Positions 1 to 64,000 of a DNA stretch of 64,000 bases are shown piece by piece. Below the pieces are notes generated by a model that saw only the letters and a list, made by a program, of their open reading frames with translations, was not told where the DNA came from and did not search any database. Position numbers and translations under genes: made by a program. The stretch comes from a bacterium (lineage in GTDB: Bacteria; Arandabacterota; Arandabacteria; Arandabacterales; Arandabacteraceae): assembly GCA_029933125.1 (NCBI GenBank), contig JAOZOU010000007.1, positions 62,001 to 126,000 of the forward strand, written 5' to 3'. Each line of letters opens with the position of its first letter. Positions within the stretch are counted from its first letter, which is position 1.

Positions 1-1
1 G

Positions 2-844
2 GTAACTGGAAGCGAGCTCGTCGGACTCATACCCCTTGGGGCCATGCTCGAAGCTGGGCGTTACTATCTTAAGAAGCAGGGTAAAACCACGGGTGTACCC
101 GAGCGTGAACTTGTGCACATTGCTGTTCTCTCTTTAGGCCTAAACGATCTCTACCCCTTTGAGCCTGAAAAGAAAATTATCGAATATAGGGTCGAGCGCC
201 AGGATAGTCTTGCATCTATGCGACTCAACGAATTCATTGATTTGCTTTCAACCGATGCTCCAGCGCCAGGCGGGGGTAGCGTTGCAGCCCTGAGTGGTGC
301 CATGGGTGGAGCCCTAGCCTCCATGGTCGCAGCTCTTACACACGGCAAGAAAGGCTATGAAGCCGTTTTTGACGACGCTGAGCGCCTCGGCGTTCAGGGG
401 CAGATGCTCAAGAAGGAATTTCTGGCTGATGTTGACAGAGATACCGATGCTTTCAATAAAGTGATGGATGCTCTCAGGCTGCCCAGGAAGACTGATGAGG
501 AAAAGAGGGAGCGGGAGCGGGCGATTGAGGAGGCAACCAAGCAGGCCACCCTTGTTCCACTTGGTGTTTTGAGACGTGCCTGGGAAGCAGCTCAGGTAGC
601 ACGGGAGATAGTTGAGAAGGGAAACAAGAATTCCGTGAGCGATGGTGGGGTTGCAGCTCTTATGGCGCGTTGCGCTGCCGAAGGTGCCTATCTAAATGTA
701 TGCATAAATCTGCCGGGCATATCAGATGAGAAATTCAAGACTGAAATCCTCAAAGAGGCTCAGGATATTCGTAAGAGAGTGGTAGAGCATACAGAGAAAA
801 CAGTGAGCATAGCAGAGGAAATAGCCAAGGGAACCCCAAGCTAG
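2..844 (+). CDS. Formiminotransferase-cyclodeaminase (FTCD), C-terminal part; 5' end lies outside the window
   Basis: The reading frame stays open upstream of the listed ATG (VTGSELVGLIPLGAMLEAG...). Contains FLDLLSTDAPAPGGGSVAALSGAMGGAL-type cyclodeaminase motif. Confidence 0.9.
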   Translation, partial: VTGSELVGLIPLGAMLEAGRYYLKKQGKTTGVPERELVHIAVLSLGLNDLYPFEPEKKIIEYRVERQDSLASMRLNEFIDLLSTDAPAPGGGSVAALSGAMGGALASMVAALTHGKKGYEAVFDDAERLGVQGQMLKKEFLADVDRDTDAFNKVMDALRLPRKTDEEKRERERAIEEATKQATLVPLGVLRRAWEAAQVAREIVEKGNKNSVSDGGVAALMARCAAEGAYLNVCINLPGISDEKFKTEILKEAQDIRKRVVEHTEKTVSIAEEIAKGTPS

Positions 845-2532
845 CCCTTATTGCCACCAGATGTGGTTTCGATTGGACAGAGTCTCTCCACAAGCGAAAG
901 ATAGGTGCCCAGGGATTCCTCAAGGTCTGAAAAATTCTTGAAGAAGAGATCTTTGATGAAACGCTTATTCATGTATCCAGCTATCAGGGCTTCGAACATC
1001 TCATTACCCAGCATATAACCTAGAGCATGGGTTAGACCGATGTGGAGGCGCAACGGGAGCTCGTACATCTCACCTCCGGTCCTCCACATTTTTCCAGTTT
1101 GAAGATATGTTTGCTCAAGCTGCTTGTGTCTTCGTGCGAAGTGACCAATGATCTTGAGATCCTCGATTTTCTCAGGTGGTTTGGTCGAATACTTTCTTCG
1201 GATGTGTGTAAAGTCCTCAAGTTTGGGGCTCTTGCGCTTGTGGTTTACAATCTTTGAGCCGAAGAATCCAAGCGCCTCACGCATCACGCGACAATAGAAA
1301 TCCTCAACACGGCTGAGGTTTTCACGCCTTGCCCCAGCACATGTCTTGTGTATGAAATGGGTTGCTTCCTCAGCAGCATGATTTATCGAGAGGTTTGCAA
1401 TGTATATGATATTCGCTTTCTCAATGAAGTAGGATTCATTGTTACCTATGTGCTCGGCTATTGTACGTATTTCACTCAGGGTGAGTTTATAGTTGTCTCG
1501 CAAGTCATCGAGAAAATCGAGATCAGCGGTAGAGTAAACTGTGAAATCATCCAGACCGGCGACATCGATGCCGAGAAATTCCGTTATTATCCTTACGAGG
1601 TCAAGAATCTGAGCATAGAGATCGCAATTGCCTGTCCATTCAGGCCCCCACGACTTTGGATATGGCGAGGCAAGCTCCCGAGTATTTTCGATCCAGTTTA
1701 GGAAGGATTGGAATTTGATGACGGGAGGGGTTGTGATAACGCAGAACTTGTTTTCATCAATGACGACTACGTCTGTTTCCTGCTCAAGTCCACGGCGTGC
1801 AAGCTCCCAATAGATGTTTTCATTGTTCTGATATATGATAAGGCTTCGGGCTTTGAGACCGTGTCTTGCGAGTTTCTCATCAACCTCCCTCGGCAGGTGT
1901 GAAGGTGCGACATGTAAGTCGCCATCGAAGACATAGACGAGTCTATCACGGTCGTTGATGTACTCGGATGCTATAACCTCAGCTGCTTGGCGATCTCTGC
2001 GCCTCAAGGCTCCACGCCCTCTGTTATCCTCTGAGTTCATACCAACCACCCGGATAGAATTGTCCTTTGCAAAGATGAAAAGGTCACGATAATTTTCCCA
2101 GGGAAACCCCCAAGTTTTATTGTAGTCGATGGCTTCAAGGAACTGTTGCTCAGAGATCTCGTCTCTCATAAAGCGATCAAGAATCTTCTGGTGCTCAATA
2201 TGAACGGTCTCGAGAGCAAGCGTTATCTTGGATCGCTTCTCTACGAGTGCTCGAAGAATCCTCAGGGGAATCCTCTGCGCTTGAGCCATTGTATGATAAT
2301 CGCCATTGTAGATTATCTCGGCCTTGCTAGCAGCCACGATAAGCTCATTCATTGTAGAGCATCTTAAGAAGTTGCTAAACTCAGCTTCATACTCGTGGTG
2401 ATATCTGAGAAGTTCCTTGCCTGGCTTCTTGAGGGATGCACGGATCTCGTCCTGAAGCTTCTCAACTATGCGCTTCTGGATTTCGATCAGCTGAAGACGG
2501 CATCGAGATCTTGTGGTCATGAAAATCCGCAC
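841..2532 (-). CDS. ChaN/TraB (Tiki superfamily)-like protein with extra C-terminal domain
   Basis: 563-aa ORF with IIYNGDYHTMAQAQR...LALETVHIEHQKILDRFM...VVGMN, typical of ChaN-like haem-binding uptake domains. Confidence 0.65.
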   Translation of the reverse strand: MRIFMTTRSRCRLQLIEIQKRIVEKLQDEIRASLKKPGKELLRYHHEYEAEFSNFLRCSTMNELIVAASKAEIIYNGDYHTMAQAQRIPLRILRALVEKRSKITLALETVHIEHQKILDRFMRDEISEQQFLEAIDYNKTWGFPWENYRDLFIFAKDNSIRVVGMNSEDNRGRGALRRRDRQAAEVIASEYINDRDRLVYVFDGDLHVAPSHLPREVDEKLARHGLKARSLIIYQNNENIYWELARRGLEQETDVVVIDENKFCVITTPPVIKFQSFLNWIENTRELASPYPKSWGPEWTGNCDLYAQILDLVRIITEFLGIDVAGLDDFTVYSTADLDFLDDLRDNYKLTLSEIRTIAEHIGNNESYFIEKANIIYIANLSINHAAEEATHFIHKTCAGARRENLSRVEDFYCRVMREALGFFGSKIVNHKRKSPKLEDFTHIRRKYSTKPPEKIEDLKIIGHFARRHKQLEQTYLQTGKMWRTGGEMYELPLRLHIGLTHALGYMLGNEMFEALIAGYMNKRFIKDLFFKNFSDLEESLGTYLSLVERLCPIETTSGGNKG

Positions 2533-2766
2533 CCCGCATTGTTATCGGAAATCAGTCACGCAGCCTTTAAGAACTCAGTGTCCCAGAACGTGGTGATGTC
2601 GCTTGCTTTCGAGCGAAATGTTTTGTAAAATGTAGCGCTGAAGAGAAGGGGGAGCAGCCAGCAAGCCAAGGGTTCAAGAGCGGATTGACTCCAGCCTGAG
2701 ACACCCAGCAGTTACTTCTTGAGCCTCGCTTCTTGGCTTTGAGCAGATTCGTATGCGGGGATAGTT

Positions 2767-5700
2767 ATGGCGAGAGACTCGCGAGAACAGAAGGAAAATT
2801 CCCGGGAATTCGCCCGCTTCGTAGAGCGAATCGAAACTCTAGTGGAAGAGAAAAATTGGGAAGAGATCGGCCGTGAGCTTGAAGCTCACAGGCGCGCCTA
2901 TGCCGATTTCGCTGAATTTCACTACTTCTGGGGAAGATATCTTGCACATCTCGATGAGGGTGATCCCATCAAGCACTTTCTAAAGGCAATTGAAATTGAT
3001 CCGGGAGATTCACGCTTCTATGAGGCAGCTGCTAGAGTCTATCGGCAGAGAGACAAGACCGATGAGGCTATAGCTATTTTGCGGCGTGGGACTTCACAGG
3101 CAAGAGATGCTGCTCAGCTGTATCTTTTGCTTGAGGACTATGCGTTTGATAACGAAGATTATGACCTGCTCGAAGAAATCGTTAAGGAATTTAGGGAGCG
3201 ACATGGCGATAGCGGGCCGTTTCTGTATCGTACGGCGCAGTCCTATTACCGCGCTGGACTCATAGCCAGCTGCCTCGATACCCTTCGACAGTGCACCGAC
3301 ATTAACCATTTCGGTGAGTTCCACTATCATTATCTGGCATTGAGTTGCGAATATTACCAGTCGGCCTATGACCTCAGCCATCGCACTCTTGTCTTCTACC
3401 GAAAGCAGCTTCGGAGAACGCCTGAGGATCGCGATCTTCATATGCAATTACACGCGTTTGTAGTAGCTCAGCCTCAACTCGTGGCCGAAAAGGTTCGGCT
3501 GGCACTTTTCCACATCTCTGGCGGGTTTGCTCGAATATACGGACGGCTTCATGATACCCGGTATCTTATGAGCGACGAGGAGGCAAAGCGGATTTTCACG
3601 GAGTGGGAATCGCAGGAATTACCCGGTCTTGAGTTTGACTACGAGTTTTTCGGTGAGATCTATTTATACCTGGCTCGAAATGCTGACCGCTATCCTGGTA
3701 TTGAGTTCGATCTGATTGAGCGCATCAGACACATAAGCGCCAAGCTTAAGGAACTTGGGCAGACCACACCAGCAATGGTTTTTGATGGTTGGGTTGAATT
3801 TCTCGATGGCAACATAAATGAGGCGGATAAGATCTTTTCCCAAGTCTTGGAGAGACCTGATAACGAGGATATGTCGGGAAACCTCCGGGCGCTGCTCAGC
3901 GAGGGCAGGGCTTGTGTCGATGATCAATTAGAACTACGACTGCCTGGATCCGAAATTTCCGGCAAAGGAGAGAGCTTAGATGACAGCCGGCTACTGACCT
4001 ACGGCTCGAATGTCTACAAGACTGCCAAGAATGATCTGATTGTTGGTCTGGATCCGCTCGTCCGAAGAATGGTTGACATTATAGGTAAGGGTACGATCAA
4101 GAGCATTATTCTCACGGGTCCGTCAGGTGTTGGTAAGACTGCAGCTATCAAAGGCCTCGCCCGATTCCTCCAGAAGCGAGCCTGTCCAGGTCACCTAAGG
4201 GGGAGCAGGATCTTCCAGATATCGACAACCTCGCTTCTTTCAGGCGCAAAGTACATTGGTATGTGGCAGGATCGATTGAAGACTATCTGTGAGGCGGGCA
4301 GTTTCAAGCGGAAGGTGATTCTTTATTTTGAGGACATCGCCAATATCTTTGGCGCTGGCAAGACTGAGGGTAGTGAGGCTCGCTTCGCCGATTATCTCAT
4401 CCCTCGCATGGAACAGGGAGAGATAGTACTCATTGGTGAGATGGACACAGAGCAGGCTCAAACGATTCTCTGGGTTGAACCACGTTTCAGGCGGCTCGTA
4501 AACCTGATTCCTGTTGAAGAGCCTGAGCAAGATAAGGCATTCGATATTGTCAAAGCGGTTGCCGATCGTGACGGTGAGAGCAGGGGTGTGGTCTTTGAAC
4601 CCGAAAGCATACGAGAAGCGATTGACCTGACGACAGCATTCATGCCTTATAGAGCGCTTCCTGGGAAGGCAATTGATGTTATTCGGCAGGCGGCTGAGAT
4701 CTTCGGCGATGGAAAGCGAGGGCAACCTGTGCACATAACACAAGAAGAGATTGTGCTTACCTTCTGTGAGATAACCGGCATCCCGGATCTCATAGTTGAC
4801 AACAACCAGGTTGTAAACATCGACAGGATGAGACAATTCTTCACTGATCGCGTCCTTGGTCAGGATGAAGCAGTCACTGCCATGATGAATGCTGTGCTTG
4901 CGGTCAAGGCAAGGCTCTGCGATGATCGCAGACCCATCAGGAGCTTCCTTTTTGTTGGACCCACAGGTGTTGGCAAGACTGAATCGGCGAAGGTCCTGGC
5001 TGAGTTTCTCTTTGGAAGCCAGGATCGCTTGATCAGGGTTAATATGTCGGAGTACAACATGCCAGGGGATGTTGACAAGCTCCTGAGATCATCGCGGGGA
5101 GGGCGCATCCATGAAAGCCATCTTCTGAGCTCAATCAGGAAGAACCCTTTCAGTGTGGTGTTACTCGATGAGGTTGAGAAGGCCGATCGAAAGGTGCTAA
5201 ATCTTCTGCTTCAGCTGCTTGATGAAGGCCTGCTGCGTGATGATGCCGGCAAACCTGCGAATTTCCAGTCCTCGATTATCATTATGACATCGAACATCGG
5301 CGCTCGCAGATATACCGCACAGACAATAGGTTTCGGGAACCATCAGGAAGTAGATACTGTCCAGTCGGCTGTCCTTGATGATGTGAAGCGATTCTTCACT
5401 CCTGAGATCTTCAATCGATTTGACGAGGTCATCTGCTTTAAGCCACTGAGCAAGAAGGTCTTAAGCACTATCATCAATCGGGAGATCGGCAAGGTGCTTG
5501 AGAGGCGTGGTATCGTGAGCCGAGAGATCTCCGTGGACGTCGATCCGCTTGTCAAAGAGTACATCATCGAGACCGGCTACGACCCGAAGTATGGTGCCCG
5601 TCATCTGAGGCGAGCCGTGGAGAAAGCAGTTGCGATTCCGCTGGCTACCCTGATGAGCACGACCAATGTTGTGAGGGGAAGCCGTATCCGTATCAATCTT

Positions 5701-6852
5701 GTTGATGGTAAGCCCAGGGCGTGTGTGGTCGAACTTGAGATGCGTGAGCTGGTTGATGCCGAAACAGCTGCGGTGCGAGAGATCAAACTGTCGCGGCTTG
5801 AGATACCGGATCGTGGACTTCGTAAGATGTTAGCCTCAATGGAGAGTCGCATCTCCTCACTCAAGGACCATCTTGGACTTGAGGAGACACTTAAGCGGAG
5901 GGAAGAGCTCCAGCGGCAGATGGTAGGACCCACATTTTGGGACAATCCTTACAATGCAAACAGCGTGCTCAAGCAATTTGCAGAGGTCAACAGGAAGATT
6001 GAGCGAATACGTCGCTGGGAAAACGTCTATGAGAAGATCAAGTCTGCAGTGATGGGCTCTTCGGTGGCTGGCAAGGTGCCCACGCGTGTTAAGTCGCAGA
6101 TAATAGGACTCATGAAGGATCTTGAATCTGCTGAAATGGAGATCCTACTCGAAGGCAGGCATGACTTTGCCGATGCATTTCTCATTCTTGAGGCTCAAGG
6201 TGCAAGCCGAGAGGACATTTCCTGGCTGGTCGATATGACGGGTGTATATCTAAACTGGGCGAAGCGTCGTGGCTATCATGCCAGATTTGTAGGCGAAGTA
6301 CCCCTGACCGATACAGGTGGCTACCGGGTTATTCTTCATATCGGTGGGCTCAATACCTATGGGCTGCTGAGGAATGAGGAGGGGATACATCGTAAGCAGG
6401 TAGCAAGGCAGGTTGGAAAGCGAACCCAATTCAAGCGATATGATTGCAAAGTAACGGTGCTTGCAGATGTCCATTCTGCAGAGGAGATGGGAATAACAAT
6501 CCAGCGACATATTCGCAACATCAAGCCACCTCGTAGAGGGCACAAGATGCGGGTGCTTTCAAAGCGGGTCTCTGTAAGTCTTCCTGATAAGAGTGTGGTA
6601 CTTGAGTTCTTCAGTGATAAGACCGTTGAGATTGACAGGAAACTCGCCGATGATCTTTTCCTTGCTTATCTCAGCCATGTCAGAAGCGAGCGTCCGGCAC
6701 CTCGCCACGCTATTTGGGGCTCGCTTGTACGAATGCTCGAGGTGGGAAAATCTGGACGAATTATCGACTATGCATCCAACACTGTAATGCGAAATGTAAA
6801 GGATTATCTTGGCGGTAAGATTGATTCCTTGCTGCTTGAGCGACTCACCTAA
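2767..6852 (+). CDS. TPR + two AAA+ (ClpA/ClpB-type) ATPase modules + RF2-like (PCRF/codon-recognition domain) C-terminus without GGQ
   Basis: Walker A GPSGVGKT (nt 4117-4140) and GPTGVGKT (nt 4957-4980), Walker B SVVLLDEVEKA, ClpB D2-small domain KYGARHLRRAVEKAVAIPLA. From about nt 5815 the protein matches the RF2 pattern: REELQRQMVGPTFWDNPYNAN...LLEGRHDFADAFLILEAQGASREDISWLVDMTGVYLNWAKRRGY...YGLLRNEEGIHRKQVAR. Confidence 0.88.
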   Translation: MARDSREQKENSREFARFVERIETLVEEKNWEEIGRELEAHRRAYADFAEFHYFWGRYLAHLDEGDPIKHFLKAIEIDPGDSRFYEAAARVYRQRDKTDEAIAILRRGTSQARDAAQLYLLLEDYAFDNEDYDLLEEIVKEFRERHGDSGPFLYRTAQSYYRAGLIASCLDTLRQCTDINHFGEFHYHYLALSCEYYQSAYDLSHRTLVFYRKQLRRTPEDRDLHMQLHAFVVAQPQLVAEKVRLALFHISGGFARIYGRLHDTRYLMSDEEAKRIFTEWESQELPGLEFDYEFFGEIYLYLARNADRYPGIEFDLIERIRHISAKLKELGQTTPAMVFDGWVEFLDGNINEADKIFSQVLERPDNEDMSGNLRALLSEGRACVDDQLELRLPGSEISGKGESLDDSRLLTYGSNVYKTAKNDLIVGLDPLVRRMVDIIGKGTIKSIILTGPSGVGKTAAIKGLARFLQKRACPGHLRGSRIFQISTTSLLSGAKYIGMWQDRLKTICEAGSFKRKVILYFEDIANIFGAGKTEGSEARFADYLIPRMEQGEIVLIGEMDTEQAQTILWVEPRFRRLVNLIPVEEPEQDKAFDIVKAVADRDGESRGVVFEPESIREAIDLTTAFMPYRALPGKAIDVIRQAAEIFGDGKRGQPVHITQEEIVLTFCEITGIPDLIVDNNQVVNIDRMRQFFTDRVLGQDEAVTAMMNAVLAVKARLCDDRRPIRSFLFVGPTGVGKTESAKVLAEFLFGSQDRLIRVNMSEYNMPGDVDKLLRSSRGGRIHESHLLSSIRKNPFSVVLLDEVEKADRKVLNLLLQLLDEGLLRDDAGKPANFQSSIIIMTSNIGARRYTAQTIGFGNHQEVDTVQSAVLDDVKRFFTPEIFNRFDEVICFKPLSKKVLSTIINREIGKVLERRGIVSREISVDVDPLVKEYIIETGYDPKYGARHLRRAVEKAVAIPLATLMSTTNVVRGSRIRINLVDGKPRACVVELEMRELVDAETAAVREIKLSRLEIPDRGLRKMLASMESRISSLKDHLGLEETLKRREELQRQMVGPTFWDNPYNANSVLKQFAEVNRKIERIRRWENVYEKIKSAVMGSSVAGKVPTRVKSQIIGLMKDLESAEMEILLEGRHDFADAFLILEAQGASREDISWLVDMTGVYLNWAKRRGYHARFVGEVPLTDTGGYRVILHIGGLNTYGLLRNEEGIHRKQVARQVGKRTQFKRYDCKVTVLADVHSAEEMGITIQRHIRNIKPPRRGHKMRVLSKRVSVSLPDKSVVLEFFSDKTVEIDRKLADDLFLAYLSHVRSERPAPRHAIWGSLVRMLEVGKSGRIIDYASNTVMRNVKDYLGGKIDSLLLERLT

Positions 6853-6902
6853 AGGTGAGATAGCTTGACCGCACTGTGAGCTCACCTTAGACTTCAAAGT
6901 AG

Positions 6903-8141
6903 ATGCCACTGAGGAGGCTTTGGCTTTTGGAGTGGTCCCGATCACAAGGCAGATTTTCCCGCCTCGATTCAGCAGGACTGATGATCATCTTCGTGATGTT
7001 TGTTGCTGTGATTGCTCTGCCCGGTGCCATTGGGGTGCCTCCCCCGTTATCGTGCGAGGAAGCTGCAGAGTCCGAATGGCAGACCCATCCTTTTGACACC
7101 ACAAGACTTGCCTGTGATACACTTTTTCTTCACTGGTACAGCAATGGGCGAAGTGACAGCGGCTTCGATCTGGTTCGTGTGGATCAAGCCGGTGACACAA
7201 TGGCGCTTTACCTTCGCTGGATTATTGGACCCAATCCCCACATACGTGTGCTTGGACCTATGGGGGGAATAAACAGGGGTAGGCGCACCAAGATCTGGCA
7301 CCTCCACCGAATAGAAATTCAGGGTCCTGGTGAGATATTTGATGATGCTGAAGATTTTTGTACACAGGGTGGCAATGGCTGGATTGAAAATATCAAACTT
7401 GAGAAAACTGTTGATAAGCATCGCATAGAATTTCATCAGAAGTGGCGCTTCATAAAGCATGTGGGAAGAAGGGTGGACACGCTTTATGTTGACCGAAGGG
7501 TAACGGCTTCGTGTTCAGTACCGTATTTCTTAGTTCATTATGACTTTACCTGGGGTAACAGTGAAGCAGGCATGGTCAGATTCCTCTGGTACTTTCAACG
7601 CCAGACACGCTTCGGTAGACGCCGTAGTATCCATGAGGTGGGCTATGCACCAGGGATTGGCATAGTTTCGCACCGCACAGTGCTTGATGCAAGCAAGCTT
7701 GGCTACTGCGCTCTTATGGCAAGAATTGGGAATCCCTTTGCCCGTTGCGATACGCTTCGAGATGGCAGGAAATCTTTCATGTCGCAGGCTCTCAGGGAGC
7801 ATTTTGGCGATGGTCCACCATCCTTCCCATCGGGCTTCATTTGCTTTAATCCCAGGAGCGACATTGTTCCACTGGAATTTGCCTGGATTGATACGCCTTC
7901 AACTTATGTAGCCTCCTTTCATTTCGACAGCGCTTCAATTCATGTTGATACAACCAACGTACTTGACTATAAGGAGCGCTACTTTGTTGGAAGAACTGAC
8001 ATCATAGTTTTCAGGCCTGCTGAGACAAAGAGTTTTGAATATGCTGTGGGCCGTGCCCTTTTTGAAGACGATAGCCTCCCGCCCATTATTCCAGAGATAG
8101 AGTGGTCTGACTCCCAGGTAGAAGATCCCGCCGAGCGATAG
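6903..8141 (+). CDS. Hypothetical protein with N-terminal signal/TM segment
   Basis: 412-aa ORF with hydrophobic LMIIFVMFVAVIALPGAIGV near the N-terminus; no family recognised. Confidence 0.6.
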   Translation: MPLRRLWLLEWSRSQGRFSRLDSAGLMIIFVMFVAVIALPGAIGVPPPLSCEEAAESEWQTHPFDTTRLACDTLFLHWYSNGRSDSGFDLVRVDQAGDTMALYLRWIIGPNPHIRVLGPMGGINRGRRTKIWHLHRIEIQGPGEIFDDAEDFCTQGGNGWIENIKLEKTVDKHRIEFHQKWRFIKHVGRRVDTLYVDRRVTASCSVPYFLVHYDFTWGNSEAGMVRFLWYFQRQTRFGRRRSIHEVGYAPGIGIVSHRTVLDASKLGYCALMARIGNPFARCDTLRDGRKSFMSQALREHFGDGPPSFPSGFICFNPRSDIVPLEFAWIDTPSTYVASFHFDSASIHVDTTNVLDYKERYFVGRTDIIVFRPAETKSFEYAVGRALFEDDSLPPIIPEIEWSDSQVEDPAER

Positions 8142-8205
8142 GTTGCCCGTAATCTTCGACTGAAGTCTTCCAACTGGGAAGTTGACCAGCTAAGGATTTG
8201 GAATT

Positions 8206-9465
8206 ATGGTAGGAAATGGTTTTTCGGGAGATTCTATGCAGCAAACAGGCGAAAGGGTCAGGCGAGCATCGAACATCAGGATCGTAGTAATCGCTCTTAC
8301 CGCAATACTCATTTCGCTTGTTTCAAGTCACTACAACCGTCCTCAGGTACTTAAGTTTGATGAACAGTATTATTTTGAAGTCGCTAAAAGTATTGCTTCA
8401 GGGCACTATGAAGATGGTTACATTGTGCGCCCACCTCTTTATCCCCTTTTTCTTGGCTTCATTTTTAGATTCCTGGGGTCCCGTCTTAGTATGATCCTCT
8501 TCATCCAGAGTCTCCTGCGGGGTCTGCTTGTTGCTCAAGTCGCATGGTTGGGGAGAAAATACTTTTCTTTCTCGACAGGGTTTGGCGCAGCCATAATTGT
8601 GACGATCTATCCTCTTCTCATTTGGATCTATACGCGCCTCTTGAATGAAGCACTCTACTTGCCCATCTTCCTTGGCTCTATCTGGGCTGTCGAGAGAGCA
8701 TACAGGCGGGAAAGCAAAGGGGATAGCTTCTGGGCTGGCATCATATGCGGAATAGCCTCGTTAGTTCGTGTTACCTCCTTTTTTCTTACCTTCATACTTG
8801 CCCTATGGATAGCAGCTCAGCGTGATGGGCGGCGTTTCTCGAGGGATAGTGTTAGCAAAGCCTTGATGCTGGTTGCTGGTCTTTTGGTCGTCATATCGCC
8901 GTGGATGGTTCGCAATGCGGTTGTCCACAAGACGTTGATGCCCTTGGGAAATGAGGCAGCCTTCAACCTTTATTTCACAGTGGCTGGCCTTTCGGTTGAT
9001 GAGGCACGCTCCGAGTGGGATACCTGGGGAGGGCAAGCAGAGCGTCAAAGCGAAGCCATGACACGCTGGTGGCGTTATGTCAGAAAGCACCCCGCACATC
9101 ATCTCAAGCGACTCGTCAAGAATCTGCCCCGAGTCTTCAGGCTCAGATCTCAGGGATTTGCAACGGGGCTTGCAGTTATCTATTCAGGTATGGAGTGCCG
9201 TCGCAACATGACCCTCAATGCCATCCTTGAGGTGGTGATTCCGATAACCTTCCTGCTTGTTATGGTTGGTGGTCTCCTGGGTTTGATTTTTCTAAAGACA
9301 CCACCTCACATAAGGTCCTTATGCCTTATTGTATGTCTCTATTTTATCCTCTTACATCCAGCGACAGTTATGAAGGCACGCTACTTTCTGCCAATTGTTC
9401 CCCTGCTTGCGATTTTCTCAGCGAGGTTGATTGAGGTTCTTGTGAATAGACTGAGAAATCTTTGA
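8206..9465 (+). CDS. GT-C fold / ArnT-PMT-like glycosyltransferase family 39 membrane protein
   Basis: 419-aa polytopic ORF; FDEQYYFEVAKSIASGHYEDGYIVRPPLYPLFLG motif. Confidence 0.75.
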   Translation: MVGNGFSGDSMQQTGERVRRASNIRIVVIALTAILISLVSSHYNRPQVLKFDEQYYFEVAKSIASGHYEDGYIVRPPLYPLFLGFIFRFLGSRLSMILFIQSLLRGLLVAQVAWLGRKYFSFSTGFGAAIIVTIYPLLIWIYTRLLNEALYLPIFLGSIWAVERAYRRESKGDSFWAGIICGIASLVRVTSFFLTFILALWIAAQRDGRRFSRDSVSKALMLVAGLLVVISPWMVRNAVVHKTLMPLGNEAAFNLYFTVAGLSVDEARSEWDTWGGQAERQSEAMTRWWRYVRKHPAHHLKRLVKNLPRVFRLRSQGFATGLAVIYSGMECRRNMTLNAILEVVIPITFLLVMVGGLLGLIFLKTPPHIRSLCLIVCLYFILLHPATVMKARYFLPIVPLLAIFSARLIEVLVNRLRNL

Positions 9466-9507
9466 GCCGAAGCCTGGCATCTTCGTTGGATATTGCCATT
9501 CTGTGAG

Positions 9508-10293
9508 TCACTCACTATGCCAGGGCTTGGATTGCTGAGAGAGCAATTCTTTCAAGCGGAGTGCATCGTCAAGCATTTTAATATTGTTGAACATTACATA
9601 GGCTGTTGGTACGCGAGATATCCACGTCACGAGCTGAGCGAGCTCTTCATCGGAATATGAATAGCGATAGCCCCCTATTCCATGCAGTCTGAAATAGAGG
9701 AAACGTGTGGCAGTTGGCTCATCCTTGAAGGGATCGACGCACTGGATGAGCCCCAGTTCTTCACACAGCACTTTTATCTCAGACTTCTCCCACTTACCAC
9801 GAGGCTCCCAGATGAGAGTGAAATTCTGGCGCTCTATCCTGGTGAAGAAGATGCGGAGGCGATCTTTGTTCTCCTGAGTAGGCCTGAAACTTGCCGGACA
9901 CTGAAAGACAATCTTATCAGCGCCCAGGGCAGTTGCGATTGCCACAGTCTCATCCCAGGCGCGCCTTGTTATGGCTGACCATCTGAAGGAGCCAACATTA
10001 CATCTTTCATGGTTTGAAAGCTTCACCTTCAGACGTCTGTATGTAGGGCTTGATGCCTCATGGGTTATGAGTTGCCACGCCTTAAGCGTAAATTCAAAGT
10101 CGTGAGGTGCTTCATCTCGCCAGCGCTTCACTGTATCAATCGAGGGTGGTTGATAGAATGTTTGTTGAACTTCAACCACGGGAAATTTCTCATAATACTT
10201 GGGTCTAGCCAGAGGGAAACCACAACATCCGATTTTTGCCACCGGGCTCGCCATCTTTGCCCCATAGCCGCAGGCTGCATGGTGATGCATCAC
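9508..10293 (-). CDS. DUF72 (YecE-like) protein
   Basis: IGCCGFPLARPKYYEKFPVVEVQQTFYQPPSIDTVKRWRDEAPHDFEFTLKAWQLITHE is a typical DUF72 N-terminus. Confidence 0.88.
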   Translation of the reverse strand: MMHHHAACGYGAKMASPVAKIGCCGFPLARPKYYEKFPVVEVQQTFYQPPSIDTVKRWRDEAPHDFEFTLKAWQLITHEASSPTYRRLKVKLSNHERCNVGSFRWSAITRRAWDETVAIATALGADKIVFQCPASFRPTQENKDRLRIFFTRIERQNFTLIWEPRGKWEKSEIKVLCEELGLIQCVDPFKDEPTATRFLYFRLHGIGGYRYSYSDEELAQLVTWISRVPTAYVMFNNIKMLDDALRLKELLSQQSKPWHSE

Positions 10294-10302
10294 TCAGGAG
10301 TT

Positions 10303-10875
10303 TCAATCCTCCCAGGTCTGCCAGCCGTGCCAGCGTTTTGTTCTTATTGCCATTACTATCCAGAAAATACCGAGAACCAGCAGCAGAAAACCCGCCAGGG
10401 CAACGGCAAGAGCTCCGGCAGTTATTGGCTTAACCACAAGGACAATTCCAAAAACTATCGCAATGATGCCAACGAAAAGTTGTATCCACTCGCCCGTCAG
10501 GTCTCTTCTGAGTTTGAGGGCCTTGGATATTTCGCTTACACCATAAACGATAGCCCAGATGGCAATTAGGTATATGAGAATGCGTGCTGTGGTTTGGGGA
10601 GAAAGGATGGCTATGAGCCCCACTATGATGCCGAGGACGCTTGGTATAAGTACGAGTGTTGGTCTGCCTGCTGATTTCCAGAAAACCAATCCTCCAATTG
10701 TTCCAGCTATCCCGGCGATAAGTATGAGAAGACCCAGAAGAGCAATTATTACTGCGAGTGTACCCGTTGGTGCAGAGATTGCGATGATGCCAATCACTGA
10801 GGCAATGATGCCCCTAACAAGCAGTGACCACCAGCTGCTTCCGTAAAGCGAGGAGATAATTGGTGACATGCTCAC
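10303..10875 (-). CDS. HdeD/DUF308-family membrane protein
   Basis: 190-aa, six hydrophobic segments, SWWSLLVRGIIASVIGIIAI N-terminus. Confidence 0.85.
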   Translation of the reverse strand: MSMSPIISSLYGSSWWSLLVRGIIASVIGIIAISAPTGTLAVIIALLGLLILIAGIAGTIGGLVFWKSAGRPTLVLIPSVLGIIVGLIAILSPQTTARILIYLIAIWAIVYGVSEISKALKLRRDLTGEWIQLFVGIIAIVFGIVLVVKPITAGALAVALAGFLLLVLGIFWIVMAIRTKRWHGWQTWED

Positions 10876-11357
10876 ACCTCCAGATGGCTAGATGAAGTCC
10901 TCAAGGAGTGAGATTAGGCGACACATGTGGCTCTGTCAAGTAAGCGATCTTGCCGAGACTCTCAGCACATCGATCAGGCCAGCAAACTGCTGGAGAGGGT
11001 CTGAAGAAAGGTGTGGGGAGGTCAGAACAACGTCGCCATCCTCTCGGCTATCGGCTCAAATGAGTGCATTTGCCCCAAGCAGGTAGCAGACGCTGCGGTT
11101 CGGGCGGAAGACTATGGCTTTCGAGTCCTTAGGTCACTGCACTTCGATCAAGGAGAACACAAGTGCCGACAACAAACTGCGACATCCTAATTTCTTTAGT
11201 TACATGGAATTACGCCTATTTTGGACCGATAGGATAACAAATCATCATTCCTTAAGATTCAGGGTCTTGACGCTAGCCGAGAGTGTGGTGATAGTTGAAG
11301 AGGCAAGAGGCTAGCAGGCTACAGGGAGAACGTAGGAGTGAAGGGAGCGTGACCACG

Positions 11358-11672
11358 ATGTGGCGTAGGGTGGCGTGCTTAACAATTGGAATCATCTTTG
11401 CAATTGGGTTACTCACCTTCTCCCTCGCCGGTAAACCACCTGGCAGGGGCGAGCCCGGTCCTAGACCATTTGAGTGGGGGGACCCTGATTGGCCAGCTTG
11501 TAGCAAACTGACCGTTACACAGGCTGAGGTGTGTGACAATGCTTTGACTCGTGGCTCCATCCAGCCGCTTGAGAGACAGGGCAGAGGCGAGCTTGAAAGC
11601 TGGTCACAGACAAGTCTTTCATCCTGTTTCCAGATCAAAGGGCTCGGGTTTGAGGTCAAATTGCGGAGATAG
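11358..11672 (+). CDS. Small secreted hypothetical protein, directly upstream of the sigma54 activator
   Basis: ATG MWRRVACLTIGIIFAIGLLTFSLAG signal-peptide-like start; stop is 2 nt before the next GTG. Confidence 0.4.
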   Translation: MWRRVACLTIGIIFAIGLLTFSLAGKPPGRGEPGPRPFEWGDPDWPACSKLTVTQAEVCDNALTRGSIQPLERQGRGELESWSQTSLSSCFQIKGLGFEVKLRR

Positions 11673-11674
11673 TT

Positions 11675-13909
11675 GTGGATACCAAGGCAGAACTTAGACA
11701 CCTTGAGGAACTGATTGCATCGGGCAGGCTTGAGAGTGCGAAACTCCATTATCGCACCATAGCGGATCGTCTGCGATGCAGAGGTGAACAGGAAGAGCAC
11801 GTTGTTCTTGAGCTTTTCAAGGCACAGATTCTTGCTGGTGAGGATCGCTACGAAGATGCCCTTGATGTCGCCATACGGGTTTTGGAGAGCGCACGCCACC
11901 TCAATCTGCGTGATAAACTTGCTCGCTGCCACCTTCTGGTGTCTGCCATTCTGCTCCGAATCGGAGACTACCATGGGGCAAGATCGCATGCAGAGGCATG
12001 TGTCTATTTTGCCAATTGGGAAATTGACGATAGAGCCTTCGAAGGTGATGCTCACATAAATCTTGGGCTCGCTCTTAAGAATCTTGGAACTTGGGATGAG
12101 GCTGAGCGTCATTTTCGAGAAGCCATCAGGGCTTACGGAGCAACGAGCGATAACATCAGACGTCTGAGAGCCTCGCTTAATCTCGCAATTCTTCTGCGAA
12201 AGACGGGGAAGATCACTGAGGCTTCGGAAATTGCGCATCACGCATTCAATAAGTCACGCCTCCTTGCTGTGCCCATCGGAATTGCTCGCTGCTCTCTTGA
12301 GTTGGCAAACATTGCCATAATCGGGCGAGACACAGATGAAGCCGCAAACTACCTTGAAGCTGCCCGTAAGGTAATTGATGAGGAGAAGTATCAGCGTGAA
12401 GGTTTGCTGGTGCTTGAGATTGAAGGCGACATAGAAGCCTTGCGCGGCAATCATCGCAAGGCTTTAGCCGTATACACGAGAGCTCTCAGGATGGCAAATG
12501 AGCTGGCAGCTGGCGGTGACATAGTTGCTGAGCTTCTGAGAAGATGTGCATCGAGTCAACTCGCCCTTAAGCGTCTCCGTGCAGCACGCGAACGGATTCA
12601 AGAGGCACTTTCACTCAATGAGGAGACGCACGATGCATATGAAAGGGCTATCTGTTTGCGCATCTTGGGCGAGATCGAGATCGCCAGTGGGCTCATGGGC
12701 AAGGGTATTGCCAACCTTGAGGAGGCCGTGAGCGAGTTGACAAGACTCTCAGGATGGTCACCCGAGCTCGCAGTTGCGGAGGAAGTATTGGGTAGGGCTA
12801 TGCTCATATCTGGTGAAGACCGGCATGAAGCTGCTGCTCATCATCTTTTGATAGCACGGCGAATATATTCGAATCTTGGAATAAGTTCCGCCGTCAGAGG
12901 CCTTGATGATGTGATTTTGTCAGCCATCACAGTCAATCGCACTCTCAAGAAGGAAAGAGCAGCCCTCGGTGGCAACGTCAGCATTGTTTCGAGAGCTCGC
13001 CTCAATCCCCGGAAGTTTGGAATGGTGACGGAGGATGAACGGATTGTTGGCGATCTCGAAAGGTGGGGTCCAACTGAGGCTCGCATACTCATTGAGGGTG
13101 AAACGGGCGTGGGCAAGGAAGTTATGGCACGCGCTCTTCACGCCATGAGTCGTCGTCGGGAAGGGCGCTTTGTGGCGGTTGATTGTGGGGCTCTCAATGA
13201 GACCTTGGCCGATAGCGAGCTTTTTGGACATACGAAAGGTGCGTTTACCGGCGCTATGTGGGACAGGGTCGGACTCATTGAGGAAGCTGGCGGCGGAACA
13301 CTTTTTCTTGATGAGATAGGCGAGCTGGGCAAGTCGCTGCAGGTCAAATTGCTGCGTGTGCTTGAAGAGGGTGTGGTAAGACGGGTTGGTGAGAACACGC
13401 CTCGTGCTGTAGATGTACGCGTTATAAGTGCGACTGCGCGCAATCTCTGGGCTGAGGTTGAGGCTGGCAATTTCAGGCGGGACCTCTATTATCGCCTCAA
13501 GACAGCCATAATTAGAATACCGTCGTTAAGAGAGCGCCCATACGACATTGAAGCCCTCTTCAGACATTATCTTGCTTTCTATTGTGAGCACTATCGAAGA
13601 CATCTCGAGATCGATCATGCCGCAATCACGGAGCTTTTGCGCTATGAGTGGCCAGGCAATGTGAGGGAACTTAAGAACTTTTGTGAAGCTCTCGTAATCT
13701 CAAAGCCTGACGGAACGATAGTGCCATCCGATGTCATTGCCCTCCTCAATGGTGGACAAGGCAATGCCTCCCTTGAAGAACGGCTCGATAGAACAGAGCG
13801 GGATGCCATCCTCAGGGCTCTCAGGATATGCCAGGGCAATCGCACTAGGGCGGCAAAGATGCTTGGCATAAGCCGCAAAACGCTTTGGCAAAAGCTTAAG
13901 AAGCTTTGA
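11675..13909 (+). CDS. TPR-domain sigma54-dependent transcriptional activator (GTG start)
   Basis: [34 protein letters not shown], and a Fis-type [27 protein letters not shown]-terminal TPR repeats in place of a receiver domain. Confidence 0.92.
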
Positions 13910-14312
13910 AGGCATCTAAGATGTGGCAGATAGCCTGAGGAAGCAAGCCGAAGAAAAAGATCCCGGATTAAGCCATCCCCAGCCACAATTATTGTCTTGT
14001 CCATGTTGAGATCTTTTCCATCCTTGTCCGTGCTAATCATCTGCAATTCTACCTGAGGGTATGCAAATAACAATAGGAAGGGAAGATAGGTACGTTGCCA
14101 CTGTGTTTTGCTCGATGCAGGCGGTGTGGCAACCTTTCGGTAGAAAGATGTGTCCAGCATGGGTAACACCCATGCGAAACAGGTAACACCGAGTGAACGA
14201 GCACAGATGGGATTGAATTGCTCGAAGATTTCCAGGTTGAGAAAATCGCTTGGAAAATAAGAAGATAACTCCACAAATATCTGCTAAGATTTTGGTCTCG
14301 AGCGTGGCACAA

Positions 14313-14328
14313 TGGCATCTTTCTTGCA
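14313..14328 (+). promoter_or_regulatory. Candidate sigma54 (-24/-12) promoter
   Basis: TGGCATCTTTCTTGCA: GG and GC separated by 10 nt, close to TGGCAC-N5-TTGC. Confidence 0.4.
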
Positions 14329-14712
14329 TTACTCCTCTGCCAGGGCGAGCTCAAAAGCCTGTCTGCGTTTGACCAAACCCCATCTGGGGTTTCGGAGGTT
14401 AGAATGCAACTCGGAGCAACAAAGAAAGCCCAAGTTGGTCGGAGTCAAATCGATAACCCGCACACAAAAGCCTACGAAGCCCATCATAGCCTTTGCCAGC
14501 AAATTTGCCTTCGACCGTTTCTGGTCCCGATCATAAGTGTTGCTCACCTCCGCTCACACCCTTCGACAGCCTCCGATTGCCTTCAGGCAATATCTCTGAT
14601 GTTTGCCTCATCAGAGAAGCTTCAGATGGGGTTTGATCGGGATCAATGCCAATTCGACGGTCTGGGGATCGGTTCCAAGGTGGACGCTTGGGACTCAGGG
14701 GCGCCTGTCCGG

Positions 14713-14752
14713 CTAGATGTGGCGCACATCGCTCGATGTGCGCCACTTCTAG
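14713..14752. other. Strong hairpin/palindrome
   Basis: CTAGA t GTGGCGCACATCG CT CGATGTGCGCCAC t TCTAG: perfect 13-bp arms extended by 5 bp after one mismatch. Confidence 0.8.
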
Positions 14753-15039
14753 TTGGCTGGAGGAACTCACATCTCTGAGTCAGACTCCCACGCCTCCCGA
14801 ATTGCTTAGTGCTTTCATCTAGAATGTCTCAATTTTGGCCGAAAGGTTCCATATTTTCGGTGGGGAAAGTGAAGATTTGAGCGGATTGTGTGGTTTTTTT
14901 GAAACCGTGCGTCTGGATGGCTTTTAATCAATGCAGGGTGATATCGAGAACTTTGAAGTTAGCATCGCCCTAGATAGATGATCTGACATGAGATCTCCTG
15001 GGAATGTCGCGAAGAAGGAACTCTACCACAAATAGCACT

Positions 15040-15070
15040 GCAGGCCGAAGCTTCTCATGCTCCGGCCTGC
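15040..15070 (-). terminator. Terminator-like hairpin after the secreted-protein gene (no clear U tract)
   Basis: GCAGGCCGAAGC-ttctcat-GCTCCGGCCTGC just past the stop of 15082-15849. Confidence 0.45.
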
Positions 15071-15081
15071 AAGTGGCAATT

Positions 15082-15849
15082 CTACCGATAGAGTGCCTTG
15101 ATTCTACCCCAAGTCGAGCTTTCTGTTGCACTCGGGCCGTAGTTGATCAGAGCCTCACTTAAGAACACGAGGTATTGTGTCCCATCGAACCCTTCAACTC
15201 TGTACATCACCACAGCAGCTGGGTCTCCAGTCGTCTGCATCTCAAGCTGAAGTTCTCCGTCTGGATAAAGCACTTGACCCACCTCATCAAAGTAGAACCA
15301 GTCAAGACCTTGAATCATCGGGTCGTCAACCGTGAGATTATCAAGCGGAATCTCAACAGGTGAGAATGCAGCCTGCCTCCACACAACAACACCCTCTGGA
15401 GGGATTGTTTCATTGCCTGGAATTATGTCTATGATGGGACATTCGACTGTCCCCTCCCAGCCTTGCCACGGGAAGGGGATCACAGCAACTGGATTGCAAT
15501 CGAAGGTAAGAGCTGCATATACAACGACTGGTGCAGGTACTCCCAAGCGCAACTCCACGCCAAAGTGAATCCACGTACATGGCTCTACTGGCTGGAAATA
15601 CCACTTGATGTTTGTACCATTCGCATCTTCCCAGCACTTTATTGAGTCATACATCTCAGGGAAGAAGTAACCCTCGATATCGTCGCATGTGATTCCCCGA
15701 AGAGTCAGCATGAAGTCGTCGATGGGCTGATTGGTAAAGTTGTGAACATCGAAGTTCGCAAGTTCCCCGTAAATGCATGCAGCCCGACCACTGCTGGCAA
15801 TACTCAGGGCAACAATCGCAATAGCAATAGCGACTGATTTGAGCTTCAT
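15082..15849 (-). CDS. Secreted hypothetical protein with C-terminal STWGRIKALYR
   Basis: ATG with upstream AAGGAGG; signal peptide MKLKSVAIAIAIVALSIASSGRA. Confidence 0.7.
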   Translation of the reverse strand: MKLKSVAIAIAIVALSIASSGRAACIYGELANFDVHNFTNQPIDDFMLTLRGITCDDIEGYFFPEMYDSIKCWEDANGTNIKWYFQPVEPCTWIHFGVELRLGVPAPVVVYAALTFDCNPVAVIPFPWQGWEGTVECPIIDIIPGNETIPPEGVVVWRQAAFSPVEIPLDNLTVDDPMIQGLDWFYFDEVGQVLYPDGELQLEMQTTGDPAAVVMYRVEGFDGTQYLVFLSEALINYGPSATESSTWGRIKALYR

Positions 15850-16650
15850 TGGTTTTTTCACCTCCTTGTTGTGTGACCTGTCCTGCTAACCCCTGCTACT
15901 GCCTGCAGATCATATAGGGCTGAGCAATCACCTCCTTTTTGGAGCGCACCCTGCGCCCCCGGTGAATTGTGCGGCAAGTTGTCTCGAATTGTCTCAGGAC
16001 TTGATTGTAGCTGGAACGTAGGCGGATTCGCCTCCTTGTGCATTATCCCGTTTTGACGATTCCTCGATTCCTGACCTTTGCTCAGGAATACCGTCTTGCT
16101 TGCAGGTGCGACAAGCTCCTTGAGCGCGAAATGGACGACTGATATTGCGACACCCAGTGCTTTTGGGCTTGCCAGGGAACCCTATCCAGATCAAAAAAGG
16201 CACACTTTTGCGAGCGTTGATTTAGCTTATACCACAGCCTTCCCCATAATGTCAACCGCAATTTTCTCTGGCCTCGCAAAAGGTGAGTCAAGAAAGAGTG
16301 CAGGGATTGCAGCGCTAGAAAGACCCATCGTGCATCCTTCCAATGAGCAGTAGTGGCTCGAGGGGTTAGGTTATGCAGAAGTGAGATTTCCCAAACCGTT
16401 ACCTGGTGCCGCTCTTGTGGGATGGCCTGTTTTGTTTGAGCAACTCGGTGAAACCTGAGAAATTCATCTCCTTGCAAAATAGAGATATCAACTCCGAATC
16501 GGACTTCCAGCGAGTTTTTCTGGCTATCTCAACCAAAAGGCGAAGCAGAGAGCTTCACGCCCAGAAATTCCTGAATTTTTTGATAATCTGTGGAACCTAT
16601 TAGCCATCTTTTCGACAAACTAAATGGAACCGAGAGCCGTTCGGTGCGAT

Positions 16651-16771
16651 CTGGCTGGAGTAATGGGGCAGGGGTTCATGGCACGGTCGCTGAGATGTCT
16701 CAGCGGGGACGCTCCTTGGGACAACCCGTGTAGGATCTGAGCCCGCTGCTCATGCCCCGCCCCACCGCCAG
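16651..16771. ncRNA. Candidate structured RNA (multi-branched stem)
   Basis: Outer pairing CTGGC/GCCAG and TGGGGC-a-GGGG-tt-CATG/CATGCCCCGCCCCA, enclosing GCTGAG-atgt-CTCAGC; no good ORF in this intergenic region. Confidence 0.35.
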
Positions 16772-17318
16772 CAAAGGGCTTCGATGATTGCTATCCTCTC
16801 GACCGTTGCTCGCTGTGTATGGCCGTGCTGCCAACCCTTGCTGCTCCAAGCGCTTCTTAAGATGAAGCTATCCTAGAGGTAACTTCCCCAATGCACAACA
16901 CCCGAGAAAGTAAATGAGAGAGCAGATGCCATGCTTTGTGCGCTCCATCAGCATGTCACAGGCTCTTTCACCACAAGCTATACTGCCCCACAAGCCAGAA
17001 GACTCAATATGAATAGAGAGTCAATATGAATTCCGAATAGATGACGGTTACCTCTGTAGAATGATATCCTTCCGTGTCCCCACCCTTGGCCAAAGCTCTT
17101 CCCTGCGGATACCCTGTTTCTCCCTCAATTTGGAATCTCCAGGCCTAAAGGTACTCCCCCGAGCCCTGGTTGGTTGCCGTGGGGGTAGTGTTATGGTAGA
17201 ATTGGGCTAGAGGACGAATGGGTTGGGTGGTCAAGATAATACAAGATTTGAGGATCTCCCAGGCCCTTCGCAAACTGAGGATGCGCTCCTGGGCACTTGA
17301 AAGTGGTAAGCACGGACG

Positions 17319-20318
17319 ATGAAAACCACAAGGAAAATCAGAATGAACGCCAGGATGCTTTCAATATGTAGCCTTTTGATGCTCTACGGCTTATCCAAGA
17401 AGCTCATGGCTTTAGCACGAGGAGAAGGATTCTTGGCAATAAGGGATAAGAAGGAGATGAGTGCGGTCAGGTTCAAATCAAGATGCCGACCCATAATTGC
17501 TTCACCCCCGCTCATATTGGTTTCGGGTTTTCTCTTATCTCTCGTTGCCCTGGCATCTCCCAGCTTGGCAGCACCAGTCCATACAACATATCTCTGGCAC
17601 ATGCATCAGCCAATCTACTGGCCTGACCGAAGTACATGGTACCCATCAAGATATGAAACTGCCTACGAAACCATAACTCTCGGGCATTCCCAAAGTGACG
17701 TTTACAGCATCTTCGATAAAGACGATCGTGTCCATGACTATCAAGACTATCCTCACGACGCTATAGCCTCGGTGCTCGATATACCTGATGCTGGGGCACA
17801 GATAAGCTTCGCTGCAGCCTTGATCGAGAATGTCAAGAATCTCGCTGACAATGGCTGGAACGGAGGACGCTATGCTCCTGATTGGTATAGCGATTATCGT
17901 GCGGCCCGCTCGTGGACGACATCCGGTGGCCACTCACGCATGCCGCAGCTCCTCGTTGCCGCACACCATCCCATCGCACCTCTTATGGATCCCAAAGCCC
18001 TTGAGCGTGAGATCGAAGTTGCTAAAGTTGCCTACCAGGTTGCTTGGGGTGATACCAATTTCTCGAAAGGCTACTTCCCGGCCGAGACCTGTTTCTCGGA
18101 GCGCATGATCCCTGTGCTCGTTCGTCAGGGCATTGAATGGGTTATCGTTGCAGACATTCACCTCTCAAGAGCCTGCGCTGATTATCCCTACCTTGCACAG
18201 GAAGATAACTGCGACCCACCCAATCGGGCCGATCAACTTAATCCAGCCCAAGGCTACTATGAGGCGATTTCCATAAGCCGTGGTGTAACGGTGAAGACAC
18301 CTCCACCATTCGGCTTTCGTCCTCACTATGCTCGCTATGTTGACCCTGAGACGGGAACAGCATATTCCATGATCGTTGTCCCAGCAGCCAATGCCATGAG
18401 CTGGAATGAAGGCTATGCCATGTATGGCACGAGCGAGATTGATGCTATCGCCCCCTACAATGACCCTACTCACCCAATGCTTATTGTCTTTGCACACGAT
18501 GGCGACAATGCCTGGTCTGGGGGTTACTCCTATTACAATGAGAATGTTACCAACTTTTGCCATGAGGCTGTTTCAAAGGGATATGAACCCACTACAATTG
18601 CTGAGTATCTCGCCGATCACCCTGTGAGCACGGACGATGTTGTTCACGTTGAAGATGGCGGCTGGGTGAACGCTGACAGTGACTTTGGCTCACCTCAATT
18701 CATCAATTGGAATTGGCCCCTGGTTGATGCAAATGGCAATTTTGACATCCCCGGTGGCTGGGCTCTGGATGAGCGCAATTGGGCTGTGCTTACAGCTGCA
18801 CAGAATCGGGTCGAGACAGCTGAAGCCATCATGGGGACACAACCCGATCCCGCAAGGATTTTCGATCCAACGACAGGTGCAAACAATGTTGAGAAAGCGT
18901 GGCATCATCTGCTTTCAGGCTATGAGAGTGGCTACATGTACTATGGGGCCTCGCTCGATATGGAGGTGAAGCCAACTCTGGCTGCAAATGCAGCAGTTCT
19001 CTATGCAGATGCCGTGATTGAGGGTGGGACAGATCTTGTTGCGCCTACCATATGGCTTCCGCAGCGGCTTCCGTGGAATCCTGGTGGATATGGTGGGGGC
19101 TCACTGTGGGGTTATCCTGGTGGCGATGGTGAGCCCATGCCGAGCGATTTCTGGATATGGACATTTGTCTATGATGTCTCAGGGATTGCTCGTGTGGACC
19201 TGAATTACAGGATAGATGCAGATGGGGTAAATTCCATGGCAAGCGATGACAATGAGACCTACGCCGGTGGACCTGAGGTTGGACCATGGCAGACATTGGC
19301 AATGACACGCAGGGATTTCCCCGAAGGAAACTACTTCAATGACCCCGAGATCGATTTCTTTGTTCTACCCCAATACATTGCGGATGAATACTACGTTCAC
19401 GTTACGGGACTCTCAGAGGTTCTCATTGATTACTATGTAGAAGCTGAGGATTCGCTCGGCAACGTCAAACGCAGCCCCATTCAGCATGTCTGGATAGGAA
19501 CATCGAGCGGAAGCCAGGGACATGTAATCGATGGCGCTCTTGACTCATCTGCCATCCATCTTGCGTCTGGTGATGGCTTTGATCTCTATGCGGACTGGGA
19601 CGGAACATATCTTTATGTTGCAACCCAGGGTGTTGGACAGACGTCAAGCTGGGATCACTTCATCCTTATAGGTAGTGATCTTTCAAGTCCAGTCTCGGCA
19701 CCTTGGGCAAAAAGTGGCAATGTTGCTGACAGGATACTCTATCTGGCAAACGAGAATGACAATAACTGGTGTGGATGGTTTGATGAATTTGAGAGTGTCT
19801 TGACTTCAGATGTCGAATGTGCGTCGGGTGAGTATCTTGAAGGAACAATAAAGCTGAGTGCCTATCTCGGAGAGCCTTTGCCTGATGAAATCTATCTCGC
19901 TATTGGAGCTTATGAAACACCTGATGGGGAGTCGCTTATGGCGCAGGCGCCACCCGGTGATGGTGATGGCGACATTGAAAGCAATGAATATACAGGTTTT
20001 GCACTGACGGCAAGTGGCATTGAAACAGATGATGTCCAGATGGGGCAATTTGAGATCTCAATTGAACCCAATCCAATGATCAAGCATGCAGGCATTAAGG
20101 TGGACGTGCTCACAGAATCTTTTGCTACTGTCGCAATCTACGATGCAAGAGGCTCATTGGTAAGGAGGGTTTACAGAGGCGAGATAAACCGCGGTGGCAG
20201 GATTATTACCTGGGATGGCAAGGACGCAAGTGGCGCACTTGTTCCAGCGGGCATCTACTTCGTTCGGGTTGCCGGTAAGGACGTTACTAAGACCCAAAAG
20301 ATCGTAGTCCTTCGCTGA
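17319..20318 (+). CDS. Glycoside hydrolase family 57-like secreted protein with C-terminal FlgD/T9SS-like sorting domain
   Basis: TTYLWHMHQPIYWPDRSTWYPSRYETAYETI (GH57 start); C-terminus SIEPNPM...VAIYDARGSLVRRVYRGEINRGGRIITWDGKDASGALVPAGIYFVRVAGKDVTKTQKIVVLR. Confidence 0.85.
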   Translation: MKTTRKIRMNARMLSICSLLMLYGLSKKLMALARGEGFLAIRDKKEMSAVRFKSRCRPIIASPPLILVSGFLLSLVALASPSLAAPVHTTYLWHMHQPIYWPDRSTWYPSRYETAYETITLGHSQSDVYSIFDKDDRVHDYQDYPHDAIASVLDIPDAGAQISFAAALIENVKNLADNGWNGGRYAPDWYSDYRAARSWTTSGGHSRMPQLLVAAHHPIAPLMDPKALEREIEVAKVAYQVAWGDTNFSKGYFPAETCFSERMIPVLVRQGIEWVIVADIHLSRACADYPYLAQEDNCDPPNRADQLNPAQGYYEAISISRGVTVKTPPPFGFRPHYARYVDPETGTAYSMIVVPAANAMSWNEGYAMYGTSEIDAIAPYNDPTHPMLIVFAHDGDNAWSGGYSYYNENVTNFCHEAVSKGYEPTTIAEYLADHPVSTDDVVHVEDGGWVNADSDFGSPQFINWNWPLVDANGNFDIPGGWALDERNWAVLTAAQNRVETAEAIMGTQPDPARIFDPTTGANNVEKAWHHLLSGYESGYMYYGASLDMEVKPTLAANAAVLYADAVIEGGTDLVAPTIWLPQRLPWNPGGYGGGSLWGYPGGDGEPMPSDFWIWTFVYDVSGIARVDLNYRIDADGVNSMASDDNETYAGGPEVGPWQTLAMTRRDFPEGNYFNDPEIDFFVLPQYIADEYYVHVTGLSEVLIDYYVEAEDSLGNVKRSPIQHVWIGTSSGSQGHVIDGALDSSAIHLASGDGFDLYADWDGTYLYVATQGVGQTSSWDHFILIGSDLSSPVSAPWAKSGNVADRILYLANENDNNWCGWFDEFESVLTSDVECASGEYLEGTIKLSAYLGEPLPDEIYLAIGAYETPDGESLMAQAPPGDGDGDIESNEYTGFALTASGIETDDVQMGQFEISIEPNPMIKHAGIKVDVLTESFATVAIYDARGSLVRRVYRGEINRGGRIITWDGKDASGALVPAGIYFVRVAGKDVTKTQKIVVLR

Positions 20319-20401
20319 TATTCACCGTTGCTAAATTCCAGCAAGCGCAGATAGGCACCATAAACCAAAGGTGATTAAGTACTAGCGGAAAGGAGGGGCA
20401 G

Positions 20402-21862
20402 CTAGCTAGCGGTTTGCCTCATAGTTGCCTGAATCGAACCCCAGTAGCAGCCGTTGTCAGCCTGAAGGTAATCGCTTGTATAGGCATAAGCCCTTGCACG
20501 ACAACCGCCACAGAAATCGCGATATTCGCAGAGTCCGCAGTAGGGATCAAGCAGATCCCGGTCCCTCAGCTCCCACAGAAGTTGTGACTTACACCATATA
20601 TCACGGAAGGCATCCTTTCGGAGATTACCGACAGGAATTGGCATAAAAACACATGGAGTAACTATTCCATTGGGCTGAAAAGCAGAATAGCATCTGCCAG
20701 CACCACATCCACCAATATAACGTGCAAAGCTCTTGGCTCCAGGCCCAATGCCATAGCCAGCATGTCCAGCAGCAAAGACGCCGTCCTCACTCGAGTTGGC
20801 AGCGCAGTATCTACCAAGCTGAGGGGCAGTTGACATGATCACAAGGTTATCTTGCGAAAGATGTCCCCACAGAGTTGCAAGCATGTCCTCTCTTTGCTCA
20901 GGAGTAATGTCGAGAGCCTTATCATCCCTTCCCCTGCCTGTTGGTATGAAGTTGAAAGCATTGAACCTCGTGCAACCAACATCTGAAGTGAATCTGATGA
21001 GATCCTCAAGCTCATCGAAATTGAGCTTGGTGATGGTTGAGGCTATTCCAATTTCCACACCTTCTATGCCCACAGAAGCTTTTATGCCATCGACAATCCG
21101 ATGCCAGCATTGTCTTCCTCTAAAGGCATCATGCTTATCGGGATCCACACTATCAAGACTTACCTCGATGTACTCGACTCCGGCATCGCGAAGGCGCTTT
21201 GTCATATCGTGGCCAAGAAGAGTTCCATTGGTAGCGATTGTTATAAACATTCCATGCTCACGTGCACGAGTGATGACTTGCCAGATGTCGGGGCAAACAA
21301 GGGGCTCGCCGCCTGAAAGTGCAAGGATGGCAACGTCCATTTCACCAAGCTCGTCAACTATGCGAAGCTTCTCATCAAGTGTGAGCTCATCATCTCTCTT
21401 GCGTCCAGCGTTCTGGTAGCAATGGCGGCATTTGAGATTACAGGCTTGAGTTATGTTCCAGACAACCATAAGAGGAGCGCAGAAAACCTGAGGGCGGCGC
21501 AATCCAACCTTTCCAATACTGTATGTGGTGTTGATGATGGCTCTCAAGGTTGGTGGATCACCAAAGACTTTCTCCCTAAGAAGCTCCTTATCAGCTCTGG
21601 CTTGGCGTCTTATGATCTCAACGAAGGCATGGGGAATGAGATAGCGCAGACGATTGCCTATACCATTTTTTTGAGAGCCGTAGTTTAGCAAAGCCTCTTC
21701 AAGAAATGTTCTACCTCCTTTTTCAACAGATGTCATCCATCTAAAGATCGCTCTCACGAGGCGATTGGAAAGCACCTTCTCGAGCTTGTAAGGATCAGGG
21801 AAATAGGCGCATGGGATACGATTATCTTGAAGATTGCCGGAGTGCTCAGGATCAGAAGCCAT
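20402..21862 (-). CDS. Radical SAM / SPASM domain protein
   Basis: WNITQACNLKCRHCYQNAG (CX3CX2C) and C-terminal Cys cluster CGLCEYRDFCGGCRARA. Confidence 0.9.
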   Translation of the reverse strand: MASDPEHSGNLQDNRIPCAYFPDPYKLEKVLSNRLVRAIFRWMTSVEKGGRTFLEEALLNYGSQKNGIGNRLRYLIPHAFVEIIRRQARADKELLREKVFGDPPTLRAIINTTYSIGKVGLRRPQVFCAPLMVVWNITQACNLKCRHCYQNAGRKRDDELTLDEKLRIVDELGEMDVAILALSGGEPLVCPDIWQVITRAREHGMFITIATNGTLLGHDMTKRLRDAGVEYIEVSLDSVDPDKHDAFRGRQCWHRIVDGIKASVGIEGVEIGIASTITKLNFDELEDLIRFTSDVGCTRFNAFNFIPTGRGRDDKALDITPEQREDMLATLWGHLSQDNLVIMSTAPQLGRYCAANSSEDGVFAAGHAGYGIGPGAKSFARYIGGCGAGRCYSAFQPNGIVTPCVFMPIPVGNLRKDAFRDIWCKSQLLWELRDRDLLDPYCGLCEYRDFCGGCRARAYAYTSDYLQADNGCYWGSIQATMRQTAS

Positions 21863-21930
21863 GATTCTAACCCTCCGGTAGGATTAACATTAGCAAAATA
21901 AGCTACATGGGTTGATTGTGTCAAGCCAAA

Positions 21931-21956
21931 CATCGCAAGTATTGGTTCTTGCGATG
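21931..21956. promoter_or_regulatory. Operator-like dyad between divergent genes
   Basis: CATCGCAAG-TATTGGTT-CTTGCGATG, perfect 9-bp inverted repeat in the SPASM/TonB-receptor intergenic region. Confidence 0.5.
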
Positions 21957-22067
21957 GTATTATGATGGCAATCTCGAGAGCATTTGGGTTATACTAACGG
22001 GAACGAATACACGCGGGGAGTGTATAACAAAGCAGGTGCGCCCTTTTATTGCTTAGAAGGAGGACAC

Positions 22068-24497
22068 ATGAAAACCGCGTTCATCGTTGCTTTCGCTCTT
22101 CTTGGATTGGCTGCATCGCTTGGAGCTCAACCCCCAATGGGTGGAATGAATGTGCAGGTGAGTATATCTGGTACGGTCGTGGATTCAGTCTCGAGTGAAC
22201 CTCTTAAGTTTGCCAATGTAATGCTTTATGATTTCAGAGATAGCCTGATAACGGGAACAATAACTAATGACATGGGGCGCTTCACACTTAAGAATTTGCG
22301 ACCGGGAATCTACAAAGTGAGTGTTAAGTTCATGGGATTCCATAAGAAGACCATTGAAAGAGTAAGGGTTGGTCCGAGGCAGCCAGAAGTTGATCTCGGT
22401 GTTATAGCATTGAGACCCGCTGTTCTCAGCGTTGGTGAGGTGGAGGTAACAGCTGAGCGACCTGAGATAACCTATAAGATTGACCGTAAGGTCATAAATG
22501 TAAGCAAGCAATACACGCGGACATCAGGCACCGCTGTTGATATCCTTGAGAATGTGCCGTCAGTTACAGTTGATGTTGATGGCAATGTAAGTCTTCGGGG
22601 AAGTGGCAGCTTCACTGTGCTCATCGATGGCCGACCAACGCCACTTCAGGCAAACGAAGCTCTTCAGCAAATCCCCGCAACTACAATTGAGAGCATTGAG
22701 ATAATAACCAATCCTTCGGCGAAATACGACCCCGATGGCATCGCGGGGATCATCAACATAATTCTCAAGAAGGGTAAGCTCAGAGGTATGAGTGGAATTT
22801 TCAATTTGAATGGAGGGCTGGACTATAAGTATGGCGGTGATTTCCTATTAAGCAAAAAGGGTGATGGTATCACCTACACTTTTGGGGCTGACTTCAACAA
22901 TCGTGAATTCCCTGGGAACATGGAATCTGAGAGTCAAACCGGCTGCCCTGGCTGTGCTGACCTCATCAAGTCAAAGGGAGCAATGCGCTGGCAGTGGCGG
23001 CCCTATGGGATTCATGGGGAGGTCGATTGGAGGGCTGATGAATCCAACAGCATCACTGCTGGACTGCGGTGGGGCGGGCGTCGAATGGAAAGAAGTTCCA
23101 ATGTTACCTTCCATGAATATGACATAATGGGAAATCCTCCTTATGAATACTTCAGCCGCGGAGGCTGGAAGCGCTCAGGGGACTTCTACATGGGTAGTTT
23201 CACTTACAATCATAAGTTTGCACGCAAAGGTCACGAGCTCACGGCTGAGGCAACTATGAGTCGGAGCGAAGGTGACGAGGTATCGAAGACCGAGACATTT
23301 GAACTCGATGGTACACAGAAGTCAGGGCAGCGTGAGACAGAAACCGGCCCATGGCGGCGGATTCGAGCAAAGGCTGACTATGTGCTTCCACTTGATGAGA
23401 AATCTAAAATCGAAGCTGGTTACCAGGCGCGCCTCGATGCCTCTAAGACCCAAACCAAGACTTATGAGTACGATACCTCAAGCGGTGAGTATGAGTATAG
23501 GCAAGATTTTAGCCACAAGACTGAGTACGATCGTGACATCCAATCCATCTATGCAATGTTCTCATCGAATCCTGGCAAGTTTGGTTATCAGATTGGCTTG
23601 CGAGGTGAGTACACTTATCGCTCAATGCACCTTATCGACACCGATGAAAACTTTAAGATCGATAGAATAGATCTCTTTCCCACGCTCCATGTTTCATACC
23701 AGCATTCAGCTGGAACGCAATTTATGGCAAGCTATAGCCGGAGAATAAGGCGTCCACGCAACTGGCATCTTGAGCCATTTCTAACGTGGTTTGATGCAAA
23801 CAATGTGCGCAAAGGTAACCCAGATCTCAAACCAGAGTACACTGACTCCTACGAAGCGGGTTTTCAGCAGAACTCCGGGCGCAGGATGCTTTCACTGGAG
23901 GCTTATTATAAGGTAACCCATAACAAGACCGAGCGTATACAATCGGTATATGAGGATCAGATTCGCCTTCATACAATTGAAAATGTGGGGAAGGATTATG
24001 CACTCGGTGTTGAACTCATGCTAAATATCGGACTGATGGGATTCTGGAATGTGAATGTTATGGGGACTGCATATGACTACCGCATAAAGGGAAAGGTTTT
24101 GGGTGAAGATTTCTCTGACGAGAGTTTCTCCTGGAATGCACGACTCAACAACACCTTCAGGCTTGGAAAGGCGACACGTGTTCAATTCAATGCGATGTAC
24201 AATAGCTCCAGGCCTTCAGCACAGGGCACGCGCAAGAGCTTCTTCCTCACAGATGCAGCGATCAAACAAGATCTTATGGGCGGGAGTCTTTCGATTTCAC
24301 TTCAGGCAAGGGATCTCTTCTCAACCGGCAAGTTCGATCATACTACAGAAGGGGAAGGTTTCTACGACCACAGAACTTTCACTCGCAAGTCACCGAGTCT
24401 TACATTTACACTCTCTTATAACGTCAACAACTATAAGAAGAAACGTGAGGAGGGGCGTGAGGAAGTTCCCGAGATGATCCAGGAGGGCGAATTCTAG
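22068..24497 (+). CDS. TonB-dependent receptor (carboxypeptidase-regulatory-like domain + outer-membrane beta-barrel)
   Basis: RBS AGAAGGAGG before ATG; signal peptide MKTAFIVAFALLGLAASLGAQ; VSISGTVVDSVSSEPLKFANVMLYD; plug and barrel motifs (NPSAKYDPDGIAGIINIILKKG). Confidence 0.9.
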   Translation: MKTAFIVAFALLGLAASLGAQPPMGGMNVQVSISGTVVDSVSSEPLKFANVMLYDFRDSLITGTITNDMGRFTLKNLRPGIYKVSVKFMGFHKKTIERVRVGPRQPEVDLGVIALRPAVLSVGEVEVTAERPEITYKIDRKVINVSKQYTRTSGTAVDILENVPSVTVDVDGNVSLRGSGSFTVLIDGRPTPLQANEALQQIPATTIESIEIITNPSAKYDPDGIAGIINIILKKGKLRGMSGIFNLNGGLDYKYGGDFLLSKKGDGITYTFGADFNNREFPGNMESESQTGCPGCADLIKSKGAMRWQWRPYGIHGEVDWRADESNSITAGLRWGGRRMERSSNVTFHEYDIMGNPPYEYFSRGGWKRSGDFYMGSFTYNHKFARKGHELTAEATMSRSEGDEVSKTETFELDGTQKSGQRETETGPWRRIRAKADYVLPLDEKSKIEAGYQARLDASKTQTKTYEYDTSSGEYEYRQDFSHKTEYDRDIQSIYAMFSSNPGKFGYQIGLRGEYTYRSMHLIDTDENFKIDRIDLFPTLHVSYQHSAGTQFMASYSRRIRRPRNWHLEPFLTWFDANNVRKGNPDLKPEYTDSYEAGFQQNSGRRMLSLEAYYKVTHNKTERIQSVYEDQIRLHTIENVGKDYALGVELMLNIGLMGFWNVNVMGTAYDYRIKGKVLGEDFSDESFSWNARLNNTFRLGKATRVQFNAMYNSSRPSAQGTRKSFFLTDAAIKQDLMGGSLSISLQARDLFSTGKFDHTTEGEGFYDHRTFTRKSPSLTFTLSYNVNNYKKKREEGREEVPEMIQEGEF

Positions 24498-24648
24498 GGC
24501 TTGCCACTCCCTGCCCTGCTGGGAAGTGTCCAGGGGCGGAGCCGCTCTTGGCGGTTTTGTCTTTCTCACGGGTTTACACAAGGCGTCTTTGCTGATAGCA
24601 TGGATTCAAGCGCATGAGATGGACTTACGGTTGCACAGGTCGTGAGCA

Positions 24649-25143
24649 ATGGATGAGAAAAGATCCAAAGATGAGCAGGCCAGAGATGTCAGTTTTCTTG
24701 AAGCTTTTGAGGAACCACGGCGCTCGCGGGCTGCCACCCTTGCAATCTGGATTGTGATTGTTGCTGTGGCTTCTCTGATTATTCTCAGACAGGGCAAGTC
24801 CCGTCACCATCCCACAATGAGTCCAGAACAAGAGCAGCGTTTCGCTGCGCGATTCGATTCACTTTGCAAAGTCTCGCTCTATCCTGTTGTCTGGCGAAGC
24901 GGGACCTTCGTCCATTCCCGGTTTGAGGGTAATTTTGAGAAGTGGACTTTGACAATTAGCTCGCGCGATTGGCAATTGCGTGATGAGGCAGCTCGCAAGG
25001 ATCTTGTCGCGCTGATATGGAATGCCTATCGTGCAACCCGTGAGCAGGCTGGTGGCGATCCTGATAACGCCATGCTCGTAATCGATGATGAAAATGGTAA
25101 CGTACTTGCTGAAGCCACCCCCACGAGCATCACCGTCCACTAA
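24649..25143 (+). CDS. Hypothetical single-TM protein
   Basis: 164-aa ORF with TM segment AATLAIWIVIVAVASLIIL. Confidence 0.55.
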   Translation: MDEKRSKDEQARDVSFLEAFEEPRRSRAATLAIWIVIVAVASLIILRQGKSRHHPTMSPEQEQRFAARFDSLCKVSLYPVVWRSGTFVHSRFEGNFEKWTLTISSRDWQLRDEAARKDLVALIWNAYRATREQAGGDPDNAMLVIDDENGNVLAEATPTSITVH

Positions 25144-25345
25144 TCAAAGTGACAGCCAAAGATGTGGGCTTCTTCCCGCTGTGAGCCGGGCGCCTTCCTT
25201 GTGAGCAAGCATTCAAGGTCCGAGCATGCATAATGGTAGCTTCGAAACCCGGCTCGAGTCAAAACGTAGCTTTCCGTGTCATATCCCAAAGACGCACCTG
25301 TTCTTTTGGATCCGCTCCCGAATGCGTTCCATGGGGTTCACTCGG

Positions 25346-26273
25346 TTAAGGCAACTTTGGATAGCCTAAGCTTTCAAGAAGATCACCAGCTATGCACCAA
25401 GCTTCGGTGAGCCTTTCCTCGGGCTGTCGCGCTGCGGCTATGCCGACTGTGCTAGCATTTGCATCTTTAAGGCGCTTGAGGAACTTTCGACTCTCACCGA
25501 CACCGAGAAAGTCAGCAATTGTGTGCGATCCCGATTGGCTCAGTTAGGACTGTCTCGTATCTTAGCTCCAAATATCTTCCTTTCCCAAGGTGTTGTCCGC
25601 ACCCCCTTGCACGCAATACCATGGTCTTCCACATCCAAACGCATCTCGCATAGCGCGAGGAAGCGATAAAAGCATCCTCCTCGTGTGGCAAAACCCACCA
25701 GGGGATAAGGTAATCTCCGTGGCGCCGCCAAATGCCAATTTCGGCGTTCTTATTGGCTGCAATTGCTTCATCGGTAAGGACTGTATCTGACAGAGCGTCA
25801 GGTATGTACGGTCAAGGGAATCCGCTGCATCCCTTCCATCACGAATTATGTGGATGAACTTCGAATTTGGAAAGTGCTTAGCGAGGGGTTCTATCGCAAA
25901 ACAAAGGAAGGGCTCCTTATGGCAAAAAAGTGCTCCTTCGACCCCGCAAAACTTCAACAATCCTTTCACGCCGAAAGTATCTTCTTCGCCAGAAGGCTTG
26001 CCAGAAAATGTCACGGATCACAAGCAACAAATAGGAAAGATGCTGATTGGCTACTGCCTTGCTTCCCAAAATGTGGACTAATCTAGGTGGAAGGAGGATG
26101 CCAAGAAACTCCTCAACTTGCTCAATTCTGGCGATGGCCTTTGAAAGCAGAGTCGTCCCCGATCTTGGGTAACCCAGAATAAACACAGGCCCGTGTTCAT
26201 CAAGAAGATAAGGCGAATCTTCAAGCGGTAAACCAAGATTTGTCATCATTGTCTTATCGTTGAGCTCAGGCAC
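25346..26273 (-). pseudogene. Sulfotransferase family protein, frameshifted
   Basis: PRSGTTLL (5'-PSB motif) in one frame; FIHIIRDGRDAADSL in another after a shift near 26.0 kb; C-terminal AGDLLESLGYPKLP in a third segment. Confidence 0.75.
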
Positions 26274-26335
26274 AAGAGTATAATTCCGTACCAGTTTCGT
26301 GTCCTGCTATGACTTGCGTTTCAGGAGTGTTTGAC

Positions 26336-27508
26336 CTAGATCCTGCCTTTGCAGCGATACCTTATGTAGGCGGCGAGCTTCTTTCCGAGGCTCTTCCAAT
26401 CGTACTTGTTGACGGTTGAATCCCATTCGTCTTGCCATGCCTGGTATCTTGTATCGGCTATTGTCGTTGTCCAAGCTTTTATATCGGGTTCGACGAGATG
26501 GACATACGGCAGATTGAGCTCCCTGAGTCCTTTGAGTGGGGTTGCAACCAATTGTTTTCTTGCTGCTCCATACTCAATGGCCTTTATGGGGAAACAGACG
26601 TCTGTGTGAGGATCGATCTTGTAAGGCATAACACCGACATCTATTGCCTTAAAGTACTCCGGGATGTTGGCGACAGGCACGGGTCCTGTAAAGATTACAT
26701 CGGCAATGCCTTCTGTGGATGTTTTGGCTTTTGCTTTGGGAATGTCAGTACCCGGTCCGACAATGAGGAGGGTTGCCTCAGGTATAACCTCTCTTAATTC
26801 CTTGAAGACCTCTAGCAGGAAGATCAACCCAGACCAATCGGCGTGGTTGCCAATATAGCCGATCACAAAGCGCCCGTCCAGTCCGAGTTCCTGACGAAGC
26901 CTTGTGCCATCAGCACCTCTTAAGTGTGCAATGTCTGCTCCGTTTCCAATCACTTCGGCTTCCATGTCATATCTCGCCAGCTCGTCGCTTAGGGCCCGGG
27001 TTACCGTTGTTATTCCAGCTGCACGTTCTGCCTGCTTTGCCCAGCGCCTGAGCTCGCGATGGGGAGGCAGATCAACTATATCAATTATGTGTGATACACA
27101 AACGTTGCGAGAGTTGACGAGGCTTAACTCGTTGAAGACAATCTGTATTCCAAACTTTCGGATTATGCGGTTGACGATTGCTGTGTTTAGGGATCGAAGG
27201 ACCTCGGTACCGGGTCTTCGAATGTAAAGCAGTGGGGTATGGATCAGCTTGATGTCAGATCTCTGCTCCAGGCGTTGGCGGGTGAAAAGAGAGCCCAACT
27301 TGGATAAGGCCCTGTAAACAATTGGTGTCTGCTGGAAGCTCTCGGGACGCCAGGCAAGCAGGTAGACGTCGAAGTCTTGAGCGAGTGCTTTGGCGAGGGC
27401 TTCACCGCGTGTGACAAGAATGGGTGTTGGTGCTGTGTGGGGAATAACAAGCAGTCTGGATTTCGGCATCTCTCCAGTTCCTTCTGTCGTCACCATCTGG
27501 ACTTGCAC
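26336..27508 (-). CDS. Glycosyltransferase, GT4-like
   Basis: ADGTRLRQELGLDGRFVIGYIGNHADWSGLIFLLEVFKEL...LLIVGPGTD...VGVMPY. Confidence 0.8.
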   Translation of the reverse strand: MQVQMVTTEGTGEMPKSRLLVIPHTAPTPILVTRGEALAKALAQDFDVYLLAWRPESFQQTPIVYRALSKLGSLFTRQRLEQRSDIKLIHTPLLYIRRPGTEVLRSLNTAIVNRIIRKFGIQIVFNELSLVNSRNVCVSHIIDIVDLPPHRELRRWAKQAERAAGITTVTRALSDELARYDMEAEVIGNGADIAHLRGADGTRLRQELGLDGRFVIGYIGNHADWSGLIFLLEVFKELREVIPEATLLIVGPGTDIPKAKAKTSTEGIADVIFTGPVPVANIPEYFKAIDVGVMPYKIDPHTDVCFPIKAIEYGAARKQLVATPLKGLRELNLPYVHLVEPDIKAWTTTIADTRYQAWQDEWDSTVNKYDWKSLGKKLAAYIRYRCKGRI

Positions 27509-27582
27509 TGAGCCCGGCCGTGTATCGTAGCATAAGGTAGCCTGATTTTCAATCCAAGTCCCCGCTTTGCAAGATGAGCCGT

Positions 27583-27642
27583 GGGGTCGGAGCTAAAAAT
27601 CTGCACTTTGTGATTTCTGGCATGATTGTTGCTAGTGCCCAT
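27583..27642 (+). repeat. GGGGTCGGAGCTAAAAATCTGCA repeat, long form carrying a sigma54-like signature
   Basis: First 23 bp identical to 58672-58694; TGGCATGATTGTTGCT at 27618-27633 with the same offset. Confidence 0.75.
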
Positions 27643-27858
27643 CTGGTGCCATAGTCCGATATCCGGTTATGTAGCGACGGCACATAGACAGACCGCTAGA
27701 TAGACGCATTTCCATCACAAAGCGAAGGTGCATCGCCGAACGCAGGCGAACCGCAAAGTGTGGAGAAAGGTGGCATTGCTACGTACAATATCCTCATGCA
27801 AAACGTGGAACAGGTCTAAAGCAAGCTAAACATGCCCATTTGGGGTTCTCTCCGTCTG

Positions 27859-29268
27859 CTAAGCAGGCACACGCGTTACGAGGTTCTCAACGAAGAGCTC
27901 AATTATTGTTGGTCGGAAATTGGTGGGAAGTTTAAGCCCTTTGAGGCGTGTCTCAAGTGATGAGAGCTTGTCCTCGACCAATGCCCTTAGATAATCACGA
28001 TTTCGCGGATACCAGAACAGCTTGAAGAAACCTCTGTTGGCAAGACCATATCGCGTATACCATCTGTAAAGGGATTTCCAGGCACTCACCCACATATTCT
28101 GAAGATTTAACGGATTAACCTTCTTTGGTTTGAAGACAACATGTGTACCGTCATAAAGTGACCAGTCATGCGTCATTATTCTGTGCTGGCTTTCAAGTTC
28201 GTTGAAAAGCGGTGTTCCGGGGATAGGATAAAGAATCGAAAACGTCGCTGTATCCATATGTGTCTGTTTGATGAAGTTCACAGTTCTTTCTACTGTTGAA
28301 TTGTCGTCATTGTCCATCCCGAGAATGAACATACCATTTATCTTTATGCCAACATCGTTTGCAACCTTCATCGCCTCTTTTATGTCGTTGACAGTCTGAG
28401 CCTTGCTGTAATCTCTAAGATTCTCATCATTTATCGATTCAACTCCAACATGGAGTTTCTTAAAGCCAAGTTGCTTCATCACGGTCAAAAGCTCAGGATT
28501 CTTGTTGATAATGTTTACACGAGTTTCGGCGCTCACGTAACGAAAACGGACGCCGCATCTTATGAGATTCTCCATGAAAGGCATTGTATTCTCAACATTG
28601 AGGCCGAAGAGATCGTCGTTGAAGAAGAGCACTTCCTGTCCAGACTTCCTTCTTGCGATGAGTTCTGCAGTCATGCTTTCGGGAGATCTTGTACGATATT
28701 TTCTTTCGAAGACAGTGGGAACCTGGCAGAAGGGGCAATTGTATGGACATCCCCTCGATGCAGAAACGGGGAAATAGGTTATCTTGTGATGATCAGCAAC
28801 GATGCTGAAGTCAGGATAAGGGAGGTTGTCAATATCGACTACTTCACCATGGATTATCTTCTCTTTAAATCCGCCTTCGAAAACCTTGACAATGATCCCT
28901 TCTGCTTCCTTCGTGACAACATGATCACAGAATTGAGCGGCTTCTTCAGGCATGGCTGTTGCATGCATACCGCCAATCACTATCTTAGCATTTGGTTTTG
29001 CCTGCCTGATCTGCTGCGCGTAGATATAACCAGTTAAGGCCGATGGCGTAAGGATTGAGATTCCAAAAGCATCTGCTTCGAGAATTTCTCGCTTGAGGTT
29101 GCCTTTCCAATCGACCGCTCGCGTGACATTCTCATCATAGATTCTCACATCATGTCCCGCCTTACGCAGAATTGTGCCGAGATAGATGACGCCAATGTTG
29201 GGTATTCGGATGCCTCCAAGTTTGTACATATTGAGCTGGGGACCTGGAACGATAAATGCGATTTTCAT
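27859..29268 (-). CDS. B12-binding-domain radical SAM protein (BchE-like)
   Basis: PNIGVIYLGTILRKAGHDVRIYDEN and VSASRGCPYNCPFCQVP. Confidence 0.9.
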   Translation of the reverse strand: MKIAFIVPGPQLNMYKLGGIRIPNIGVIYLGTILRKAGHDVRIYDENVTRAVDWKGNLKREILEADAFGISILTPSALTGYIYAQQIRQAKPNAKIVIGGMHATAMPEEAAQFCDHVVTKEAEGIIVKVFEGGFKEKIIHGEVVDIDNLPYPDFSIVADHHKITYFPVSASRGCPYNCPFCQVPTVFERKYRTRSPESMTAELIARRKSGQEVLFFNDDLFGLNVENTMPFMENLIRCGVRFRYVSAETRVNIINKNPELLTVMKQLGFKKLHVGVESINDENLRDYSKAQTVNDIKEAMKVANDVGIKINGMFILGMDNDDNSTVERTVNFIKQTHMDTATFSILYPIPGTPLFNELESQHRIMTHDWSLYDGTHVVFKPKKVNPLNLQNMWVSAWKSLYRWYTRYGLANRGFFKLFWYPRNRDYLRALVEDKLSSLETRLKGLKLPTNFRPTIIELFVENLVTRVPA

Positions 29269-29378
29269 TTTACTTCCTAACAATGTTGGTGGGTAACAAG
29301 GTGCTCATTCCGCATCTGGGGATAGCTCCTCACCTTCCCTCATAGGTAAAGCTAAGCTCATCCGAATACAAAAGTAAA

Positions 29379-29465
29379 GGGGTCGGAGCTAAAAATCTTC
29401 AAAATGCAGGTTTTTTAGCTCCGACCCCATTTTGGGCGATTTGAAGATTTCTAGCTCCGACCCCG
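29379..29465. repeat. GGGGTCGGAGCTAAAAA palindromic repeat block, copy 1
   Basis: Forward half-site plus two reverse half-sites; nearly identical to 31284-31368. Confidence 0.9.
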
Positions 29466-30433
29466 GGTGGATGGAGCAATTCGGTTGGGAAGATGGCAAA
29501 CCAGGCGAGAGGTATTACAATCGGAGCAAAGGGCAGGAAGAGGCGCACCTCCGTGACGATGGCAACAAAATAATGAAGTACAATGTAGGGCGGAAGCAGC
29601 CGGAGTGCGCGCCTTAGCATTGTCGGACCGCGCTTGGCTCCGACGAAGGCAATTACCCATAGGGCACCATAGAGTACAACAAGATGGAGCGTCGGAAACC
29701 ATGTCCTAAGGTTACGCCTGAGGGTGAAGACCTCGCAATAGTAAGGCCTCGCACCATAAGCCATGCGAATGCTTCCGTAAACGATTATCCAACATCCAAC
29801 GAGCAGCAACGAGCGGACGATCAAGCGTCCAAGTGGCTCAGTCTTCCATCTTGCAAGAAAGTAAATCGCTGGAATCATGAGCGTAGTTTCACGATTAACT
29901 GTTCCGATGAGTATAAGGGGGATAAGCAGGCGATCACGTTCGAGTGCGATTGCCCGGAGAGCGAGAATGAATATGAGAAGATTGAAGGTATCGCTCTCCT
30001 GAATAACCTTGAAATATGTGAAAGGTAGGATTGCAGCGAGTGCGAGTGCTCCTGCGGCGGCTGCTCCAGGTCTGAACCAGGTGCGGAGGTATCGATCAAA
30101 GAAGAAAAGCGAAAGGGCAGTGAATGCTGCGCGCACAATGAAGTAAGGAAGCGGAATGTAGGACGTTCTGAGAAGAAGCCTGATCAATTCGGCTATCCAG
30201 GGCGTAAGTGGCCGGTATTGATTTGGAGCCGGTGCTGTCGCATTGATCATCTCTGCGTGCCAGGTTGGGAAACTTCTCAAGTCAGCAATGCGTGTCCAGA
30301 CGAAGGCACTGGCAATTCCGAGGCCGACATAGAGCATAATGAGTGCGAATGTTTCACCTCGAAGCCCTGTTGTCTGCGCCGGAATGCTGCCGGATAGGAA
30401 GGCCTGTTCTTGGCTATCCCTAGACACTGCCAC
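29399..30433 (-). CDS. Polytopic membrane protein (GT-C-like); 3' end lies within a repeat
   Basis: Multiple TM segments; C-terminus PPGVGARNLQIAQNGVGAKKPAF is translated repeat sequence. Confidence 0.65.
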   Translation of the reverse strand: MAVSRDSQEQAFLSGSIPAQTTGLRGETFALIMLYVGLGIASAFVWTRIADLRSFPTWHAEMINATAPAPNQYRPLTPWIAELIRLLLRTSYIPLPYFIVRAAFTALSLFFFDRYLRTWFRPGAAAAGALALAAILPFTYFKVIQESDTFNLLIFILALRAIALERDRLLIPLILIGTVNRETTLMIPAIYFLARWKTEPLGRLIVRSLLLVGCWIIVYGSIRMAYGARPYYCEVFTLRRNLRTWFPTLHLVVLYGALWVIAFVGAKRGPTMLRRALRLLPPYIVLHYFVAIVTEVRLFLPFAPIVIPLAWFAIFPTELLHPPGVGARNLQIAQNGVGAKKPAF

Positions 30434-31283
30434 TCTCCCGGCTTGTAGCCTCCTGTGATCTCTCGTGACGCTACCCTATATGTTTGTGACCAATGTTATA
30501 GGATGCGCCATATTTTTCTCAAGCAGTAAGATTTCGATTGTCGTGCCTATGGATGGGTAGCTTCTTTGATTGTTTGTGCGGTCAGGTAATGGTGGGTCAG
30601 GCCATGGTAGTAGAGATCTCAGTCATCATTCCCACAGGAGGTAGTGAAGAAGATTGGATGAAGTCTTCGTTATGAGCCTAGATGAGATGCAACTGAGTCA
30701 GCTTTTCATCGGTCTCGAGAAGCTATCGCGGGTGATGAGGATTTTTGATCCATCACATGTGACTCAATTGAACCCATTCCAGTAAGGAGGCTGGGAGGGG
30801 ATGTGATCATAGTTGGCGAACAGAGAAGAGCTTTTGCGGCCTCGCTGTGCTCGATTTTACTTCTGCAAGGCGTGTTGCAGGTGGATTCATGAATGATGCG
30901 AGCGCAGGAGGATATTGCTTGCTCAAGTGGACTATCGCGCTGTCTTGAAACCCGGTTAGGATATTATGTGGCGAACAGAGACGAATCCGCGCTTCTCTGT
31001 ACGAATCACACCATTTGCTCGCCTCATGTACCTTGCTTTCGAGGATCTGATTGGGAGTTTCTCGAGGAATACTTCTTAGCGTCGATGATTACCGCTCCAG
31101 CGCCCAATGCGGGACAGTTTCTCCGGAGAGACTCTAAGGGTTACAGTGATGTGTTCGCTACACTTTGGATGCGTAGCGGCTATATTTTAGCCGCGGCTCA
31201 ATGGCGGGGCATAAGGCACTTCTACTAGGTGCTTGGGGTTGCGGGGTTTTCGGGAATCATCCGGGTGATGTTGCGGATGCACC

Positions 31284-31368
31284 GGGGTCGGAGCTAAAAA
31301 TCTTCAAAATGCAGTTTTTTAGCTCCGACCCCATTTTGGGCGATTTGAAGATTTTTAGCTCCGACCCC
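31284..31368. repeat. GGGGTCGGAGCTAAAAA palindromic repeat block, copy 2
   Basis: ggggtcggagctaaaaatcttcaaaatgcagttttttagctccgaccccattttgggcgatttgaagatttttagctccgacccc. Confidence 0.9.
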
Positions 31369-31498
31369 GAGATTTAGCTTGCCAAGGGGATGCGATGGGG
31401 CTACGCTTCGCACGGGCGGGCATAGTGCCGGCTGGTACCACTCCAATTGTTCACCACAACCCCGCCGCAAAGTAGTCCTCTTTGGAAGGAGGCAAGCT

Positions 31499-32107
31499 AT
31501 GAGATGGACGCTCCACGCAGTACTGATTCCGGTGGCATTGTTCCTACTGGCAGGATCGGCTCTTGGGATCGATCAAACCTACTACGATGCCACAAACAGC
31601 ATCATCGATCGAGCCAATCCTGTTGGCACAAAGTGGCATGAGCTTTACCCCAACTACTGCATTGCGCCTTTTACCATCACCGATTGGAAGGACAACGGCG
31701 ACGGCATCTTGAGCCCGTGTGATACCATCGTCATGCAAGGACCTGATCTCACCGAATCGTGTGAGCACGTGGTTGAAGTTACCTATACGCTTGAGCTCAC
31801 ACCCTTACAGGATCCCATCGTTGATACCTGGTGGGACTTCACCGAGCATAGCGAAGGCCTAGATCCTCTCGAGAATCCAGTCTGCTCATTCTGGGTTGAG
31901 ATTCATCCAGACTTCGGAATCACGTGGCACATCGATTACTGGGAGGATAACGGCTCAGGTAGGCTTGACTCATGCGATGTAGTTGTTGATGACACTGGGC
32001 TTTCATTTCACGTTGAAGGCGTCCATACCGACATCGTGACCGAACCCACCAGTGGTTGTCCGATTCAGCCTTCCACCTGGAGCACGATAAAGGACTTATT
32101 CAGATAA
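31499..32107 (+). CDS. Secreted hypothetical protein with C-terminal STWSTIKDLFR
   Basis: ATG after GAAGGAGG; signal peptide MRWTLHAVLIPVALFLLAGSALG. Confidence 0.7.
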   Translation: MRWTLHAVLIPVALFLLAGSALGIDQTYYDATNSIIDRANPVGTKWHELYPNYCIAPFTITDWKDNGDGILSPCDTIVMQGPDLTESCEHVVEVTYTLELTPLQDPIVDTWWDFTEHSEGLDPLENPVCSFWVEIHPDFGITWHIDYWEDNGSGRLDSCDVVVDDTGLSFHVEGVHTDIVTEPTSGCPIQPSTWSTIKDLFR

Positions 32108-35100
32108 GAGTACGAGTATTTTCCTCGTTCGGGTGAAGTCACCAGCCCTTAGGCTATAGAAATATACGCCTGGTGCGACGCGCTGTCCGTCGTCACCGGT
32201 TCCATTCCATGTGACGGTGTAAACGCCAGGCTGCTTTCTGCCCCTATCGAGCGTCGCCACTTTTCTTCCTTGGACATCATAGACATTGAGGTTGACATCA
32301 CTCGCGCGTGCTATCTTATAGGTAATGTGAGTCACCGCGACAACAGGATTGGGGTAGTTTTGAGAAAGGCCCCACGCATAAGTTTCTTCCCTCATACCGG
32401 CAGTACCACCTCCACCACTGCCATTTGAAGGTAATCCGAAAAGATCCTCGAGAACGAACATTATGAGATCTACTCTACCCGAGTAGGTGCCGGCATCAAA
32501 GTCAGGAGCAGGCGGCAGGGTAGAACCCGTGCAATAGGATTCTTCATGGACAATACTTGCGCAAAGGTCAAAGTTTAGAAAGACGCACTGTCCAGCATTA
32601 TGGGATTCTGTATAGATAGCCATCTGCGAGCCTTCAAACCCAGCGCGAGGATTGAGGATATTGAGCAAAGGCTGCGCCACGTAGCCTGCCGGTGGGAGAG
32701 AATCCACAGTCACGTAGCTCATATCCTTAAGATATGGGCATTCGCGGTAGATGATCATAGAATCAACTGCCGCACTTACAGCAACGGGCGTCCCGAAGAC
32801 CGAGATGGCGTCAACTGCTTCGAGGTAGAAATAGGGCTTACTGAAAGCACCTTCAGCTTCATCCAGATAGTTGCACCCGAGTATTCCATGGAGGAATTCA
32901 CCACTGAGGGAGTCCTCACCCACCACAGCCATGTCATATGCGATGCGATCCCCGCAGATGATGGCTTTACCGCCTGCTGCAAGATACTCACGGAGAGCAC
33001 GTTGGGACTCAGCACGGAAGAGATAATTGGAAAAGTAGGGACCCGTAAACCATACGACAGCGTCGTAGTAGTCAAAGGCAGTTGGATTTATTCTGATATT
33101 GCTCCCCGCCCCACCTATGTCGAACTTATCGTAGCAGTAACCAGCGTCTTTTAGCACCTGCTCGTAGATATTTTCAAGATACCGTGAGCGATAGCCCTGA
33201 GCAAGACACTCAGCATAGTCATAGTTCTTCCTTCCATAGCCATCAACAAGCAGGATCTTGGGGCCTTCATAGGATTCTGGATAGATGGGGAAGATAGCGA
33301 ATTCCAAGTAGTCATCCACCCTGCCCGTGTGATCAGGATCTGTTGGATCAGCCCGACGAGGGAAGTAAGCCTCATTACCAGCACCATCAGTTGCCTTGAC
33401 GTAATACCATACGGTGCCTCCCCTGATCCATCTATCAAGCCCGAAGTCAGTTGGGCAAAATGTTCCATAATAATCTCCACCCATCTCAGGGTGGTATGGA
33501 TCCGACGGATATTGCATCTGCATGTCAACTGACACCCACGATGCTCCCTCATCTACGCTTCCATATAGCCTCACACTCGCAACTCCATCTCGATCAATCA
33601 CATAGATATAGAGCTGGTCTAATATAGGAAGCGTCACGTCATCGTATGGTGGTCCCGAGTAACGAGCGACGGTATCCGGATCGTTGGCGTCAAAGAAGGA
33701 ATTGTAGGCGCAAAGGCTATCATGGAAGGTATCGTGGAACATATCGATTGAGCGCATTGAGAAGACAGTTGCGTTCTTATCAAAAAAGCCAATGGAGACA
33801 TTATCAATTTGATAATCAGTCCCCTTATGCTTGCCTCGGCAGGCATCGCCTGGTCTCGAGACATCAGCGATGTCCCAGGCAAATTGCATCGAGTCAGGTG
33901 GTGTGTCGTAAAAGGAGGAAACACCCTCATTGAGATCAAACATCCAGAAGTAGCATCCACCGTCGCATATCCAGAAGGGATACTCGTACCACGGACACCA
34001 TCTCCCATAAGAACTGTCATAGAAGCGAACGCGATATGCCGTGTAGTCGCAGGTATAGTCAAGGGAGCAACGGAAATCGTCCCATTGGACAACGCACCCG
34101 CTGTTTTGCATTGGGATAGATGGAGTCATGAGCCTGTAGAACCAACCATTCCGCCAAGCCGCTCCACCAGGATATCCTCCCTCAGGTCTTGCTCTGAAGG
34201 CAATTGAGGAGTCAAGCATGCAGGTGACACGATCTCCCCCGTCTCCACCCTCGTATGGTGGATCGGCATCATGAACCATGTGCCACTGATCAATCACACC
34301 AGGTGGATCAACAAGGTGCCAGTAGCTGGTATCAAGTGTACCGGATTCGAAATCTTCCGTGTATCTTTGACTGTCGCCCCAGACCCAGACGTTGTCGATG
34401 AAGGCAGCTCCATCGGTATCCCCCCGTCCGTCAGCGTCGCTCCAGGCTGCGTCGGAGACAAAGCGCCAGCGGAAGCGTGGGGCGGACGTTATCTGGAGGG
34501 TGTCAGGTGTGATCACACGGTAGAATGCAGGGAGATCTGGATCGAACCGCTTCTGCCAGTCGCAATTTGTAAGGTTGTCGATGTCGGTGTTACCCCAGTA
34601 GTCGGGATTTCCTCCACTGCCAAGCCCACATTCTGGACCAGGATTGTTGCTTGTTGCATTGAACGCTGCAAGAGTTACCCAGGATGAGCCATTCCAGACG
34701 TCAACATAGAAGTAGTCATACTTGCATTCGACATCGTAGCGTGGATCGAAAAGAAGCGTGCAGCCATTGGCCACAGTGAAGGATTCAGGCAGGCGAAGCT
34801 CGACATGGCAATTCCAGTTGTTGCCATAGCCTGGGGTATGACCAGTCCACGTTCCACATTCCACAGGATAGCCATCAATCCACAGTGAGTCCGATCCACA
34901 CCAGAGGGCATAGTTACCGCAATATGGTCGCTGGTCAGTCCGATAAGTATCGACATGCCAGAAGTTGATACCTGTCTCGGAAGGTTGGGCGCGCACATCG
35001 ATGTGGCGGAAGCACTTTGTATCCCAAGGAGGAAGTGTCCCGCAGGAGTCACCATTCTCAAAGCACCATGTCTCAAGAGGACCCGGTCCACCTGTTACCT

Positions 35101-35350
35101 CTCCCCCATGCCCCATGTAGGGGTCGCCCGGGCACGCAGTCGAGTCAGCATGAATCCTTAGCCAGGTCGTGTCTCCCGCAACCGAATAGACAAGTGGAGC
35201 AAAGGGCAACGTCTGGGTGGGGAAGGGTGCACCGAGAGGTATGGTGGGTGGGCGCAGGTCAGATACACACTCAGTTGTTGCAAAGGCAGACGATGTGAGA
35301 GTAAGTGCTAAGCCAAAGACGACGAGGTGATGGAGGACAGTCAGTCTCAT
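32096..35350 (-). CDS. Large secreted protein with C-terminal FlgD/T9SS-like sorting domain
   Basis: Signal peptide MRLTVLHHLVVFGLALTLTSSAFA; C-terminus NYPNPVVAVTHITYKIARASDVNLNVYDVQGRKVATLDRGRKQPGVYTVTWNGTGDDGQRVAPGVYFYSLRAGDFTRTRKILVLLSE. Confidence 0.85.
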   Translation of the reverse strand: MRLTVLHHLVVFGLALTLTSSAFATTECVSDLRPPTIPLGAPFPTQTLPFAPLVYSVAGDTTWLRIHADSTACPGDPYMGHGGEVTGGPGPLETWCFENGDSCGTLPPWDTKCFRHIDVRAQPSETGINFWHVDTYRTDQRPYCGNYALWCGSDSLWIDGYPVECGTWTGHTPGYGNNWNCHVELRLPESFTVANGCTLLFDPRYDVECKYDYFYVDVWNGSSWVTLAAFNATSNNPGPECGLGSGGNPDYWGNTDIDNLTNCDWQKRFDPDLPAFYRVITPDTLQITSAPRFRWRFVSDAAWSDADGRGDTDGAAFIDNVWVWGDSQRYTEDFESGTLDTSYWHLVDPPGVIDQWHMVHDADPPYEGGDGGDRVTCMLDSSIAFRARPEGGYPGGAAWRNGWFYRLMTPSIPMQNSGCVVQWDDFRCSLDYTCDYTAYRVRFYDSSYGRWCPWYEYPFWICDGGCYFWMFDLNEGVSSFYDTPPDSMQFAWDIADVSRPGDACRGKHKGTDYQIDNVSIGFFDKNATVFSMRSIDMFHDTFHDSLCAYNSFFDANDPDTVARYSGPPYDDVTLPILDQLYIYVIDRDGVASVRLYGSVDEGASWVSVDMQMQYPSDPYHPEMGGDYYGTFCPTDFGLDRWIRGGTVWYYVKATDGAGNEAYFPRRADPTDPDHTGRVDDYLEFAIFPIYPESYEGPKILLVDGYGRKNYDYAECLAQGYRSRYLENIYEQVLKDAGYCYDKFDIGGAGSNIRINPTAFDYYDAVVWFTGPYFSNYLFRAESQRALREYLAAGGKAIICGDRIAYDMAVVGEDSLSGEFLHGILGCNYLDEAEGAFSKPYFYLEAVDAISVFGTPVAVSAAVDSMIIYRECPYLKDMSYVTVDSLPPAGYVAQPLLNILNPRAGFEGSQMAIYTESHNAGQCVFLNFDLCASIVHEESYCTGSTLPPAPDFDAGTYSGRVDLIMFVLEDLFGLPSNGSGGGGTAGMREETYAWGLSQNYPNPVVAVTHITYKIARASDVNLNVYDVQGRKVATLDRGRKQPGVYTVTWNGTGDDGQRVAPGVYFYSLRAGDFTRTRKILVLLSE

Positions 35351-35456
35351 CTCTGCCTCCTTTCGGTGAGAAAGGTGGGTTCAGATATTGCCGCTCGTCT
35401 TGTGTATTATACCACAACCCGGTCGAGGTGTGAACCTGCGAAATCGGGGGTCATCG

Positions 35457-35505
35457 GGGGTGGGAGCCAAAAACGCGCGTTTTGCAGCTTCTTGGCTCCG
35501 AGTCC
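35457..35505. repeat. Diverged palindromic repeat variant (GGGGTGGGAGCCAAAAA...TTGGCTCCGAGTCC)
   Basis: Imperfect inverted repeat resembling the GGGGTCGGAGCTAAAAA family. Confidence 0.55.
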
Positions 35506-35515
35506 ACTGGCTACG

Positions 35516-35662
35516 GAGGATAAAGGAGTTGCTGATCCAAACAGCGACGGAGACGCCGGCAGGACCGGTAGTCAATCCCACCGCTTTCACAGAAGGTGTC
35601 AGGGAAGACAGATAGAGGGCAGTTCAATTGATTTCAACTCCGGATTTCGGTTAGGCTGGTAT
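35516..35662. repeat. Left ~147-bp direct repeat flanking the defence-like island
   Basis: gaggataaaggagttgctgatccaaacagcgacggagacgccggcaggaccggtagtcaatcccaccgctttcacagaagg... matches 48101-48247. Confidence 0.85.
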
Positions 35663-36051
35663 CGAGTCAAAACTGCGCGCTTATTCAGGGCATCGCCGGG
35701 AGTCGAAGACCCTATCCAGATGGAGTCGAACCATAAACTTACAGATAGAAGTGTCTCGTAGTTGAGCAAGGGACGTGCGATCTTGCAGTGCTTAACTTTG
35801 CTTCCGCGCGTCGTGTTGCCGGTGGATTTCCGAGTTGCGCGAGAGCGCAAGGGGAGGGCTTGGCAACGGCTGATGGCTCATGGCATCAACGCATGGCTGG
35901 CCTTTTCGCAAGGTGCAACAAGGAATCGGCAACGGGCATAGTGTTGAATTTACCCCTACGGCTGGTATGATGTGTACTGGTAAGGAGATCGTAGGAAACT
36001 GCGGGGCCAAACAGTCACAAGTGAACACCGGCGCAGGATAGAACCTCGGAC

Positions 36052-36777
36052 ATGTGCAACCAAGGTAGGCAAGCGATGACGACAATCTGCTTGGATCCGA
36101 AAATACCCCTGGGAAGGATCAAGCCCACCGATGTTAAGGCTGCCGTCGACGCATTCAACTCGAGATACGGAGAGATGGAACAGGTGCTGTGGCGGCTTTC
36201 AAGAGCTGCAGTTGACGCTCTTCTTGCCGGGAAGGATTCCCAGGCAATCGAGAAATTGGTCTGGACAGTCAGGAGTTGGTGGGGAGTGCAGGGAGTTCGG
36301 AAAGAGACCAAAGTCAAGGCTGCAGCCACGCTTCTCGAGTTTGACTGGACCGAAAGCATGTTTGAAGCAAGCCTTGATCTTGAGTTCGATAGCAAGAATT
36401 TCGCTGTTCGGCGAGTTGCCGAGTTTGTGGAAGGTATGAGGAGACGAGGGGTAGCTCGTCGCGAATGGTCGCTCGCTTCCAAGGTTCTTCACTGGCTCAT
36501 GCCATGGCGAGTCCCGGCGTATGATGGTTTCGTTAGAGGTACGCTTGGAGTCCCCTCGGGTATTGATAATGGGCTTGCGTATTCGTTTGTCGTAACGCTT
36601 GAATACGGTCTAGCTCATGAGATTCTGCAACAGGGCGAGGAATGGTTTGGCGATATTGAGCCCCGATCACCTTTTCGGGCTTTGGATAAGTATCTCTGGT
36701 GGCATGGCGGTGGCAGTGCTGACCGTGCCGTGGTGGTGAAGAATCCCTGGCGCGTCCTCGACCCGCTCAACACCTGA
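36052..36777 (+). CDS. Uncharacterised 241-aa protein, first gene of the island
   Basis: Good ORF; homologous to a truncated ORF at 54103-54501 (RSWWGVQGVRKETK shared); C-terminal half has KVLHWLMPWRVPAYDGFVRGTLGVP. Confidence 0.75.
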   Translation: MCNQGRQAMTTICLDPKIPLGRIKPTDVKAAVDAFNSRYGEMEQVLWRLSRAAVDALLAGKDSQAIEKLVWTVRSWWGVQGVRKETKVKAAATLLEFDWTESMFEASLDLEFDSKNFAVRRVAEFVEGMRRRGVARREWSLASKVLHWLMPWRVPAYDGFVRGTLGVPSGIDNGLAYSFVVTLEYGLAHEILQQGEEWFGDIEPRSPFRALDKYLWWHGGGSADRAVVVKNPWRVLDPLNT

Positions 36778-36818
36778 TAGCAGTTAGGCATAGCAGACAC
36801 GGGGGAAAGGGGGCACGA

Positions 36819-37754
36819 ATGAACCGAGAAAAGAGGCTATTGAGAGACATTGCCCGCGAGGTAAGCCGGGGGCTTCGGAGCCGGAGGATTGGACAGCCGT
36901 TGAAACTGAGGAAGAAGCCATCAATCACGGAAACAGACACGGACGGCTTTTGTGCAACTCTTGGTCTCATCCAGGGCAAGTCATGCGATCTGGAGATATG
37001 GCTCGACCGCTATCCCGGGCTCGATAGGTCAATTTTCTACTACGGATTCGACTCCGAGAAAGAGGGTCCTATCCGCTCGCTTGCTCGGGCTGCCTCGAGG
37101 GAGCTGGGTCCTCACGGGAAGCTATGTGATAGGGACTATAAGCTGCATGAAGGGAGGTACCGGCTTCGTGCACCTATGAGAAGGGATCGGTTTGGACGCC
37201 CTTTCCTTGAGTGCTATCCTAACAAGAAGGCGTTTTTCTATGGTATATACGACGACGCAGAGGTGCCACCTGAAGGCAAAGACAGAGATCGGCTAGTAGA
37301 GCGCATCGTGGGATTCTTCGAGAGCGTGCTAACATCTCTGCCTGAATTCAGTGCGCCTGAACTCAACCATGATGTCTATCCTAAGATAGAGAATCGGAAA
37401 GTTGTGGCTTCTCATCTACGGAGGGAGAGAAGTGGGTATCTCGCCACCCGTCGGAAGCAGGCGGATGGGTACACGTGTCAGATCTGTGGCTTTCATTTTG
37501 AGGATGTCTATGGTGAGCTTGGGCGCGACTTTGCTGAAGCGCACCATATTGTTCCACTTGCAAAGTACGACGAGGTGCGGCGCACAACTGTTGATGATCT
37601 TATTACGGTCTGCTCCAACTGCCATCGGATGCTGTATCGAATGAATGGAACGCGAAAGGACCCACTCATATTGAAGCAGAGGGTTCGCAAGTTTGTCAGA
37701 GCAGCTCGTCGCAAGGGGCATACCTCATCTAGGAAGAGGAAACCGAGAAGGTAG
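36819..37754 (+). CDS. HNH endonuclease with uncharacterised N-terminal domain
   Basis: YTCQICGFHFEDVYGELGRDFAEAHHIVPLAKYDEVRRTTVDDLITVCSNCHRMLYR. Confidence 0.88.
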   Translation: MNREKRLLRDIAREVSRGLRSRRIGQPLKLRKKPSITETDTDGFCATLGLIQGKSCDLEIWLDRYPGLDRSIFYYGFDSEKEGPIRSLARAASRELGPHGKLCDRDYKLHEGRYRLRAPMRRDRFGRPFLECYPNKKAFFYGIYDDAEVPPEGKDRDRLVERIVGFFESVLTSLPEFSAPELNHDVYPKIENRKVVASHLRRERSGYLATRRKQADGYTCQICGFHFEDVYGELGRDFAEAHHIVPLAKYDEVRRTTVDDLITVCSNCHRMLYRMNGTRKDPLILKQRVRKFVRAARRKGHTSSRKRKPRR

Positions 37755-38039
37755 AGCCCCACGACGTCTGGAGTATCTTCCCTTGAGCAGTCGTTCAAGG
37801 ACATTTGCGTTGCGGACGGCTCAACCACCAGACCAAAGCCCCAGGTGGCTTGCATCCTCAGGTGATCCCCCGAGCGATTCATTCTTTCTTGAGAATAGGT
37901 GAGTATCCATGTAAAATGGTGATCGCGGGACGGTGTATGGCCAGAATTGGTTCAGGGCTGGGCTGAGTCGTTTAGGTTCGACGCAATGCAAGCAAGGGCG
38001 AGAATACTTTCAGCGCGATGAAGCAAGGGAGATCTATAC

Positions 38040-41000
38040 GTGCAGGATGCCGATCTCCAAGGGATCAAGCAGTTACTTAGTGAGTACGACTCGGTTGAGA
38101 AGGGTTGTAGTTTCTTTCGACAGCTGGGTTATGAGGTTTTGGATCCGCCTGTTTCCTTCTCGCTTGAGGATCTCCCTCAAGGTGCGACTGAGTCGATCCG
38201 TGATGTCTATGAGCTTGTGAATGTCGGTCGGCCATCACCCTTCCGCGTCTTCCATGTCCAGCTGGAGGATGGAGCGATCCGCCGAACACCCATCCGGAGA
38301 TTCCTCGAGGCGTTCTATCGGCATCACCCTCAGGGCGAGAATCTCTTCGTGTTCTCTTCGAAGGACCGTTTTGATGAGCTGGCATTCGTGTCCCCGGTGC
38401 GCATCCCTGATCCCCGAGATAGTGCGAAGGTTCGCCTTTGGCTTCGCTACCTCCAAGTGCAAAGGACTGATCCCTACCGGACTGATCAGGAGGTTCTAAG
38501 TCGGATCCGGGCAGACGGGATACGCGACGCAACTAAGATTTGGGAGCTTCACAGAGAAGCCTTCAGTGTCCAGCGCGTCACGAAGGACTTCTTCAAGGAC
38601 TATAGCAAGATCTTTGGACTTGTAGCCAAACATCTTACCGAGATGCATCCCAAGAAGGGCTCCGAGTGGGCTCGCAGCTACGCTCACCAGCTTCTCAACC
38701 GCATCATGTTCATCTATTTCATTGCACGGAAGGGATGGCTGTTGGGACCGGACGGTGGGCCAGACCGGAACTTTATGCGCAACTTCTGGGAGGCGTATCG
38801 AGAGGCGAAGCTAGCATCAAGGCGAAAGCGCGACACCTTCCACCGCGACTGGCTCTCAGTACTCTTCTTTGAAGCTTTTAACAACAGGTGGCAAAACCGC
38901 GCTGAGTATCGCAAACGCTTTCCTGATTGGCTCATCAAGTCGCTTTCCCAAGCACCTTACCTCAATGGTGGTCTCTACACGGAGAACCGAGAAATCGATG
39001 GCTCCCTTCAGAAATATCTTTCAGATGAGGTGTTTGAATATCTCTTCGAGAAGTGGACCGACAACACTCCCCTCGGACTCTTTGAGCGTTACAACTTCAC
39101 GGTCGTTGAAAGCGGACGCTTCGACGAAGAGGTTGCAGTTGACCCCGAGATGCTCGGAATGGTTTATGAACGTTTGGTTAACATTGCCTTCGAGGTCGGC
39201 CAGGAAGCTGAAGAAACGGACCGCAGGGGTGAGGCTGGTATCTTCTACACCCCGCGCACAGAGATTGATCTCATGTGCCGGCTTTCTCTGGTGGACTGGC
39301 TCAGCAATCAACTCGGTGAGAAACACAAGGATCTTCTGTATCACTGGATTCTTGCTTTCTCAAGTGATGAGAAGGAAGAGGCTGACGAGAGGGTGACAAG
39401 GCAAGGGATGTGGCGCAGACTTAATGACCTTCTCCGCCGTGTCCGGGTGTCTGATCCCGACGTGGGTTCGGGTTCCTTCCTCATTGGCATGATGCTCGTC
39501 CTCGATGACCTGCAGGCACGGTGCAACAATGCTCTTGGTGAAGGTGAGACTCCCTACGAGCGGCGCAAGCGTATCTTGCGAGATCAACTATATGGTGTTG
39601 ATGTCATGGAATGGGCTGTCCGGGTTGCCGAGCTCAGGCTGTGGTTGCAACTTGTTGTGGAAACGGAGCTCCGCCCTGCGGAACGTCGCTTCAAACCACT
39701 TCTGCCCAACCTGAACTTCAAGCTCCGCTATGGCGACAGCCTCCTCCAAACAGTGGGTGATGTTGATATGAGCCCGTTCCGTCGAGCCAAGCTACCCATC
39801 TCGCGTCCCCTCAAAGGGCGTCTCACGAAGCTGCAGGGAAAGAAGCGCCACTTTTTCCAGGGTGAAACCAAGGGGCTCAGCGAGGAAATGCTCCTTAAGG
39901 AAGAGCTTGACCTTTTCCGTGCCATTCTTGATGAAAGAATCCATACGCTGAAGAAAGAGCTGAAGCGGGTGCGCCAGAGGCTTGAGGATATGAAATCACA
40001 GGGAGACATTTCGGAGGAGATATCAGGGTCAGGACGAACAGCGAGGGTGGCTCGCCAGGTAGAGGAGCAGATCGAGAGTTATGAGGAAGAGCTTCAGCGC
40101 TTCGAAGAGACCAGACGGGCTCTCAGGTCAGATCGGCCCCCACCTTTTGTCTGGGACATCGCATTCGTTGAGATTTTTGAGAGTGAGAATCCTGGCTTTG
40201 ACATTGTCATTGGGAACCCCCCTTATGTCCGCCAAGAAAAGATAAGCGACTATCTTGGGCGATTCGACCGGCGGGAATACCTGGAGAGACTTAACGACAG
40301 CCTCAGAGAAATCTACCCCGATTTCATGGGCAGGAGACGCAGGATCAGTGGAAGAGCAGACTACTACATCTATTTCTACCTACATGGTCTCTCGCTTTTG
40401 GCAGACAAAGGCACATTTTGTTTCATAACATCAAACTCATGGCTTGACGTTGATTTTGGCAAGGATCTCCAGGAGTTTCTGCTTTGCCATTGCCACTCAA
40501 AAATGGTGATCGATAACCGGGCCCGCCGGAGCTTTGCCCAGGCAGATGTCAACACTGTGATAGTACTCTTGGGTCAGCCCGATCGGAAACGGCGACTTGG
40601 GCGAAAGGAAATGCAATCCCGCCATGTGCGCTTTGTAGCTTTCAAGGTCCCATTTGAGGAAGCCCTGAGTCCTGTTGTGTACCTGGAGATCGAAGACAAG
40701 AAGGCTTACCGTCACATGGCGAACTTCCGTGTACTCAAGCGTCCTGAGTTCCGCTCGGTGCTCTGGGATCAGTGGTCTCTCTACCGGGAGGGGCTGGCTG
40801 AGCCAGAAGCTTGGACCGAAGAGGAAGAGGGAAAGTACGAAGGCGACAAGTGGGGTGGCAAGTATCTCCGAGCTCCCGACATCTACTTTACCATTCTTGA
40901 GAAAGGCAAGGGTAAACTCGTGCGCCTTGGCGATATCGCCGAGGTGCGTAGAGGATTCACAACAGGTGCTAACGAATTCTTCTATCTCCAACCTGTTGAT

Positions 41001-41930
41001 ATGACAGTCAAGCAGGTTTCCGAAGTGGCAGCCAAGAAGCCTAGGACCCCTGTTCGCGTCAAGAACGGTGCAGGCTGGGAGGGGGAGATTGAAGCGGCAT
41101 GGCTCCGCCCTGTAATCAAGAGCCCACGCGAAATCAAGACCCTGCAGGTACGGCTGGAGGATCTCAGCAACTTGATTTTCATACCACCGGATGGCGTTCG
41201 CAGAGTGATGGACACTTCCTCTCGCAGTGGAGTGCTTCAGTGCCTCAAGAAGCAGTGGCCTAAAGCTGTCGCCTACATCCGCTGGGGCGAACGGCAAGGC
41301 TACCAAAACCGCCCCACTTGCGCAAGTAGACCATGGTGGTGGGATGTAGGGGATCCGCGTATTCCGACGGCGATATGGTTCAAGGCATTCAACGATAGGT
41401 TCTTCGTACCTCATAATGACGTTGCACCATGTAGTGACAGGTTGTACGCCATTCACTGTGCCCAGGGCCCTGATGCTATGGCTGTCTCGGCAGCTATCAA
41501 CTACACGGCGCAGACCATTATCGCTGACGCATGCGGCAGAGTCAACCTTGGCGAAGGCGCGCTGGATAACATGACCTACGAGGCTGCGCGGAACTTGGTG
41601 CTAAACCCACCGGTCATCGATCCTGGCCAGAGGAGGAAGCTGGCGCAATCCTTTAGGGCTCTGGCCTGCTGTCCAGTGCGCAGCATCTTCCAGGAACTTG
41701 GGTTTGATCTTTGCCCGCTTAGTCGCTGCCAAGACCCAGAGCATCCATATGAACATGTCAAGCCCGAGGAGCTCACTCTCGACCAAGTGAAAGCTGCTTC
41801 GCCAGACCGATTCGATCTCGACTCAGTGGTCTTCGACGTGCTCGGGCTCAGTGATGACGAGCGACTTGAGGTCTACAAAGCGGTCGCCCAGCTCGTCAAA
41901 GACCGCCTCGTCAAAGCCAGGAGTGTATGA
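38040..41930 (+). CDS. Eco57I/PglX-like large N6-adenine DNA methyltransferase (possible type IIG enzyme)
   Basis: 1296 aa, GTG start; SAM motif DPDVGSGSFLIG and catalytic GNPPYVRQ. Confidence 0.9.
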   Translation: MQDADLQGIKQLLSEYDSVEKGCSFFRQLGYEVLDPPVSFSLEDLPQGATESIRDVYELVNVGRPSPFRVFHVQLEDGAIRRTPIRRFLEAFYRHHPQGENLFVFSSKDRFDELAFVSPVRIPDPRDSAKVRLWLRYLQVQRTDPYRTDQEVLSRIRADGIRDATKIWELHREAFSVQRVTKDFFKDYSKIFGLVAKHLTEMHPKKGSEWARSYAHQLLNRIMFIYFIARKGWLLGPDGGPDRNFMRNFWEAYREAKLASRRKRDTFHRDWLSVLFFEAFNNRWQNRAEYRKRFPDWLIKSLSQAPYLNGGLYTENREIDGSLQKYLSDEVFEYLFEKWTDNTPLGLFERYNFTVVESGRFDEEVAVDPEMLGMVYERLVNIAFEVGQEAEETDRRGEAGIFYTPRTEIDLMCRLSLVDWLSNQLGEKHKDLLYHWILAFSSDEKEEADERVTRQGMWRRLNDLLRRVRVSDPDVGSGSFLIGMMLVLDDLQARCNNALGEGETPYERRKRILRDQLYGVDVMEWAVRVAELRLWLQLVVETELRPAERRFKPLLPNLNFKLRYGDSLLQTVGDVDMSPFRRAKLPISRPLKGRLTKLQGKKRHFFQGETKGLSEEMLLKEELDLFRAILDERIHTLKKELKRVRQRLEDMKSQGDISEEISGSGRTARVARQVEEQIESYEEELQRFEETRRALRSDRPPPFVWDIAFVEIFESENPGFDIVIGNPPYVRQEKISDYLGRFDRREYLERLNDSLREIYPDFMGRRRRISGRADYYIYFYLHGLSLLADKGTFCFITSNSWLDVDFGKDLQEFLLCHCHSKMVIDNRARRSFAQADVNTVIVLLGQPDRKRRLGRKEMQSRHVRFVAFKVPFEEALSPVVYLEIEDKKAYRHMANFRVLKRPEFRSVLWDQWSLYREGLAEPEAWTEEEEGKYEGDKWGGKYLRAPDIYFTILEKGKGKLVRLGDIAEVRRGFTTGANEFFYLQPVDMTVKQVSEVAAKKPRTPVRVKNGAGWEGEIEAAWLRPVIKSPREIKTLQVRLEDLSNLIFIPPDGVRRVMDTSSRSGVLQCLKKQWPKAVAYIRWGERQGYQNRPTCASRPWWWDVGDPRIPTAIWFKAFNDRFFVPHNDVAPCSDRLYAIHCAQGPDAMAVSAAINYTAQTIIADACGRVNLGEGALDNMTYEAARNLVLNPPVIDPGQRRKLAQSFRALACCPVRSIFQELGFDLCPLSRCQDPEHPYEHVKPEELTLDQVKAASPDRFDLDSVVFDVLGLSDDERLEVYKAVAQLVKDRLVKARSV

Positions 41931-43009
41931 AAGTGTCCAAGTATCAGCTAAAGGAGGTCTCGAAGGCAAAGCTGATCATCTTGGGAAAGTATTTCCCAGC
42001 ATGGGCACGCATTCTTGGATCGCGGAATCCTCTGCTCGGGTATGTAGATTGCTTCGCTGGCGCTGGGAGATACACGGGTGGGGAGGAAGGCTCACCGCTC
42101 ATTATCCTTCGCAAGGCTGTGGAGGTCTGCCGCTCCGAGACTCTTCGGTTGGTAGCCTTCTTTGTCGAGAAAGACGCTAGCTCTGCCGAGAGGCTGCAGT
42201 CCGAGATACAGTCCACTTTTCCAAAGCTTCACAATGTATCTTGGAGAGTCTTTAATGAAGATGCTCATGACTTCATTCCAAAGCTTCTCGAGGCCATGCC
42301 TGAAGCGCTGCCGTCCTTTTTCTTCATCGACCCATACGGTCATCCTCTTAGTATACCGGTTATGAATCAAATCCTTTCGCGGAGGAGGTCAGAGATCCTC
42401 CTCAATCTCATGTGGTACGTTGTTAACATGCACCTTAACAATCCGCAGATGAAGACGGCCATGGACTCGATGTTCGGGCACGGCAATTGGTGCCTGCAAC
42501 CCTTTATGCAAGCCAAGGGCCACATACGTGAAAGTGAATTCGTCGACTATTTTTTATCTCACCTAGAGGCGGAGTATCTACTTAGGTTCAGGATCCGCTT
42601 CAGTCCTGAGGACCGGGTGCGACGTGGAGAACGCCGAACCAAGTACTATCTTATCCATCTATCAAACCACGTCAAAGCCGCACTCCTCATGAAGGAGGTA
42701 ATGTGGCATCTGGGTGATGAGATGGGCACCTTTGATTTCTCTGCTACGCATCAGGCATACCTGTTCCCCAGGACGCCGCAGCTAAATGACCTAATCAAAT
42801 ACCTTCGTCAACACTATGTCGGCAAGGAAATTCGGATCTCATTCGATGGGTTGCGTGAAGAAACCTGGGATCTTCCGTTCCTTGAGAAGCACTACCGGAA
42901 AGCGATAAGAACGTTGGAGATAAATCGAGAATTGTCAGTCCAACGTGTCGAGTCGAAGAGAACAGGTATCAAGGGTAAGGATATTATCATTTTCGGTAGA
43001 AGACGGTAA
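41927..43009 (+). CDS. tcmP: Three-Cys-motif partner protein (TcmP-like), Rossmann methyltransferase-like
   Basis: [20 protein letters not shown] and FFFIDPYG motifs; ATGA overlap with the upstream MTase; next to a DUF5131 gene. Confidence 0.82.
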
Positions 43010-43010
43010 G

Positions 43011-43751
43011 ATGAGCCACTATTCGAAGATCGAGTGGACCGAGAGAACTTGGAATCCGGTTACTGGTTGCACCAAGGTCAGCCCCGGTTGCAAGCACTGC
43101 TACGCTGAGCGCTTTGCTCGGCGACTACAGAAAATGGGGAACCCAAGATACCGAAACGGTTTTACATTAACACTCCACGAGGACCTGTTGGAATTGCCCT
43201 TGCAGTGGAAAAAGCCATCGATGATCTTCGTAAATTCGATGTCTGATCTTTTCCACGAACAGGTGCCGTTTAGATTTATCCTTAGAGCTTTTGAAACGAT
43301 GAGGAGGGCGGACTGGCATGTTTATCAAATCCTTACTAAGCGATCTTCAAGGCTCGCTGAATTAGCGGACAAGCTGGATTGGCCCCGAAACATATGGGTG
43401 GGCGTTAGCGTGGAGACTGCGAAGTTCTACGAGCGGATCAAGCACCTGCAGGCGGTCCCGGCCGAGGTGCGGTTCGTCTCATGCGAGCCTCTGCTGGGTC
43501 CCCTTGATAATATGCCGCTCGAAGGTATTCATTGGGTGATCGTGGGCGGAGAATCTGGCCCTAGGGCAAGGCCGATGCGTCTACGGTGGATCCTGTCGAT
43601 AATGGAGCAGTGTCGTAGATCGAACGTTCCGTTCTTCTTCAAGCAGTGGGGTGGAGTACACAAGTGGAGGAACGGTCGTGAATTGATGGGAAAGGAGTTC
43701 AACGAGATGCCACGCTTCGAGATAGCAGGTGTCTGGAGAGGGAGTAAATGA
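43011..43751 (+). CDS. DUF5131 / phage Gp37-Gp68-like three-Cys-motif protein
   Basis: [36 protein letters not shown] 1 nt after the tcmP stop. Confidence 0.9.
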
Positions 43752-46700
43752 ACCCTATCTCCGACCTCATTGACAATCGTAGGCACACACTTGCAGAGGT
43801 CCTGCGTAGCATCTTATCACAAAGCAAGGATCCTCGCTTGGATGTCGTGACTGCCTTCTTTAACCTCAAAGGGCTTGAGGCTCTCGAGCCGGAGATCGAT
43901 GCCCTGGCTCAATTGCGGCTCCTCCTGGGCAAGGAGCAAGAGCAGGGTTTCGTCGTCGGACAGCGTCTCCTTTCTGAGCTCGAGGATGCTACCTCCCGAG
44001 GGGAAACTACTGGCGCGGAGATTGGACGATGGTATGGATTCCTTGCCGGGGACACTGTTGAGGTTCGATGTTACGAGAAGGCTTTCGTTCATGGGAAAGC
44101 GTATCTCTTAGATGGGGTACCTACCTTAGGTTCTTTGGGCATCGTGGGTTCCTCCAACTTCACGGGGGGTGGACTCACTACCAATCTCGAGCTCAACGCT
44201 GTTCTCAAGCAGGCCTCAGCGATCAAAGATCTGAAGGCCTGGTTTGAGGATCTTTGGAGTGAGGCGGAGGATTACAAGGCAGACCTCCTGGCACTGCTGG
44301 GGCGGTTCACGCGTACTTATACGCCTTACGAGATCTACATCAAGGTCATCTATGAGGCACTGCGGGATAAGCTGGACGAGGAACTTGCAGAGCGTGATGA
44401 TCATCCATCACCGATTGCCCTGACCGACTTTCAACATGATGGATACTTAGCAGCTCGTGAGATCTTGGAGAACTACGGTGGCGTGATCATCGCTGATTCA
44501 GTCGGTCTTGGCAAGACCTATCTTGCTCTTAGGCTCTTAGAGGACTATGCCTACCATGAGCGGCAGACCGCGCTGGTAGTGTGTCCTGCCGCCATCGCTG
44601 ACACGGTCTGGCGTCCTCTACTCCAGCGGTTCGCAATCCCTCACGAGACCATCTCAATGGAGCGGGTGAGCCAAAGTGATTTCCCGGTTGATGAGTATGC
44701 GGCCAAGTTCCGGATCATCGTTGTGGATGAGAGTCACAATTTCCGCAACCCAGACACCAACCGCTGGCAAAACCTTTTCAGGATTATTGCTGAGGGCGAT
44801 CCGGACAAGAAGGTCATCCTCCTCACCGCTACACCTGTCAACAACACTGTATTTGACCTCTATCACCAGTTGCGTCTTATCACCCGAGATGAACGCCGCT
44901 TGTTTCTCGCTGCGGGCATTCCTGATCTTTTCACCTACTTCCGACGCGCTGAGGAGAACAAGGAAGCCCTGTATGAGGTTCTGGAGGCGGCAGCTGTTCG
45001 GCGGAGCCGACCTTTTATCCGCACCAACTACCCCGAAGCGGAGATCGACGGACAGAAAGTTAGGTTCCCTGAGAGAAAACTGCATACGATAGACTACAGT
45101 CTTAGCGAGACCTATGGACCTGATCTCTATCGCAAGGTTGCCAAAGCCATTGAGGAGCTCTTTCTCGCCCCCTATCAGATCGATACCTACAGGCGCGAAC
45201 TGATTAAGGCGAGGAAGGTTCGCTTGGGGCAGCGGAATCCGTTTGAAGATCCAAACGAAAGCGAAGATACCATGGTCCAGAGGCTACAGGAGACCTTTGG
45301 TTGGTCCAAGAAGGAGGCACACGAGTTCCTGATGACTATTGGTCGCCAGACAGCACTCGCACATATTATGCGGGTGCTCTACCTTAAGCGGCTGGAATCC
45401 TCGATCGAAGCGTTAAGGATTTCGCTCGGTAGGCTCAAGGGTTTTATGGAGAAATTTCTCGAGGCACTTGAGAAGGGTAGGCTCCTTGAAGCTGGTGAGT
45501 ACCGCCGGTGGTTGCAGTTGGAGGACTCCTGGGACGAGGATGGGGAGGCATTTGACTTTGATGCTTTCATAGATGCTCTTCCCACCTTGCCCAGTGGCAA
45601 GTACGATGTCGAGAGCATCCGGAAGGCTGTTAAGGCTGACTTAACCGCGCTCGAGAACTCCCTTTCGGAACTGTCAAAGGAGCGGACTGATGATAAGCTC
45701 GAATCGTTAAAGGCACTCCTTTCGTCGCCGGAGCTCCTTGGAAGAAAGGTCGTGGTTTTCTCGTACTTCAAGGATACCGCTCGCTACATCTACAACGAGA
45801 TCAAGCAAGACGAGCAGTTTTTGTCGGACCTGGGGCATAAGCGCATTAGCATCGTCGATAGTAATGTCAAGCCCTACGAGCGGCGTGGTCGCATTGTACG
45901 GTTTGCGCCGCAGGCTAACGGCGAACCAGACATGGCAAAGGATCAGCAAATTGATCTCCTCATAAGCACAGATGTGTTGTCAGAGGGGCAGAATCTGCAG
46001 GACGCTGATACAATTGTAAACTATGATCTTCATTGGAACCCAGTTCGCATGGTGCAGAGGGTCGGCCGGCTTGACCGAATTGGCTCACCCCACGAGGTGA
46101 TTCATGTATACAACTTTTTCCCTGAGGAGGAGCTGGAAGACATTCTCCGCCTGCTTAAAAGACTTCACGATAAGCTGAATGCAATCAACCGGACAGTGGG
46201 TCTCGATGCCTCAATACTCGGCGAGACACCGAACCCGATGGACTTCAACATACTTCGGCGGCTTGAGCGAGAGGACAGAAGTACACTGGAGGAATTGGAG
46301 GAAGAGAGCGAACTCACGGTGGGCGAGTTCCTCAAGCAGGATTTGCTACGGTTCCTTAAGGAGGCTGGTGAGGAAAGGCTTAAGGAAATTCCGCTAGGAG
46401 TTGGAACAGCGAAGCAGACTAGGGAAGGATCTAAGGGCTTCTTTGCAGCGTTTCGTAATCCGCTCACGAGCCAGCATCACTGGTTGTTCTTCGATGAGGG
46501 GAGGGGACGGATTGTGGAGAGGCGACTCGAAGCCATAAAGGTCATCCGTAGTGAGGCGTCCGAGGGTCCGGCCGCTCTGCCTGAGGATTTTGATCCCAGA
46601 CCCATGATCCAGAAGCTTCGACGCCATCTATGGAATCGTATCCGCTCGGCGGCTATAGCCCCGCAGAAGTTTCCGTCACCGCAACGGCAGGTCATAAACT

Positions 46701-46966
46701 GGCTTCATAGCCTACCCCCCTCGGCTGATCGCAACACTCTGCTGGGATATTTTGAAGCTAGGTCAATAGCTGGTCCTGACCTGAAGGAGTTAAGGCGCCT
46801 GTGGCGATCTCGTTCCCAGCGTCCTAGCGAGGAATGGCAGGATATGCTTATGGAGTTTGCTGAGAGCCACCCCCATCCACCCTCCCCGGGCGAGGTCGAG
46901 CGAGCCCTTGCGCCCCAATCCGAGGAAGACCTCGAATGCATCGCCTGGATGCTCATCGTCCGGTGA
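43748..46966 (+). CDS. PLD-nuclease-domain + SNF2-family helicase
   Basis: HGKAYLLD...[10 protein letters not shown] (HxKx4D PLD motif), [16 protein letters not shown] (Walker A), [30 protein letters not shown] overlap with the upstream gene. Confidence 0.92.
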
Positions 46967-47037
46967 CTGGGATGGGAGCCCAGATCTCTTGTGTGTCGTG
47001 TTCTTGGGTTTCAGGCATTTCTAAGGAGGGACTTGAG

Positions 47038-47445
47038 ATGAGATGCGAGAAGTGTCAGAAAGAGTATCCATCAAGATACTACTTCGATGAGCCAGGAATC
47101 TGCATCTATTGCCAAAAGAAGTTGCGCGAAGGCCATGAGGTCGAGTCGCAGACTCCAAGCAGTATGTCTCGGACGGAAACGGCGACTCCTAAAGAGGGTA
47201 CCAGTCCTGGTCAGGCAGTAACTGATGCATTACGGATATTCGCATGGCTTAATCTGTTCGCGGGCATCATCCTAGGTATGCTCGTTTGGGCTCAGTTTGC
47301 GAGTTCAGGCTACGAACCCAACGCCCTAGCGATAGTGGCAGGTCTGGTGTTAATGCTGGAAGGTATTTGTAGTTACATTTTCTTTGCTACAGTTGTCTCG
47401 ATTTCAGACAAGGTGTCAGCGATACGGCGGAAAATTGAATCTTAG
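47038..47445 (+). CDS. Small zinc-ribbon membrane protein
   Basis: AAGGAGGG RBS; MRCEKCQKEYPSRYYFDEPGICIYCQKK plus two TM segments. Confidence 0.65.
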   Translation: MRCEKCQKEYPSRYYFDEPGICIYCQKKLREGHEVESQTPSSMSRTETATPKEGTSPGQAVTDALRIFAWLNLFAGIILGMLVWAQFASSGYEPNALAIVAGLVLMLEGICSYIFFATVVSISDKVSAIRRKIES

Positions 47446-48100
47446 CATCAAGGGTGAATGATTCAATTGGTTGTTCGACAATTCTGGCCACCTGCATAAG
47501 CTTATTGATCACAGTTCCAAGGGTGTGGGTTCCAGGTACCAATGTCCGAGCCGAAGCGAGTCGTCTACATGACCCTAGCTCCGGTCCGACAGCTGCATGA
47601 CTCACAAGTGCCCAACTGGCTACCGGTAAGACAGTACAAGCAACGTGACAGGATCCATCTGATTCCCCGGTCGGATGGCGATTGTGCTCACCATCTAACA
47701 AGGTTCTAGGATTGTCTGGACAGCGTATCTAGTTTCGAAAATGTGGACTGGAGCTAGAGGGCCAAAACCGACAAAAACGGGGCAAGAATGGAAAGAGGGT
47801 CTACGGAAGGCGAAGCGGTCGGGGATCGTTGTCGTAACCCGTGATACCATTTTCATGAAGTTGGGACCCACAATCGCCTGGGGAGCGAGGATTCCGATTT
47901 TTGCCCATAGTTACTAAGCGGGAAGCTACTGCAGTCAGGAAGATGTCTTGAGAGTGTTTGCTTACAAACAGAAGCATAGCAGGTGACCGAGGAGTTAATA
48001 TCTACAGCTAGGGCAGAGCGGGTGGTAGGAGCTGGGCAGGTCCATACATCGCAGGGTTGGCTGCAGTGGCCTTTCAGGTTAACCCCAGCGTAAGCCCCGG

Positions 48101-48247
48101 GAGAATAAAGGAGTTGCTGATCCAAACCGCGACGGATACGCCGGCATGACCGGTAGTCAATCCCACCGCTTTCATAGAAGGCGTCAGGGAAGACAGATCA
48201 GATGCATTTCGATTGATTTCGTCCCCGCGTCTCGGTTAGGCTGGTAT
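48101..48247. repeat. Right ~147-bp direct repeat flanking the defence-like island
   Basis: gagaataaaggagttgctgatccaaaccgcgacggatacgccggcatgaccggtagtcaatcccaccgctttcatagaagg... matches 35516-35662 in the same orientation. Confidence 0.85.
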
Positions 48248-48396
48248 TGATTGGTGGCTGATGCGCCGATTTCAGGTTGGTAAGGCGAGGTGAAGCATGA
48301 GGGATGCGTTTGCGGTGTCTCGTTTTTTGGGCAGTATCCATGGGCCTCTGGGTGATTGATCAGGCGAAGAGGCGAAAGCGATAGGGAGAAGCCAAG

Positions 48397-48771
48397 ATGA
48401 GCGATACGCCAATCAACACATCAAAGAGCACAGCCAAGAGTCTCTGGCAGGAGTACCGCATCTATCGTGATCGTGTGGAGTTCGATACTCTATTCGGTTG
48501 CATGACGGTACCCTTTGAGCACATCGAGTCGGTTGAGGTTTCGGAGTCTGAGCTCAAAGGGCTCCTCAAGGGAGACTTGCATCTTAAGGGCTTCAGACCA
48601 GCTCTCAAGATTGATTGGGCCAACTTCCTCGAACATGTTGTACTTGACAAAGACCAGGGGCATATCCGACGGATACTCTTCACACCCCATGATCCTCATG
48701 AGTTCAAGAGAGCTCTCGATGAGGCACTTGCCAGATACCGATGCAAACAGGAGGGGAAGCCAGTTTCTTGA
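48397..48771 (+). CDS. Hypothetical protein (possibly PH-like)
   Basis: 124-aa ORF, IYRDRVEFDTLFGCMTVPFEHIESVEV. Confidence 0.55.
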   Translation: MSDTPINTSKSTAKSLWQEYRIYRDRVEFDTLFGCMTVPFEHIESVEVSESELKGLLKGDLHLKGFRPALKIDWANFLEHVVLDKDQGHIRRILFTPHDPHEFKRALDEALARYRCKQEGKPVS

Positions 48772-49071
48772 TACTTAACAGGTGTCCTCGGAGTGACTCG
48801 TAACGGCCAGGTTATCTCGCTGACTGTCTCTCCGCCTGTTTCCCAGAACATCGTGGCTTGACGTTGACCCACCTGTACATCTGCAGTATCATCGATTTCG
48901 GCACAAGCGGAGTTTGTTAGAGATGGCACCGGAAAAACTGCGCCCTCCTTCTTCGAGCCGATGTCAGCATGGATTGATCATCCTTGCATGTTTGACTTTG
49001 CCGCTCACTCTGGCTGCACCGGCTGAGCCCGTCGGTCGTCTGCAAGTTTTTGGCTCCGACTCGTCTCATTC

Positions 49072-50772
49072 TCATCGAGCACCAGAAGGCAAGGACCAGG
49101 TGGCTTTGTTCTTCTCATATCTGCCACTTGCCAGCTTCTCATCACCGCGATAGACTACATAGTCCATGTCCCATTCGCCTGGGCCACCAACTTTCCAACC
49201 AGCGCCAATCAGATCTTCTGCTCTGTTCGTTACACACAGAGCAAAGGGCAGGCTCCTGTTGAATGGATTCGGCATGCAAGAGATCAAAAGGATTTCGTCA
49301 CCCTCATATCTTTCCGTGCCAAGTTCTATCACATCATCACCGAATCTAACGGGTAGGGGTATCTTGAGGCTTCTTAGAAACAAGTTATTCGTGGTGTTGC
49401 CGTAAACAAATCCAACCCTGTCCTGCCAGTCGATCCCCAAAGCTTCCTTGTCGGAGACAGTAATGAATTTCACTGGTGTGGCTGAAGAGAAGAAAGTAGC
49501 AAAGGCTTCGATGTCTTCCCTGATCTTCCCCATCAACTCATCTTCCATTGCAGTGGGATATATGAGATAGATCCGATCCGTCCGGGGGAATATGGAATTC
49601 AGAGGTCCCGCAAAGGTCGTCACGCTTTCAGGTAGGTCTTGGACTGAAACTTCGCTTAGCCTCATCGCAATGATAGGCACAAATTGATCGAATATTGGAT
49701 ATCTCCCCCGGTGAGTCTGGTAGGCAGTCAACAGACTATCGATATAGCCGATGTACCAGAATCCCTTTGCCTCCTGGTTGCGCGTTGCTCTGTCTGTGTT
49801 GAATTTTTCGTTGAGACTGGCGCGGATATGAATCTCACAGGCACGGACTATGTGCTCGTAGACAGCAATTCTCCAGCTCGGATAGGCCTGTCTTCGCATC
49901 ATCCCCTTGATGGGTTCGAACAGATGAGCCGATTTGTCAAACCTGTCGAAGTATTGGTCTACCAGGGGATTGACAAAAGAATGGCTCCATTCATGGAGTA
50001 TTATGCTTTCGAGGTAACCAAGACAGGCGAAGGTAGTGCGCTCACCCCTGAGTCCACAAGGTCCAAGCACGGCGTAAAGATCAAGTCCATCTTGAGTTGC
50101 TATCCCTGGGCCGTAGCCTCCCGCGAACAAAGGAGCAAGAATAACCCTGTAGCTCGCTGCTGGCTTACCGAAGAAATGCTCAATGGCTTGCACGTAGTTC
50201 TTGTCTGCAAGCAACGACTCCACTGTTGCCACATGACTACTGTAGAGGGTGCTGTGGGCCCGGTAGAACTTCATGAAATCTGTCTTACGGGCAAAATCCC
50301 TTAAGGCATCAGCTAGTTCTCTAAGAGGCTCTCTGCCACGGGCTCTCGTGATCAAATAGTCTGAATATGGGGTTTCCTGCACGAGCTCTGGAGGATCGCC
50401 ATGGTGTAGGATAAACCGAACCGGGGCATCGTGAGTGAATCCGGCTCTGATGAGGGATTCCACACATGCTATTGCCCTGTGGTGCTTGAACTCAGCGAAG
50501 TAGTCATCGATGTCACTCTTGTAGGAAGTCTTGCTCTTTATGTGTCCCCCGCTGGCCCAGGATGTGAAGTGCTGGACTATAGCCAGGAGCTCAATCCTCG
50601 GATCAACGGTGACACGAACCCTCTTCGCCGACGGTCCTCCTTCTTGATCCAGGGCACTTCCGGCGACGATTGGCTTTTCTCTGGCAGGAGAAGCGTCAGG
50701 TGCAACCCCCAGTAGTACCACTATTACTGCTAAACTTACAATCACAATCGACCTCACAGTGCAGCATTGCAT
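49072..50772 (-). CDS. DUF4932-like secreted protein with zinc-protease-like HEWSH motif
   Basis: Signal peptide; LESIILHEWSHSFVNPLVDQYFDRFDK. Confidence 0.7.
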   Translation of the reverse strand: MQCCTVRSIVIVSLAVIVVLLGVAPDASPAREKPIVAGSALDQEGGPSAKRVRVTVDPRIELLAIVQHFTSWASGGHIKSKTSYKSDIDDYFAEFKHHRAIACVESLIRAGFTHDAPVRFILHHGDPPELVQETPYSDYLITRARGREPLRELADALRDFARKTDFMKFYRAHSTLYSSHVATVESLLADKNYVQAIEHFFGKPAASYRVILAPLFAGGYGPGIATQDGLDLYAVLGPCGLRGERTTFACLGYLESIILHEWSHSFVNPLVDQYFDRFDKSAHLFEPIKGMMRRQAYPSWRIAVYEHIVRACEIHIRASLNEKFNTDRATRNQEAKGFWYIGYIDSLLTAYQTHRGRYPIFDQFVPIIAMRLSEVSVQDLPESVTTFAGPLNSIFPRTDRIYLIYPTAMEDELMGKIREDIEAFATFFSSATPVKFITVSDKEALGIDWQDRVGFVYGNTTNNLFLRSLKIPLPVRFGDDVIELGTERYEGDEILLISCMPNPFNRSLPFALCVTNRAEDLIGAGWKVGGPGEWDMDYVVYRGDEKLASGRYEKNKATWSLPSGAR

Positions 50773-50879
50773 TTCTTCCCCCTTTCCTTCGGAGTAGCTT
50801 CGGCAGGAAGGCTTAACCTGGGTCTACCTGGCTCAACCTGGCTCAACTACCGCTCTATCCCAGGGTCTCGCTGTGAACC

Positions 50880-51362
50880 TTATTGAATAGGGTTCCTGGA
50901 CTCTCGCCGGAAATGTGCAACCATCCAGGCCAAAGCAGCTACCATAAAGAGAAGCGAATATGCGACCACCCTCGGGGACATTACATGGGAAACTGCTGAG
51001 TCAACCCATCGATCGAGATCAAACCCGTTGACGAGATCGCAGAGCTTTTGAGACCAGTCTGCCAGGATAGGCACTGTAATTAGCAGGAGGCCCAGCGTTG
51101 CTACCGACACAGCGAGCCAAATCCATCTGCGAATGAACTCCTTCCTGGTCTGGCGTTTGTTCATGAAACTGACAGAATCCATGACCTCTGCTGTAACATC
51201 CACCGGAGCAATCTCGAGGTGGAGATCCCGGAGAGCCTCTTCGAGCTTGAGATCTCGAGCGAATCTCTTAGAGCACTCGGGGCAACTCTCGAGATGACGC
51301 CTGATAGCCTTTAGGTCTGGGGTATCATCATTTAGAACCCTTAATACGTCGGTGCACTTCAT
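50880..51362 (-). CDS. Anti-sigma factor with zf-HC2-like domain and TM segments
   Basis: MKCTDVLRVLNDDTPDLKAIRRHLESCPECSKRF; overlaps the ECF sigma gene. Confidence 0.8.
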   Translation of the reverse strand: MKCTDVLRVLNDDTPDLKAIRRHLESCPECSKRFARDLKLEEALRDLHLEIAPVDVTAEVMDSVSFMNKRQTRKEFIRRWIWLAVSVATLGLLLITVPILADWSQKLCDLVNGFDLDRWVDSAVSHVMSPRVVAYSLLFMVAALAWMVAHFRRESRNPIQ

Positions 51363-51946
51363 GAGCTTTCTCCAAGCATTTTCTTGAGTTTGTTCTTAGC
51401 ACGGAACAGTCTCACCTTTACGGTCGTTACAGGGATGTCGAGGATCTGGGCAATCTCGTCATAGGTGAGATCTTGATAGTACCTCAGGATGATAACCTCA
51501 CGGTATCGGTCGTCAAGGGTGGAAATCATTTCTCTAAGAGCTACACGAAGGGGGAGATCCGGCTGCGCCTTATGCGGCGCCTCGGAACGAGACCGACGTT
51601 CAATGTCGGCTCTCCGGATGATGTTCAGACAGTGGTTTCTACAAATGCGGTATAGCCACTGGCGAAGAGCGGAATCATTCCTGAGATAAGCAACGGCCTC
51701 ATATGCTGTCACGAAGACATCTTGCGTAGCATCTTTTGCGGCTTCGTCATTCTGGAGATATCCCCACGCCTGCCTGTAGACAAAGCCCTGGTAACGCTTC
51801 ACGATTTCACCAAAGGCATCATCGTCGCCACCCTTGGCGCGGGCGATGAGTTGCGAATCCGACAAGACCAGTCTCAATTGAATATGCTTAGCGGCTATTT
51901 TCACACCTGCCACGACAAGATTGACTAACTGAAAGACTTCCACCAT
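51359..51946 (-). CDS. ECF-family RNA polymerase sigma factor
   Basis: DAFGEIVKRYQGFVYRQAWGYLQNDEAAKDATQDVFVTAYEA...REVIILRYYQDLTYDEIAQILDIPVTTVKVRLFRAKNKLKKML. Confidence 0.93.
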   Translation of the reverse strand: MVEVFQLVNLVVAGVKIAAKHIQLRLVLSDSQLIARAKGGDDDAFGEIVKRYQGFVYRQAWGYLQNDEAAKDATQDVFVTAYEAVAYLRNDSALRQWLYRICRNHCLNIIRRADIERRSRSEAPHKAQPDLPLRVALREMISTLDDRYREVIILRYYQDLTYDEIAQILDIPVTTVKVRLFRAKNKLKKMLGESS

Positions 51947-52116
51947 CTGCCACCTTCGAATATCCTTTCATCTTAGGTGACACTTAACGTAGCGGTTTTG
52001 TTACAGAATACAATTTTGACATGCTGTCTTCATCTTTCGGTTCTGGTGTAACAAAACGAGTGCCTAATGGGTCATATAGGTGTGAACAATGCAAGAACAG
52101 GTGAAAGGAGAGGACA

Positions 52117-52470
52117 ATGCCTTTCTTTGGTCTCAGACTTACGCCGCTTCTCTTTATGGTAGTGGTGTTCTCTTTTGCTGCTGTCGTCGTCATAGCGATT
52201 ATCGCAGCGGGTGTGGTGAAGCACAGGAGGGAACTCGAGGCATATAAGAGTGCCATTGAAAAGGGATTGCCGCTTCGTGATCTGAAACTTGTCCGATCAC
52301 CTATTGCCACTCTTAAATCTGGACTGGTATGGCTGGCGATCGGCATAGGCTTGTTCATAGTCATCCTGGCAGAAGGTGGCACCAAGAGTCTTTCGATAAG
52401 CGCAATACCCACGCTCATAGGAGTTGCACTCATCTTATCGTATCTGGTCGAGAGGAAAGCAGTCAAGTAG
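52117..52470 (+). CDS. Small membrane protein (DUF6249-like)
   Basis: Two or three TM segments; HRRELEAYKSAIEKGLPL pattern. Confidence 0.55.
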   Translation: MPFFGLRLTPLLFMVVVFSFAAVVVIAIIAAGVVKHRRELEAYKSAIEKGLPLRDLKLVRSPIATLKSGLVWLAIGIGLFIVILAEGGTKSLSISAIPTLIGVALILSYLVERKAVK

Positions 52471-52827
52471 AAGGAACTATGTGGCAATGGCGCTTTCGGT
52501 AGTGCTTGTTATCGGGCAGAGCACCAAGGATTGGTCATAGATCATCCCTGTAAGCCTTCCCAGCCTGTCAGACCTTTCCAACTCCCGCACCCCTACTGAA
52601 GTCTTTGGGTGATTGCCTGTTGTGCTCAGCCGAGCGTTGGTGTGCAATGGACGGTAAGGCGACCACAAACCTGGAGTCGGTGTGGGGGATCTTGCGGGCA
52701 ACTGGCCAGCCCCAAAGGATGCGAGAACGAGAAGCTCCTTCACGGTGGCACAAACCAAGGAGGGGCTCTGGGTGCGGAAAGGTGGCATTGGAGAAATCCG
52801 GGAATGGTTAGGGCGGTATACTTCCAC

Positions 52828-53036
52828 TGAGAAGGGTTGTAGTTCGTTTGGATGGCTGGCTTATGAGGTTTTGGGCCTGCCTGTTCGCCTTTCATTGAGG
52901 ATCTTCCTCAGGGTGTGACTGGGACGATCCGTGATGTCCATCAGCTTGTGAATGTCGATCAACCATCGCCTTTCCGGGTCTTTCATGTCCAGCTGGAAGA
53001 TGGAGTGATCCGGCGAACACCCATTCGGAAATTCCT
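52828..53036 (+). pseudogene. Remnant of the N-terminus of the island-type DNA methyltransferase
   Basis: Nucleotide match to 38096-38305; encodes RDVHQLVNVDQPSPFRVFHVQLEDGVIRRTPIRKF with an internal frameshift. Confidence 0.85.
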
Positions 53037-53111
53037 TATGTGCCTCGAGTCGGAAGCTTGCAACTCAGTCCGGGTACGATATATTGTTGTTCCCACAGGA
53101 GCGGTGATCAT

Positions 53112-53912
53112 ATGGCGCCAGAAATGGAGACGGATGCAGGATATAGAAGGTGCAATGAATCGACTCACTCGATGGAGCTCTTTGTTGCTGCAGCAATTCT
53201 TGCTCTGGTCGGCTCCCCCCTAACGACGGTGCTTTCGGGCAGTCCCAACTACTCTGCCCTTGTGCTCCTGCCCATAGCTCTTGTCTTCTGGAAGTTGGGT
53301 GGTGTGGATCGTAGGGAAATTGGGTTGATCCTTGGGAAGGCACGCTACTACTGGGCTGCCCTCGCCTATCCTGTCTTTGTGATGACAGTCCTTGTTGGCA
53401 TAGCTATGGCGTACTACGGAAAGCCCGTTGATCTTGACCCGGCTCACACCGCCTTTGTGATCATCATCAATTCTTTGATCGGCTCAGTTGGGGTTCTCTT
53501 GACTGAGGAAGGTTTCTTCCGAGGACTACTCTGGGGGCTTTCCTCAAAGACCGGCAAGACCCAACAGTACAGTCTCCTTATCACTGCACTTGTTTTCACT
53601 GCCTGGCATGTGTCGGTCGTGCGTCTTGAGTTCGGCCCGGGCTTTCCCTGTTATGGAATTCCCATCTACCTCGGGAATGTGTTTCTTCTTGGTCTCAACT
53701 GGGGGCTCCTGAGGCTCAGGTCAGGCTCGGTACTTGTTCCATCGATTTCACATGCCGTCTGGAATGCGCTTGCATACAAGTTCTTTGGTTTCGGCACTGA
53801 GACAGGGGTACTCGCCATATCCACCCCGCAGGTCTTCGGCCCCGAGCGCGGTGTGCTTGGCCTCGTTCTCAACGCCCTCTTCCTCCTCTGCATGCTTCGG
53901 TGTCGGAGCTGA
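53112..53912 (+). CDS. CPBP-family intramembrane metalloprotease
   Basis: LLTEEGFFRGLLWGL...FTAWHVSV...VPSISHAVWNAL; exact start uncertain. Confidence 0.8.
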   Translation: MAPEMETDAGYRRCNESTHSMELFVAAAILALVGSPLTTVLSGSPNYSALVLLPIALVFWKLGGVDRREIGLILGKARYYWAALAYPVFVMTVLVGIAMAYYGKPVDLDPAHTAFVIIINSLIGSVGVLLTEEGFFRGLLWGLSSKTGKTQQYSLLITALVFTAWHVSVVRLEFGPGFPCYGIPIYLGNVFLLGLNWGLLRLRSGSVLVPSISHAVWNALAYKFFGFGTETGVLAISTPQVFGPERGVLGLVLNALFLLCMLRCRS

Positions 53913-54102
53913 GTTGTGGCAAGCTGCACAATTCGGCTCCGGTACCACTTTTTCTATGGAATATTTAGGGGATTGAAGTGGGGGTGGAATTGCTGGTAAG
54001 ATGCAACAAGGTAGAATTGTGGCAAAAGCTCAGGGCTGGATTGCCCTGAAGCTACTGAGGGAAATCTCCTCAAGCGAGTTCTTGTCAATCTGAGAGGCTG
54101 CT

Positions 54103-54501
54103 ATGCCGTCCGGGAAAGCACTCCATAATGTCAGACCTTCTGAGATAAGAGCCGCTGTTGAGGCTTTCAACGAAAGATACGGCGATATGGAGAAGGTGCT
54201 GTGGCATCTTTCGCGGGAAGCGGCTTGTGCCTTGCTCGCGAGGAGGAGATCACTGGCGATTGAGGTACTTGTCTGGACAATCAGAAGTTGGTGGGGAGTG
54301 CAGGGAGTAAGGAAAGAAACGAAAGCAATAGCGGCGGATACGCTTCTGCAACTTGACCGGAAGCCAGACTATTTCGGAAGAACTGTCGCTTTGGATGCTG
54401 AAAGCGATATATACCATCTGTTCTTGAACACCCACGTTCCGACAGTGTATTATTGCAGCCGGAATTTCATAGGCGACATGTCAAAAGATCGGGCTGCCTG
54501 A
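54103..54501 (+). pseudogene. Truncated paralogue of the 36052-36777 protein
   Basis: First ~95 aa align (EIRAAVEAFNERYGDMEKVLWHLSREA...VLVWTIRSWWGVQGVRKETK); the rest diverges. Confidence 0.75.
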
Positions 54502-54524
54502 GTTCTTGCACTATTCGAGGGAAT

Positions 54525-55382
54525 ATGATGGAGATCGCGGTTTATCGCCGTAACGACTATGCCTCATTTGGGAGGCGGTTCCTGGCGGTTGCCCTGGATG
54601 GTCTTGTCATTGCGGTTTTGGATGTTCTGACGCTGGTCATCGCTGGCATCTTAAGGGCTCCAGTGGAGCCGCTTCAGGTTATCGTCCCGCTTTTCTACAT
54701 TTTTGTTTACAAGGCAGATGGTGGCGACACTATTGGCTACCGCCTGGCAGGGATCCGGATTGTTGCCGTAGATGGATCTGAGCCAAGATTCTGGCAAATG
54801 GTTGTGAGAGAAATATGTGCCATCCTTTCAGCAGTATTGTTTTTCGCCGGGATGATAGCAATGCTTTTCGACCATTATCATCAGACTTGGCATGACAGAG
54901 TCGCCGGAACATATGTCATCAAGAGGGGTGCGCAACCATTTTACACGTTCCGGACGGAAAGGGAAAGAATGGTAAACATTCCTGGTTTCATCAGACTAAG
55001 TGCTGTTTCCATTGCAATAATTGCTGTGCTTGTTGGTAGCATCTTCTATTTTATGCGGCGCCATCCGGCTTGTGCAGCCTCTGTCGCATTTATCAGACAA
55101 AATCCTCAAGTGGCTGAAATGGTTGGTGGTGAGATTGAGAAGACCAGATGTGTCAGCATAAAGACCCACACCAGGGGCGAGGCAGGTGAAGCAAGAGTCA
55201 TAATCCAGATTATTGGCAACAAGGGAGAGATCATGGTTCGCACGGAGCTGACCAAGTCCGGGCGATCCTGGAAAGTGATAAGGGCAAGTATTATTGGAGG
55301 TGATGAGGTCGAAGAGCTCGAGGTGGGGGAAGGAATGGCATGTGGTGACCGACCTGCTTTAGTAGCCTCAGCTGCCCTTTGA
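54525..55382 (+). CDS. RDD-family membrane protein
   Basis: ASFGRRFLAVALDGLVIAVLDVLT...GDTIGYRLAGIRIVAVDG. Confidence 0.8.
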   Translation: MMEIAVYRRNDYASFGRRFLAVALDGLVIAVLDVLTLVIAGILRAPVEPLQVIVPLFYIFVYKADGGDTIGYRLAGIRIVAVDGSEPRFWQMVVREICAILSAVLFFAGMIAMLFDHYHQTWHDRVAGTYVIKRGAQPFYTFRTERERMVNIPGFIRLSAVSIAIIAVLVGSIFYFMRRHPACAASVAFIRQNPQVAEMVGGEIEKTRCVSIKTHTRGEAGEARVIIQIIGNKGEIMVRTELTKSGRSWKVIRASIIGGDEVEELEVGEGMACGDRPALVASAAL

Positions 55383-55922
55383 ACTACCTTCCAACTGACA
55401 TACCCGAGACATCCAATTCTAACCACTCCACGTGGATCACCCATGGAAATGGCTGTCAAGTACTTAGCATTTCCGTTGATCCGAGACTTTAAGATCATAT
55501 CGCCTTGTTCATACTCAAACTCCTTCTCAACGCATCCTTCCTTGCATCCTCATTCGAGGGTCTTGCCATGAGTCCCGATGGATCTCTCACAGTCAGTCAC
55601 CCATCCGTACTCTGCGGCACACTATACAATGGGACTCCAGCCTCTCAATCACCATGAGGACCTCTTGTGGGTCATGACCCCCTGGAGATGGCTGGAATCT
55701 GCCTGCTCTATGTCTCTGAAGGGCTCGTTACGCTTCAGCATGAAGTAGATCACCTTCAAGCTCCCTCTTGCCACAGCCGGAGTGATGGACTATACTGAGC
55801 ACGAGAAGCTTGCCTGCGATACCCTTGGGATGCGAGTCAGGACAGGAGAGTGATGGGGCAGCAGAGGGATAGAGCCTAAGTGAAGGTGTGAGGCATAGGA
55901 TCCAAAGGTCAAATCGGCAATC

Positions 55923-56363
55923 ATGACGAGATTCGCAATTCGTCAGGCAACTGGCAGCGACCTTGATAGCATCTTTACGTTTGACCATCTTGCCAGAGAA
56001 GACGCCCGCCATCGAGCCTTTGTCGAGCGTTCCGTGCGCGCAGGACATTGCTTTGTTGTCGAAACCCGAGATCAGGTTATCGGCTACGGTGTTTTCGAAC
56101 ATTCTTTCTATCAGCACGGCTTTGTTTCCATGCTTTACATTGCACCCGATTTAAGGAGACAGGGTGCTGGGTCGATGTTGATGAGACACTTCGAATCGAT
56201 TTGCCAGACGGACAGGCTCTTCACATCCACCAACCTATCGAATCTGCCCACGCAATCACTGCTTGCGAAGTTGGGGTACACGTTGAGCGGTGTCATTCAT
56301 CATCTTGACAGGAACGATCCCGAACTGGTTTACGTCAAATTCCTGAGACAGGATGGAAGCTAA
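55923..56363 (+). CDS. GNAT-family N-acetyltransferase
   Basis: FVSMLYIAPDLRRQGAGSMLMRHFE. Confidence 0.88.
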   Translation: MTRFAIRQATGSDLDSIFTFDHLAREDARHRAFVERSVRAGHCFVVETRDQVIGYGVFEHSFYQHGFVSMLYIAPDLRRQGAGSMLMRHFESICQTDRLFTSTNLSNLPTQSLLAKLGYTLSGVIHHLDRNDPELVYVKFLRQDGS

Positions 56364-56404
56364 GCAGTCTGGTTTGCGGTGGTGACTTGAGGGGAGATTC
56401 CGAT

Positions 56405-56782
56405 ATGGCTCGAGACAAAATTGCGTACCTTATCAACCCGACTGAGGCTCCGTGCCTGGTGCAGATGCCCGTGCTTGAAACGGCCATCCTTACAGGGCTT
56501 CGTGGCGAGAGGATGATGATGGTTCTCAATACCACACTACCGGGGCACACGGTACCGCTACATTCGCATCCACATGAACAGATCGGAATGGTCTATGCTG
56601 GCAAAGCCATGCTCCGCATTGGTGATGAGGAGCGGGTTGTTGAGAAGGGCGACTTTATTGCATCCCTACAAATGTTCCACACAGCGATACCTGCGTTGGG
56701 GATGAGCCTTTTGTGATGCTCGATATTCTTCTATCCAGTGCGTGAAGATTTCATTGAGAAACCCAACCAGGCATCGGCCTAG
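56405..56782 (+). pseudogene. Cupin-domain protein with C-terminal frameshifts
   Basis: GHTVPLHSHPHEQIGMVYAGKAMLRIGDEERVVEKGDF in frame; GDEPFVMLDI and PVREDFIEKPNQASA continue in the other two frames. Confidence 0.7.
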
Positions 56783-56867
56783 GGATAGGAATTGTGCGTC
56801 AGTGATCCGAACCGTGGCAACTGGCGATTGAAACAGCGACAGTCACCGATACATCCTCTGTGCAAGC

Positions 56868-58685
56868 TTGATGATTCGACTCGCCTCTTGTAGAATGCAG
56901 GCGATGCCCAACTCTGAGATCATTCTTGTCCTCTGTGTTGTCGCCGGTGCGGTCTATCTTTTCGTTACTGAGAAGCTTCGCATTGATGTAACAGCGATTG
57001 TTATTCTTGTTGCGCTGCTTGCTTTGAGGCTCATTCCAGCTAGGGCTGCGCTCTATGGATTTGCCAATCCAGCCACTGCCACCGTTGCCTCGATGTTTGT
57101 CCTGAGTGCAGGGCTCAGTCGAACAGGGCTTGTTGACTGGCTTGTGAGGCGTCTCGATCGGCTCGCAGGTAATGGCGAATTACAACTCATGCTTGTGCTC
57201 TGCCTTGCAATTGCCTTTCTCTCAGCCTTTGTGGTGAACACCGCTACGGTCGCCATCTTTATTCCTGTTGCAACAGTGCTTGCTCGGCGACGAAAGATTG
57301 CCGAGTCACGCATCCTCATGCCGCTTTCGTTTGCAAGCCAGTTCGGAGGTGTCTGCACGCTCGTGGGCACATCCACGAACATTCTTGTCAACTCGATTGC
57401 CGTCTCAAGCGGACTTCCTGCTTTTGGACTTTTCGAGTTTGCTCGGCTTGGGCTCATTATGGCAGGAGTGGGTATCGTCTATCTCATTGTGGTGGGGCGG
57501 TGGCTCCTTCCCAAGCGTCATGCGACTGTGCAGCAGGTGGATAAGTACAGGCTCTCGGAGTACTTGGTTGAACTGAAAGTGCCGCAGGATTCATCTCTCA
57601 TTGGAAAGTCATGGCGTGAGGTTGTAAAGCAGGGGGATGAAGAGGTACAGCTTCTTAAACTCATTCGGGGGGAGCAGACAAAGTGGCGCCCAAGGGAGAT
57701 ACCAATTGCAGCCGATGATGTACTTCTTGTGCGGGGTGATGCAGCAAGGCTTATGAAAGTGAGGGACGAGTTTGGACTTGAGACTCGCGCAGATGAGAAA
57801 GTCGAAGATAAGAAGTTGAGCTCGGATGATGTGAAGCTTGTTGAAGCGCTTGTGCCTCCGCAATCCTATCTTGTGGGGAGAACAATCGAGGGTGCCGATC
57901 TTTCTAGGCGTTTTGGTTGCGTCGTGCTTGCACTTCAACGCAGAGGACGAGTGCTTGGGGAAAGGCTTGGCAAGATAAGACTCGATGCCAACGATACACT
58001 TCTTTTGCAATGTGACGTTAATAATGTGCAGAGGCTTATGCGTTCACCCAATCTCATTGTGACGAGTGAGCTTACGGAGCTTTTCCTCCGCAAGGATAGA
58101 GCTCTCATTGCTCTTGGTATTCTTGCAAGTGTGCTCACATTTGCTGCTCTCGGTGTGCTTCCTATTCTTCTGGCAACACTCTTTGGAGCGGTTGCGATGG
58201 TTGTAACAGGATGCCTGAGGATTGATGAGGCGTATCAGGCAATCGATTGGAAGATAATCTTCCTGCTTGGTGGAATTTTGCCCCTCGGTTTGGCATTGCA
58301 GGAGACAGGGGCTGCATCGTGGCTTTCGGGTTTGGTCTTGGGAAGTTTCGCTTCGCATGGGCCTGTAGTTGTGCTCGCAGTGCTTTACATCACGACTGCT
58401 GCTCTAACGGAGGGTATGTCAAACAATGCAGCTGCTGTGCTTCTCGCTCCAATAGCCCTGTCAATGGCGACTCGCATGAATGTCGATCCGCGCCCGTTCC
58501 TCATTGCCATAACTTTTGCGGCATCAACGAGCTTTGCCACGCCAGTCGGTTATCAAACCAATACAATGGTTTATGCGGCAGGCGGCTATCGCTTTAGCGA
58601 CTTTTCCAAAGTTGGCATCCCGCTCAACCTCATCTTCTGGGCACTCGCCGTCCTCCTCATCCCCCACTTCTGGGGTCGGAGCTAA
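56868..58685 (+). CDS. SLC13-type permease with TrkA-C domains
   Basis: Polytopic; YGFANPATATVASMFVLSAGLSRTGLVDWL; two RCK-C-like segments; the stop codon lies in a repeat (TGGGGTCGGAGCTAA). Confidence 0.88.
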   Translation: MMIRLASCRMQAMPNSEIILVLCVVAGAVYLFVTEKLRIDVTAIVILVALLALRLIPARAALYGFANPATATVASMFVLSAGLSRTGLVDWLVRRLDRLAGNGELQLMLVLCLAIAFLSAFVVNTATVAIFIPVATVLARRRKIAESRILMPLSFASQFGGVCTLVGTSTNILVNSIAVSSGLPAFGLFEFARLGLIMAGVGIVYLIVVGRWLLPKRHATVQQVDKYRLSEYLVELKVPQDSSLIGKSWREVVKQGDEEVQLLKLIRGEQTKWRPREIPIAADDVLLVRGDAARLMKVRDEFGLETRADEKVEDKKLSSDDVKLVEALVPPQSYLVGRTIEGADLSRRFGCVVLALQRRGRVLGERLGKIRLDANDTLLLQCDVNNVQRLMRSPNLIVTSELTELFLRKDRALIALGILASVLTFAALGVLPILLATLFGAVAMVVTGCLRIDEAYQAIDWKIIFLLGGILPLGLALQETGAASWLSGLVLGSFASHGPVVVLAVLYITTAALTEGMSNNAAAVLLAPIALSMATRMNVDPRPFLIAITFAASTSFATPVGYQTNTMVYAAGGYRFSDFSKVGIPLNLIFWALAVLLIPHFWGRS

Positions 58686-59348
58686 AAATCTGCATTTCGG
58701 CATCTCTGGCACGGAAGTTGCTATGCGAGTCTGGTCTCTGATCTGATGACAAGATCTGGGGCATTTGACAGTTGGAGCATCCCGACGAGTTAAAACCTTC
58801 GGCTGCGAAGGAGTTATGGGTAAAGATTTTATAGCCTATGGAATTCAGCCAAAGGTTTCAGGGCTACGGGAGCGCTACTGGATAGAAAATCCGGCTCACA
58901 CTATCTTCAAGCCGGTTCTGGGTCTTTCTCAGAGAGCGCGTCACTTGGAGAACTATGACGATGTATCACTTACCTGTGGCGCTTGTCACGACGTCAGCCT
59001 AAATGGCTACCCCTTACCTTCATGATCTTGAAGGCTGCTTTGCGATGCGGTGCTTGCCTGACCAGATGAGCAGAGGCTTTCGTCACGAAACTCATCACCG
59101 CCTGTATTTTGGGTAGAACTCCACTTGACGTGCGGGGTGCCACAGCTTAGATTTGCCGTAACCCAGAACCCGATTGATGGAGATGGCTTGGACTATACCG
59201 AGTAACTCCAGCACGAGTCCTGAACCCCAGACTTGTTGCTTCATCTTCTGAGCTTGTGCACGCAGGAGCGTCTGAGGATGTGCTTAAGGATGGACGAAAG
59301 ACGGTTATTTTCACATGACGAAGGTTGCAGATTTTTAGCTCCGACCCC
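58672..59348. mobile_element. Putative 677-bp element with perfect 23-bp terminal inverted repeats
   Basis: GGGGTCGGAGCTAAAAATCTGCA at 58672-58694 and its exact reverse complement TGCAGATTTTTAGCTCCGACCCC at 59326-59348. Confidence 0.55.
58707..58722 (+). promoter_or_regulatory. Candidate sigma54 (-24/-12) promoter inside the repeat element
   Basis: TGGCACGGAAGTTGCT matches TGGCACG-N4-TTGC(A/T) at every fixed position. Confidence 0.55.
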
Positions 59349-59459
59349 GGAAGGGGGGGATTTGGAGATTTTTAGCTCCGACCCCGGAAAGGAGGGATTT
59401 GGAGATTTTTAGCTCCGACCCCGGAAAGGAGGGATTTGGAGATTTTTAGCTCCGACCCC
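59349..59459. repeat. Three tandem 37-bp copies ending in TTTTTAGCTCCGACCCC
   Basis: Units 59349-59385, 59386-59422, 59423-59459 (ggaaaggagggatttggagatttttagctccgacccc). Confidence 0.95.
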
Positions 59460-61529
59460 AGGAAGGTTAGGAACGTTGGGTTGATGGCTCATATTGATGC
59501 GGGCAAGACCACGGTGACTGAGCGCATTCTTTTCTTCACCGGCAAAAGCCATCGTATCGGTGAGGTGCACGATGGCAAAGCCACAATGGATTGGATGGTG
59601 CAGGAGCAGGAGCGCGGCATAACCATAACGTCGGCTGCCACAACGACCTATTGGAAGGGCTACCGCATCAATATCATTGATACCCCTGGTCACGTTGATT
59701 TTACAGCTGAGGTCGAACGCTCGCTGCGCGTGCTTGATGGAACCGTCGCCCTTTTCTGTGCAGTTGGTGGGGTTCAGCCGCAATCGGAGACAGTCTGGCG
59801 TCAGGCGGAGAAGTACCGGGTTCCCAGAATTGCTTTTGTCAACAAGATGGATCGGGCAGGGGCGGATTTCGAAGCGGTAGTTGAGGAGATCCGACGAGAA
59901 CTCGGCGGCAATGCTGTGCCAATTACAATCCCCATCGGAGCCGAATCCAACTTCAAAGGCATAATTGATATCGTTGAGATGAAAGCCATCTACTACGATG
60001 ATACCGAAAGTGGCGCCGTAATGAGGATTGAGGAAATCCCTAAAGACGTGCTTGAGAAGGCCCGCGAAGCCGAACGGATCCTCATTGAGCGTATCAGCGA
60101 GCAGGATGATCTGCTTATGGAGAAATTCATCGACGGCATCCAACCCGAACGAGACGAAGTTGTGAAGGCTATGCGCCAGGCAACAATTGATGGGCGCATC
60201 ATTCCAGTGCTATGTGGATCGGCCTTACGCAACAAGGGTATAAGGCGCTTGCTCGATGCTATAGTCGATTTCCTGCCTTCTCCGCTTGATCTTCCCCCTG
60301 TCATAGGTACAAATGATGAGACAGGTGTAGAGATCCTGAGACAGCCGAGTGATGATGCACCTTTAGCAGCACTTGCCTTCAAGGTCCAGACCGATAAGCA
60401 CACAGGTAAGCTCACCTATGTGAGGGTTTACTCGGGGATACTCAAGGCAGGTGAGGTGGTATACAACTCAACAAGACAGAAACTTCAGCGTGTTGGACGC
60501 ATCTTTGAGATGCATGCTAACAAGCGCTACGCAATTGACGAGCTTCATGCAGGCGACGTTGGTGCGGTAATCGGACTCAGTGATACCCAGACTGGCGATA
60601 CGATTTGCAAGCAGGATGAACCAATCATCCTCGAGTCAATCGAATTTCCTGCTCCCGTTATAGATGTTGCCATAGCACCTGAGACAAGGGCCGACAGTGA
60701 TCGCCTGGGTCGGGCGCTCAACAAACTTGCTGAAGAAGATCCCACCTTCATTGCGAAGACAGATCCTGAAACAGGTGAGGTTATAATCTCAGGTATGGGG
60801 GAGCTTCATCTTGATATAATCACCGATCGCCTGCGCAGAGAATTCGGTGTTGGTGTATCAGTTGGCAAACCCCAGGTTGCCTACCGTGAGACGATCATTG
60901 GATCGGTTGATCATAGCTACAAGCATGTGAAACAAACCGGTGGTCATGGACAGTATGCTCACGTCTGCATCCATGTGGAGCCGAGCCCGCCAAGATCAGG
61001 TTTCCAGTTTGAGAACAAGGTAACAGGTGGAAGAATTCCACGTGAGTACATCCCTGCAATTGAGCGAGGCATAGTCGATGCAATGGCTGAGGGACCCTAC
61101 GCCGGTTATCCGATGGTTGATGTTAGGGTTGTCCTCGTTGATGGATCAGCTCATGAGGTTGACTCATCTGAGCAGGCTTTTCGCATCTGTGCTGCTCATG
61201 CCTTCAAGGAAGCATGCAAGAAAGCCGGGCTTGAACTCCTTGAACCCATCATGCGAGTTGAGGTCACAGTACATGAGGAACACGTCGGCGCGGTTACTTC
61301 GAATCTATGCTCTAAGCGCGGAAGGATTCTAAATGTTGAGGCAAAGGGCAAGACAAGTGTACTCACAGCCCATGTACCACTGGCTGAGATGTTTGGTTAC
61401 GCAAGTGAATTGAGGAATCTTACCAGCGGTCGTGGTGAGTTCACAATGCATTTTGAGCACTATGAGGCTGTTCCCTATTCGATAGCTGAGGCGATCGTTG
61501 AGGCTCGCAGAAAATCCAGAGCGAATTAG
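59436..61529 (+). CDS. fusA: Elongation factor G (TTG start inside the repeat)
   Basis: [39 protein letters not shown]...DTPGHVDFT...[10 protein letters not shown]; full EF-G length. Confidence 0.93.
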
Positions 61530-61566
61530 CGAGCCTCAGCAAAATGTCCTTCCAGGCGCTGATGCT

Positions 61567-62388
61567 TTATGCTTTTGCCTTCGTCTCTTCGTAGATGTGG
61601 ACATCACGCTGGGGATACGGGATCGAAAGCCCAGCCCGCTCGAGTTCCACCTTGGCTTTCTCAAGGGTGTCGAAGTAGACGGACCAGTAGTCAGACGGCT
61701 TGGTCCATGGACGGCAGACGAGGTTCACGCTGCTGTCACCAAGCTCCGAGACCGCAACCAGCGGCGGTGGATCCTTGAGCACTCTTGGATCGGACCTGAC
61801 GATATTCTCGAGCACCTCCTTAGCCTTCTTGATGTCATCGTCGTAAGAGATGCCGAAAACCATTTCAAGCCTGCGCTTGTCAATGGCGGAGAAGTTGACG
61901 ATCTTGTCGTTGGTTATCTGGGAGTTGGGAACGATTATGCGACGATTGTCAGGATGATTCAGAATCGTTGTGAAAATGCCAATCTGCTCGACTGTTCCCG
62001 CTACTCCCGCAACCTCGACAAAGTCACCAACCCTAAAGGGCTTGAAAATGATGAGCATAACTCCAGCGGCGAAATTGGAAAGCGACCCCTGCAGAGCCAG
62101 ACCAATTGCAAGACCAGCAGCACCCAACAACGCAACAAGCGAAGTCGTTCTGATGCCAATTTTGTCGATTGCGGCAATAATGACGAAAGCCAGAAGCAGG
62201 AAGTAAGCAAGCCTCGCAAGGAACTTTGAGAGGGTTGGATCGATATTGCTCCTGTCCATCAGCCGCTTGAGCAATTTTGCTACAAGCCCTGCAACCCAGC
62301 GTCCGATCACAAAGATCAAGACCGCCGCGACAATCTTAAATCCATATGTCATCAAAAAATCGGGCACCTTATGAAGGAAATCCTCCAT
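61567..62388 (-). CDS. MscS-family mechanosensitive channel
   Basis: VALLGAAGLAIGLALQGSLSNFAAGVMLIIFKPFRVGDFVEVAGVAGTVEQIGIFTTIL. Confidence 0.92.
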   Translation of the reverse strand: MEDFLHKVPDFLMTYGFKIVAAVLIFVIGRWVAGLVAKLLKRLMDRSNIDPTLSKFLARLAYFLLLAFVIIAAIDKIGIRTTSLVALLGAAGLAIGLALQGSLSNFAAGVMLIIFKPFRVGDFVEVAGVAGTVEQIGIFTTILNHPDNRRIIVPNSQITNDKIVNFSAIDKRRLEMVFGISYDDDIKKAKEVLENIVRSDPRVLKDPPPLVAVSELGDSSVNLVCRPWTKPSDYWSVYFDTLEKAKVELERAGLSIPYPQRDVHIYEETKAKA

Positions 62389-62858
62389 TGCTCCCTCCTT
62401 TCCCTTTGGGTGAAAACAGGTCCCAGCACTCTTGCCGGACACCGCTTGCACCTTATCATGCTTGCGATGCCCATCTCAAGCTAGCTTCGTCGAGTTGACT
62501 CCTTTGGTTGTGGCTGAGAGAGGGTTTCGGCAACACTTATGTGTCCCCCAGACACACTTCAGCTATTACTCTTTAGCCCGCATCTCCTTCACCGTCGACT
62601 CCGCTCATGCTGCGATGCTAACTTATTTCGGAACAGGAGGTTAGGACTCCCTCTCCAAAGAACCTTCTCTCGAGAGGCGGGCACTATCCTTGGCACGGTG
62701 GCATAGAAATTGCCTTGTCTGGGACTGGGGAGTCTTTTTGCCATGCCACAGCGTGGTTTAATCGAAGTCTTTACAACTCCCACCAGTAGGGGTTACGATA
62801 CAAGATTGTTGGGTTCAAACCTTTAAACAAGTTGTCGCCAGCGAAAGGAGGTAGTGTC

Positions 62859-64000
62859 ATGCGTCGCATGGTTGCTCTCATTTTTATCGTTCTCGTTTTC
62901 GGCACCTTGGTCGAAGCAGCTGAGATTCCGTCCTATCATAGTTACCTGGACTTTCTCTTGGCCTCACCCGGAAGCATGGGCTACGGGCTCTACGGCTATG
63001 CAAATCCAGCAATGGCCAGGCAAACCGATTTTGGTGACATACTCTTTGCGTGGTCAGATGCTACTGCGGCCAATCCTTACGCGAACGATCTTTCGGGCGG
63101 AACAGACCTTGATCGGTGGGGAATCTTCTCGGGGATGTTCAACGGCTTCCTGGGTTTTGGTGCTATCCATGAGAGTAACGCGTGTGTCGGCGATGTAACC
63201 GACTACCGCATAAGCTTCTCTTTTGGAGATCGTAGTAAGAGCTTTGGCATTGGCTATGGCTGGTCAACTGGTGATACCGATGTTTACCAAAGGGCCAATC
63301 TCTGGACACTTGGTTCAGTCTTGCGACCAGTGCCCTATCTTTCCATGGGTCTCTGGGGAAGCTTCGCAACGGATGGTAGCAATGCTGGGGAGGGTTGTGC
63401 AGACATAGGAATTCGCCCGTTTGGAAATGAGAAGGTGACCCTTTTTGCTGACTATGCTCTTCAGAAAGATCAGCGCATCAAGGATGGTGCCTGGAGTACA
63501 GGTGCAGTGTTTGAGCCTCTGCCTGGACTTAGGATAACAGGGCGGTACTTCGACACGCATCGTTTCACAGTTGGGTTAAGCATTGGACTCGGTCGGCTGA
63601 CGGCGTCGTCCCAGGCACATTATGACGATAACAAGCATCATGCCTATACAACGTATGCAGTCCGCCTCGGTGGCATTGATCGCAGTTTCATAAAGAAAGC
63701 TTTCACGCGACGCAAGAATTATCTCGAGCTCAATCTCAAGGGTCAGGTCAAGTATCAGCGCTATCGCCTCTTTGACAAGTCAAACACCCTTCTTGATCTG
63801 CTTGATGCAATTGATGCAGCAGAGGAAGATCCATCTATTACGGGGATTGCCATAAATACAGGCGGCATGAACATCAATTGGGAGCTCGCCTGGGAGATAA
63901 GGCAGAAGCTTGAGGAGTTCAAGCGTTCGGGTAAGCGTGTTGTCATATTCCTTGAAGACGCAACCTTGCCAACCTATCACTTCGCTTCTGTCGCAGATCG
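62859..64000 (+). CDS. SppA-like signal-peptide-peptidase/S49 protease with N-terminal beta-barrel-like region; truncated by the window end
   Basis: Frame open from ATG 62859 (RBS AAAGGAGG) to the window end, hence absent from the ORF track; signal peptide MRRMVALIFIVLVFGTLVEA; NTLLDLLDAIDAAEEDPSITGIAINTGGMNINWELAWEIRQKLEEFKRSGKRVVIFLEDA. Confidence 0.75.
   Translation, partial: MRRMVALIFIVLVFGTLVEAAEIPSYHSYLDFLLASPGSMGYGLYGYANPAMARQTDFGDILFAWSDATAANPYANDLSGGTDLDRWGIFSGMFNGFLGFGAIHESNACVGDVTDYRISFSFGDRSKSFGIGYGWSTGDTDVYQRANLWTLGSVLRPVPYLSMGLWGSFATDGSNAGEGCADIGIRPFGNEKVTLFADYALQKDQRIKDGAWSTGAVFEPLPGLRITGRYFDTHRFTVGLSIGLGRLTASSQAHYDDNKHHAYTTYAVRLGGIDRSFIKKAFTRRKNYLELNLKGQVKYQRYRLFDKSNTLLDLLDAIDAAEEDPSITGIAINTGGMNINWELAWEIRQKLEEFKRSGKRVVIFLEDATLPTYHFASVAD

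Follow-up and report, generated by a model that had tools for sequence, protein, structure and literature searches.

What could a protein do that joins a Clp-type ATPase to a release factor no longer able to terminate translation? The question is raised by a gene in the window analysed here (the whole stretch of DNA, 64,000 nucleotides), which a preliminary description had read as an unfoldase fused to a catalytically dead module resembling RF2. That description gave the gene as one uninterrupted frame of 1361 aa, and the ORF check and translation show the single frame to be open across 2767–6852. The gene is a Clp-type AAA+ ATPase fused to an RF2-derived module, with the following parts:

2767–6852, + strand: whole gene, 1361 aa; TPR-like N-terminus, probable pseudo-D1, D2 and RF2-like module
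2767–4020, + strand: N-terminal helical region, TPR repeats strongest at residues 71–122, no Clp_N (Pfam, segment searched alone)
4021–4716, + strand: first AAA+ module, D1 (motif alignment against Clp controls)
4834–5706, + strand: second AAA+ module, D2 (Pfam AAA_2 and ClpB_D2-small; motif alignment)
5815–6849, + strand: RF2-like module, whole (PCRF, phmmer, hhalign, and AlphaFold model against RF1/RF2 structures)

The TPR-like N-terminus and the two AAA+ modules reported earlier were both recovered: TPR_19 matched with E 1.1e-7 when the N-terminal segment was searched alone, and Pfam AAA, AAA_2 and ClpB_D2-small matched the ATPase part, with the two Walker A motifs exactly at 4117–4140 and 4957–4980. 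With matches listed up to E 1, the 428-aa N-terminal segment gave 14 Pfam families, Clp_N not being one of them. Scored against NCBIfam, the gene product came closest to ClpA (391 bits), followed by ClpB (381) and ClpV (315), and reached 89.3 bits for prfB; all four scores lie under the curated cut-offs (993, 1232, 885 and 370 bits, respectively).

The RF2-like character of the segment from about nt 5815 was confirmed by three methods. Specifically, Pfam PCRF (PF03462) matched residues 1043–1211 with 63.2 bits against a cut-off of 24 (E 3.6e-17), phmmer aligned the module to residues 9–347 of the 352 in RF2 (9fy1; E 2.9e-19), and hhalign of nine family C-termini against the genome's own RF2 gave a probability of 99.8 (E 9.6e-29) over 308 columns, the match extending to the final residues of RF2. 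The RF2-like stretch is far longer than Pfam's PCRF domain. A release-factor profile gave the real C-terminus 77.8 bits; among 1000 shuffled versions the top score was 3.8, and the remaining ORFs of the window stayed at or below 1.9 bits. The AlphaFold model also matched RF1/RF2 structures, at low confidence: the first model, from a 3-sequence alignment with no RF1 rows, had a pLDDT of 52 and still ranked RF2 first, while the second, with RF1 sequences added, reached a pLDDT of 61 with the final third still poor. The Foldseek and VIA matches are supportive yet partly circular, because of the RF1 rows in the second alignment. We conclude that the C-terminal module is RF2-derived in sequence and fold.

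The positions that the module has retained are mainly scaffold. Alignment with RF2 distinguishes these segments:

5833–6126, + strand: RF2 domain-1-like helices, with the motif PTFWDNP at 5929–5949
6184–6225, + strand: lost GGxE tip, codon-reading helix; reads EAQGASRED
6361–6441, + strand: GLLRNEEGIHR kept, followed by QVGKRTQ replacing the SPF tripeptide
6523–6552, + strand: remnant of the GGQ loop, reading PPRRGHKMR with no GGQ (phmmer and alignment)
6715–6837, + strand: C-terminal RF2 signature, WGS-VR...I-D...L-GG-ID

SPF and GGQ had already been noted as missing, and the comparison extends their absence to the whole family: the stop-codon tripeptide (SPF or PxT) is gone in 18/18 fusions, with QVGKRTQ following HRKQVAR in this gene, and GGQ is lost from the aligned position in all 18. 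A third release-factor hallmark, the GGxE tip, had been overlooked and is lost in the same 18. With neither peptidyl-tRNA hydrolysis nor stop-codon motifs left, the term catalytically dead is apt. All the decoding-centre residues compared (GGxE tip, SPF/PxT, the Arg after the HR motif and the His-Thr pair) are lost family-wide, and because these contacts are gone, docking in the ribosomal A site in the manner of RF2 appears doubtful.

By contrast with these losses, twelve positions are unchanged in every one of the 18 fusions: in the numbering of the genome's own RF2, W29, Y134, W137, G167, L174, E177, G179, H181, R306, D318, G334 and D337. The Trp of the domain-1-like helices (pLDDT about 80–90) and E-x-G-x-H are invariant across this set, as are Arg, Asp, Gly and Asp of the C-terminal signature, which aligns with WGSQIRSY...VKDHRT...VLDGNID of RF2. 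Judged by dN/dS, the RF module, scaffold included, is under purifying selection, with a ratio of 0.13 between the window and the same-genus genome G001 and of 0.14–0.20 in four pairs from the family of large genomes.

The ATPase half was compared by motif alignment with six canonical Clp proteins and with the source genome's own ClpC and ClpB. In D1, Walker A (GPSGVGKT, 4117–4140) is intact and the pore loop AKYIG (4246–4260) is retained, Walker B is degenerate (FED, 4315–4335), and sensor 1 and the arginine fingers are lost. The Walker-B Glu and the Arg fingers are missing in every family member and intact in the controls; the aromatic pore loop is kept in most family lineages. D1 is thus probably a pseudo-ATPase, able to bind ATP but with hydrolysis lost. 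The motifs of D2 are as follows:

4957–4980, + strand: Walker A, GPTGVGKT, intact
5056–5118, + strand: pore-1 loop region, without GYVG
5155–5184, + strand: Walker B, intact
5287–5301, + strand: sensor 1, intact
5326–5334, + strand: IGF, where ClpA, ClpC and ClpX have their ClpP-docking [IL]G[FL] loop
5413–5424, + strand: Arg finger, intact
5593–5607, + strand: sensor 2, intact

By its motifs, the D2 catalytic set (Walker A and B, sensors 1 and 2, Arg finger) is complete. The xGF tripeptide between sensor 1 and the Arg finger is present in 30/30 members, with GF strict and the flanks variable; an LGF loop is an accepted marker of ClpP-binding partners (PMC10149685). Since the IGF loop is present here and the source genome's own ClpB has no such loop, D2 is better called ClpA/ClpC-like than ClpB-like, as it had first been labelled. 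The pore-1 loop of D2 is the substrate-gripping loop in Clp unfoldases, and G[YFI][VIL]G, present in the canonical controls, occurs in this region in 0/30 family members. The name unfoldase therefore holds in part: the D2 ATPase residues and the ClpP-docking loop are intact, but D1 is a probable pseudo-ATPase and D2 is without its pore-1 loop.

The architecture is not confined to one genome. An ortholog is present in G001, and remote homologs with this architecture occur in seven or more further lineages of bacteria, several of them represented by single-contig genomes. A scan of genome contigs returned 80 loci but, since its conserved pattern fell within D2, ClpB dominated the output; only two loci, L105 and L106, which matched well beyond D2, were accepted as family. 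Viral contigs, searched with one member of the large-genome family, yielded no relative. The best-sampled carriers belong to that family, with genomes of 7–13 Mb and a homolog of about 940 aa, and Ulvibacterium marinum is a culturable host. The D2 tree places the fusions apart from canonical Clp and the RF-module tree places them apart from RF1/RF2, both with full support; this result, obtained from two different protein regions, fits one ancient fusion. A fusion that is old, widespread and under selection is therefore useful to many bacteria. The N-terminal domains vary by lineage (TPR, membrane anchor or none), one subfamily has wholly deleted RF domain 3, with some of its members apparently membrane-anchored, and in tandem paralogs the RF modules are barely recognisable. 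Anatomy and family are well supported.

The source genome encodes ordinary RF1, RF2, ClpB, ClpC and ClpP elsewhere. Because intact prfA and prfB are both present, the fusion is not the cell's termination factor, and a role as substitute was rejected. ClpP is encoded in 13/13 genomes tested, but since a match also occurs in 12/14 control genomes its presence is weak evidence. Two all-against-all comparisons found no gene neighbour common across lineages, so there is no genomic tie to translation. Membership of a defence system was rejected, the PADLOC matches being generic to AAA+ and mostly to D2.

Our tentative reading is a ClpP-docking double-ring Clp/Hsp100 ATPase with a disabled RF2 built in as its targeting domain. 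D2 would be the motor, seated on ClpP, and D1 a nucleotide-controlled ring that may grip or gate. The RF2-like arm would recognise a partner also met by an ordinary release factor, perhaps a ribosome that is stalled, vacant or split, perhaps a factor that binds RFs. This partner, or its nascent chain, would be handed to the ATPase and the peptidase, with no release activity of its own expected from the RF module. The invariable xGF and the intact D2 catalytic set support a ClpP partner, though the absence of GYVG throughout casts doubt on processive threading into ClpP, which the xGF loop normally serves. Loss of domain 3, apparent membrane anchoring and the degraded RF modules of the tandem paralogs count against this reading.

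A possible, if somewhat doubtful, alternative is that the RF2 fold now serves a ClpP-partner ATPase as a generic module for protein-protein contacts or oligomerisation, in client selection or subunit coupling, with the link to the ribosome gone and the RF2 origin a historical accident. The complete loss of decoding and catalytic contacts, the mostly scaffold nature of the invariant residues, the domain-3 deletion, the changing N-termini and neighbours without a translation link would all fit. Against this alternative, lineages sharing no more than 20–30% identity here still have a recognisable domain 1 (FWD motif included), domain 2 and R/D/G/D signature at the C-terminus, whereas loss of some such parts would be expected in an unconstrained module. 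A dedicated AAA+ protease directed at ribosomes, in which the inactivated RF2 is the recruiting arm of an ancient ClpP-partner class spread over several phyla, would couple degradation or remodelling to ribosomes that are stalled, split or idle; we consider it unlikely in this specific form. The suggestion that the RF module may dock on ribosomes is weakened by the loss of decoding contacts. Less probable is an AAA+ switch or scaffold that is no unfoldase, in which D2 hydrolysis remodels a complex without threading polypeptide (for example in ejection from the ribosome) and xGF either survives from a ClpC ancestor or serves ClpP gating only. The absence of GYVG in 30/30 members and a pseudo-ATPase D1 in all of them point this way, but a strict GF amid freely varying flanks is hard to explain without docking, and most lineages retain the aromatic D1 pore loop. 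It is very unlikely that the arm is a termination decoy or regulator binding RF3, RF-modifying or rescue factors for turnover via ClpP: RF3 engages class-I release factors through domain 1, which is retained, but the RF methyltransferase acts on the GGQ loop, which is lost. An artefact joining a clp gene to a prf gene can be dismissed even for a 176-contig draft, no support for it having been found and the ortholog in G001, the same architecture in single-contig genomes (e.g., G492 and G666) and the separate intact RF1, RF2, ClpB and ClpC in the same genome all contradicting it.

The fusion is undescribed in the literature searched, which comprised open-licence papers, so that absence there is not proof. 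Together with its recurrence in many unrelated lineages this suggests a family not yet studied, which may link protein degradation with translation. An arm that can still recognise ribosomes or their partners would form a direct physical link between translation and a Clp protease; otherwise the family would be a clear-cut example of a universal translation factor put to another use, in which the partner AAA+ machine has likewise lost its standard substrate-gripping loop.

We know of no Clp ATPase that carries a translation factor. With ClpA and ClpC of ClpAP and ClpCP, the family shares two AAA+ modules, an intact D2 motor and the xGF docking loop; it differs in a D1 without Walker-B Glu and Arg fingers and a D2 without GYVG, and the gene product has no Clp_N and carries a 350-aa RF2-like C-terminus. 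The ClpB/Hsp104 disaggregases have similar D2 and D2-small domains, but ClpB has no xGF loop and the family forms a separate D2 clade. ClpI of Actinomycetota is likewise an evolutionarily distinct Clp class beside ClpB and ClpC; its description gives it conserved motifs for ATP hydrolysis and unfolding, and a text search of that paper found no release-factor part (PMC10149685). A review of release factors mentions neither Clp nor PCRF (PMC6514570). RF2 (prfB) itself is matched in domain 1, domain 2/4, C-terminal signature and fold, while the family is without GGQ, SPF and GGxE and is fused to AAA+. PrfH and other rescue factors derived from release factors are also paralogs with a new job. PrfH-type factors act via the GGQ domain, and to our knowledge known release-factor derivatives retain the GGQ end and not the decoding-arm end; unlike PrfH and ArfB-type rescue factors, the family described here has lost the GGQ domain motif and keeps the scaffold of the decoding arm.

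The anatomy of the fusion is established, and its gene is a single open frame:

2767-6852, plus strand: fusion ORF, 1361 aa

Pfam recognises N-terminal TPR repeats, two AAA+ modules (D1 and D2), ClpB_D2-small and PCRF in the product, and NCBIfam scores it at 391 bits as ClpA-like and at 89 bits as prfB-like, well under the curated cut-off in each case. Scored with a release-factor profile, the C-terminus reaches 77.8 bits and the best of 1000 shuffles 3.8, so the similarity of this segment to RF2 is not due to chance. The preliminary description had assigned this segment to the RF2 type, and the assignment holds: besides the PCRF match, phmmer aligns the segment with RF2 over the length of RF2, and an hhalign comparison between the C-termini of nine family members and the RF2 encoded in the window genome extends over 308 columns (E 9.6e-29). 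The RF homology spans the entire RF2, beyond the PCRF part.

We searched for the family with profiles built from the AAA+-plus-RF alignment, and the architecture search proposed earlier for AAA+ and PCRF proteins recovered the same architecture in several other lineages. In the window's phylum the fusion occurs in 2 of 8 genomes, only the window genome and a same-genus genome (G001), and family members occur in 11 of the 386 genomes of a spread-out sample.

Occurrence of the fusion in other lineages
Large-genome family (mostly 7-13 Mb): about 80 genomes with the fusion, about 940 aa
Second phylum: 9 of 201 genomes
Third phylum: 2 of 2 genomes
Fourth phylum: 1 of 5 genomes
Fifth phylum: 11 of 80 genomes
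Sixth phylum: 1 of 12 genomes; masked bases interrupt the copy and the RF part is not visible
Ulvibacterium marinum (Bacteroidota): present

Both a D2-only tree, in which the family stands apart from canonical Clp proteins (support 100/98), and an RF-module tree, in which the fusions stand apart from RF1 and RF2 (100/99), are compatible with a single ancient fusion and later divergence; long branches and possible horizontal transfer leave the sequence of events uncertain. PCRF is recognised by Pfam in every single-gene representative tested, the two subfamily-B members lying barely above the cut-off, and in 1 of 6 triad genes. These tandem paralog triads occur in a further lineage (genomes G135 and G271) and in the large-genome family (loci L241, 12336-3246, minus strand, and L202, 1123-15279, plus strand). 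Each comprises three adjacent ATPases with a pseudo-D1, a pore-loop-less D2 and stepwise decayed RF modules, and by eye the N-termini resemble a HicB-like fold. In the D2 tree, copies A, B and C of one lineage are each orthologous to their counterpart in the other, suggesting a conserved heteromeric machine.

No gene neighbourhood common to different lineages was found. The window itself also contains:

844-2532, minus strand: ChaN-like (Cofac_haem_bdg) protein, immediately upstream of the fusion and divergent; adjoins a family gene elsewhere only in G001
11675-13909: sigma-54 activator with TPR and Fis-type HTH; a homolog near the family member of genome G058 is probably there by chance
38040-41930: type IIG-like restriction-methyltransferase (PADLOC, 168 bits), likely a defence gene
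43748-46966: HKD/PLD and SNF2 helicase related to DrmD (PADLOC C3a139, 285 bits), likely a defence gene

The AAA+ motifs of the family were set against those of six controls and of the ClpB and ClpC encoded in the window genome. D1 keeps Walker A; every member has lost the Walker-B Glu (reading FED, PRF, RD, QD, DG etc.), sensor 1 and the Arg fingers. Most members retain the aromatic D1 pore loop (KYIG, KYLG); single-gene members from the large-genome family do not. In D2, Walker A and B, sensors 1 and 2 and the Arg finger are all kept, the pore-1 loop GYVG is absent (30/30 members), and an x-Gly-Phe tripeptide lies between sensor 1 and the Arg finger in all 30, with x hydrophobic in all but one. 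ClpC docks on ClpP through an LGF loop, and having this loop sets it apart from ClpB (PMC10149685). Docking would most simply explain a GF pair that is invariant amid freely varying flanks.

For the RF part, 18 fusions were aligned with RF1 and RF2 of the same genomes. The SPF and GGQ motifs, already reported missing in the preliminary description, are indeed absent from all 18, together with PxT and the GGxE tip; further losses at positions invariant in RF1 and RF2 include the Arg that follows the HR motif and, near the stop codon, the Thr of the HT pair. All 18 retain W29, Y134, W137, G167, L174, E177, G179, H181, R306, D318, G334 and D337 (own-RF2 numbering). Of domain 3 the window protein has a remnant without GGQ; in one subfamily (L246-L252), which has a highly conserved C-terminal VRxYRELPDPLVKDRxRGWRTGRLDRVLxGDFD motif, the domain is deleted. 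Between the window and G001 the RF-part dN/dS is 0.13, with synonymous sites close to saturation, and four pairs from the large-genome family give 0.14-0.20; the RF module is therefore under selection. Two AlphaFold models, whose confidence is low to medium (pLDDT 52 and 61), both have RF2 as top Foldseek match (E 2.2e-10 and 8.8e-15), and in the suggested superposition (VIA-align, Z about 15) the domain 2/4 region matched ribosome-bound RF1 or RF2 over about 131 residues, at 2.8-3.6 A.

We favour a ClpP-partner ATPase, in which D2 would hydrolyse ATP and, judging from its tripeptide, dock on ClpP, D1 would form a ring without ATP hydrolysis, and the RF2-derived arm, judging from its ancestry, would target the machine. 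The N-terminal parts differ by lineage (TPR-like in the window protein, almost nothing in the large-genome family, an apparent membrane helix plus helical repeats in members including L246 and L247), which suggests one core engine with varying client or localisation domains. Nearly as likely as this ClpP-partner reading, the RF fold may now be a plain interaction module. All codon-reading residues examined are gone, which speaks against docking of the arm in the ribosomal A site; the missing D2 pore loop speaks against ordinary unfolding.

An assembly artefact is ruled out by the same-genus ortholog, 75% identical to the window protein, and by separate ClpB-like, ClpC-like, RF1 and RF2 genes elsewhere in the window genome, which also encodes ClpP. 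That the fusion is the cell's release factor is ruled out by the intact RF1 (PVT, GGQ) and RF2 (GAGGTE, SPF, GGQ), a check on prfA and prfB having found both. The same-genus ortholog is apparently frameshifted, being divided in locus L009 between two overlapping frames (1588-4242 and 129-1682) near the D1 region, which reflects either an error in the draft genome or a frameshift of recent origin.

Full-text searches of open-licence papers returned no report of the fusion, and a release-factor review (PMC6514570) mentions neither Clp nor PCRF; as far as the full-text literature searched shows, the architecture is undescribed. By any functional criterion the fusion is not a release factor, and both the curated cut-offs and the D1 and pore-loop criteria place it outside ClpA, ClpB and ClpC, although it has the D2 motor and docking loop in common with ClpA and ClpC. 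Its descent from both Clp ATPases and a release factor is plain.
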